DNA of 33,214 nucleotides from Acidimicrobiia bacterium (GTDB taxonomy: Bacteria; Actinomycetota; Acidimicrobiia; Acidimicrobiales; Acidimicrobilacustridaceae). A program made the position numbers and the translations under genes. This document shows, one piece after another, positions 1-33,214 of the stretch. How positions within the stretch are numbered: position 1 is the first letter of the stretch; each line of letters begins with the position of its first letter. A model generated the notes under the pieces. It ran no database searches and was not told the DNA's origin. It was given only the letters and a program-made list of their open reading frames with translations. The stretch is taken from contig JAFIEP010000091.1 of the NCBI GenBank assembly GCA_020832495.1, positions 1 through 33,214 on the forward strand. The letters run 5' to 3'.

Positions 1-885
1 TGTGACGAGCTCGGAGAGGTCGTCGAGACCCACCTCGGCGAGGAGGTCGTCGAGGCACGGCGGAGCTTCGGCGGCGGTGTGACCATCGGCGGCGTCGTCA
101 ACTCGACCGAGACGTGCACCGTGCGGACCGACGGGGTCTCCTACCGGTTCGGTGAGTACGTGGCCGCCGACGTGGGGGACGGCACGACGACCGACCCCCT
201 CGCCGTGTGGGAGGCCCTCGAGGCCGAGGTTGCCGCCGCCGAGGACGCCGGCGCAGCAGCGGACGAGCGGACCGGGCACATCACCGAACGCGTCGAGACG
301 GCCGGCGCCACGGTGGACGGAGTGCTCGTCGACGACGACGACATTCTGCTCCTGGTGAACGACACCACCTACCACCTGTCGTTGGGCGGCTTCGGCGTGG
401 ACCCGACGGCGGGGGACCTCGAGGCGCTCGTCGACATCGCCGTCGCTGTGGCGCAGGCCACGCCGATCGGTGTCAACGGGCTGTGCGATGCGGTGGTGGA
501 CGCAGTGGACGACGTGTTCGGCGGACACGAGGGCGACCCCCGCACCGGCTTCGGCGGCGGCCAGACCGACGGCATCGAGTTCGAGACGCAGACCTGCCGT
601 GTCGAGCTGGCGGACTCGGATCTCGAGGTGCGAGCGTCCATCAGTGACGAACGGCGGTGGGAGGCAGCGACGTCTCGGCCCGCCGGCTCGGGCCCAGGCG
701 GCTTCGGATCCCGAGCGGAGCCTGTCGGCGGTGTCGGCGACGGTGCGTTCATCTCACGCAACGACCTGATCGTGCGGGTCGACAACCACGTCATTGCCGT
801 CTCGGGCCACACCCGCAACGGGGAGCGCGAGTCGATCCCGCCCGAGGACCTCGTCGAACTCACCGCCGCCGTGCTCGCCGAGTGA
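1..885 (+). CDS. DUF3558-like protein with two repeated domains, 5' end outside window
   Basis: The frame is open from base 1, so the N-terminus lies outside; 294 residues are visible. They fall into two related halves. Each half starts with a Cys-Asp pair, reaches a Phe-Gly-Gly-Gly about 22 residues later, and has a second cysteine in a T-x-T-C context (window residues 1 and 39; the other pair 37 residues apart near residues 161 and 198). Each half ends with a short strand-rich segment (DDILLLVNDT, NDLIVRVDNH) followed by a helix (LEALVDIA, LVELTAAV). This Cys-Gly-Cys layout resembles DUF3558-type actinobacterial lipoproteins, which are secreted proteins of unknown function. A signal peptide is likely upstream but cannot be seen. 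The family assignment is tentative; the duplication is directly visible. Confidence 0.6.
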   Translation, partial: CDELGEVVETHLGEEVVEARRSFGGGVTIGGVVNSTETCTVRTDGVSYRFGEYVAADVGDGTTTDPLAVWEALEAEVAAAEDAGAAADERTGHITERVETAGATVDGVLVDDDDILLLVNDTTYHLSLGGFGVDPTAGDLEALVDIAVAVAQATPIGVNGLCDAVVDAVDDVFGGHEGDPRTGFGGGQTDGIEFETQTCRVELADSDLEVRASISDERRWEAATSRPAGSGPGGFGSRAEPVGGVGDGAFISRNDLIVRVDNHVIAVSGHTRNGERESIPPEDLVELTAAVLAE

Positions 886-930
886 CGCATCGGCCGACCG
901 ACCCGGGGCCGCACCCGATCAGGACAAGGA

Positions 931-957
931 TTGGCTGTCAGAGGGGCCGCGTAGGGT
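931..957 (+). promoter_or_regulatory. candidate promoter of the SNF2 helicase gene
   Basis: TTGGCT at 931-936 and TAGGGT at 952-957 make a -35/-10 pair with a short 15-bp spacer. Transcription would start near 964, leaving a leader of about 33 nt before the GTG at 997. The short spacer makes the -35 call weak. Confidence 0.3.
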
Positions 958-996
958 GATCCGTACCCCGGCGTCACCTCCCGAAAGCCTGTTGCC

Positions 997-3900
997 GTGT
1001 CCGAACCGATCAACATCGACGAGTTGGCCGACGACCAACTCGACGACCTCTACGACCCAGGGGCGCTGGCCCGCGGCCAGACCTACGCAGAGGAGGGACG
1101 CGTCACGATCGTCAGCTCCGATGCCCGGTCCATCACCGCGGTGTGTCTCGGGTCGGGACGGGCCACCTACCTGGTGCGCATCCGGTGGACGCGCTCACAC
1201 GGCGTCCTGAACCTCGACGATGACTGCACGTGCCCCCTCGGCGGGGCCTGCAAGCACTGCGTGGCCACCATCGTCACTGTTCGTGACCAGAGCCAGCGCC
1301 CGCAGGGCCGTGACGGGGCGGCCACCGCCGCAGCACCAGCCGCCGCCGCGTCGGTGGGGGGATCGGCGCTCGTCGACTGGCGCCAGGCACTGGCCGACCT
1401 CACCCACGACGAGCACCACGTGGAGCACACCGGGTTGGCCCTGCAGATCGTCGTGCACCGCCCTGAGCGGAGCCGCTTCGCCTCGGCGGCGTCCACCCCC
1501 CGCCTCACCATACGACCCCTGCGTCGCGGCCGGTCGGGCAGATGGGTCAAGACCGGTGCGTCCTGGCGCGACATCACCTCGCCGTACAACCGCGACATGG
1601 CGGACGTCGACCGCTCCCACCGCGCCGCGCTGCGGGCGCTCACCACCAGCTGCAGCGGCGACCTCTACTACGCCACCTCCCAAGCCGTGTCGCTCACCAG
1701 CTTCGGGCCCGACCTGTGGTACCAGCTCGAGCGAGCTCTCGAGGCCGGCGTCGTCCTCGTCGGCGGCGGGGACCACCGCACCGTCGCGCTGTCGCCGGTA
1801 CCGGCCACCGCCCACGTCGATCTCACCGCCGATGCCGACGGGTCGGTGCTCGTGGCGGCAGGCTTCGTCGTCGACGGTCAGCCGCTGGCCGTGCCCCCCG
1901 ATGGAGGCGGGCTGATCGGGTCACCACCCCACGCGCTCTGGGTGACGCGAGGCGACGAACTGTTCCTGGTGCCCTTCGCTGCCCCGCTGCACCCGTCGGT
2001 GGCGCGCCTGGCAACCGACGGTGGGGTCGTCGTGCCCGAGGGCGACGTCGACGAGTTGCTCGACATCTACCAGCCGGCCCTCGCCCGCCACGCCACCGTT
2101 GCATCATCCGACGCCAGCGTGCCGCTCACCACCACGCTGTTCGATTCCCTGGTGCTCACCGTCGAACGCACCGACCACATGGCAGCCACCGCCGTGTGGT
2201 CGGCCCGTTACCGCCGGGGCGAGCGAACCATGAGCCACCCGCTGCACCAGCGGTGCGGCACCGGTCGAGATCCGGCCGCCGAAGCGGCGGCGCTCGACGA
2301 GCTGAAGCTCCCCCTCGACGTGCTGGCTGAACTGGTCGACACGACCGGTTCCCCCCAGGACCTGGCGCTGACCGGACCGTTGGCGGCCACGCTGTTGGTC
2401 CGGGTGGTTCCCTGGCTCGAGGCCCAGGGCCAGGTCGATGTCGAGCTCGTCGGCGAGTTCCCGGCGCTGCGCCAAGCGGTCGAGGACCCGATCATCAGCC
2501 TCACCGTCACCGACAGCGACCACCCCCGCGACGGCAACGACTGGTTCGACCTCGACGTGAACGTCAGCGTCGACGGCGAGACGGTCGACTTCGTCGCCTT
2601 GTTCACCGCGCTCAACCGTGACGAGGAAGTGCTGATCCTCCCGTCGGGCACCTGGCTGTACCTCGACGACCGCCCCGAACTCGAACAACTGCGCGACCTC
2701 ATCGAGGAGGCGAGGAGCCTGGCCGACCCGGCCGGTACCGGCGTGGCCCGCCTCAACCCGTTCCAAGCCGGCTGGTGGGACGAACTCGCTGCGCTCGGCG
2801 TGGTCACCGAGCAGTCGGAGCGGTGGACCGCCAGCGTGGCGCGCATGTCCGAGCTGGCGGCGCCCGAGCCGGTCGAACCGCCCGCCGCCCTGCAAGCCGA
2901 GCTGCGCCCCTACCAACAGGAGGGCCTCGACTGGCTGGCCTTCCTCCACCGCCACGGCCTCGGCGGCATCCTGGCCGACGACATGGGCCTGGGCAAGACC
3001 GTCCAGACGCTGGCGCTGTGCCTGCACGTCCTCGAGCAGCGCCCCGATGCGCGCTTCTTGGTGGTGGCGCCCACCAGCGTGGTGCAGAACTGGGCCCGCG
3101 AAGCCGCCCGGTTCGCGCCCGGGGTGAACGTGTGCACCATCAGCCAGACCGAAGCCCGGCGCCGCACCACCCTCGCCGAGGAGATCGCCGACGCCACCAT
3201 CGTGGTCACCTCCTACGCCTTGTTCCGCCTCGAGTTCGACGACTACGACCGCCACGACTGGGAACTGGTGCTGCTCGACGAGGCCCAGTTCGTCAAGAAC
3301 CACCAGGGCAAGACCCACCAGTGCGTGCGTCGCCTGAACGCCGCCAGCAAGATCGCCCTCACCGGCACCCCGCTCGAGAACACCCTGATGGATCTGTGGT
3401 CGCTGCTGTCGATCACCGCCCCCGGCCTCTACGCCGACCCCCAGCGCTTCGACGAGACCTACCGCAAGCCCATCGAGAGCGGCAACGCCCCCGAGCTGCT
3501 GGCCACCCTGCGGCGTCGCATCGCCCCCCTGCTACGTCGGCGGACGAAGTCCGAGGTCCTCACCGACCTCCCACCGAAGGTCGAGCAGACGGTCGAGGTG
3601 CAGCTCAACGCCCGCCACGCCCGCATCTACGCCACCCAGTTGCAGCGCCAGCGCCAGAAGGTGCTCGGGCTCGTCGGCGACGTGCGCAGAAACCGCTTCG
3701 AGATCCTCAAGTCACTCACCATCCTGCGCCAGCTCGCCCTCGACCCCGGCCTGGTCGACGACGCTCACGACGACGTCGGCTCGGCGAAGTTGGACCGGCT
3801 GCTCGACGACCTCACCCAGGTGGTGGCCGAGGGTCACCGGGCCCTGATCTTCAGCCAGTTCACCCGCTACCTGGCCCGGCTACGCACCCGCCTCGACGCC

Positions 3901-4290
3901 GCCGGCATCGACCACAGCTATCTCGACGGCCGCACCCGCAATCGCGACGAGGCCATTGCGCGCTTCACCGACGGCGACGTCCCGGTGTTCGTCATCAGCC
4001 TCAAGGCCGGCGGGTTCGGCCTGAACCTCACCGAGGCCGACTACTGCTTCGTGCTCGATCCGTGGTGGAACCCCGCCACCGAGACCCAGGCCGTCGACCG
4101 GGCCCACCGCATCGGCCAGGTGAACCCGGTGATGGTGTACCGCTACGTGTCGGTCGGCACCATCGAAGAGAAGGTGGTGGAGCTGAAGGCCCGCAAGTCC
4201 GATCTGTTCGACAGCGTGATGAGCTCCGAGGGCACCTTGTCCAAGGCACTGACCGAGGACGACATCCGCGGGCTGCTCGACCACGGCTGA
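997..4290 (+). CDS. SWIM zinc-finger SNF2-family DEAD/DEAH-box helicase
   Basis: An SNF2-type double-stranded-DNA translocase of 1097 residues. A SWIM zinc finger lies at residues 77-87 (C77, C79, C85, H87). The ATPase core begins near residue 640: motif I (DDMGLGKT) is around residues 661-668, motif II is DEAQ from D761, motif III (LTGTPLEN) is near 788, and motif VI (QAVDRAHRIGQ) covers 1031-1041. The roughly 550 residues between the finger and the core are a family-specific region without a motif I recognise. Bacterial members are thought to remodel protein-DNA or polymerase complexes; the substrate here is unknown. The start is a GTG with no clear ribosome-binding site, but the SWIM region is in frame close behind it. 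A DUF2332 gene follows 63 nt downstream. Confidence 0.93.
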   Translation: MSEPINIDELADDQLDDLYDPGALARGQTYAEEGRVTIVSSDARSITAVCLGSGRATYLVRIRWTRSHGVLNLDDDCTCPLGGACKHCVATIVTVRDQSQRPQGRDGAATAAAPAAAASVGGSALVDWRQALADLTHDEHHVEHTGLALQIVVHRPERSRFASAASTPRLTIRPLRRGRSGRWVKTGASWRDITSPYNRDMADVDRSHRAALRALTTSCSGDLYYATSQAVSLTSFGPDLWYQLERALEAGVVLVGGGDHRTVALSPVPATAHVDLTADADGSVLVAAGFVVDGQPLAVPPDGGGLIGSPPHALWVTRGDELFLVPFAAPLHPSVARLATDGGVVVPEGDVDELLDIYQPALARHATVASSDASVPLTTTLFDSLVLTVERTDHMAATAVWSARYRRGERTMSHPLHQRCGTGRDPAAEAAALDELKLPLDVLAELVDTTGSPQDLALTGPLAATLLVRVVPWLEAQGQVDVELVGEFPALRQAVEDPIISLTVTDSDHPRDGNDWFDLDVNVSVDGETVDFVALFTALNRDEEVLILPSGTWLYLDDRPELEQLRDLIEEARSLADPAGTGVARLNPFQAGWWDELAALGVVTEQSERWTASVARMSELAAPEPVEPPAALQAELRPYQQEGLDWLAFLHRHGLGGILADDMGLGKTVQTLALCLHVLEQRPDARFLVVAPTSVVQNWAREAARFAPGVNVCTISQTEARRRTTLAEEIADATIVVTSYALFRLEFDDYDRHDWELVLLDEAQFVKNHQGKTHQCVRRLNAASKIALTGTPLENTLMDLWSLLSITAPGLYADPQRFDETYRKPIESGNAPELLATLRRRIAPLLRRRTKSEVLTDLPPKVEQTVEVQLNARHARIYATQLQRQRQKVLGLVGDVRRNRFEILKSLTILRQLALDPGLVDDAHDDVGSAKLDRLLDDLTQVVAEGHRALIFSQFTRYLARLRTRLDAAGIDHSYLDGRTRNRDEAIARFTDGDVPVFVISLKAGGFGLNLTEADYCFVLDPWWNPATETQAVDRAHRIGQVNPVMVYRYVSVGTIEEKVVELKARKSDLFDSVMSSEGTLSKALTEDDIRGLLDHG

Positions 4291-4353
4291 GGCCCTCGAC
4301 TCGCTAGGTTCATCACCAACACTCACGGCTCCAGCGACGGGAGATGCAACGAC

Positions 4354-5361
4354 ATGGGCAGGCAGGATGCTCCCAGCGAGATCGAGGACCCCGAGCTCGA
4401 GACGGTTGCCCAGCGCTACCGACGCTTCGCTCGCTACGAGGCGCACGGCGTCTCGGCAACCTACGAGCAGTGGGCCCTGGGTGTCGCTCAGGACGAGGGT
4501 GCCCTGCGCTTCCTGGCGTCGCTCCCCATCGAGAAGCGACAACCCAACCTGCTGTTCGCCGCAGTGCGCTACCTGTTCGGCACGCCGGGCTCGGCCGACG
4601 AGTTCCTCGGCACGCTGACCGAGGAACCTGACCAGATCAGCTCGGTGATGGCCGAGCGCCGTGTGCAAACCAACGAACCCGCTCGGTGCGCAACGCTGCT
4701 CCCGGCGCTCGCCCAGCTTCCCCAGCCGCTCGCGCTCATCGAGGTCGGCGCGTCCGCCGGTCTGTGCCTCCTACCCGACCACTACAACTACCGCTTCGGC
4801 GATGTGCACCTGGCTGCCACCCTCGGGTCGCCGAACGAGGCTCCCGAGTTCCCCTGCGAGGTCCGTGGCGCTGTACCGGTCCCGGAGGCCATGCCCCAGG
4901 TGGCCTGGCGTGTCGGCCTCGACCTGCACCCCGTCGACCTGAGAAGCGACGACGAAGTGTCGTGGCTCCGCACGCTGGTGTGGCCCGAGCACGACGAGCG
5001 CTCCTCGCGTCTCGACCGAGCCATCTCGGTTGCGGTGAACGACCCACCGACGGTCCACCAGGGTGACCTTCTCCACGACCTGGCCGAGCTCGTCCACGAG
5101 GCGCCTGACGACACACACGTGGTGGTGTTCCACTCCGCAGTGCTCAGCTACCTGCCGTCGCGCCGAGCCATCGACGACTTCGTCCACCAGGTCGGCCAGC
5201 TCCCGGTCACCTGGATCAGCAACGAATCTCCGCTGGTCTTGTCGGAACTGGCGCAGGTACAGGGCATCAACGCACCAAAAGGCAGCTTCCTCCTCACCGT
5301 CGACGGTCGATGCGTCGCCTTCACGGGACCCCACGGACAAGCGATCGACCACATCGCCTGA
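4354..5361 (+). CDS. DUF2332 family protein
   Basis: 335 residues, close to the usual size of DUF2332, a mostly actinobacterial family of unknown biochemical function. Recognisable parts are the N-terminal helical segment (QRYRRFARYEAHG, near residue 24), the SxxYEQWALGVA-like stretch after it, a glycine-rich strand (LIEVGASAGLCL, about residues 129-140) that resembles a nucleotide- or SAM-binding loop, and a later VVVFHSAVLSYL strand. The glycine-rich loop suggests a methyltransferase-like Rossmann fold, which is an inference. The ATG is preceded by GGGAG with a 10-nt spacer. A possible -10 box (TAGGTT, 4305-4310) lies between this gene and the helicase, so it may have its own promoter as well as read-through. 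Confidence 0.85.
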   Translation: MGRQDAPSEIEDPELETVAQRYRRFARYEAHGVSATYEQWALGVAQDEGALRFLASLPIEKRQPNLLFAAVRYLFGTPGSADEFLGTLTEEPDQISSVMAERRVQTNEPARCATLLPALAQLPQPLALIEVGASAGLCLLPDHYNYRFGDVHLAATLGSPNEAPEFPCEVRGAVPVPEAMPQVAWRVGLDLHPVDLRSDDEVSWLRTLVWPEHDERSSRLDRAISVAVNDPPTVHQGDLLHDLAELVHEAPDDTHVVVFHSAVLSYLPSRRAIDDFVHQVGQLPVTWISNESPLVLSELAQVQGINAPKGSFLLTVDGRCVAFTGPHGQAIDHIA

Positions 5362-5452
5362 TCGCCCACTCGACCGTGCGCAGGATCAGGGTGAGCCCGG
5401 CCCGCCGTGTACTCGGTCGTGATGCACCGCCAGCACGACCACGGCCGCCACA

Positions 5453-6427
5453 ATGGCAGCCGTGGAGGACTTCGTCGTGGCACGCAATCCCGACCTGGAG
5501 TCGACCCTGCCGTACCTGGTTCGCCTCCCGATCGACGAGGCCGGCATCGTGCTCAAGGTCCGCGACACCTGGCCCCGGACGGCGAAAGTCTACTGCCATC
5601 CGTCGACAGACTGGCCAGCAGACCCCGAGATCGTCGAGCGGGTGGGCGTTCGGTCGTGCGTGCGCCGCGGCGCAGCGATCGATCTGGTGCTCGACCGGGG
5701 CCGGGAGAACCGCTCGCAGTTCGTGTTCACCCGTGCTCGCGGACGCGAGGTCATTTTCTGGCAGAGTGCTCGCACCGCTCGCCAGGCGCGCCCGAACGTT
5801 GCCGTTCCCACCCGACGGGCCTCGGGCCGGGCGCTCGAGATCCTCGTCGACAGCCACGAACGGTACGCGTGGAAGTTCACCGCCCAACAGGCCACCACCC
5901 GCCGACAGGCACTTCCCGCAGGCGACTACGCCACCGAGGTCGACGACACGATCGTGGCGGTGGTCGAACGCAAGAGCATGGCCGATCTGGTGTCGACCAT
6001 GACCACGGGCAAGCTGCGCTATCTGCTCGCCGCGCTGGCCGAGCTGCCACGAGCGGCCCTGGTGGTGGAGGATCGCTACTCAGCGGTGTTCAAGGTCACC
6101 CACACCCGCCCGGCGGTCGTGGCCGAGGGCCTCGCTGAGGCGCAGGTGCGCTTCCCGACCGTGCCGATCATCTTCTGCGAGACCCGACCCCTGGCCCAGG
6201 AGTGGACCTACCGCTTCCTCGGCGCCGCCGTCGCCCACCACCTCGACCACACCGCCGTCGACCAGCTCGCCCACTCACTCCCCGCCGCCGGACCGCTCCC
6301 TCCGGCGCCACCCACACCTGCCGCCGTCCGCGCCTGGGCGGTGGCCAACGGCTACGAGATCTCACCCAAGGGTCGGATTCCACGCTCGATCGCCGCCGCC
6401 TACGAGGCTGCCCACGGCAGCGGGTAG
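5453..6427 (+). CDS. ERCC4-domain nuclease with Lsr2-like C-terminal DNA-binding segment
   Basis: 324 residues. The centre carries an XPF/ERCC4-type nuclease core: LEILVDSHER near residues 127-136, GDY near 158-160, and the catalytic E-R-K-x3-D signature as E172, R173, K174 and D178. After a proline-rich linker (about residues 280-290) the last 33 residues match the C-terminal DNA-binding domain of the actinobacterial nucleoid protein Lsr2: VRAWAVANGYEIS, then a K306-G307-R308 turn followed by Ile-Pro and a helix. In Lsr2 this turn is usually Arg-Gly-Arg and inserts into the minor groove of AT-rich DNA; here the first residue is Lys. The N-terminal ~120 residues are not recognised. The likely role is a structure-specific or AT-directed DNA endonuclease; the target is unknown. 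The 91 nt upstream hold no clear promoter. Confidence 0.82.
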   Translation: MAAVEDFVVARNPDLESTLPYLVRLPIDEAGIVLKVRDTWPRTAKVYCHPSTDWPADPEIVERVGVRSCVRRGAAIDLVLDRGRENRSQFVFTRARGREVIFWQSARTARQARPNVAVPTRRASGRALEILVDSHERYAWKFTAQQATTRRQALPAGDYATEVDDTIVAVVERKSMADLVSTMTTGKLRYLLAALAELPRAALVVEDRYSAVFKVTHTRPAVVAEGLAEAQVRFPTVPIIFCETRPLAQEWTYRFLGAAVAHHLDHTAVDQLAHSLPAAGPLPPAPPTPAAVRAWAVANGYEISPKGRIPRSIAAAYEAAHGSG

Positions 6428-6506
6428 CGGCTGGCCGCGCCGACCGTCGCCTTGGGTCCCAAGACTCGCTCACCAGCTCATTCGTTCCTCGAGCCCACCC
6501 CGGCGG

Positions 6507-7124
6507 TCAGCGCTCGACGTCGGCGGCATCGAGGACGTCGTTCACCGAGCTCAGCTCATCCCAGCCTCTCCGGAACCCGGTCCAGCCGAGCAGTGGGCCG
6601 TCCGGACATGCCGTGATGAACCCTTCGATCTCGCCGAAGACGTCGCCGGTGATGCCGTGGTGGATGGCGAAGATCGCCACCTCGATGCCGGGGGTCACGG
6701 CCTCTCGGTACTCGGCCAGCTCCTGGTGTCCCGGGTTGAACGGGACGAGAACCTCGACCGTGTCGCCGACCCCGACCTCCGGCGAGCTCGCCACGGCACG
6801 GGTGACCTCGACGTCGTACACGACGGACGACGGACTGAAGGTGCCGCCCGGTGTGTCCTCCCCGACGGCGCGGACCTGCCCGGTGAGTTGCCCGCCGAAC
6901 ACCACATCGACCTCGGCAGCGAGATCGGCAGGCGACTCGGAGGGCAGATAGTCGTAGGCGATGCCCGTGTCCACGAGTGCCTCGGCGAATCGCTCGATGT
7001 CGGCACAGACCACCTGATCGTCGGCAGAACCCTCCGGTTCGCCCGCCGAAGTGACGACTCGGTCGTTCGTCGTGCACGCCGACGCCGTCACCACGAGGCA
7101 CAGCGGGATCAACCCTCGTCGCAA
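6507..7124 (-). CDS. putative lipoprotein of unknown function
   Basis: Read from the TTG at 7124 this is 205 residues beginning MRRGLIPLCLVVTASAC: two arginines, a short hydrophobic stretch and a lipobox-like Ala-Ser-Ala-Cys with C17 as the lipidation site. The TTG is chosen because a GGAGG lies 9 nt upstream; a GTG two codons earlier (7130) would leave only 3 nt. The frame stays open upstream to 7334, but that stretch is arginine-rich and does not look coding. The mature part contains an acidic region, a beta-rich domain with a DVEVTRAV...VGDTVEVLVPFNPG pattern typical of small OB-like or Ig-like secreted domains, and a C-terminal cysteine near FITACPDG. No family is recognised. It converges with the ERCC4 gene, 79 nt apart. 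Confidence 0.68.
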   Translation of the reverse strand: MRRGLIPLCLVVTASACTTNDRVVTSAGEPEGSADDQVVCADIERFAEALVDTGIAYDYLPSESPADLAAEVDVVFGGQLTGQVRAVGEDTPGGTFSPSSVVYDVEVTRAVASSPEVGVGDTVEVLVPFNPGHQELAEYREAVTPGIEVAIFAIHHGITGDVFGEIEGFITACPDGPLLGWTGFRRGWDELSSVNDVLDAADVER

Positions 7125-7276
7125 CCACACGACCCTCCGACGTCCCAACTCGGCCGTCGGTTCCCCGCAGATTGTTCGCCGCCAGCGAAAATGCGGTGCA
7201 CGATGTCCGATACGGCCCGGGCCGATCGTCGTCAGAGCAACGGAGGCGAACCGCGTCCCGACCCAAGGAGATCGAC

Positions 7277-7996
7277 ATGCGCTACCTGGTTCTGCTCTAC
7301 GACAACGAAGCCGCTGCCCCCGAGTACGGCACACCCGAGTGGGACGCCGACCTCGCCGGCTACGCCGCCTTCGACGAGTTGGCCGGCGACGCCGTGGTCG
7401 GCGGTGAGGCGTTGCATGGCTCGGCGACGGCGCGCACCGTCCGCCACGACGGCACGTCCGTGCGGGTGACCGACGGACCCTTCGCCGAGACCACCGAGGT
7501 GCTGGGCGGGTTCTACGTGCTCGAGGCCCCCACGCTCGACGACGTCATCGAACTGGCTCGTCGCATCCCGGTCGTGACCCAAGGAGCCATCGAGATCCGG
7601 CCCCTTGCCCAATGGATCGATCCTCCGACGGACAGCCCGGCTCCCGAGGGCACCACCCGCTACCTGGCCACGATGCACGGCCCCGAGACCGCTGCCGACA
7701 CGCCGAACTCGGCCGAGTGGGACGCCGCCATCGACGCCCACCAGGCCTTCGGCGAGATCGCCGGCGATGCCATCGTGGGCGGTGGTGCAGTCCACCCCAC
7801 ATCCACCGCCACCACCATCCGTATGCGCGACGGCGAGTTGATAGTCACCGACGGGCCGTTCTGCGAGGCCACCCAGATCGTGGGCGGGTTCTACCTGCTG
7901 CGTAGCACCGACGACTCGGTGATGGAACTGGCGAGCGCCATCCCCGTCAACGACGGCGGCGCAGTCGAGGTGCGACCCGTCCTCGAACTGGACTGA
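7277..7996 (+). CDS. two-domain YCII-related (DGPF) protein
   Basis: 239 residues made of two YCII/DGPF domains in tandem, each with the hallmark TDGPF followed by a GGFY strand (D66-F69 and D192-F195). Single-domain family members are about 115-120 residues, so this is a fusion or duplication. YCII-related proteins have a ferredoxin-like fold; their activity is generally unknown. The ATG at 7277 has a strong ribosome-binding site (AAGGAG, 7265-7270, 6-nt spacer), which decides the start over upstream in-frame codons. The stop is 5 nt before the ECF sigma factor gene, so the two are co-transcribed. DGPF proteins are the established genomic partners of ECF42 sigma factors. Confidence 0.92.
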   Translation: MRYLVLLYDNEAAAPEYGTPEWDADLAGYAAFDELAGDAVVGGEALHGSATARTVRHDGTSVRVTDGPFAETTEVLGGFYVLEAPTLDDVIELARRIPVVTQGAIEIRPLAQWIDPPTDSPAPEGTTRYLATMHGPETAADTPNSAEWDAAIDAHQAFGEIAGDAIVGGGAVHPTSTATTIRMRDGELIVTDGPFCEATQIVGGFYLLRSTDDSVMELASAIPVNDGGAVEVRPVLELD

Positions 7997-8001
7997 GACT
8001 G

Positions 8002-9258
8002 ATGGTCGACCCGCTGGTCGACGTCGAGGGGGTGTTCCGCGCCGAGTCAGGGCGGGCGCTGGCCACCATCGCCCGCCTGGTCGGCGACCTCGACCTGGCC
8101 GAGGATGCCGTGCAGGAGGCCTTCGCCACCGCATTATCGCACTGGCCGACCTCCGGCGTGCCCGACAACCCGGGAGCGTGGATCACTACCACGGCGCGCA
8201 ACAAAGCGCTCGACGTCATCCGCCGCGAGTCGACCCGCCCGAAGCGCGAGCTGCGGTCCGTGCGGGAGTCGCTCGACGACACGCCGCCGATCCTGCACCC
8301 GGTGGCCGACGACCAGCTCCGGGTCATGTTCACGTGCTGTCACCCGGCGCTGACCGAGGAGTCACGGGTGGCGCTCACCCTGCGGTTGGTGTGCGGGCTG
8401 CAGGTGCACGAGATCGCCCGGCTGCTGCTGCACGGCGAGGAGGCCGTGGCCAAGCGCATCGGCCGGGCCAAGGCCAAGATCCGCCAGGCACACATCCCGC
8501 TGCGCGTCCCCCCGCCGGAGCTGCTCGCCGAACGCACCCCTGGGGTACTCGAGTGCATCTACCTCACCTTCACCGAGGGGTACGCCGCTACCGCCGGCGA
8601 GCAGTTGATCCGCCACCAGTTGTGCGACGACGCCGTGCGTCTCGCCCGCCTGGTGGCGGCACTCGAGCCCGTCGATCCCGCAGCAGAGGCCCTACTGGCG
8701 CTGCTGCTGCTCCAGGACAGTCGGCGGGTCACCCGCCTCGACGACCACGGGGAGGTGGTGTTGCTCGCCGACCAGGACCGTTCCCGCTGGGACCACGACC
8801 TCATCGCCGAGGGCATGACCTGGCTGGATCGGGCCGGACGACACCCCACCATCAACGCCGGAGCGGCCGCCTACCTTCTGCAAGCGGCCATCGCCGCCGC
8901 ACATGCCCGGGCGGCGAGCTGGGAGGCCACCGACTGGCCGACGATCGTGGCGAACTACGACCAGTTGGCCGAGCTCACAGCGTCCCCGGTGGTGCAGGTC
9001 AACCGGGCCGTGGCCGTGTCGTTCGCCGACGGTCCGGGGGCCGCGCTGCCGCTGCTCGACGCGCTGGTAGCCGACGACCGTGTCGCCGATTCGCACACGC
9101 TCCACGCCGTGCGAGCCGACGTCCTGCACCGCCTGGGACGCATCGACGACGCCCGCCACGCCTACCTCGCCGCTCTGGCCACTGCCACGAACGAGCCGAC
9201 CCGCCAGGTGTTCCGCCGGAAACTGGCCCGCCTGGGTGGCACGGTCCGTCCGACGTGA
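8002..9258 (+). CDS. ECF42-type RNA polymerase sigma factor with C-terminal extension
   Basis: 418 residues, more than twice the length of a minimal ECF sigma factor. Region 2 is at about residues 9-75 (RLVGDLDLAEDAVQEAFATAL, then NPGAWITTTARNKALDVIRR), and region 4 at about 110-160 (LTLRLVCGLQVHEIARLLL...AVAKRIGRAK). The remainder is the DUF6596/TPR-like helical extension that defines the ECF42 group (LTFTEGYAAT near residue 190, later repeated helices). ECF42 factors are usually encoded beside DGPF proteins, as here, and no anti-sigma gene is present, which also fits: in this group the extension is thought to take over regulation. A convincing copy of the reported TGTCGA -35 element was not found upstream of the operon. 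Confidence 0.93.
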   Translation: MVDPLVDVEGVFRAESGRALATIARLVGDLDLAEDAVQEAFATALSHWPTSGVPDNPGAWITTTARNKALDVIRRESTRPKRELRSVRESLDDTPPILHPVADDQLRVMFTCCHPALTEESRVALTLRLVCGLQVHEIARLLLHGEEAVAKRIGRAKAKIRQAHIPLRVPPPELLAERTPGVLECIYLTFTEGYAATAGEQLIRHQLCDDAVRLARLVAALEPVDPAAEALLALLLLQDSRRVTRLDDHGEVVLLADQDRSRWDHDLIAEGMTWLDRAGRHPTINAGAAAYLLQAAIAAAHARAASWEATDWPTIVANYDQLAELTASPVVQVNRAVAVSFADGPGAALPLLDALVADDRVADSHTLHAVRADVLHRLGRIDDARHAYLAALATATNEPTRQVFRRKLARLGGTVRPT

Positions 9259-9303
9259 CCACAGTCTGGCCCGTTGCAGGAACGGCACGCTGGACGGCTT
9301 CGC

Positions 9304-9912
9304 TCAACCCGGCGGTGACTCCGCCAGTCTGGCGAGCCGGGCGGTGACCGTGTCCACGAGCCAGTGGGCGTTGGCCACTACCGCCGCCGCCGGCAGGGCA
9401 CACGATTCCCGTTGGTAGACCCAGCCCGCGCCGGAGAGCGCGGTTCGCAAGGCCGCCGCTGCCGAGGTGAGCTCGTCCGGGTCGACGCCGGGGAACGCTG
9501 ATCGGACGAGGTCGGTCATGTCGCGCAGGTTTCGGCTGCGCGACTGTGCCAGGTAGGGCTGCACCCACGGTGAGGTCACCGTGGCGACAGTGATCCCGTG
9601 GTTCGCCTCGAACACGGCGAACAGCGCGTCGACGTAGTCGTGGAGCTCGTCGAGGCTTGCACACAGCGGCACTCCCAGGCGAGGACCGATGGCCTCGGCC
9701 ACCGCCTCGGCCAGCCCCTCACGACTCTCGAAGTAGCGGTAGACCGTCCGTTCCCCCACGCCGGCCGCCGCCGCCACGGCGCGCATCGTCGGTTCCTCGC
9801 TGCGCTCCACGAGGCGCACCGCTGCGCCGATGAGGTCGTCCCGGGTGCGCGCCACGTTGCGCTGGGTCGCCGTCATGGAGGCGTCCGAAGAGGTTGACAG
9901 ACTGTCTGCCAT
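9304..9912 (-). CDS. TetR family transcriptional regulator
   Basis: 202 residues. The N-terminal helix-turn-helix spans about residues 20-65, ending in the classic GVGERTVYRYFESREGLAEA stretch; the rest is an all-helical ligand-binding domain of normal length. Two starts are possible: ATG at 9912 and an internal ATG at 9876 (residue 13). I prefer 9912 because a -10-like TAGCAT lies exactly 6 nt upstream, fitting a leaderless transcript. The gene is divergent from a cupin gene with 49 nt between them, and CTGTC-containing palindromes lie in and beside this gap. It therefore probably represses itself and the cupin gene. The ligand is unknown. Confidence 0.92.
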   Translation of the reverse strand: MADSLSTSSDASMTATQRNVARTRDDLIGAAVRLVERSEEPTMRAVAAAAGVGERTVYRYFESREGLAEAVAEAIGPRLGVPLCASLDELHDYVDALFAVFEANHGITVATVTSPWVQPYLAQSRSRNLRDMTDLVRSAFPGVDPDELTSAAAALRTALSGAGWVYQRESCALPAAAVVANAHWLVDTVTARLARLAESPPG

Positions 9913-9933
9913 TCCGGCATGCTACCTGTCAGG
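9896..9933. promoter_or_regulatory. candidate TetR operator pair
   Basis: Two short palindromes share CTGTC. The first is GACAG-A-CTGTC at 9896-9906, just inside the tetR coding start; the second is CCTGTCAGG at 9925-9933, inside the probable tetR promoter. Their centres are 28 bp apart. The position between divergent genes supports a role as operator; the binding itself is inferred. Confidence 0.45.
9919..9924 (-). promoter_or_regulatory. leaderless -10 box of the tetR-type gene
   Basis: Reads TAGCAT on the minus strand, 6 nt before the ATG at 9912. This places transcription start at or beside the start codon. It overlaps the region of the candidate CCTGTCAGG operator. Confidence 0.5.
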
Positions 9934-9961
9934 AAGCACCAACTCAAGATGGGACGAGCCG

Positions 9962-10549
9962 ATGAGCACCACGCCCGACACACCGGCGAGAACCCGCCGC
10001 CTCTCCGAGACCGAGTTCAGCTTCGCCCCGACCGGCGAACGGTTCGTCCTGCGGTCGGATCCGAGCGACACCTCGGTGCTGGCCTTCGACTTCTACGTCG
10101 AGCCCGGTGGCGGCGTGAAAGACAACCACCGTCACCGTTCACAGTCCGAGCACCTCCGGTGCATCAGCGGCACGCTCGACGTCACCGTCAACGGTGCGCC
10201 GGCTCAGCTCGGCCCGGGTGACGAGGTGGATCTACCGCCGGGGACCTTGCACACGCTCCAGAACCTCGGTGACACCGAGGTCCACTGCCACGTCGAGTAC
10301 CGCCCGGCGGGGCGCAATCGCGAGTGGTTCCAGATGATCGCCGCCTACATCGACCGGACGGGCAAGGAGCCCGGGCTCTTGGACCTCGCCCCGTTCCTCG
10401 TCGACGTCGACCTCTACCTCGGGATGCCCGTGTGGTTCCAACGCATCGTGCTCAAGGGCATCCTCGGACCCATCGGCACCCTGCTGGGACGACGTCGCCG
10501 CATGTTGGCCTGTGCAGCGGAGGCCTACGGCCGCCCCTTCACCTGGTAG
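9962..10549 (+). CDS. cupin-domain protein
   Basis: 195 residues. A cupin barrel occupies about residues 20-120: the first motif is in the stretch after DNHRHRSQSEH, with histidines and a glutamate placed as metal ligands, followed by GTLDVTVNG and PGDEVDLPPGTLHTLQN with the second-motif histidine. The C-terminal 75 residues form a basic, partly hydrophobic segment (PVWFQRIVLKGILGPIGTLLG) that might sit at a membrane. It is probably a metal-binding protein or small-molecule enzyme; its substrate is unknown. It is divergent from the TetR gene and likely regulated by it. Its last codons (GRPFTW and stop) form most of a 23-bp repeat that recurs 1027 bp downstream. Confidence 0.88.
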   Translation: MSTTPDTPARTRRLSETEFSFAPTGERFVLRSDPSDTSVLAFDFYVEPGGGVKDNHRHRSQSEHLRCISGTLDVTVNGAPAQLGPGDEVDLPPGTLHTLQNLGDTEVHCHVEYRPAGRNREWFQMIAAYIDRTGKEPGLLDLAPFLVDVDLYLGMPVWFQRIVLKGILGPIGTLLGRRRRMLACAAEAYGRPFTW

Positions 10550-10552
10550 CCC
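10530..10552 (+). repeat. left copy of a perfect 23-bp direct repeat
   Basis: Starts GCCGCCCCTTCACCTGGTAG and continues 3 nt. It covers the last codons and stop of the cupin gene. The same 23 bases occur at 11557-11579, while the sequence on either side of the two copies is unrelated. Confidence 0.9.
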
Positions 10553-10568
10553 TCGGTCCCGGCCGAGG
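10551..10568 (+). terminator. stem-loop after the cupin gene
   Basis: CCTCGG at 10551-10556 pairs with CCGAGG at 10563-10568 around a 6-nt loop, directly behind the cupin stop codon. There is no T-run, so it is only a weak candidate intrinsic terminator. It sits just inside the inserted unit. Confidence 0.3.
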
Positions 10569-10609
10569 CCAAGCCCGCTCAGCCGGACCCCGCCTCGGCG
10601 AATCGATGC

Positions 10610-11539
10610 TCAGGTGGCCGGACGGAGCCTGCTGCGCAAGTGGTTGGCGACAGCCTCGATCTCATCGTCGAGGTGTCCCGGCGCTGCGACATGGTCGGCA
10701 AGCGCCTTCGGCCACAGCGCGGTCACACCCTTGACGCGCTTCTTGCGCATGATCCAACCCCACTCACAGCCAATGAAGCAGAGCACGCCCTGGACCTCGA
10801 CGTGTGCGAACTCCTCACCCATCGCGCCACGTACCACCTCGATCTGTCCCAACACCCCGTCGACCAGCTTGGTTCGATCCCGCCTGTTGACGTAGAGACG
10901 CTCGTCGAGCCGAAACAGACCGCCGACGTCGCGAACCTCGATCTCACCGGTGTACTTCTTGGCATCAATCACAAAGACACCCTTCGGTCCCACCACCAGG
11001 TGATCGATGTTGGCCCGACTCCCCGGCACGCGTCGATCGTGCAGCACCTCGATGCCGGCAACCTGTGCGAGAACCTCGGCAACTCGCCGCTCGCCCTCGG
11101 CGCCGATCTTCCAAGCCGTGGTCGCCTGTGCTTCCGGACCGATCTGCGGCTTCGGGGTGAGTCCTGCGGCGATCCGACCCACTACCGGGCGTCGGTCCTT
11201 GATGGACCTGCGCCACTCGGTGTCCTCGGCCACGCGTGCTCGTTTGGCAGCGAGCTCTCGCGCGGCGCGCTTGTCGTACTCGACCTGCGCTGAACGGCCG
11301 GCCTGATCCTGCACCTCTTCGTCGGTGGGATCGACCGCAGGCGGCATGACCGCCGGGGTCGCGGCCGGGGCATCGCTCGAAGCGACGTCGAGCTGGTGCT
11401 CTGCGGCCTCGACGATGTCACCGGCTTCCTGACAGGTGACACACCGCACGATGCGTTCAGCCGCAATCCAGTATGCCGTCGTACCTGCCGGGAGATCGAC
11501 CCCGCACCCTGCGCAGGTGTCGTTCCGGCGGATCGCCAT
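10610..11539 (-). CDS. zinc-ribbon NERD-domain (nuclease-related) protein
   Basis: 309 residues from the ATG at 11539. The N-terminus is a four-cysteine zinc ribbon (C9, C12, C33, C36). A charged, proline-containing linker covers about 40-140. The NERD domain begins near residue 143 (WKIGAEGERRVAE) and shows the expected nuclease residues: E150, D179 in NIDHLVVGPKGVF, then D192-A-K194 in VIDAKKY. NERD is a restriction-endonuclease-like fold whose substrate is generally unknown. In-frame GTG codons at 11551 and 11569 could extend it by 4 or 10 residues, and the outer one lies inside the 23-bp repeat; ATG is preferred because the zinc ribbon follows at once. The gene is flanked by direct repeats and opposes the cupin gene. 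Confidence 0.85.
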   Translation of the reverse strand: MAIRRNDTCAGCGVDLPAGTTAYWIAAERIVRCVTCQEAGDIVEAAEHQLDVASSDAPAATPAVMPPAVDPTDEEVQDQAGRSAQVEYDKRAARELAAKRARVAEDTEWRRSIKDRRPVVGRIAAGLTPKPQIGPEAQATTAWKIGAEGERRVAEVLAQVAGIEVLHDRRVPGSRANIDHLVVGPKGVFVIDAKKYTGEIEVRDVGGLFRLDERLYVNRRDRTKLVDGVLGQIEVVRGAMGEEFAHVEVQGVLCFIGCEWGWIMRKKRVKGVTALWPKALADHVAAPGHLDDEIEAVANHLRSRLRPAT

Positions 11540-11556
11540 CTTCTTGGTCACAGGAC

Positions 11557-11579
11557 GCCGCCCCTTCACCTGGTAGCCC
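11557..11579 (+). repeat. right copy of the 23-bp direct repeat
   Basis: Identical to 10530-10552 over 23 bases. It lies upstream of the NERD gene and 7 nt beyond the SDR stop codon, so it is non-coding for both unless the NERD gene starts at the GTG at 11569. Confidence 0.9.
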
Positions 11580-11586
11580 GACGCTG

Positions 11587-12345
11587 TCAGTCACCAGGCG
11601 GCGCCATCAGGTCAGCAAAGGTGGGCAACTCCCACGGGTGAGGTGGTTGCCCTGCTCGCACCACCACACAGCGGCCCGTGCCCTCGCTGGTCGCCAGGTC
11701 GAGCGCGGCGGTCACCACCTCGGCGGGTTCGATGAGGTCGATGCCCAGCGCGGCGAGGTCCAGGCCACCGGCCGCGCCCTCGGTCATGGGGGTGTCCACG
11801 ATGCCGGGGCAGACGGCGTCGATGGTGATGCCGTCGCCGGCCAGGCTGGGCGCCGATGCCGCCACGAACGCAGCCACGGCGTGCTTGGTGGCCGAGTAGA
11901 TCGGGTTGCCGGCAAAGGGAACCAGCCCGGCTACCGACGCCGTGGCCACGATCGCTCCTCCGCCTGCGGCACGCATGACCGGCACCACGGCCCGCACCCC
12001 CAGCACCACTCCCCCGACGTTCGCCCCCACCGTGCGCGAGTAGACGCCGTCGGACAGCTCGTCGATCGGCCCGCTGTGGCCGTAGACCCCGGCGTTCAGA
12101 TAGGCGAGGTCGATGCCACCCAGCTCGTCGGTGGTCGCCACCACGCGCGCCCACAGTTCGGGGTCGGCCACGTCACCGACCACGGCGACACCCCCCACTG
12201 CCTCTGCGGTGTGGGCGGCTGTGTCCGCGTCGAGGTCGACCGCCACCACACGGGCCCCCTCGGCGGCGAACCGCTCGCACGCCACCCGGCCGATGCCCGA
12301 CCCGGCCCCGGTCACGATGGCGATCTGGTCCTCGAGTCGTCCCAT
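11587..12345 (-). CDS. short-chain dehydrogenase/reductase (SDR)
   Basis: 252 residues, the classical SDR length. The cofactor loop is TGAGSGIG (12-19), an aspartate after the second strand (AVDLD, near residue 37) favours NAD over NADP, NAG starts at N84, and the catalytic residues are S137, Y150 and K154 in Y-S-A-T-K. A PGIVDTPM segment follows as usual. The substrate cannot be predicted. The ATG at 12345 is preceded by a TAGGGT box 8 nt upstream, suggesting a near-leaderless transcript; the frame continues upstream but does not look coding. Confidence 0.93.
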   Translation of the reverse strand: MGRLEDQIAIVTGAGSGIGRVACERFAAEGARVVAVDLDADTAAHTAEAVGGVAVVGDVADPELWARVVATTDELGGIDLAYLNAGVYGHSGPIDELSDGVYSRTVGANVGGVVLGVRAVVPVMRAAGGGAIVATASVAGLVPFAGNPIYSATKHAVAAFVAASAPSLAGDGITIDAVCPGIVDTPMTEGAAGGLDLAALGIDLIEPAEVVTAALDLATSEGTGRCVVVRAGQPPHPWELPTFADLMAPPGD

Positions 12346-12353
12346 GGTCGGGC

Positions 12354-12359
12354 ACCCTA
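12354..12359 (-). promoter_or_regulatory. leaderless -10 box of the SDR gene
   Basis: Reads TAGGGT on the minus strand and ends 8 nt before the ATG at 12345. Confidence 0.4.
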
Positions 12360-12438
12360 CTGGCGCGCTCGGGGGCGTCGACACCTCGACACGGCAGCAG
12401 GGTGCGCCGAGCACAGCTTGGTGATGTCAGTGATGCGC

Positions 12439-12444
12439 TAGGCT
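12439..12444 (+). promoter_or_regulatory. leaderless -10 box of the first VapB-type gene
   Basis: TAGGCT ends 7 nt before the ATG at 12452. TGATG occurs twice just upstream (12422-12426 and 12431-12435, 9 bp apart), and ATGCGC recurs at 12433 and 12452; such short direct repeats could be the RHH operator. Confidence 0.5.
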
Positions 12445-12451
12445 GCACATC

Positions 12452-12703
12452 ATGCGCACCACCGTCGCCATCGACGACCATCTTCTCGAGCGAGCCAAGG
12501 AGCGCGCCCGGGAGCGGAACCTCACCCTCGGCAGACTCATCGAGGACGCGTTGCGACGAGAACTCGCCAGCGGCGAGTCGCGCCCGACCGGGCCAACTGT
12601 GCCGGTGTTCAAAGGAACCGGCGCACGACCCGGCGTCGACCTCAGCTCCTACCGCTCGATCGCCGAGGCGCTCGACGACGACGCCTTGGATCGCATCCCG
12701 TGA
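12452..12703 (+). CDS. ribbon-helix-helix antitoxin (VapB-like)
   Basis: 83 residues. The N-terminal ribbon and two helices ([20 protein letters not shown], then [15 protein letters not shown]) are a standard RHH DNA-binding fold. The C-terminal tail, from about residue 45, is the part that would wrap the toxin. The stop overlaps the GTG start of the PIN-domain gene by 4 nt, so the two are translationally coupled as in VapBC modules. It is probably autoregulatory. Confidence 0.87.
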
Positions 12704-13137
12704 TCGTCCTCGACGTGAACGTGGTGCTGGCCGCCCACCGCGACGACCACCCGCACCACCAGCTCGTCCGTCCCTGGTTCGACGAGCTGCTCGCCGGCAC
12801 GGACCGGTTCTCGGTGCCTGACGCGGTGTGGGCGTCGTTCATCCGGATCACCACGAACCGGCGGATCTTCGAGCTCCCCACACCCATGGCCGACGCCTTC
12901 GAGTTCATTCGGGCCGTTCGCGCCCAACCGAACCACGAGTCGTCGACCCCGAGCAGACGCCACCTCGAGCTGTTCGAGCAGCTCTGCGTGGAGTACAGCG
13001 CCAACGGTGATCTGGCCATGGACGCCTACCTCGCTGCGATCACCCTGGACCACGGTGCGCGCCTGGCAACCCTCGACGGCGACTTCGCAAGGTTCACCCC
13101 GCTCGAGACCGTCCGACCGGCCACCGACGTTCGCTGA
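12700..13137 (+). CDS. PIN-domain ribonuclease toxin (VapC-like)
   Basis: 145 residues, a PIN domain of the longer VapC type. Acidic residues for metal binding are D5 (LDVNVVLA), D108 (MDAYLAAI) and D126/D128 (LDGDF). The [11 protein letters not shown] stretch at 47-57 is typical of this subgroup. VapC proteins cut tRNA or rRNA; the target is unknown. The start is GTG, overlapping the antitoxin stop. The gene converges with rtcB with only 7 nt between the stops. Confidence 0.88.
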
Positions 13138-13144
13138 CCAGCGA

Positions 13145-14305
13145 CTACGTGCCCTTGTAGTTGAGGACCTGGCGCAGTTCGTGCAGCACGTCGACCAGGT
13201 CGGTCTGGTCGCCCATGACCTGGTCGATGTCCTTGTAGGCCGACGGGATCTCGTCGACCAGCGCATCGGCTCGGTGCGCCAACCAGACCTTGCCGGCCAT
13301 CTGGCGGGCAAGGTCGTCGGTGGTGAACAGCTTCTTGGCGCGGCTGCGGGAGTGCCGGCGGCCGGCGCCGTGGCTGCACGACGTCCAACTCGCCGAACTT
13401 CCCTTGCCGGCCACGATGTAGCTGCGGGTACCCATCGAGCCGGGGATCACGCCCAGGTCGCCGGTGTCGGCCTTGATGGCGCCCTTGCGGGTGATCCACA
13501 GCGACCGATCGCCGTGGGTCTCGCGCTGGGTGAAGTTGTGATGGCAGTTGATGCGCCGCGTCTCTCGGCCGAAGCCGAGGAAGCCGAACACCTCACCCAT
13601 GGCGTTGTCCATCATCTGGTCGCGGTTGGCGCGGGCGTACTCCTGTGCCCACAACATGTCGCCGATGTACGCCTCGAACTCAGGGGTGTCCTCCACGAAG
13701 TAGGCCAGGTCCGGGTCCTCGAGGCGCAGCTCGAGATCCTTGGCCAGACGCTTCGCGGCGGCGATGTGCATCTGGGCGAGCTGGTTGCCGATGCCGCGGC
13801 TGCCCGAGTGCAACACCACCCACACCCGGGCGCGCTCGTCGATGCACAACTCGAAGAAGTGGTTGCCCGAACCGAGCGTGCCGAACTGCTTGGCGGCCTT
13901 GGCCGACTGCTTGTTGGCCAGGGTCGTGGCCGGCCGATGCGCGGCCAGCCACCGGTCGGCGGCGCGGCCCACCTCGTCGTGGCCGCGACCGACGCCGGCG
14001 GGAATCGCCTTCTCGATGCGCCCGAGCAGCGGCTCGAGCGAGTCGGGCAACTGGTCCTCGGACACGTCGAGCTCGGCAGCCACCATCCCGCACCCGATGT
14101 CGACACCGACGGCGGCGGGGATGACCGCGCCGCTGGTGGGGATCACCGACCCCACCGTTGCACCAAGGCCGACATGCGCGTCGGGCATCAGGGCCACGTG
14201 GCCGGCAACGATGGGCAGACGAGCGGTCGTCTCGGCCTGGCGGATGGCGCCGGGGTCGATGTCAGTCGCCCACGAGATGAGCTTGTCGTTGATGGTGGTG
14301 GGCAT
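13145..14305 (-). CDS. rtcB: RNA-splicing ligase RtcB
   Basis: 386 residues. RtcB joins RNA ends carrying 2',3'-cyclic phosphate or 3'-phosphate to 5'-OH ends, using Mn2+ and GTP. All expected ligands are visible: D69 and C72 in GVDIGCGM, H149 in GSGNHFFEL, H166 in LHSGSRG, H255/H256 in CHHNF, and the guanylated histidine H312 in SHGAGR. The ATG has a strong AAGGAGG 8-9 nt upstream, which rules out the longer in-frame reading to 14716. No archease or RtcA gene is adjacent. It is divergent from a RHH-MazF pair (159 nt between starts) and convergent with a VapC gene, so the repair ligase is enclosed by RNA-cutting toxins. Promoter elements were not identified. Confidence 0.95.
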   Translation of the reverse strand: MPTTINDKLISWATDIDPGAIRQAETTARLPIVAGHVALMPDAHVGLGATVGSVIPTSGAVIPAAVGVDIGCGMVAAELDVSEDQLPDSLEPLLGRIEKAIPAGVGRGHDEVGRAADRWLAAHRPATTLANKQSAKAAKQFGTLGSGNHFFELCIDERARVWVVLHSGSRGIGNQLAQMHIAAAKRLAKDLELRLEDPDLAYFVEDTPEFEAYIGDMLWAQEYARANRDQMMDNAMGEVFGFLGFGRETRRINCHHNFTQRETHGDRSLWITRKGAIKADTGDLGVIPGSMGTRSYIVAGKGSSASWTSCSHGAGRRHSRSRAKKLFTTDDLARQMAGKVWLAHRADALVDEIPSAYKDIDQVMGDQTDLVDVLHELRQVLNYKGT

Positions 14306-14444
14306 CTCACCCCCCTCCTTCGTGGCGGTGGATGCGAGGACCAGAGCCCCGCACGAACGGTGAATGTGGACCACCGGCAACGACCCGGCAACCGCGTTTC
14401 GGGCGCTCGGGCTTCGGGCAGCCAGCGGCGGCCGCCCAGAAAGC

Positions 14445-14466
14445 CATAGGGCTATCATAGGGCTGT
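14445..14466 (+). promoter_or_regulatory. tandem 11-bp operator repeat and leaderless promoter of the RHH-MazF pair
   Basis: CATAGGGCTAT at 14445-14455 is followed directly by CATAGGGCTGT at 14456-14466. The -10-like TATCAT (14453-14458) lies across the junction and ends 6 nt before the GTG at 14465, so the transcript is probably leaderless. Contiguous short direct repeats are typical binding sites of RHH repressors; here the site would cover both promoter and start codon. Confidence 0.6.
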
Positions 14467-14761
14467 GGCCCGAATGCAGACGATGGTGCAACTCACCGAC
14501 GAACTGGTGGAACTGCTCGACGCTGAAGCGGCTCGGCAAGGCAGTTCCCGCTCCGCGGTGATCCGCGACGCCATCGGCGCCTACCTGGCCGACGTCACCG
14601 AGCAGGCGATCACCGACCGGATCGTGGACGGCTACCGCCGCCTGCCGCCGGCCACTCCCGACGAGTGGGGTGATGTCACCGACCAGGCCGCCGTGTCCAC
14701 CGAGGAGGTGGCCCAACGCCTCGCTGCCGAGGAGCGAGCAGCAGGGTTCGAACCGTGGTAG
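14465..14761 (+). CDS. ribbon-helix-helix antitoxin paired with MazF
   Basis: 98 residues starting at GTG. Residues about 4-45 form an RHH fold (MQTMVQLTDELVELLDAEA, then SSRSAVIRDAIGAYL). The acidic C-terminal half, including a second helical region (AVSTEEVAQRLAAEERAAG), is the likely toxin-binding part. Its stop overlaps the toxin start by 7 nt. The promoter with tandem repeats just upstream suggests autoregulation. Confidence 0.88.
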   Translation: MARMQTMVQLTDELVELLDAEAARQGSSRSAVIRDAIGAYLADVTEQAITDRIVDGYRRLPPATPDEWGDVTDQAAVSTEEVAQRLAAEERAAGFEPW

Positions 14762-15066
14762 CTCGGGGCGAGATCTGGTGGTACGAGCACCCCGAGGCGG
14801 GAAGGCGACCCTGGCTCGTCCTCACCCGCACCGAGGCGATCCCGGTGCTGAACCAGGTGCTCGCCGCTCCGGCGACCCGCACCCGCCGCCACATCCCCAC
14901 CGAGGTGGCCGTCGACGAGACCGACGGTATGCCGGTGCCGTGCGTGCTGAGCCTCGACAACGTGGCGCCGATCCGCACGGCGTTGTGCACCGAACGCATC
15001 ACCGGCCTGAGCGAGGACCGGATGGTCGAGGTCTGCGACGCCTTGGCCCACGCCGTCCGCTGCTGA
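14755..15066 (+). CDS. MazF/PemK-type endoribonuclease toxin
   Basis: 103 residues, standard MazF length. The N-terminus ARGEIWWYEHPEAGRRPWLV has the family GEIWW signature and the GRRPWLVLTR strand that follows; a threonine/arginine-rich strand (APATRTRRHIPTEV) and LSLDNVAPI follow in order. MazF enzymes cut single-stranded RNA at short motifs and leave 2',3'-cyclic phosphate and 5'-OH ends. Translation starts at GTG inside the end of the antitoxin gene. The neighbouring divergent rtcB encodes the ligase that accepts such ends. Confidence 0.93.
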   Translation: MVARGEIWWYEHPEAGRRPWLVLTRTEAIPVLNQVLAAPATRTRRHIPTEVAVDETDGMPVPCVLSLDNVAPIRTALCTERITGLSEDRMVEVCDALAHAVRC

Positions 15067-15103
15067 GGCGAGCCGACCCACCATCTTCCGCCGCGGCGTC
15101 AGC

Positions 15104-15109
15104 TACGGT
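15104..15109 (+). promoter_or_regulatory. leaderless -10 box of the Gfo/Idh gene
   Basis: TACGGT ends 6 nt before the GTG at 15116, within the 49-nt gap after mazF. Confidence 0.5.
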
Positions 15110-15115
15110 GCGCTC

Positions 15116-16486
15116 GTGGCTGTGGCGCGACCGGTGCGGGTGGTGATCATCGGCGCCGGCGAGCGTGGCGCCAACGTCTACGGCGCCCGCCTGCACACCG
15201 ATCCGCGCGCAACGGTGGTGGCGGTGGCCGAACCCGACGACGACCGACGGGCGCACGCCGTGGAGCGATTCGGCCTCGGCGACGGCGCGGCGGTGCGCTC
15301 CTGGGACGACCTGTTCGCCGCGCCGCCCGACGCCGACGCCGCCGTGGTGGCGACCGGCGACGCCCACCACGTCGAACCCACCCTCGGCGCGTTGGCCGCC
15401 GGATGGCACGTGCTGCTCGAGAAGCCGATGGCGCTCGATGACGCCGACTGCCGCCGTATCGTGGAGGCGTCCGAAGCCGCTGAACGCACGGTGGCGGTGT
15501 GCCACGTCTACCGCACCAGTCACCTGTTCTCTCGCCTGCACGAGGTCATCACCTCGGGACAGCTGGGGAACGTGGTCAGCATCCAGTTGTCGGAGAACGT
15601 GGCCTATTGGCACCACGCCCACTCCTACGTCCGGGGCCTCACCCGCTCGAGCCGAGTGCCCATGCTGTTGCAGAAGTCGTGCCACGACCTCGACCTGCTG
15701 GCCTGGCTGGCCGGCGCGCCAGCACGGCGCGTCACCTCGTTGGTGCGCCCGACCGAGCTCACCGAGGCCAACGCACCGCCGGGCGCCCCCGAGCGTTGCA
15801 CCGACGGGTGTCCACACCAGCCGACGTGCCCCTACGACGCAGTGGCCATGTACGTCCGCCTCGAACCGATGCTGCGCGACCTCGGCCAGCACCGGTGGCC
15901 ACCCGGGCTGCGGGCAGTGGCACCAGCGCTCGGCAAGGTGCGCTCGATGGCCCAGGACGCCCCGCTGGCCTCGGTGCGTCGCGCTGCGGAGTGGCGGCGC
16001 TGGCCACTCACCGCCGTGTCCGACGACCCCTCCCCCGAGGCGGTCACCGAGGCGCTGCGCACCACCCGGTGGGGACGGTGCGCGTGGCGCGTCGGGGACA
16101 ACGACCAGCCCTCGGCCCAGACGGTCGACATCGAGTTCACCAACGGCGTGCTGGCCTCGTTCACCTTGCAGACGACGTCGCACCGCTCGATGCGCCAGGT
16201 GCGCGTCGACGGCACCCGGGGCACCGCCATGGGTGAACTGGCCGGGTTGGAGTCCTGGCTCGAGGTGACCGACCACCGGTCCGGTCGTCGGCGACGGCAG
16301 CGCTTTCCTCTCGGCACCGATGGCCACGGCGGCGGCGAGGCACCCCTGGTGGACGCCTTCCTCGCCGGCGTCAACGGCGACGACGACGGTGCCACCTCCG
16401 CTCGCGAGGCGTGGGAGAGCCATCGCATCGCCTTCGCCGCCATGGCTGCGGCCAGCGAGGGTCGTGCCGTGGACCTGCAGCGATGA
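15116..16486 (+). CDS. Gfo/Idh/MocA family oxidoreductase
   Basis: 456 residues. The N-terminal Rossmann fold has GAGERG at 13-18 and the family EKP motif at 102-104 (LLEKPMAL). The C-terminal half holds the usual alpha/beta domain, with a YWHHAHSYVRG stretch near 164-174 and H190-D-L-D. A cysteine group C228-x3-C232-x5-C238 in the insert may bind a metal; similar groups occur in part of this family. Members oxidise or reduce sugar-like or cyclitol substrates with NAD(P); the substrate here is unknown. The stop overlaps the next start as ATGA, so the two proteins are made together. Confidence 0.9.
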   Translation: MAVARPVRVVIIGAGERGANVYGARLHTDPRATVVAVAEPDDDRRAHAVERFGLGDGAAVRSWDDLFAAPPDADAAVVATGDAHHVEPTLGALAAGWHVLLEKPMALDDADCRRIVEASEAAERTVAVCHVYRTSHLFSRLHEVITSGQLGNVVSIQLSENVAYWHHAHSYVRGLTRSSRVPMLLQKSCHDLDLLAWLAGAPARRVTSLVRPTELTEANAPPGAPERCTDGCPHQPTCPYDAVAMYVRLEPMLRDLGQHRWPPGLRAVAPALGKVRSMAQDAPLASVRRAAEWRRWPLTAVSDDPSPEAVTEALRTTRWGRCAWRVGDNDQPSAQTVDIEFTNGVLASFTLQTTSHRSMRQVRVDGTRGTAMGELAGLESWLEVTDHRSGRRRRQRFPLGTDGHGGGEAPLVDAFLAGVNGDDDGATSAREAWESHRIAFAAMAAASEGRAVDLQR

Positions 16487-17646
16487 GCATCGACGACGCC
16501 CCGCTGGCGGTGACGTTGGGCTTCGTGCCCAGCGAGGTGACTGTTCCCGACCTCGAACGTCCCGGGCTCCTCCGAGCCGGGCCACGCGCTGCAGCGCCCT
16601 ACGCCCGGGACAACGTCGAGCGGCACGTCTGCCGGGCCACCGACCTGTGCGCCGACGACGCCGTACAGCCCGACCTGTTCGAGTTCGGTTTCGACACGGT
16701 CGACCTCTCGCCCCTCGACGACCTCCAGCGGGCCTGCGCTCGCGTCCGCCAGGCGGGCATCGTCACCGACGCCGAGGCGACCACGATCCGTTCGTCGCTG
16801 CAGGGCACCCGACTGCGGTCCGCCGGCGGCCGAACCCTCACGGTGCAGTTCATCGCCGAGGAGGGCTTCATCATGCGCATCGCCGGCCCCAACGGCATGC
16901 CGGTCGGCGGGACGGGGTCGAAGGGCATGAACGGCCACGGTGGGGCCACCTCCGTCCATGCCGACCAGGACGTGTTCGGCACACCGCTCACCCAACTGAT
17001 GGACGGTCGGGCACCGTCGCTGTTCCGCCACGACTCACCCGACGGGCACAACCACGACGCCACGCTCATGCTCGTCAACCTGTGGATCCCGCTGCAGCAG
17101 ATCACCCAACCGTTGGCCCTGGCCGACGGACGGAGCATCGACCGCCGTCGCCACCAACTCCGCTACGGGCTGGCCACCGAGTCGTTCCTCGACCGCAACG
17201 ATGACATGACGGTCAACGACATCTGGACGTTCCTGCACCACCCCGACCAGCGTTGGTACCTGCGCTCGGACATGGACCACGACCGCGCCTATGTGTTCAA
17301 CACGTTGAGTACACCGCACGGCGCCTGCACCCTGGCCGGCGAGGACGTCGCCGAACACTTCTACCGCGCTTTGGAGGCCGCCGAGGCTGCCGTTGCTGCC
17401 GGCGACGTCGACGCCCTCCTCGCCGCGGTCACACCGCTCGGCGAACTGGCGATCCCGGGCGACACCCCGTTGGCGTTGCGCGCCGCCGTCGATGCGATGG
17501 CTGCCGTGGCGGCCGAGGCCGGCAGCGCGCCAGGCGAGATCTGCCAGGACCGAGCAGACGGCTGGCTCGCCCGATCGGGCCAGGCTCGGCGCCGGGTGGT
17601 GCGCATGTCGCTGGAGATGCGCCTGGTGGTGGCGGTCGGCCGGTAG
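16483..17646 (+). CDS. putative CmcJ/AsaB/NvfI-like Fe(II) oxygenase
   Basis: 387 residues. The pattern resembles the CmcJ/AsaB/NvfI family of non-haem iron enzymes: H159-A-D161 as the HxD pair, VNLWIPLQQITQPLALADGR (199-218) matching the family N-x-W-x-P-L...P-L-A-x-x-D block, WYLRSDM near 258-264, and a distal histidine H279 in NTLSTPHGA. Known relatives use iron and 2-oxoglutarate or oxygen on small secondary metabolites. The match is by pattern only, so the fold is likely but the reaction is open. A helical, alanine-rich C-terminal region (about 290-380) is extra to the core. It is coupled to the Gfo/Idh gene by a 4-nt overlap. Confidence 0.6.
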   Translation: MSIDDAPLAVTLGFVPSEVTVPDLERPGLLRAGPRAAAPYARDNVERHVCRATDLCADDAVQPDLFEFGFDTVDLSPLDDLQRACARVRQAGIVTDAEATTIRSSLQGTRLRSAGGRTLTVQFIAEEGFIMRIAGPNGMPVGGTGSKGMNGHGGATSVHADQDVFGTPLTQLMDGRAPSLFRHDSPDGHNHDATLMLVNLWIPLQQITQPLALADGRSIDRRRHQLRYGLATESFLDRNDDMTVNDIWTFLHHPDQRWYLRSDMDHDRAYVFNTLSTPHGACTLAGEDVAEHFYRALEAAEAAVAAGDVDALLAAVTPLGELAIPGDTPLALRAAVDAMAAVAAEAGSAPGEICQDRADGWLARSGQARRRVVRMSLEMRLVVAVGR

Positions 17647-17710
17647 CAGCAGCATCGGCCCGATCACGAGGCAACGGCCTGATCACGGCGCACTGCTTCG
17701 ACGATCGCAG

Positions 17711-17716
17711 TAGAGT
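17711..17716 (+). promoter_or_regulatory. leaderless -10 box of the beta-propeller gene
   Basis: TAGAGT ends 8 nt before the ATG at 17725; no clear -35 was seen. Confidence 0.4.
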
Positions 17717-17724
17717 CCTGCTGC

Positions 17725-18852
17725 ATGGACAACGGGGTGACGGTCCTGATCGGAACGACCAAGGGCGCCTTCGTCGGCCGGGCGCCGTCGGAAGGCGAGG
17801 AGGTGACCATCGACGGTCCCCTCCTCGGCGGTGAAGAGGTGTACGCCATGGCCCTCGACCAGCGCGCCGACCCGCCGCGCCTGCTGGCGGGCACGCTCAG
17901 CTGGCACTGGGGTCCGGCCATCCGTTGGTCCGACGACCTGGGCGCCACCTGGGTGGACCCGCCCGAGGGGGCCATTGCCTTTCCGCCCGATACCGACACC
18001 TCACTCGAGCGCATCTGGCAACTCGTGCCCGCCGGCGCCGACCAGCCGGGGGTGGTGTACGCCGGTGCTGAGCCGGCGTCGTTGTTCCGCTCCGACGACG
18101 GCGGCGAGACCTACCAGCTGGTGCGGGGCTTGTGGGATCACCCGCACCGCCCCGACTGGCAGCCGGGCGGCGGTGGGCTGTGCCTGCACACCGTGGTGCT
18201 CGACGACACCGACCCGGCCGCCATGTGGATCGCCGTCTCCGCCGCCGGTGTGTACCGCACCACCGACGGCGGCGACACCTGGGAGGCGGCCAACGGCGGC
18301 ATACGCGTGCCCTTCGCCCCCGAGGGCGACGAGCCTCCCGAGTTCGGCCAGTGCGTCCACAAGATGGACCGCCACCCCGACCGGCCCGACCGCCTCTACC
18401 TGCAGCACCACTGGGGCACCTATCGCTCCGACGACCGGGGCACCACCTGGGTGTCGACCGGCGAGGCGATCCCCGCCGACCCGCCGCCCATCGGCTCCGA
18501 GCCACGCCCGTTCGGCTTCCCCATCGTGGTGCATCCCCACGACCCCGACACCGTCTTCGTCATCCCGCTGGCCAGCGACGCCCAACGCTGGACGGTCGAC
18601 GGTCGCTGCCGGGTGTACCGCTCCCGCGACGCCGGCGACACCTGGGAGGCTCTCGAGCAGGGCCTGCCTCAGCAGGACGCCTACCTCACCGTGTTGCGCG
18701 ACGCCTTCTGCGCCGACCCGCTCGACGTGCCCGGCCTGTGGTTCGGCACCCGCACCGGCGAACTGTTCGCCTCGCGCGACACCGGCGAGCACTGGAGCTG
18801 CGTGGCTCGCCACCTCCCGCCGATCACCTGTGTGCGGGCCTACGCCACTTGA
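17725..18852 (+). CDS. Asp-box (BNR/sortilin-like) beta-propeller protein
   Basis: 375 residues with six Asp-box motifs of the S/T-x-D-x-G-x-T-W kind: RWSDDLGATW, FRSDDGGETY, YRTTDGGDTW, YRSDDRGTTW, YRSRDAGDTW and FASRDTGEHW. These mark blades of a beta-propeller such as those of exo-alpha-sialidases and VPS10/sortilin-like proteins. No signal peptide is seen, so the protein is probably cytoplasmic, and the sialidase catalytic set was not identified; calling it a sialidase would be unsafe. The next gene, encoding a MoaD/ThiS-like protein, begins 13 nt after the stop, so they are one operon. Confidence 0.85.
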   Translation: MDNGVTVLIGTTKGAFVGRAPSEGEEVTIDGPLLGGEEVYAMALDQRADPPRLLAGTLSWHWGPAIRWSDDLGATWVDPPEGAIAFPPDTDTSLERIWQLVPAGADQPGVVYAGAEPASLFRSDDGGETYQLVRGLWDHPHRPDWQPGGGGLCLHTVVLDDTDPAAMWIAVSAAGVYRTTDGGDTWEAANGGIRVPFAPEGDEPPEFGQCVHKMDRHPDRPDRLYLQHHWGTYRSDDRGTTWVSTGEAIPADPPPIGSEPRPFGFPIVVHPHDPDTVFVIPLASDAQRWTVDGRCRVYRSRDAGDTWEALEQGLPQQDAYLTVLRDAFCADPLDVPGLWFGTRTGELFASRDTGEHWSCVARHLPPITCVRAYAT

Positions 18853-18865
18853 GGCTGACGACGCC

Positions 18866-19150
18866 GTGCGAGTCGACCTGCGTCTGAACCCCGGCCTGGC
18901 CGAGCTGGCCGGTCACCATCCCCGGCTCACCGTCGAGGTGCCCGACGGCGCCTCGGTCGACGACCTGCTCGCCGTGGTGGCCAGCGACCACCCAGCGCTG
19001 GCCCGGCGGGTGCGCGACGAGCAGGGACGCATCCGCCGCCACGTCAACGTGTTCGTGGGGACCGACAACATCCGAGACCTCGACGGCCCTGCCACCGTGC
19101 TCGCCAACGGCGTCGAGGTCGCCATCCTGCCCGCAGTGAGCGGCGGCTGA
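18866..19150 (+). CDS. MoaD/ThiS-like sulfur-carrier protein
   Basis: 94 residues from a GTG at 18866. It has the beta-grasp order of MoaD/ThiS: LTVEVPDGASVDDLLAVV near residues 20-37, then HVNVFVGTDNIRDLDG, an NGVEVAILPAVSGG end and the C-terminal Gly-Gly directly before the stop. In this family the terminal glycine is adenylated and thiocarboxylated to carry sulfur. No MoaE, ThiG or E1-like MoeB/ThiF gene is in the window. A GAGG 11 nt upstream may serve as ribosome-binding site. The gene is too short to stand out in its reading frame because the frame remains open far upstream. Confidence 0.85.
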   Translation: MRVDLRLNPGLAELAGHHPRLTVEVPDGASVDDLLAVVASDHPALARRVRDEQGRIRRHVNVFVGTDNIRDLDGPATVLANGVEVAILPAVSGG

Positions 19151-19169
19151 CCAGGGTCATCCCTAATGC

Positions 19170-19202
19170 TATGATGTTGCATACTATTGGCGCCCATAGT
19201 AT
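19170..19202 (+). promoter_or_regulatory. AT-rich promoter with 22-bp palindromic operator
   Basis: TATGAT (19170-19175) is a good -10 box. It is followed by a palindrome at 19181-19202: ATACTAT and ATAGTAT arms around a central GGCGCC, all sharing one centre, with a single mismatched pair. Transcription would start at about 19182, within the palindrome. The low GC content here contrasts with everything around it. Confidence 0.6.
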
Positions 19203-19219
19203 TTGACGGAGAGGGCGAC

Positions 19220-20644
19220 GTGGACACACGCGCAGCGGTGGACAGCTTCTTGGACTCGACGGTCGAGCGTCCCACGCTGGGGCTCATCTACGGCCGTCGA
19301 CGAATCGGCAAATCCACCATGCTGGTCGCCGCCACGGACCGCCGTTCCGGCTTCTACTTCGAGGCAACTCGTGGCGGCATCCCCGCACAGCTCGACTCCC
19401 TCGGTCGCGAGCTCGGCGAGCACCTCGGCGTGGGTCCACTCGCGTTCAACAGCTGGAGCGACGCCATCGACGCCCTCGTGCGACTGGGCGACCGCCGCTC
19501 GGTACCAGTCGTTCTCGACGAGTTCGGACACATCCTCGAAGCCGACCCGACGGTCGACTCGCAGCTGGCCAAGGCCTTCGGTCCGGGTGCCCGGCGGGGT
19601 CGCACGAGCCAGGCACGAATGGTGCTGTGCGGCTCCGCCATGGCGTTGATGCGAGCTCTGACCGGAGGCGAAGCGCCCTTGCGAGGCCGAGCCTCGCTCG
19701 AGCTCGTCATGCAGCCCGACGACTTTCGGGTGGCGGCGACCCGCCTGACCTCGAGTGATCTGGCTGTCGCCTGTCGCACCTTCGCCGTCATCGGCGGGGT
19801 GGTGGGCTACGCAACCGACATGGTCGGGTTCGACCTCCCCACCAGCCGACGCGACTTCGACCGCTGGATCATCGAGCGAGTGCTGTCGCCCGCCGCCACC
19901 TTGCACCACGAAGCGGTGACGTTGCTCGCCGAAGACCCGACGGTCTCCGGCCCCGGCGCGGCACTGCACCACGGGATTCTGTCGGCCATCGCCAACGGCT
20001 CGGTCACCGCCGGACAGATCTCGGGCAAGGTCGGCAAACCGGTGTCGAACCTCGCCCCCGCCCTGAACCGGCTCATCGCTGCGGGCTTCGTCCTCCGACA
20101 CGAGGACCCCATCCGAGCCCAGCGGCCGCTGTACGCGCTCAACGACCCGTTCCTGCAATTCCACTACGCCGTACTCGCTCCCCATACCTCGTTGCTGCGA
20201 GACCGCAACCCCGCAGACACCTGGAACAAGCGTCTCGCCGCCACCTTCGACTCCCAGGTCCGCGGTCCGGTGTTCGAAGAGCAAGCTCGCACATGGGTTC
20301 GGCGGTTCAGCTCCGATACCAGCGTCTCGGTTCGCGACCACATCGGCCCGTCCAGCGTGACCGTCGACGGCACGCCGGTCGAGTTGGACGTGGTCGTCGC
20401 AGGCGCCGGCGAGACGCACGCGCAGCGGGCCGTCCACATGATCGGCGAAGCCAAGGCAGGCGAACTGATCCGCACCAGCCACCTTCGACGGCTGCAAGCG
20501 GCACGATCGGCGCTCGGCGACCGGGCGGTCGATGCCAGCCTGGCCCTGTTCGGGACCCAATTCGACACCGACGTGCGCCGTGAGGCCGACAGGCGCAGCG
20601 ACGTCGAAGTCATCGACCTGGAACGGCTCTACACCGGCAGCTGA
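19220..20644 (+). CDS. DUF234-type P-loop ATPase
   Basis: 474 residues from the GTG at 19220, chosen because GGAGAGGG (19208-19215) lies just upstream; a TTG at 19187 is in frame but falls inside the palindrome. Walker A is G25-x4-GKST (25-33) and Walker B is VVLDEF (97-102). Past the AAA-like core is a winged-helix region (SVTAGQISGKVG...LAPALNRLIAAGFV), then a nuclease-like C-terminus: E388/D390, followed by E410-A-K412, a PD-(D/E)XK arrangement typical of DUF234. Such ATPases are common in archaea and scattered in bacteria; their role is unsettled, with links to defence or mobile DNA suggested. The isolated position and AT-rich promoter favour recent acquisition. Confidence 0.85.
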   Translation: MDTRAAVDSFLDSTVERPTLGLIYGRRRIGKSTMLVAATDRRSGFYFEATRGGIPAQLDSLGRELGEHLGVGPLAFNSWSDAIDALVRLGDRRSVPVVLDEFGHILEADPTVDSQLAKAFGPGARRGRTSQARMVLCGSAMALMRALTGGEAPLRGRASLELVMQPDDFRVAATRLTSSDLAVACRTFAVIGGVVGYATDMVGFDLPTSRRDFDRWIIERVLSPAATLHHEAVTLLAEDPTVSGPGAALHHGILSAIANGSVTAGQISGKVGKPVSNLAPALNRLIAAGFVLRHEDPIRAQRPLYALNDPFLQFHYAVLAPHTSLLRDRNPADTWNKRLAATFDSQVRGPVFEEQARTWVRRFSSDTSVSVRDHIGPSSVTVDGTPVELDVVVAGAGETHAQRAVHMIGEAKAGELIRTSHLRRLQAARSALGDRAVDASLALFGTQFDTDVRREADRRSDVEVIDLERLYTGS

Positions 20645-20828
20645 CAACGGACATCAGCAGCGCAGGTAAGAACGGTGTTCCCCTGTCGGGCGAGCCGGCC
20701 CGACGCCCTGGATCGAGTTTCCATGGGCACGGTAAAGATTCGGCGGTGCTCGGGGCTCTGACAGGGCGATGTTGAGCTTGGACGACACACCGAACACCTC
20801 GGTCGAGACACGGGAAGGCGAGGATTTC

Positions 20829-21103
20829 ATGGAGTACGGAGGCTTCGAGGCGTGGTACTCGGCCACGTTCGATCGCCTGGCGCGCAGCCTCACCGTCATG
20901 ACATCCGGCAGGAAGGCGGCGAACCGGTGCCGCACGCCACCTTCGAGACGCTGATGACGCCGCCCGACGACAACCTCGTGTCGGCCCTCGGCGTCGCCGT
21001 GGTCGATACCCGCGTCATCAGCGTGCAGGTCACTGCAGTCGAGTTGATCGACCAGGACACGCTGCTCGCGCTCCTCGACGCCGCTGCCGACCGCCTGCCC
21101 TGA
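20829..21103 (+). pseudogene. probable remnant of an ECF-sigma-like gene fused to an unknown 3' fragment
   Basis: The 476 nt between the ATPase and amidase genes hold no intact gene. From the ATG at 20829 (AAGGCGAGG 5 nt upstream) the protein reads MEYGGFEAWYSATFDRLARS, like the first helix of ECF sigma region 2, but stops after 41 residues at 20954. From about 20905 a different frame looks coding (PHATFETLM, then VVDTRVISVQV and a final LLALLDAAADRLP) up to the stop at 21103. The switch of frames near 20905 and the missing rest of a sigma factor suggest a deletion that joined two truncated genes. A pair of short real genes remains possible. 20645-20828 shows nothing recognisable. Confidence 0.4.
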
Positions 21104-21120
21104 CCGGCCAGCAGCTCCCC

Positions 21121-22548
21121 TCAGCCCTGGTCCTGGATGCGGCGGAACGGCGCCGCCTGCTCGAGTTGCAAAGCCAGCTCCAGGAGGGTCCTCTCGCGCC
21201 CGAGGTCGGCGGAGAACATCACGCCGATCGGCAGACGGGTCGCGTCGTCGAACCCCAGCGGCAGGCTCACGGCCGGTGCGCCGGTGGCGTTGGCCAGCGG
21301 CGTGAAGCACGTCCACTCGGTGAGCTTGGGCAGCAGCACCTCGAACTCCTGGTCAATGGTGAGCTCACCGAGTTCGGGAGGCACCTGACCGACCGTGGGG
21401 CTGAGCACCACGTCGAGATCCGGATGCACGTCGCGCAGGGCGTCCTTCGAGGCGCGCAGCCGGCGCACGGCGCCCGGTAGGTCGCGCAGCGAGGCGCGGG
21501 CGTTGTCGGCCAGGCCGTGGGTGAAGCGAGCCAGCGCCGCCTTGTCGAAGTGGCGGTCGAGGCGCAGGCGGGCCGTCTCGCGGGTCAGGAGCGCCAGGGT
21601 CGACCAGTAGAGGGCGAAGTCGGCTGCGAATTGCTCGTCGATCGGCGGCGCATAGTCCTCGACGTGGTGACCGAGCGAGGCGGCCACCTCGGCGGTGGCG
21701 CGCACTGCCGCCACGGTGGGGGCATCGAGGGTGGCGCCGGTCGGCGACTCGGTGACGACCCCGATGCGCAGCGGACGCGGCGAGGGCTCGGTGACCAGCC
21801 CGATGGGCGCCAGGCGCTTCGCCGGGTCGAGCCGTTCGGCCTCCGCCAGGTAGACGGCGGTGTCGCGCACCGATCGGGACACGACGCCGTCGGTGACGAG
21901 CCCGACGAACGGCTCGTGCATCCCAGAGTGAGGCAGTCGACCACGGCTGGGTTTGAGTCCTACCAGCCCGCAACACGAGGCGGGGATCCGGATCGAGCCC
22001 CCGCCGTCGGCCGCATGGGCAATGGGCACCACGCCACCGGCCACCAGCACCGCCGCGCCACCGGAAGAGCCACCGGCGGTGCGGGCCGGGTTCCACGGGT
22101 TGCGGGTGGGCGCCGCGCTCGGGAACTCGGTGGACGGCACGAACCCGTACTCGGGCAGCGTGCTCTTGCCGGCGCAGATCATCCCCATGTCGAACAGTTG
22201 CTGGGCGATGGGGTCGTTGCGCTTGGCCGGCTGATGGCCGGGGTGGGCGTCGGATCCGTAGCGGGTGGGGAGGCCCGCCACGTCGATCTGATCCTTGATG
22301 AAGGTCGGCACCCCGGCGAAGGCGCCCCGTCCGGCCGCCGGGAGGTGCGAGCTCGCCTCGATCATGGCCCGCTCGAAGGCGTCGACCACCACGGCGGCCA
22401 GCGGCTCGACGATCTCGGCTCGGGCGATCACCGCTTCGATCACCTCGGTGGCGCTGACCTCGCCATCCGCGATACGCCGGGCCAACTCCACCCCGTCGGC
22501 ATCGCCGAGGGCATCGTCACGGAAGGCATGCAGGACGGGTTCGTTCAC
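21121..22548 (-). CDS. amidase signature family enzyme
   Basis: 475 residues, normal for the family. The Ser-cisSer-Lys triad is present: K85 in TFIKDQ, S161 in the TAGGSSGG loop and S185 in DGGGSIRIPAS. The enzyme hydrolyses C-N bonds of carboxamides; which substrate cannot be told, and a GatA role is unlikely because no gatB or gatC is near and the N-terminus is of the general amidase type. The start is GTG, 6 nt behind a TAGCGT box, giving a leaderless reading. The stop is 17 nt from the end of the sigma-like remnant, which reads toward it. Confidence 0.94.
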   Translation of the reverse strand: MNEPVLHAFRDDALGDADGVELARRIADGEVSATEVIEAVIARAEIVEPLAAVVVDAFERAMIEASSHLPAAGRGAFAGVPTFIKDQIDVAGLPTRYGSDAHPGHQPAKRNDPIAQQLFDMGMICAGKSTLPEYGFVPSTEFPSAAPTRNPWNPARTAGGSSGGAAVLVAGGVVPIAHAADGGGSIRIPASCCGLVGLKPSRGRLPHSGMHEPFVGLVTDGVVSRSVRDTAVYLAEAERLDPAKRLAPIGLVTEPSPRPLRIGVVTESPTGATLDAPTVAAVRATAEVAASLGHHVEDYAPPIDEQFAADFALYWSTLALLTRETARLRLDRHFDKAALARFTHGLADNARASLRDLPGAVRRLRASKDALRDVHPDLDVVLSPTVGQVPPELGELTIDQEFEVLLPKLTEWTCFTPLANATGAPAVSLPLGFDDATRLPIGVMFSADLGRERTLLELALQLEQAAPFRRIQDQG

Positions 22549-22554
22549 CGCACC

Positions 22555-22560
22555 ACGCTA
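22555..22560 (-). promoter_or_regulatory. leaderless -10 box of the amidase gene
   Basis: Reads TAGCGT on the minus strand and ends 6 nt before the GTG at 22548. Confidence 0.45.
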
Positions 22561-22669
22561 TCCCCACTGGCTGCACGCGCCGGTCAGCGGCGAACGACGA
22601 TGACCCTGCACTGTGAGCCCCGGACATGACGCCGCCGAGGGCGGCCTGCTCGATCAGGCCTCGCAGGAG

Positions 22670-22722
22670 GTCCCGCACGTCCCGCACGTCCCGCGGCGAC
22701 GGGGCGACGGGGCGACGGGGCG
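22670..22722. repeat. two adjacent short tandem repeats
   Basis: GTCCCGCAC occurs as 2.8 exact copies at 22670-22694, followed at once by 3.5 exact copies of GGCGACGG at 22695-22722. The block ends one base before the stop codon of the PIN-domain gene and lies in the 175-nt gap to the amidase. Such arrays can change length by slippage. Confidence 0.85.
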
Positions 22723-22723
22723 C

Positions 22724-23092
22724 TCAGCGGATCTGGCGGACCCCGTCGCCGGACCCCCAGGCGAGATCGGCGGTCACGACGTCCACGTCGAGTCGGTTGG
22801 CCAGACCGAGGCACAGTCGATCAGCGAGCGACAAACCTTCGCCGGCCTTCCAACGACGGGCCGCCCAGTCGGCGTCGGCTTCACTCACCGGCTCGACATG
22901 CACGTCGTAGCTGGCCAACAACGCTCGGACCAGCTCCCAGTCACGCCCGGCGGCGATGACCTTCTGGCCGACCTCGGACCAATTCGCAGCGCCGCAACGC
23001 GGGTCGTCGTGGAGATGCGCCTCGACCACGTCAGCACCGTCCTCTCCCTGCAGGAAGGCGAGGATCGCCGAGGAGTCCAACACGACGCTCAC
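22724..23092 (-). CDS. PIN-domain ribonuclease toxin (VapC-like)
   Basis: 122 residues. The PIN-domain acidic residues are D6 (VLDSSAIL), E40 (NWSEV), D91 (SLADRLCLGLA) and D109 (VVTADL), all in the expected order. It starts with GTG overlapping the AbrB-type antitoxin stop by 4 nt; the frame is open further upstream but that part belongs to the antitoxin locus. The RNA target is unknown. Its stop codon abuts a block of tandem repeats. Confidence 0.9.
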   Translation of the reverse strand: MSVVLDSSAILAFLQGEDGADVVEAHLHDDPRCGAANWSEVGQKVIAAGRDWELVRALLASYDVHVEPVSEADADWAARRWKAGEGLSLADRLCLGLANRLDVDVVTADLAWGSGDGVRQIR

Positions 23093-23334
23093 GCCGCGTC
23101 CTCCGCTGCGGCAGCCCGACGACGGTCGGCCAAGAGCTGATCCACGAGGTCGAGACCACTCAACTCGTCGCGAACCCGAGCCTTCAGTTGGTCCCGGGTC
23201 ATCAGCACCAGTCCAGCGGGCGACTCGAGCAGTACGAGCGGGGTGCCCTCGGCGAGCCCGACCCGCGCACGCACCTCCGCCGGCACGACCAGCCGACCAC
23301 GGTCTCCCATCTGGATCACGTGCATCCCACTCAT
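23089..23334 (-). CDS. AbrB/SpoVT-type antitoxin
   Basis: 81 residues. The swapped-hairpin AbrB DNA-binding domain covers about residues 5-45: VIQMGDRGRLVVPAEVR, then VGLAEGTPLVLLESPAGLVL. The helical C-terminus (DQLKARVRDEL...QLLADRRR) is the likely toxin-binding part. The ATG at 23334 lies 6 nt behind a TACAGT box, so the message is probably leaderless. It overlaps the vapC start by 4 nt and probably represses its own operon. Confidence 0.9.
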   Translation of the reverse strand: MSGMHVIQMGDRGRLVVPAEVRARVGLAEGTPLVLLESPAGLVLMTRDQLKARVRDELSGLDLVDQLLADRRRAAAAEDAA

Positions 23335-23340
23335 GGAGTG

Positions 23341-23346
23341 ACTGTA
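23341..23346 (-). promoter_or_regulatory. leaderless -10 box of the AbrB-VapC operon
   Basis: Reads TACAGT on the minus strand and ends 6 nt before the ATG at 23334. Confidence 0.5.
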
Positions 23347-23411
23347 CCATTCACCTGCCGTAAGTGGGCCAGCGTTGGCCAGGCGCGTCCACCCACCGGA
23401 TCTGCGCTGGC

Positions 23412-24401
23412 TCAGGTGCGCGGCGTGGCGGCGGTGAGGACGACCTCGCCGGCATCTCGGTACGGGATCGTGCCGAACGGGGTGGGCGCATCCACCGACG
23501 AGTCGAAGCTGATGCGCAGCGGCAATCCGCTGTCGGGATCCAACCAAAAGTCGAGCTCGTCGGTCCCCGGCTGCACCCCCTCGAGTTCCGAACGAACCTG
23601 CACGTGCAGGGTGTCGACGGTGGCGTCGCCCACCGTGATCGTCTCGGTGCCCACGAGGCGCGTGACGCCCACGGCGGTGGTCGTGCCGTCGACGGTGCTC
23701 GAGACGCCCGTGCACGAGCTCGTCCGCTCCGGCTCGTCGGACGACCACAGCAACGGCGCCGGCGGCTCGCAGGTGAACGTCGTGGTGGTGGCGTAGTTGA
23801 TGCCGGGGAAGTTCCGCTCGGTAGCGGTGACTGCCTCGCGCCGGGCGAGGTCTCCATCGGCTCCGGGGCACAGGGTCCACGACCGCCAGTGGTGACTGTT
23901 GAGATCGGCCCGCAGCGTCCAACAACCGTCGGTGGCGGAGGTCACGGTGACCGGCACCTCGGGCCCGAAGGGCTCGTCGAGGGGCGAGAACCCGACGAAC
24001 TCGTTGCCGCTGCCCGTCGCTGCGTAGACCCCGGGTGCCGGGGTGAGTGGCAGCGCGTCGGTCGGCCCGTCGGCGTCACCTGCCGCGGCCCGGAACTCGT
24101 CGACCGCATCCACCAGTGAACGCTCTTCGGGCGGCCGATGGCCCACCACCACCACGAGCCACCCGACCCCGATCACACCGACCACCACGGCGGCCATCGT
24201 CACGAGCGCCCACCGCAGGCGGTGATGGCGGCGCTCAGGCGACTGCTCAGCCGGTGTCGGGGCGGCGTCGGGAGCTTCGGCGCCGCCGTTCGCTCCGACA
24301 TCACTCGCTGCCGACGCAGAACTGGACGAGGAGCGCGGAGAGGTGGCCACAGCTCGAGTGTGCCGGGCTGCAGCGCGGCCGACCAGGGACCTTGGACTCA
24401 T
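23412..24401 (-). CDS. membrane-anchored extracellular protein of unknown function
   Basis: 329 residues from the ATG at 24401, which has GAGG 7 nt upstream. A low-complexity Ser/Ala/Pro-rich N-terminus of about 60 residues is followed by basic residues and one membrane helix at about 64-87 (WALVTMAAVVVGVIGVGWLVVVV). The rest should lie outside the cell. It contains several cysteines (CWTLRADL, LCPGADGD, FTCEPPAP, SSCTGVSS) that could form disulfides, and late beta strands (TLHVQVRSELEGV, LDFWLDPDSGLPLRI) that recall lipoprotein-like LolA/LppX-type or DUF-type sheets. No family is recognised. It is divergent from the DUF2804 gene with 73 nt between starts. Confidence 0.78.
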   Translation of the reverse strand: MSPRSLVGRAAARHTRAVATSPRSSSSSASAASDVGANGGAEAPDAAPTPAEQSPERRHHRLRWALVTMAAVVVGVIGVGWLVVVVGHRPPEERSLVDAVDEFRAAAGDADGPTDALPLTPAPGVYAATGSGNEFVGFSPLDEPFGPEVPVTVTSATDGCWTLRADLNSHHWRSWTLCPGADGDLARREAVTATERNFPGINYATTTTFTCEPPAPLLWSSDEPERTSSCTGVSSTVDGTTTAVGVTRLVGTETITVGDATVDTLHVQVRSELEGVQPGTDELDFWLDPDSGLPLRISFDSSVDAPTPFGTIPYRDAGEVVLTAATPRT

Positions 24402-24474
24402 CGGACAACCTCGTTCAGACTTGGTCCAGCGGTGCTCGGGGTGAGCACCAACCCCGTGAGCAGGAAGAGCGCCC

Positions 24475-25503
24475 ATGACCACCGACGAACGCGAACTGAC
24501 CGAACCGGTGGCGCTGTGCGTCGAAGACGGCAGCGCCCTCAACCCTCGAGCACGGGGCTGGTCGCGCCGGTCTTTGCACCGGGCGAACCTGCACGGTTGC
24601 TTCGGAACCAACAAGCGCTGGGACTACTGGGCGGTGCTGGCCGGCGACCTGGTGATCTCGGCGGTGTACTCCGACATCGATCACTTCGGACTCGCCGACG
24701 TCTACTGGGCCGACCTCGTGTCGGGCGAGACGGGCGGCAAAGCCATCCTGGTGCCGGCCGATGCGGTGGCGCTGCCGGAGGTGCCCGGCACCGCACCCTT
24801 GCTGGTGCACCGCGACGGGCTGGACCTGGCAATCACCGATAGCGAACAGGGCACCACCCTGCGTGCGTCGTGGACCGAGCCCGATGGACGACTCGGACGT
24901 CTCGACCTGGTGGTCGAGCTACCGGCAGGACATGAGTCGCTCAACGTGGTCATCCCCTGGAACGACCGGCAGTTCAACTTCACCTCGAAACATCAGGCTC
25001 GACCAGTCGTGGGTGAGCTGGTCGTCGGAGACCGCCAGTGGGTGGTCGGAGGCGACGGTCCGTCGACGGCGTGGGGCGTGCTCGACGTGGGCCGAGGCCG
25101 GTGGCCATCGGAGATCGCCTGGAACTGGGGCGGGGGTGCAGGCCGGGTCGACGACCACGTCGTCGGACTGCAGTTCGGTGCCAAGTGGACCGAGGGGTCC
25201 GGGTTCACCGAGAACGGCCTGATCGTCGACGGGCGCCTGTCCAAGATCGGGCGGGAGCTGGGCTGGCAGTACGAGTGGGACGAACCGATGGCGCCCTGGC
25301 GCGTCGTGGATCCCGGCGGTCAGCTCGACGTGACGCTGACACCGCGGTTCGACAAGCACAGCGCCGTCGACGGCGGCGAGTTCGGCAGCGAGACCCACCA
25401 GGTGTTCGGCACGTGGTCGGGTCGGCTGCGCACCGACGACGGCCTCGAGCTGAGCTTCGAAGGGATCCAGGGATTCGCCGAGGAAGCACGCCAACGATGG
25501 TGA
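24475..25503 (+). CDS. DUF2804 family protein
   Basis: 342 residues, the usual length of DUF2804. Visible family features are the opening LCVEDGSALNPRARGWSRR (cysteine and Gly-Trp-Ser), KRWDYWAVLAGD near residue 44, a PWNDRQFNFTSKHQARPV stretch near 160, the RWPSEIAWNWGGGAG block near 212, and a last IQGFAEEARQRW. DUF2804 is related in shape to beta-sandwich lipocalin-like proteins; its function is unknown. AGGAAG upstream acts as ribosome-binding site. The downstream suf genes run toward it on the other strand. Confidence 0.88.
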   Translation: MTTDERELTEPVALCVEDGSALNPRARGWSRRSLHRANLHGCFGTNKRWDYWAVLAGDLVISAVYSDIDHFGLADVYWADLVSGETGGKAILVPADAVALPEVPGTAPLLVHRDGLDLAITDSEQGTTLRASWTEPDGRLGRLDLVVELPAGHESLNVVIPWNDRQFNFTSKHQARPVVGELVVGDRQWVVGGDGPSTAWGVLDVGRGRWPSEIAWNWGGGAGRVDDHVVGLQFGAKWTEGSGFTENGLIVDGRLSKIGRELGWQYEWDEPMAPWRVVDPGGQLDVTLTPRFDKHSAVDGGEFGSETHQVFGTWSGRLRTDDGLELSFEGIQGFAEEARQRW

Positions 25504-25528
25504 ACGGACGCTGCGCAGCCCAGGTGGT

Positions 25529-26848
25529 TCAACCCTCGGCGACCTCGGCGCGGCGTCGTTCCTCGGCGCGGCGTCGGGCGCCCTCGAGATCGGCGCCGGA
25601 CCGAACCAGCGCACCACGGAGGCTGCAGTCGGCGATCTCGACCGGCGGGGCCACGTCAGTGACGATCAGTTCGGCCAACTCGGCATAGACCTGGCCGGCT
25701 GAGGAGTCCGGATGCTCGAGCGCCGCTGGTGACCCGGCATCGCCGCCGGCAGCCACGGCGGTGTCAAGGGGGATGGATGCCAGCAGCGGCACCCCGATCG
25801 TGTCGGCGAGCGCCTGCCCGCCACCCTCACCGAACATGGCGGTCACCGTGCCGTCCGGCCCCACCGACGGACCCATGTTCTCGATGACGCCCGCTACCCG
25901 GAGGAAGCCCTTGCGGGCCATGTCCGCTGCCCGGGCCGCCACCTGCTGGGCGGCCTTGGCGGGGGTGGTGACGATCAGGACGTCGGTGCGTGGCAGCATC
26001 CGGGCCAGGCCCATCTGGATGTCGGACGTCCCCGGCGGCGTGTCGATGAGCAGGTAGTCGAGGTCACCCCACTGGACGTCCTCGAGGAAGTGTTGCACCG
26101 CACGGTTGAGCATCAGGCCGCGCCACATGATGGCTTCGTTCTCGCTGGAGCCGGCAACCGAACCCATCGACACCACACGGAGGGTGCCCTCGCCGACCTT
26201 CTTCGACACGGGCTTCATCACCGTCTTGCCGGCGCCGGCCCGCTCCCCTTCGATCTGGCCTTCGAGACCGAGCAGTTGTGGCATCGAGAAGCCACCCACG
26301 TCGGCGTCGAGCACCCCGACGGTGTGACCCCGGGCAGCGAGCAGGACGGCGAGGTTGGCGGTGACCGACGACTTGCCGACGCCACCCTTGCCCGACGAGA
26401 TGGCCAGGATCCGGCAGGTGGCGGGGATGTCGGTCTCGAGCGCGTTGTCCCGGGCCTTCCAGCGAGCCCGGGACATGACCTTGCTCCGCTCGTCAGCGGT
26501 CATCTCGCCGAAGTGGACCTTGACCTCGTCGATACCGGGGAGCGAGCCGACCCGGGCCTTGGCGTCCCGCATGATCTGGGCGCGCAACGGACAGCCGGCG
26601 GTGGTCAGCGCGATGGTGACGTGCAGCACGCCGTCGGCGCTGCGCTCGTACCGTTTGACCATGCCGAGGTCGACGACGTTGTCGCCCAGTTCGGGGTCGA
26701 TCACGCCACGCAGTGCGTTGGTGATGGCGGCCTCGTCGACATCGTCGCCGTCGACGGCAGGCACCGACACCTCCGGCGCCGGCGGGGCTGGGGCATCCGA
26801 CGAGGCGTCGTCGTCCACGGTCTGGGCGAGCAGGGTCGGGTCGGTCAC
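25529..26848 (-). CDS. mrp: Mrp/ApbC-type P-loop ATPase with N-terminal MIP18 domain
   Basis: 439 residues from the GTG at 26848. Residues about 38-110 are a MIP18/DUF59 domain (VIDPELGDNVVDLGMV, and C86 in TTAGCPLR). The ATPase follows: deviant Walker A GKGGVGKS (153-160), DADVGGFSMP near 181-190, and IDTPPGTSD near 268-276. Mrp/ApbC proteins carry or transfer Fe-S clusters. The CxxC motif that usually follows VIENM is absent here (residues 321-345); actinobacterial Mrp proteins often lack it. The start overlaps the SufT stop by 4 nt, so it is the last gene of the suf operon. Its position suggests cluster transfer to apoproteins. Confidence 0.9.
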   Translation of the reverse strand: MTDPTLLAQTVDDDASSDAPAPPAPEVSVPAVDGDDVDEAAITNALRGVIDPELGDNVVDLGMVKRYERSADGVLHVTIALTTAGCPLRAQIMRDAKARVGSLPGIDEVKVHFGEMTADERSKVMSRARWKARDNALETDIPATCRILAISSGKGGVGKSSVTANLAVLLAARGHTVGVLDADVGGFSMPQLLGLEGQIEGERAGAGKTVMKPVSKKVGEGTLRVVSMGSVAGSSENEAIMWRGLMLNRAVQHFLEDVQWGDLDYLLIDTPPGTSDIQMGLARMLPRTDVLIVTTPAKAAQQVAARAADMARKGFLRVAGVIENMGPSVGPDGTVTAMFGEGGGQALADTIGVPLLASIPLDTAVAAGGDAGSPAALEHPDSSAGQVYAELAELIVTDVAPPVEIADCSLRGALVRSGADLEGARRRAEERRRAEVAEG

Positions 26849-27426
26849 ATCATTCCCAGTTCGAGTCGAGCCACATCGGACATCCTCGAGGCGTCCCACG
26901 GGGGGTCGAAGACGAGTTTGACCTCGACCTCCTCGACACCAGGGAGCGCAGCGACGGCGTCGTGGAGGTCCTGACGGAGGATGTCGCCCATCCCGCAGAA
27001 CGGCGCCGTCACCGACATGTCGATGTCGACCCGCTTGGCACCGCTCAGGAGGTCGGTCGCCTCCACTCGGTAGACGAGCCCGAGTTCGACGATGTCGACG
27101 GGGATCTCGGGGTCGTAGACGGTGGTGGCCGCTTGCCAGACGGCGTCGATGCTGAACTCGCCGGCGGCGTCGCCCTCGGCGGCCGGTCGCACCGCGGAAG
27201 CGGGCACCAGGCCGAACTCGACGGAGTCCTCCGGGGTCAACCTGGCCATCTCGCCGTCGCGCCGGGTGACGGTGGCGGAGGTACCGAGCGCTTGGAGCAC
27301 CTTGACCCGTTCACCCTCGGCGAGCACGGCAGGATGGCCGGCGGGGATAACGGTGACCTTCACCTCGCGGGGCACCACGAAGGTGTCGGACCCGCCGATG
27401 GTGACGTGCGACTCGACTTCACTCAT
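26845..27426 (-). CDS. sufT: SufT-type Fe-S maturation protein (MIP18 family)
   Basis: 193 residues. The C-terminal half is a MIP18/DUF59 domain: VYDPEIPVDIVELGLVY near 104-119, the conserved cysteine in TAPFCGMGDIL near 145, and the end FDPPWDASRMSDVARLELGMM, typical of SufT. The first ~90 residues form the SufT-specific N-terminal beta-rich region. SufT helps Fe-S cluster maturation under high demand. The start overlaps the end of sufD by 8 nt and the stop overlaps mrp by 4 nt. Confidence 0.93.
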   Translation of the reverse strand: MSEVESHVTIGGSDTFVVPREVKVTVIPAGHPAVLAEGERVKVLQALGTSATVTRRDGEMARLTPEDSVEFGLVPASAVRPAAEGDAAGEFSIDAVWQAATTVYDPEIPVDIVELGLVYRVEATDLLSGAKRVDIDMSVTAPFCGMGDILRQDLHDAVAALPGVEEVEVKLVFDPPWDASRMSDVARLELGMM

Positions 27427-28629
27427 GGCCGTGCCCCAGGCGTGCCGTGACCCACCCTCGGACCCCGTGGTGCTCGAGGTCGTCCATCACCTGATCGGCG
27501 AAGCCGTTGATCAGGAGCCGACTGGCCTCGTCCTTGCGAATACCGCGCGAACGCAGGTAGTAGAGCGCGGTGTCGTCGAGTTGACCGACGGTGGCGCCGT
27601 GCTGGCACGAGACCTCGTCGGCGAGGATCTCGAGCCGGGGCATCGTGTTCACCTCGGCGGTCTTCGACAACAGCAAGTTGTCGTTCGACTGCTCGGAGTC
27701 CGTGCCGTCGGCGCCCGGTCGGACGTCGACGCAGCCGTTCCAGATCCCGGTGCTCGAGTCGTCGAGCACACCCCGGTAGGACTGGCGGCTGGTGCAGTCC
27801 TTGGCCTCGTGGACCACCGTGATCTGCTGATCGAGGGTCTGGTCGCCGAAACCGAAGTAGAGGCCCGAGAGCTCGGCGCGAGCACCTTCGCCGACGAGGT
27901 GGACGTGGTAGGCCACTCGCCCGTAGTCGGCGCCGAGGTTGAACAGTCGCGCCCGCAGCGTGCTCGACGCTGCTTGGTCGACGTCGACGCGGCCGATGTG
28001 GAGCTGCGACGCCGGGAGGTCCTGCAAGATGATGTGCTCGAGGGTGGCCTCGGCACCGAGGGTGATCTCGGTGCGGACGTTCGAACCGCCGAAGCCGGTG
28101 CCACTGCCGATGCGGGTCTCGACGACGGTGGCCGACGCTCCCTCGGCCAGATCGATCACGACCCTGCTGGCCGAGGCGTTGTGGGTGGCACCCGGCACCG
28201 ACACGTCGACGATGTGCAGCAGCACGTCCACCTGTCCGCTGACCTGCACGAGTGCGCCCTCGGTGCCGTACGCCCGGTTGATGACCGAGAAGGCGTCGTC
28301 GGGGCTCTCGTGGGTCTGCTGCAGCCGCGCCGCCGCCGGCGGCGGCGCCTCGCTGAGAGCACAGAACACCACGCCGTCAGCCAACGCGCCGAGGTTGGTG
28401 CGTCCGGGGTCGACGACGCCGTTGACGAGCACCAAGCGGGGACCGTCGAGCACCGGGATCTGGGCCTCGACGTCGCTCGGCACCTCGTCGAGGGCAGCGG
28501 CCGGACCAAAAGTGAGCTGGCTCAGCTTGGCGTGGGGCGAGTAGCGCCAGGCCTCGTCGCGCTTGGTCGGCAGCGCGAGGGACGCCAGTTGCTCCAACGC
28601 ATCGGCCTGCCACGTCGGCGCTGCGACGG

Positions 28630-28633
<4 letters not shown>
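27419..28633 (-). CDS. sufD: Fe-S cluster assembly scaffold protein SufD
   Basis: 404 residues. It has the SufBD core beta-helix: LVLVNGVVDP near 68, a middle region of repeated strands (SNVRTEITLGAEATLEHIIL), and the terminal signature LEILADEVSCQHGATVGQLD, with the cysteine and histidine conserved in SufD, followed by ALYYLRSRGI and LINGFADQVMDDL. SufD forms the SufBC2D scaffold with SufB and SufC. The GTG start overlaps the sufC stop by 4 nt. Confidence 0.96.
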
Positions 28634-29396
<763 letters not shown>

Positions 29397-29397
<1 letters not shown>

Positions 29398-30839
29398 CAG
29401 CCAACACTTCCTTCCAGACTCGCACTCAGCAGGCGCTGAGCTTCGACGGCGAACTCCATGGGGAGCTCGTCGAACACCTCACGGCAGAAGCCGTTGACGA
29501 TCATCGCCATGGCGTCCTCTTCGCTCATGCCGCGCTGGCGGCAGTAGTACAGCTGGTCCTCACCGACGGTGGAGGTCGACGCCTCGTGCTCGACCTGCGC
29601 CGACGGGTTCTTCACCTCGATGTAGGGCACGGTGTGGGCGCCGCAGCGCTTGCCCAACAGCAGCGAGTCGCACTGGGTGTAGTTGCGGGCGTTCTCGGCC
29701 GATCGCATCATCTTGACCAGACCTCGATAGGTGTTCTGGCCGTTGCCGGCCGAGATGCCCTTCGAGATGATCGAGCTGGTGGTGTCGGCGCCGATGTGGA
29801 CCATCTTGGTGCCGGTGTCGGCCTGCTGACGCTTGCTCGAGAGCGCCACGGAGTAGAACTCGCCGACCGAACGGTCACCCTGGAGGATCACGCTCGGGTA
29901 CTTCCAGGTGATGGCCGAGCCGGTCTCCACCTGCGTCCAGGAGATCTTGGCGTCGGTGTGAGCCCGACCCCGCTTGGTGACGAAGTTGTAGATGCCACCC
30001 ACCCCGTTCTCGTCGCCGGGGTACCAGTTCTGCACGGTCGAGTACTTGATCTCGGCACGGTCCTTGGCCACGAGTTCGACCACCGCGGCGTGGAGCTGGT
30101 TCTCGTCGCGCTGGGGCGCCGTGCAACCCTCGAGATAGGAGACGTGGGAGTCGTCCTCGGCCACGATGAGCGTGCGTTCGAACTGGCCGGTGTTCATCGA
30201 GTTGATGCGGAAGTAGGTGCTCAGCTCCATCGGGCAGCGCACCCCCTTGGGGATGTAACAGAACGAGCCGTCGGAGAACACCGCAGAGTTGAGTGCTGCG
30301 AAGAAGTTGTCCCGCACGGGAACGACGGAGCCGAGGTGCTCGCGCACCAGGTCGGGGTGGTCCCGCACCGCCTCGGAGAACGAGCAGAAGATCACGCCGG
30401 CCTCGGCCAGCGTCTCCTTGAAGGTAGTGGTGACCGACACCGAGTCGACGATGGCGTCCACCGCCACGTTGCTCAGCATCTTCTGTTCGTGCAGCGGGAT
30501 GCCGAGCTTGTCGAACATCTCGCGGATCTCGGGATCGACCTCGTCGAGGCTGTCGAGCACCGGCTTCTTCTTGGGCGCCGCCCAGTAGCTGATGGACTGG
30601 TAGTCGATGGGGGCGATCTGGAGCTTGGCCCAGTCCGGCTCCTCCATCTGCTGCCACGCGGCGAAGGCCTTGAGCCGCCACTCCAGCAGCCAGTCGGGCT
30701 CGTCCTTCTTGGCGGCGATCAACCGAACGGTGTCCTCGGTCAGCCCAGGTGGCGCGACGTCGGTGTCGAGATCGGTGCTGAAGCCGAATTCGTAGCTGGC
30801 GTCGGCCAGCTTCTCGATGTCTCGCAGTGTCTCGCTCAT
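29397..30839 (-). CDS. sufB: Fe-S cluster assembly scaffold protein SufB
   Basis: 480 residues from the ATG at 30839 (AAAGG 8 nt upstream); the in-frame codons up to 30893 lie in the leader. The protein shows the SufB N-terminal region ([18 protein letters not shown]), the [20 protein letters not shown] block, [16 protein letters not shown], and the end [20 protein letters not shown] with the conserved Glu/His and the later [12 protein letters not shown]. It builds the nascent cluster in SufBC2D. It is the first gene of the operon sufB-sufC-sufD-sufT-mrp. The leader of about 70-125 nt begins at or beside the palindrome at 30911-30931. Confidence 0.97.
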
Positions 30840-30910
30840 GGAGGTGACCTTTCGGAGGGACCCTCGGGTGGACCCACATCCCTTGTCTACCAAGGGCGGA
30901 GCAGTTCTAC

Positions 30911-30931
30911 AAGTTTCACCATGTGAAACTT
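30911..30931. promoter_or_regulatory. candidate SufR operator, perfect inverted repeat
   Basis: AAGTTTCAC (30911-30919) and GTGAAACTT (30923-30931) are perfect 9-bp arms around CAT. The site lies between the divergent sufB and sufR starts, 22 nt before the sufR -10 box and next to where the sufB promoter should be. It is the only strong palindrome in the 125-nt gap. Confidence 0.72.
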
Positions 30932-30952
30932 TACCAATAGGGCCTTCGGTGG

Positions 30953-30958
30953 TACCTT
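30953..30958 (+). promoter_or_regulatory. leaderless -10 box of sufR
   Basis: TACCTT ends 6 nt before the ATG at 30965. A box this close to the start implies a leaderless message. Confidence 0.5.
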
Positions 30959-30964
30959 GATTCT

Positions 30965-31603
30965 ATGGACACATCGGTCGCCGGGCTCTCGCCAGCACAG
31001 CGCACCGTGCTGATGGAGCTGAAGCGCCTCGGTGAGGCAACTGCCGATGAGCTGGCAGCAAAGCTCGACATCTCCCCGAGCGCCGTGCGGCAACACCTCA
31101 GCGCCCTGCGTTCCGCCGAGGTGGTCACCTCCCAGCGCCAACGGGGACAGCTGGGGCGGCCGGCCGAACGCTACGTCGCCACCGAACAGGCCGAACCGAT
31201 GTCGGGTGGCGAGGACAGCAGGCTGTCGATCGAGATACTCGAACAGGTCGAGGCGGAGGATCCCGACTTGGTCGCCCGCATCTTCGACCGTCGTCGCAGT
31301 GGCCTCGTCGAACGGTGCCGACAACGGGTTGCCGGCAAGCCGGTCGACGAACGCGTCGACGTCGTCGCACAACTACTCGACGAACAGGGTTACCTGGCCG
31401 ACCTCGAGAAGGTCGACGACGGCCACTACCGCATCAACCTCCGCAGCTGTGCCATCTGGCCGGTGGCCAGCCGCTACCGCCAGGCCTGCAACGCCGAGCT
31501 CACCTTCATCCAAGACCTCCTCCCCGACGCGGCGGTCAACCGTGTGACCCACAAGACCGCCGGTGCCCACACCTGCGTCTACGAGGTCCACATCGCCAGC
31601 TGA
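30965..31603 (+). CDS. sufR: SufR-type iron-sulfur transcriptional regulator
   Basis: 212 residues. A winged helix-turn-helix lies at about 15-75 (ATADELAAKLDISPSAVRQH, then GRPAERYVAT). The C-terminal half carries three cysteines placed as cluster ligands: C162 and C175 (C-x12-C) and C204 in AHTCVYEV. In SufR these bind a [4Fe-4S] cluster, and the protein represses the suf operon when iron-sulfur supply is sufficient. The gene is divergent from sufB with a palindrome between them, so it probably controls both directions. Its stop is 46 nt from the convergent vapC. Confidence 0.94.
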   Translation: MDTSVAGLSPAQRTVLMELKRLGEATADELAAKLDISPSAVRQHLSALRSAEVVTSQRQRGQLGRPAERYVATEQAEPMSGGEDSRLSIEILEQVEAEDPDLVARIFDRRRSGLVERCRQRVAGKPVDERVDVVAQLLDEQGYLADLEKVDDGHYRINLRSCAIWPVASRYRQACNAELTFIQDLLPDAAVNRVTHKTAGAHTCVYEVHIAS

Positions 31604-31649
31604 GGCCCCGACGTCGTTCGCGCCTGGGCCGAGTGCTGAGAGGTCGACG

Positions 31650-32036
31650 TCAGAGCGCCGCTTCGACGTCGGTCTGCGCGAAATCGTCGCCTTTGTAGAG
31701 CAGCGGCACACCGGCGAGACGCGCCAGCGCGTACGAGAAGCAGTCCCCGAAGTTCAGCGCAGCCGGATGCCGGCCCTTGCCGAACCGACGCCACGCGGCA
31801 ACCGCGACGCGGGCATGGTCGACGTCGACCGCAACGACCCCCGCGGTGGCTTCGACGAGCAGCTCGAGGTCTCGAACCGCATCGGCGCCTTGGCGCGCGT
31901 CAACCACGATGGTCGCCTCGACGAGCGACACGCTCGACAGCCGCGCCGGCCCACGCTGCAGACGCTCGAGGTGGCGCTCGGCGTCGCTCTCCCCCAACAC
32001 CACCGCAACGAGCGACGACGTGTCGACGGCGATCAC
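31650..32036 (-). CDS. vapC: PIN-domain ribonuclease toxin (VapC-like)
   Basis: 128 residues. The four acidic positions are D5 (VDTSSLV), E40 (SLVEATIV), D98 (NFGDCFSYALA) and D117 (LLYKGDDF). The NFGDCFSYALA and PLLYKGDDFAQTD segments are typical of this VapC subgroup. The start overlaps the antitoxin stop by 4 nt (32033-32036). Confidence 0.93.
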   Translation of the reverse strand: MIAVDTSSLVAVVLGESDAERHLERLQRGPARLSSVSLVEATIVVDARQGADAVRDLELLVEATAGVVAVDVDHARVAVAAWRRFGKGRHPAALNFGDCFSYALARLAGVPLLYKGDDFAQTDVEAAL

Positions 32037-32284
32037 GCCGGAAGCCCGTCGTCGTCGTAGCCGAGGATCTCGGCTTCGGCTCGATCGTCGAGGACTGCCC
32101 GCTGTCGCCCCCGGGTGATGATCTCGCCGAGATCGGGCGCGCTCGCTACAGCCTGCCGCCGTCGCAGCAGGGAGAGCCGCTCCTCGATGGCGATCCGCAC
32201 CGCAACGGTGATCGGTTGACCGGTCAGCTCGGCCAGCTCACGAGCCAGACGATCTGTGCCTTCGTCCTTGATGTTGATCGCCAT
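32033..32284 (-). CDS. vapB: VapB-type antitoxin
   Basis: 83 residues of the short VapB/PSK-like kind: MAINIKDEGTDRLARELAEL, then GQPITVAVRIAIEERLSLLR, a compact N-terminal DNA-binding fold, and a C-terminal tail ending EAEILGYDDDGLPA, the usual toxin-contacting end (Gly-Tyr-Asp-Asp-Asp-Gly-Leu-Pro). The ATG at 32284 is 6 nt behind a TAATCT box (minus strand, 32291-32296), so the operon is probably leaderless and autoregulated. Confidence 0.92.
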   Translation of the reverse strand: MAINIKDEGTDRLARELAELTGQPITVAVRIAIEERLSLLRRRQAVASAPDLGEIITRGRQRAVLDDRAEAEILGYDDDGLPA

Positions 32285-32285
32285 G

Positions 32286-32311
32286 AAGGAAGATTATCAG
32301 CTGTCTTTCTT
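32286..32311. promoter_or_regulatory. divergent promoter region with imperfect inverted repeat
   Basis: AAGGAAGA (32286-32293) and TCTTTCTT (32304-32311) pair at 7 of 8 positions. The minus-strand box TAATCT (32291-32296) serves vapB. The plus strand would serve the ArsR-type gene. Locally AT-rich against a GC-rich background. Confidence 0.4.
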
Positions 32312-32330
32312 GCCTCCCATCTTCCTGGAC

Positions 32331-32714
32331 ATGCGCCAGAGCCAACCGGCTGACCCCGCTCTCGCGGAGATCTTCCGAGCGTTGTCAGACCCCACCCGCC
32401 TGGCGGTCGTGGAGCGGTTGAGCGTGGCGCCGGCGTCGGCGAGCGAGCTGGCCGAGCCGTTCGCCATGGCGCTCCCGTCGTTCATGCAGCACATGGGCGT
32501 GCTGGAGCGTGCCGGGATCGTGACGTCACACAAGAGCGGACGGACCCGCACCTACCAGCTCGCTCCCGACGCGTTGCAACTTGCCTCGGCATGGCTGGCC
32601 GAGTTCCGCAACCACTGGGAGCGCAAGCTCGACCAACTCGCCCACCTCTTGATCACGACCAACCACACCACACCGTCGGACAGCCACCCGACCACGCCCA
32701 AGGAGCCACGATGA
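32331..32714 (+). CDS. ArsR-family helix-turn-helix regulator
   Basis: 127 residues from the ATG at 32331. The winged helix lies at about 14-75: IFRALSDPTRLAVVERLS, SASELAEPFAMALPSFMQH as the recognition part, LERAGIVTSHKSGRTRTYQL as the wing. No metal-binding cysteines are seen, as in the ArsR proteins that pair with SRPBCC genes. An upstream in-frame ATG at 32283 would overlap the vapB start and add a poor N-terminus. The stop overlaps the next start by 4 nt. Confidence 0.88.
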   Translation: MRQSQPADPALAEIFRALSDPTRLAVVERLSVAPASASELAEPFAMALPSFMQHMGVLERAGIVTSHKSGRTRTYQLAPDALQLASAWLAEFRNHWERKLDQLAHLLITTNHTTPSDSHPTTPKEPR

Positions 32715-33193
32715 GCAACTTCACCCACGACCCCGCCCTCGACCTCGTGCTCGAGCGCACCATCCCCGTGACGCCCGAGAAGGTCTGGGCGGCATGGACC
32801 GAACCGGAGCTGTTGATGCAGTGGTTCACTCCGGCACCCTGGAAGACGATCGCCGCCGAGCTCGACGTGCGGCCCGGCGGCCGCTGTGACACGACCATGG
32901 AGTCCCCTGACGGCGAGACGTACCCGAACTCGGGCTGCTACCTCCAGGTCGAACCGAACCGTCTCCTCGTGTTCACCAGCGTGATGACCGAAGATTTCCG
33001 CCCTCTTCCCGACGGTGGTGACGACCTCGCCTTCACCGCACGAATCGAGATCGAGCCGGCACCTGGCGGCGGCACCCACTACCGCGCCATCGCCATGCAC
33101 GCCGCCGAAGACGCCTGCGCCAAGCATGCCGACATGGGCTTCGCCGATGGCTGGGGCGCCGCCCTCGACCAACTCGTCGCCCTGATGTCCTGA
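32711..33193 (+). CDS. SRPBCC (AHSA1-like) domain protein
   Basis: 160 residues forming a START/Bet v1-like fold of the AHSA1 type: LVLERTIPVTPEKVWAAWTE at the start, LMQWFTPAPWK, then RPGGRCDTTMESPDG, and a final helix GWGAALDQLVALM. Members bind hydrophobic small molecules or act on client proteins; no function can be assigned. AAGGAG is 7 nt upstream of the ATG at 32711. Coupled to the ArsR gene, as is common for this pair, so the regulator probably controls it. Confidence 0.9.
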   Translation: MSNFTHDPALDLVLERTIPVTPEKVWAAWTEPELLMQWFTPAPWKTIAAELDVRPGGRCDTTMESPDGETYPNSGCYLQVEPNRLLVFTSVMTEDFRPLPDGGDDLAFTARIEIEPAPGGGTHYRAIAMHAAEDACAKHADMGFADGWGAALDQLVALMS

Positions 33194-33214
33194 ACCACAG
33201 CGGAAGCGCTCTTG

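Follow-up and report, generated by a model that had tools for sequence, protein, structure and literature searches.

A review of integrative elements describes repeats of 8–60 bp and integration at the 3' ends of genes without disruption of the genes, and it refers to elements that have lost their recombinase as CIMEs (PMC5704250). NERD is listed for the Mokosh type I and Nhi-like defence systems (PMC10952713), and is named for TALON systems (PMC12458937) and for PglW (PMC4365076). Among the papers listed in literature searches, none concerns the locus described here. The locus provides one clean case of a single nuclease gene flanked on both sides by a short, perfectly duplicated sequence. 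The window, which is the whole 33,214-bp stretch of DNA that was analysed, contains an exact 23-bp direct repeat, GCCGCCCCTTCACCTGGTAGCCC, at positions 10530–10552 and 11557–11579, with a start-to-start distance of 1027 bp. The features of the locus are as follows.

9962–10549, plus strand: cupin_2 gene, 195 amino acids (open reading frame; Pfam PF07883, E-value 1.4e-12)
10530–10552, plus strand: left copy of the 23-bp repeat, exact match to the right copy
10553–11556, no strand: segment of 1004 bp between the copies, G+C content 66.2% versus 69.2% in the window
10562–10599 (approximate bounds), minus strand: hairpin 3' of the NERD gene, GCCGAGGC...GCCTCGGC, identified by folding
10610–11551, minus strand: NERD nuclease gene, 313 amino acids from a likely GTG start (MTKKMAIRR); Pfam PF08378, E-value 9.2e-16 obtained with a 309-residue form
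11557–11579, plus strand: right copy of the 23-bp repeat, exact match to the left copy
11587–12345, minus strand, as NERD: SDR oxidoreductase gene (Pfam PF00106, E-value 1.3e-44)

The unit resembles the CIMEs and tyrosine-recombinase elements of the review (PMC5704250) in the length of its exact repeat, which falls within the range of 8–60 bp, in the completion of the 3' end of a gene by one of the copies, as the stop codon of the cupin gene lies in the left one, and in the lack of a recombinase inside. By contrast, it is 1 kb long with one gene, carries no trace of integration or transfer genes, and would have a rare protein-coding gene as its target, which sets it apart from the elements that the review describes.

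The first-pass annotation of the window reported the exact repeat around the NERD gene, and the coordinates have been verified. The repeat has two sites in the whole genome, both at this locus, in a search that allowed up to three mismatches (4,461,226 bases in 147 contigs; the genome is a MAG of 4.46 Mb that is 96.9% complete), and the exact 23-mer is absent from the viral contigs searched. In 150 simulated sequences of 33,214 bp (order-4 Markov model), no direct repeat with copies 300–5000 bp apart exceeded 20 bp, which rules out a chance origin of the 23-bp repeat. The 40-nt flanks of the two copies are identical in 11 of 40 positions on the left side and 7 of 40 on the right side. The duplication therefore does not extend beyond the 23 bp, and gene duplication as the source of the repeat, already dismissed in the first-pass annotation, is ruled out.

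The last six codons of the cupin gene and its stop codon fall in the left copy, which reads GGC CGC CCC TTC ACC TGG TAG at the end of the gene; the cupin frame is intact, as had been stated. The right copy is separated by 5 bp from the likely NERD start and, on its other side, by 7 bp from the stop codon of the SDR gene. Translation of NERD is likely to start from the GTG at 11551, as suggested by ATGACCAAGCTGATG at the corresponding position of the homologue L074, and with this start the right copy would form the NERD leader. On the minus strand, the right copy contains AGGTGAAGGGG, possibly the ribosome-binding region of NERD. Since NERD and the SDR gene are co-oriented, NERD may depend on SDR transcription; transcripts of NERD probably come from the direction of the SDR gene, and the right copy would then provide the NERD leader.

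Within the 1004 bp between the copies, the NERD gene is preceded by 57 bp that include the hairpin (on the strand of NERD) and followed by 5 bp, in plus-strand order. The fold of the minus strand of 10550–10612 has an energy of −34.7 kcal/mol (z −2.15), which was equalled by eight of 200 shuffled sequences; the hairpin downstream of NERD is a possible terminator that lacks a U run. NERD is the only open reading frame of the segment with a recognised family among the families searched. Neither a recombinase, in line with the earlier annotation, nor a remnant of a recombination module was seen among the open reading frames of the 1004 bp. The cupin, NERD, and SDR genes are intact and ordinarily spaced. 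Beside the SDR gene, positions 12452–13137 of the window contain a possible toxin-antitoxin pair, with a DUF6364-like antitoxin (match below the cut-off) and a PIN toxin.

The NERD protein matches PF08378 with a score of 58.8 bits, relative to a cut-off of 22.1. Residues E154, D183, D196, and K198, which we take to be the catalytic residues, are invariant in eight aligned sequences (that from the window and seven homologues). Judged by its sequence, the gene looks intact and is predicted to encode a nuclease of the PD-(D/E)xK type. The protein shares with NERD-domain proteins (PF08378) a single domain with the conserved E, D, and DxK and an N-terminal CxxC...CxxC segment, and differs from them in being encoded by a stand-alone gene. 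PADLOC provided no family for the protein at 0.1, and NCBIfam yielded only a weak hit, to the N-terminal region of MAD6 (24.6 bits with a cut-off of 460). Nothing useful was found among solved structures.

The organization of the locus is best explained by a one-gene NERD insert bounded by a 23-bp duplication that originated from one recombination event. The probability of this reading is approximately 0.6, which is the sum of the values assigned to end joining and to site-specific, CIME-like insertion. The intact NERD gene, together with its own 3' hairpin, would have been placed between the cupin and SDR genes in one recombination event that duplicated 23 bp of the cupin end on both sides of NERD. 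NERD would be the inserted part, probably acquired horizontally, and the state before the insertion would have been the cupin gene, 23 bp, 7 bp, and the SDR gene. The 23-bp copies are, on balance, better regarded as the scar of this event than as a motif carried by NERD genes. A scar of insertion or rearrangement is supported because the repeat is beyond chance, its flanks are unrelated, the third-position GC content of NERD is low, and the distribution of NERD is patchy. With a third-position GC content of 0.769, NERD lies at the 10.8th percentile among 498 called genes, and its composition is thus low but not extreme; the values of the cupin, SDR, and TetR genes are typical at 0.856–0.881. 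Of the 298 genomes sampled from the order, 48 have NERD relatives, a count that includes the genome of the window. If the unit were removed, the convergent stop codons would be 10 bp apart, and distances of 0–20 bp occur in eight of 100 convergent pairs. The interpretation in the first-pass annotation is thus supported in part, as a scar of insertion or rearrangement around one NERD gene but not as a recurring cassette.

The two copies may have been joined to NERD in several ways. Non-site-specific end joining with target duplication is tentatively ranked first, and Ku is present in the genome. It is placed above CIME-like insertion because the target is rare, no recombination module was seen, and the genome contains no second site. 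CIME-like insertion, in which the copies would be attL and attR at the 3' end of the cupin gene and the tyrosine recombinase would be encoded elsewhere or lost, is the less probable of the two, although an element exploiting the 3' end of this gene is possible. The genome has 14 matches to tyrosine recombinases, as well as an array in which cassettes lacking a recombinase are delimited by tRNA-Gly ends, and in the relative G004 the same cassette end is located beside an integrase-like gene (PF14659, 1.1e-12). However, the two recombinase-bearing elements with visible ends, L211 and L214, have repeats of 51 and 48 bp that consist of tRNA-type ends (of the two repeats, only that of L214 coincides with a tRNA predicted by ARAGORN), the NERD unit lacks a visible module remnant, and the 23-mer is without a further site in the genome. 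The cupin gene would also be a poor integration target, since it is rare and poorly conserved. At 1e-15, it was found only in its own genome among the 298 sampled genomes of the order; matches in 97 of 396 sampled genomes of the phylum have at most 41% identity outside its own genome, four plasmid records have at most 34%, and no close relative was confirmed in genome_contigs.

The start codon of NERD is 5 bp inside the boundary of an insert that contains almost exactly one gene, and a native leader copied elsewhere fits this arrangement equally well. NERD could be an old neighbour of the SDR gene rather than an insert, with 23 bp of its leader copied during break repair or template switching to the end of the cupin gene or to a new cupin–NERD junction. 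This templated copy is doubtful and ranks third. It would explain the boundary of the unit without a coincidence, and the right copy, which contains AAGGGG/AGGTGA, is in the position of a leader, with 5 bp between it and the start and 7 bp between it and the SDR stop. Because AGGTGAGGGAGG is also present in the leader upstream of the L074 gene, the right copy may have belonged to NERD from the outset. The C-terminal tail of cupin varies among 19 distant homologues and may tolerate change. Against a templated copy, the coding-likeness of the 23-mer weakly favours an origin in the cupin gene (log10 likelihood ratio 0.36–0.52), the nearest SDR relatives, L004–L007, have no NERD match in the 1.3–1.4 kb downstream, and other isolated short copies are few, with two in 1.06 Mb, both in contigs with recombinases. 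An assembly artefact, in which a 23-mer common to different contigs caused them to be merged in the MAG, is unlikely and is ranked after the templated copy. The window does come from an assembly of 147 contigs with 96.9% completeness; however, the three genes are intact and ordinarily spaced, a shared 23-mer would still need two occurrences in the genome, and the final k of assemblers is usually well above 23.

It is highly improbable that NERD is a self-mobile unit which makes a staggered cut in the chromosome, is captured through host Ku end joining, and leaves a target duplication; if this were true, a one-gene nuclease would spread without any recombinase. Even less probable is an integron cassette, a promoterless gene with a 3' hairpin, even though a single gene fills the unit, with its start near one end and a hairpin at its 3' end. 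The core site motif of attC is GTT, and neither GTT nor AAC is present in 10530–10612 and 11540–11579. Therefore, the junctions contain no attC core site, and attC at the ends of the unit was rejected; moreover, integron insertion is not known to duplicate 23 bp. A DDE transposon was also rejected, as the unit shows no terminal inverted repeats inside the duplication: the 40-nt inner ends, one of them reversed, align with a score of 6, which was reached by 49% of 2000 random pairs.

Beyond the preferred reading of a single acquired insert, the first-pass annotation had raised a single-gene nuclease cassette, which it called unusual, and a search for the same repeat beside other NERD genes. A search of genome_contigs provided 29 NERD loci, and 59 loci were collected in total, of which 50 were compared, each with flanks of 200 nt or more on either side, and nine with flanks shorter than 200 nt were excluded. 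The best flank-to-flank match exceeded the control maximum of 19 (2000 cross pairs) in two of the 50 loci, the window, with a score of 23, and L097, with 328; the next-best loci scored 14. Therefore, only one of the 49 other loci is flanked by a repeat, and it is dissimilar. The repeat of L097 is a 442-bp copy, 91% identical, of part of a flavoprotein gene (Pfam Pyr_redox_3, FMO-like), with the partial copy upstream of NERD and the full gene downstream. L097 is best read as a gene pair with one truncated partner and NERD between them; its layout is like that of the window, but the size and divergence of the repeat differ. The 48 of 50 loci without a flanking repeat serve as a negative control for the idea of a travelling cassette. 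The recurring cassette is thus rejected, and outside the locus in the window there is no support for a nuclease cassette that moves as a single gene. The arrangement in L097 (1917–7003) is near a DEAD/ResIII helicase gene with a PLD match below the cut-off, which may belong to a defence system.

An origin of the NERD unit from a phage or plasmid was rejected, since there is no near DNA match. Plasmids encode 34 protein relatives of NERD, all with less than 60% identity, and at most 44% among the 20 matches listed; one weak match to a phage protein was obtained, and no NERD relatives were found in viral contigs. Among 77 loci searched with eight proteins from the window, none has a match to the cupin, and three combine NERD with a distant SDR (30–33%). 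G223, another carrier of NERD, is the sole genome of its genus among those compared. In the genome G200, a NERD gene is located inside DNA that is repeated in many congeners (L027 672–2073), and part of this repeated DNA resembles, by eye, the start of an IS481-type transposase.

The genome of the window was rescanned for exact repeats of at least 20 bp that are 300–6000 bp apart, in 70 stretches, including the window, with a total of 1,063,309 bases (2,000 of them covered twice). Repeat pairs occur in 11 of the 70 stretches. Their sources are tRNA ends and related cassette DNA in L120, a tRNA-type end in L211, a hairpin in L140, a CRISPR-like array in L114, coding repeats or gene fragments with related flanks in L119, L195, L200, and L212, and a repetitive coding stretch with 19 pairs within 1.2 kb in L208. 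Besides the repeat in the window, two pairs have no clear source. One, beyond the distance range of the rescan, is a 25-bp pair at 9122 and 17488 of L214 (contig C97), which has 8.4 kb between its copies and flank identities of 10/40 and 14/40 and lies immediately within the ends of a tRNA-Asn element. The other is a 20-bp pair at 163 and 2505 of L215 (contig C120, which has a recombinase gene), with weakly similar flanks (15/40 and 18/40). Thus, the repeat in the window is rare of its kind but not the sole isolated one. It is real, uncommon in the quarter of the genome that was read, and appears to be a single scar.

The more useful lead is provided by recombinase-less cargo units of this genome, with an AlbA_2-type gene and a DUF433/PIN-like pair, which are stacked on a tRNA-Gly gene. 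In L120 11693–17530 (contig C19), three small recombinase-less units come after a tRNA-Gly(CCC) gene. A copy of the tRNA end terminates each unit, with lengths of 46 nt at 13867 and 40 nt at 17488 and a degenerate copy at approximately 15427. Their cargo consists of an AlbA_2/HATPase_c_4 gene, a pair of MerR-DUF433 and PIN-like/DUF5615 genes, and two genes without a Pfam match. The array shares with the NERD unit the small recombinase-less cargo bounded by copies of the 3' end of a gene; by contrast, its 46- and 40-nt tRNA ends and shared cassette ends were not seen, by eye, in the NERD unit. A cassette end of L120 recurs in G004, a genome of the same family, with 87% identity over 218 nt (L165 1530–1746), between the integrase-like gene (595–1476; PF14659, 1.1e-12) and an AbiEii-like gene (1756–2625; PF08843, 1e-6). 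The CRISPR-like array of L114 is positioned at the start of contig C13 (1–1500) and has the 36-nt repeat GCCGCAATGGAGGCGCCGCCCGGAGGCGACGCTGAC. In L140 17381–18030 (contig C29), two hairpins that are almost identical (GGTTGGGTGGTGGCGG...CCACCACCCAACC) flank an open reading frame of 152 residues, and a tyrosine recombinase gene is located at a distance of about 3.6 kb.
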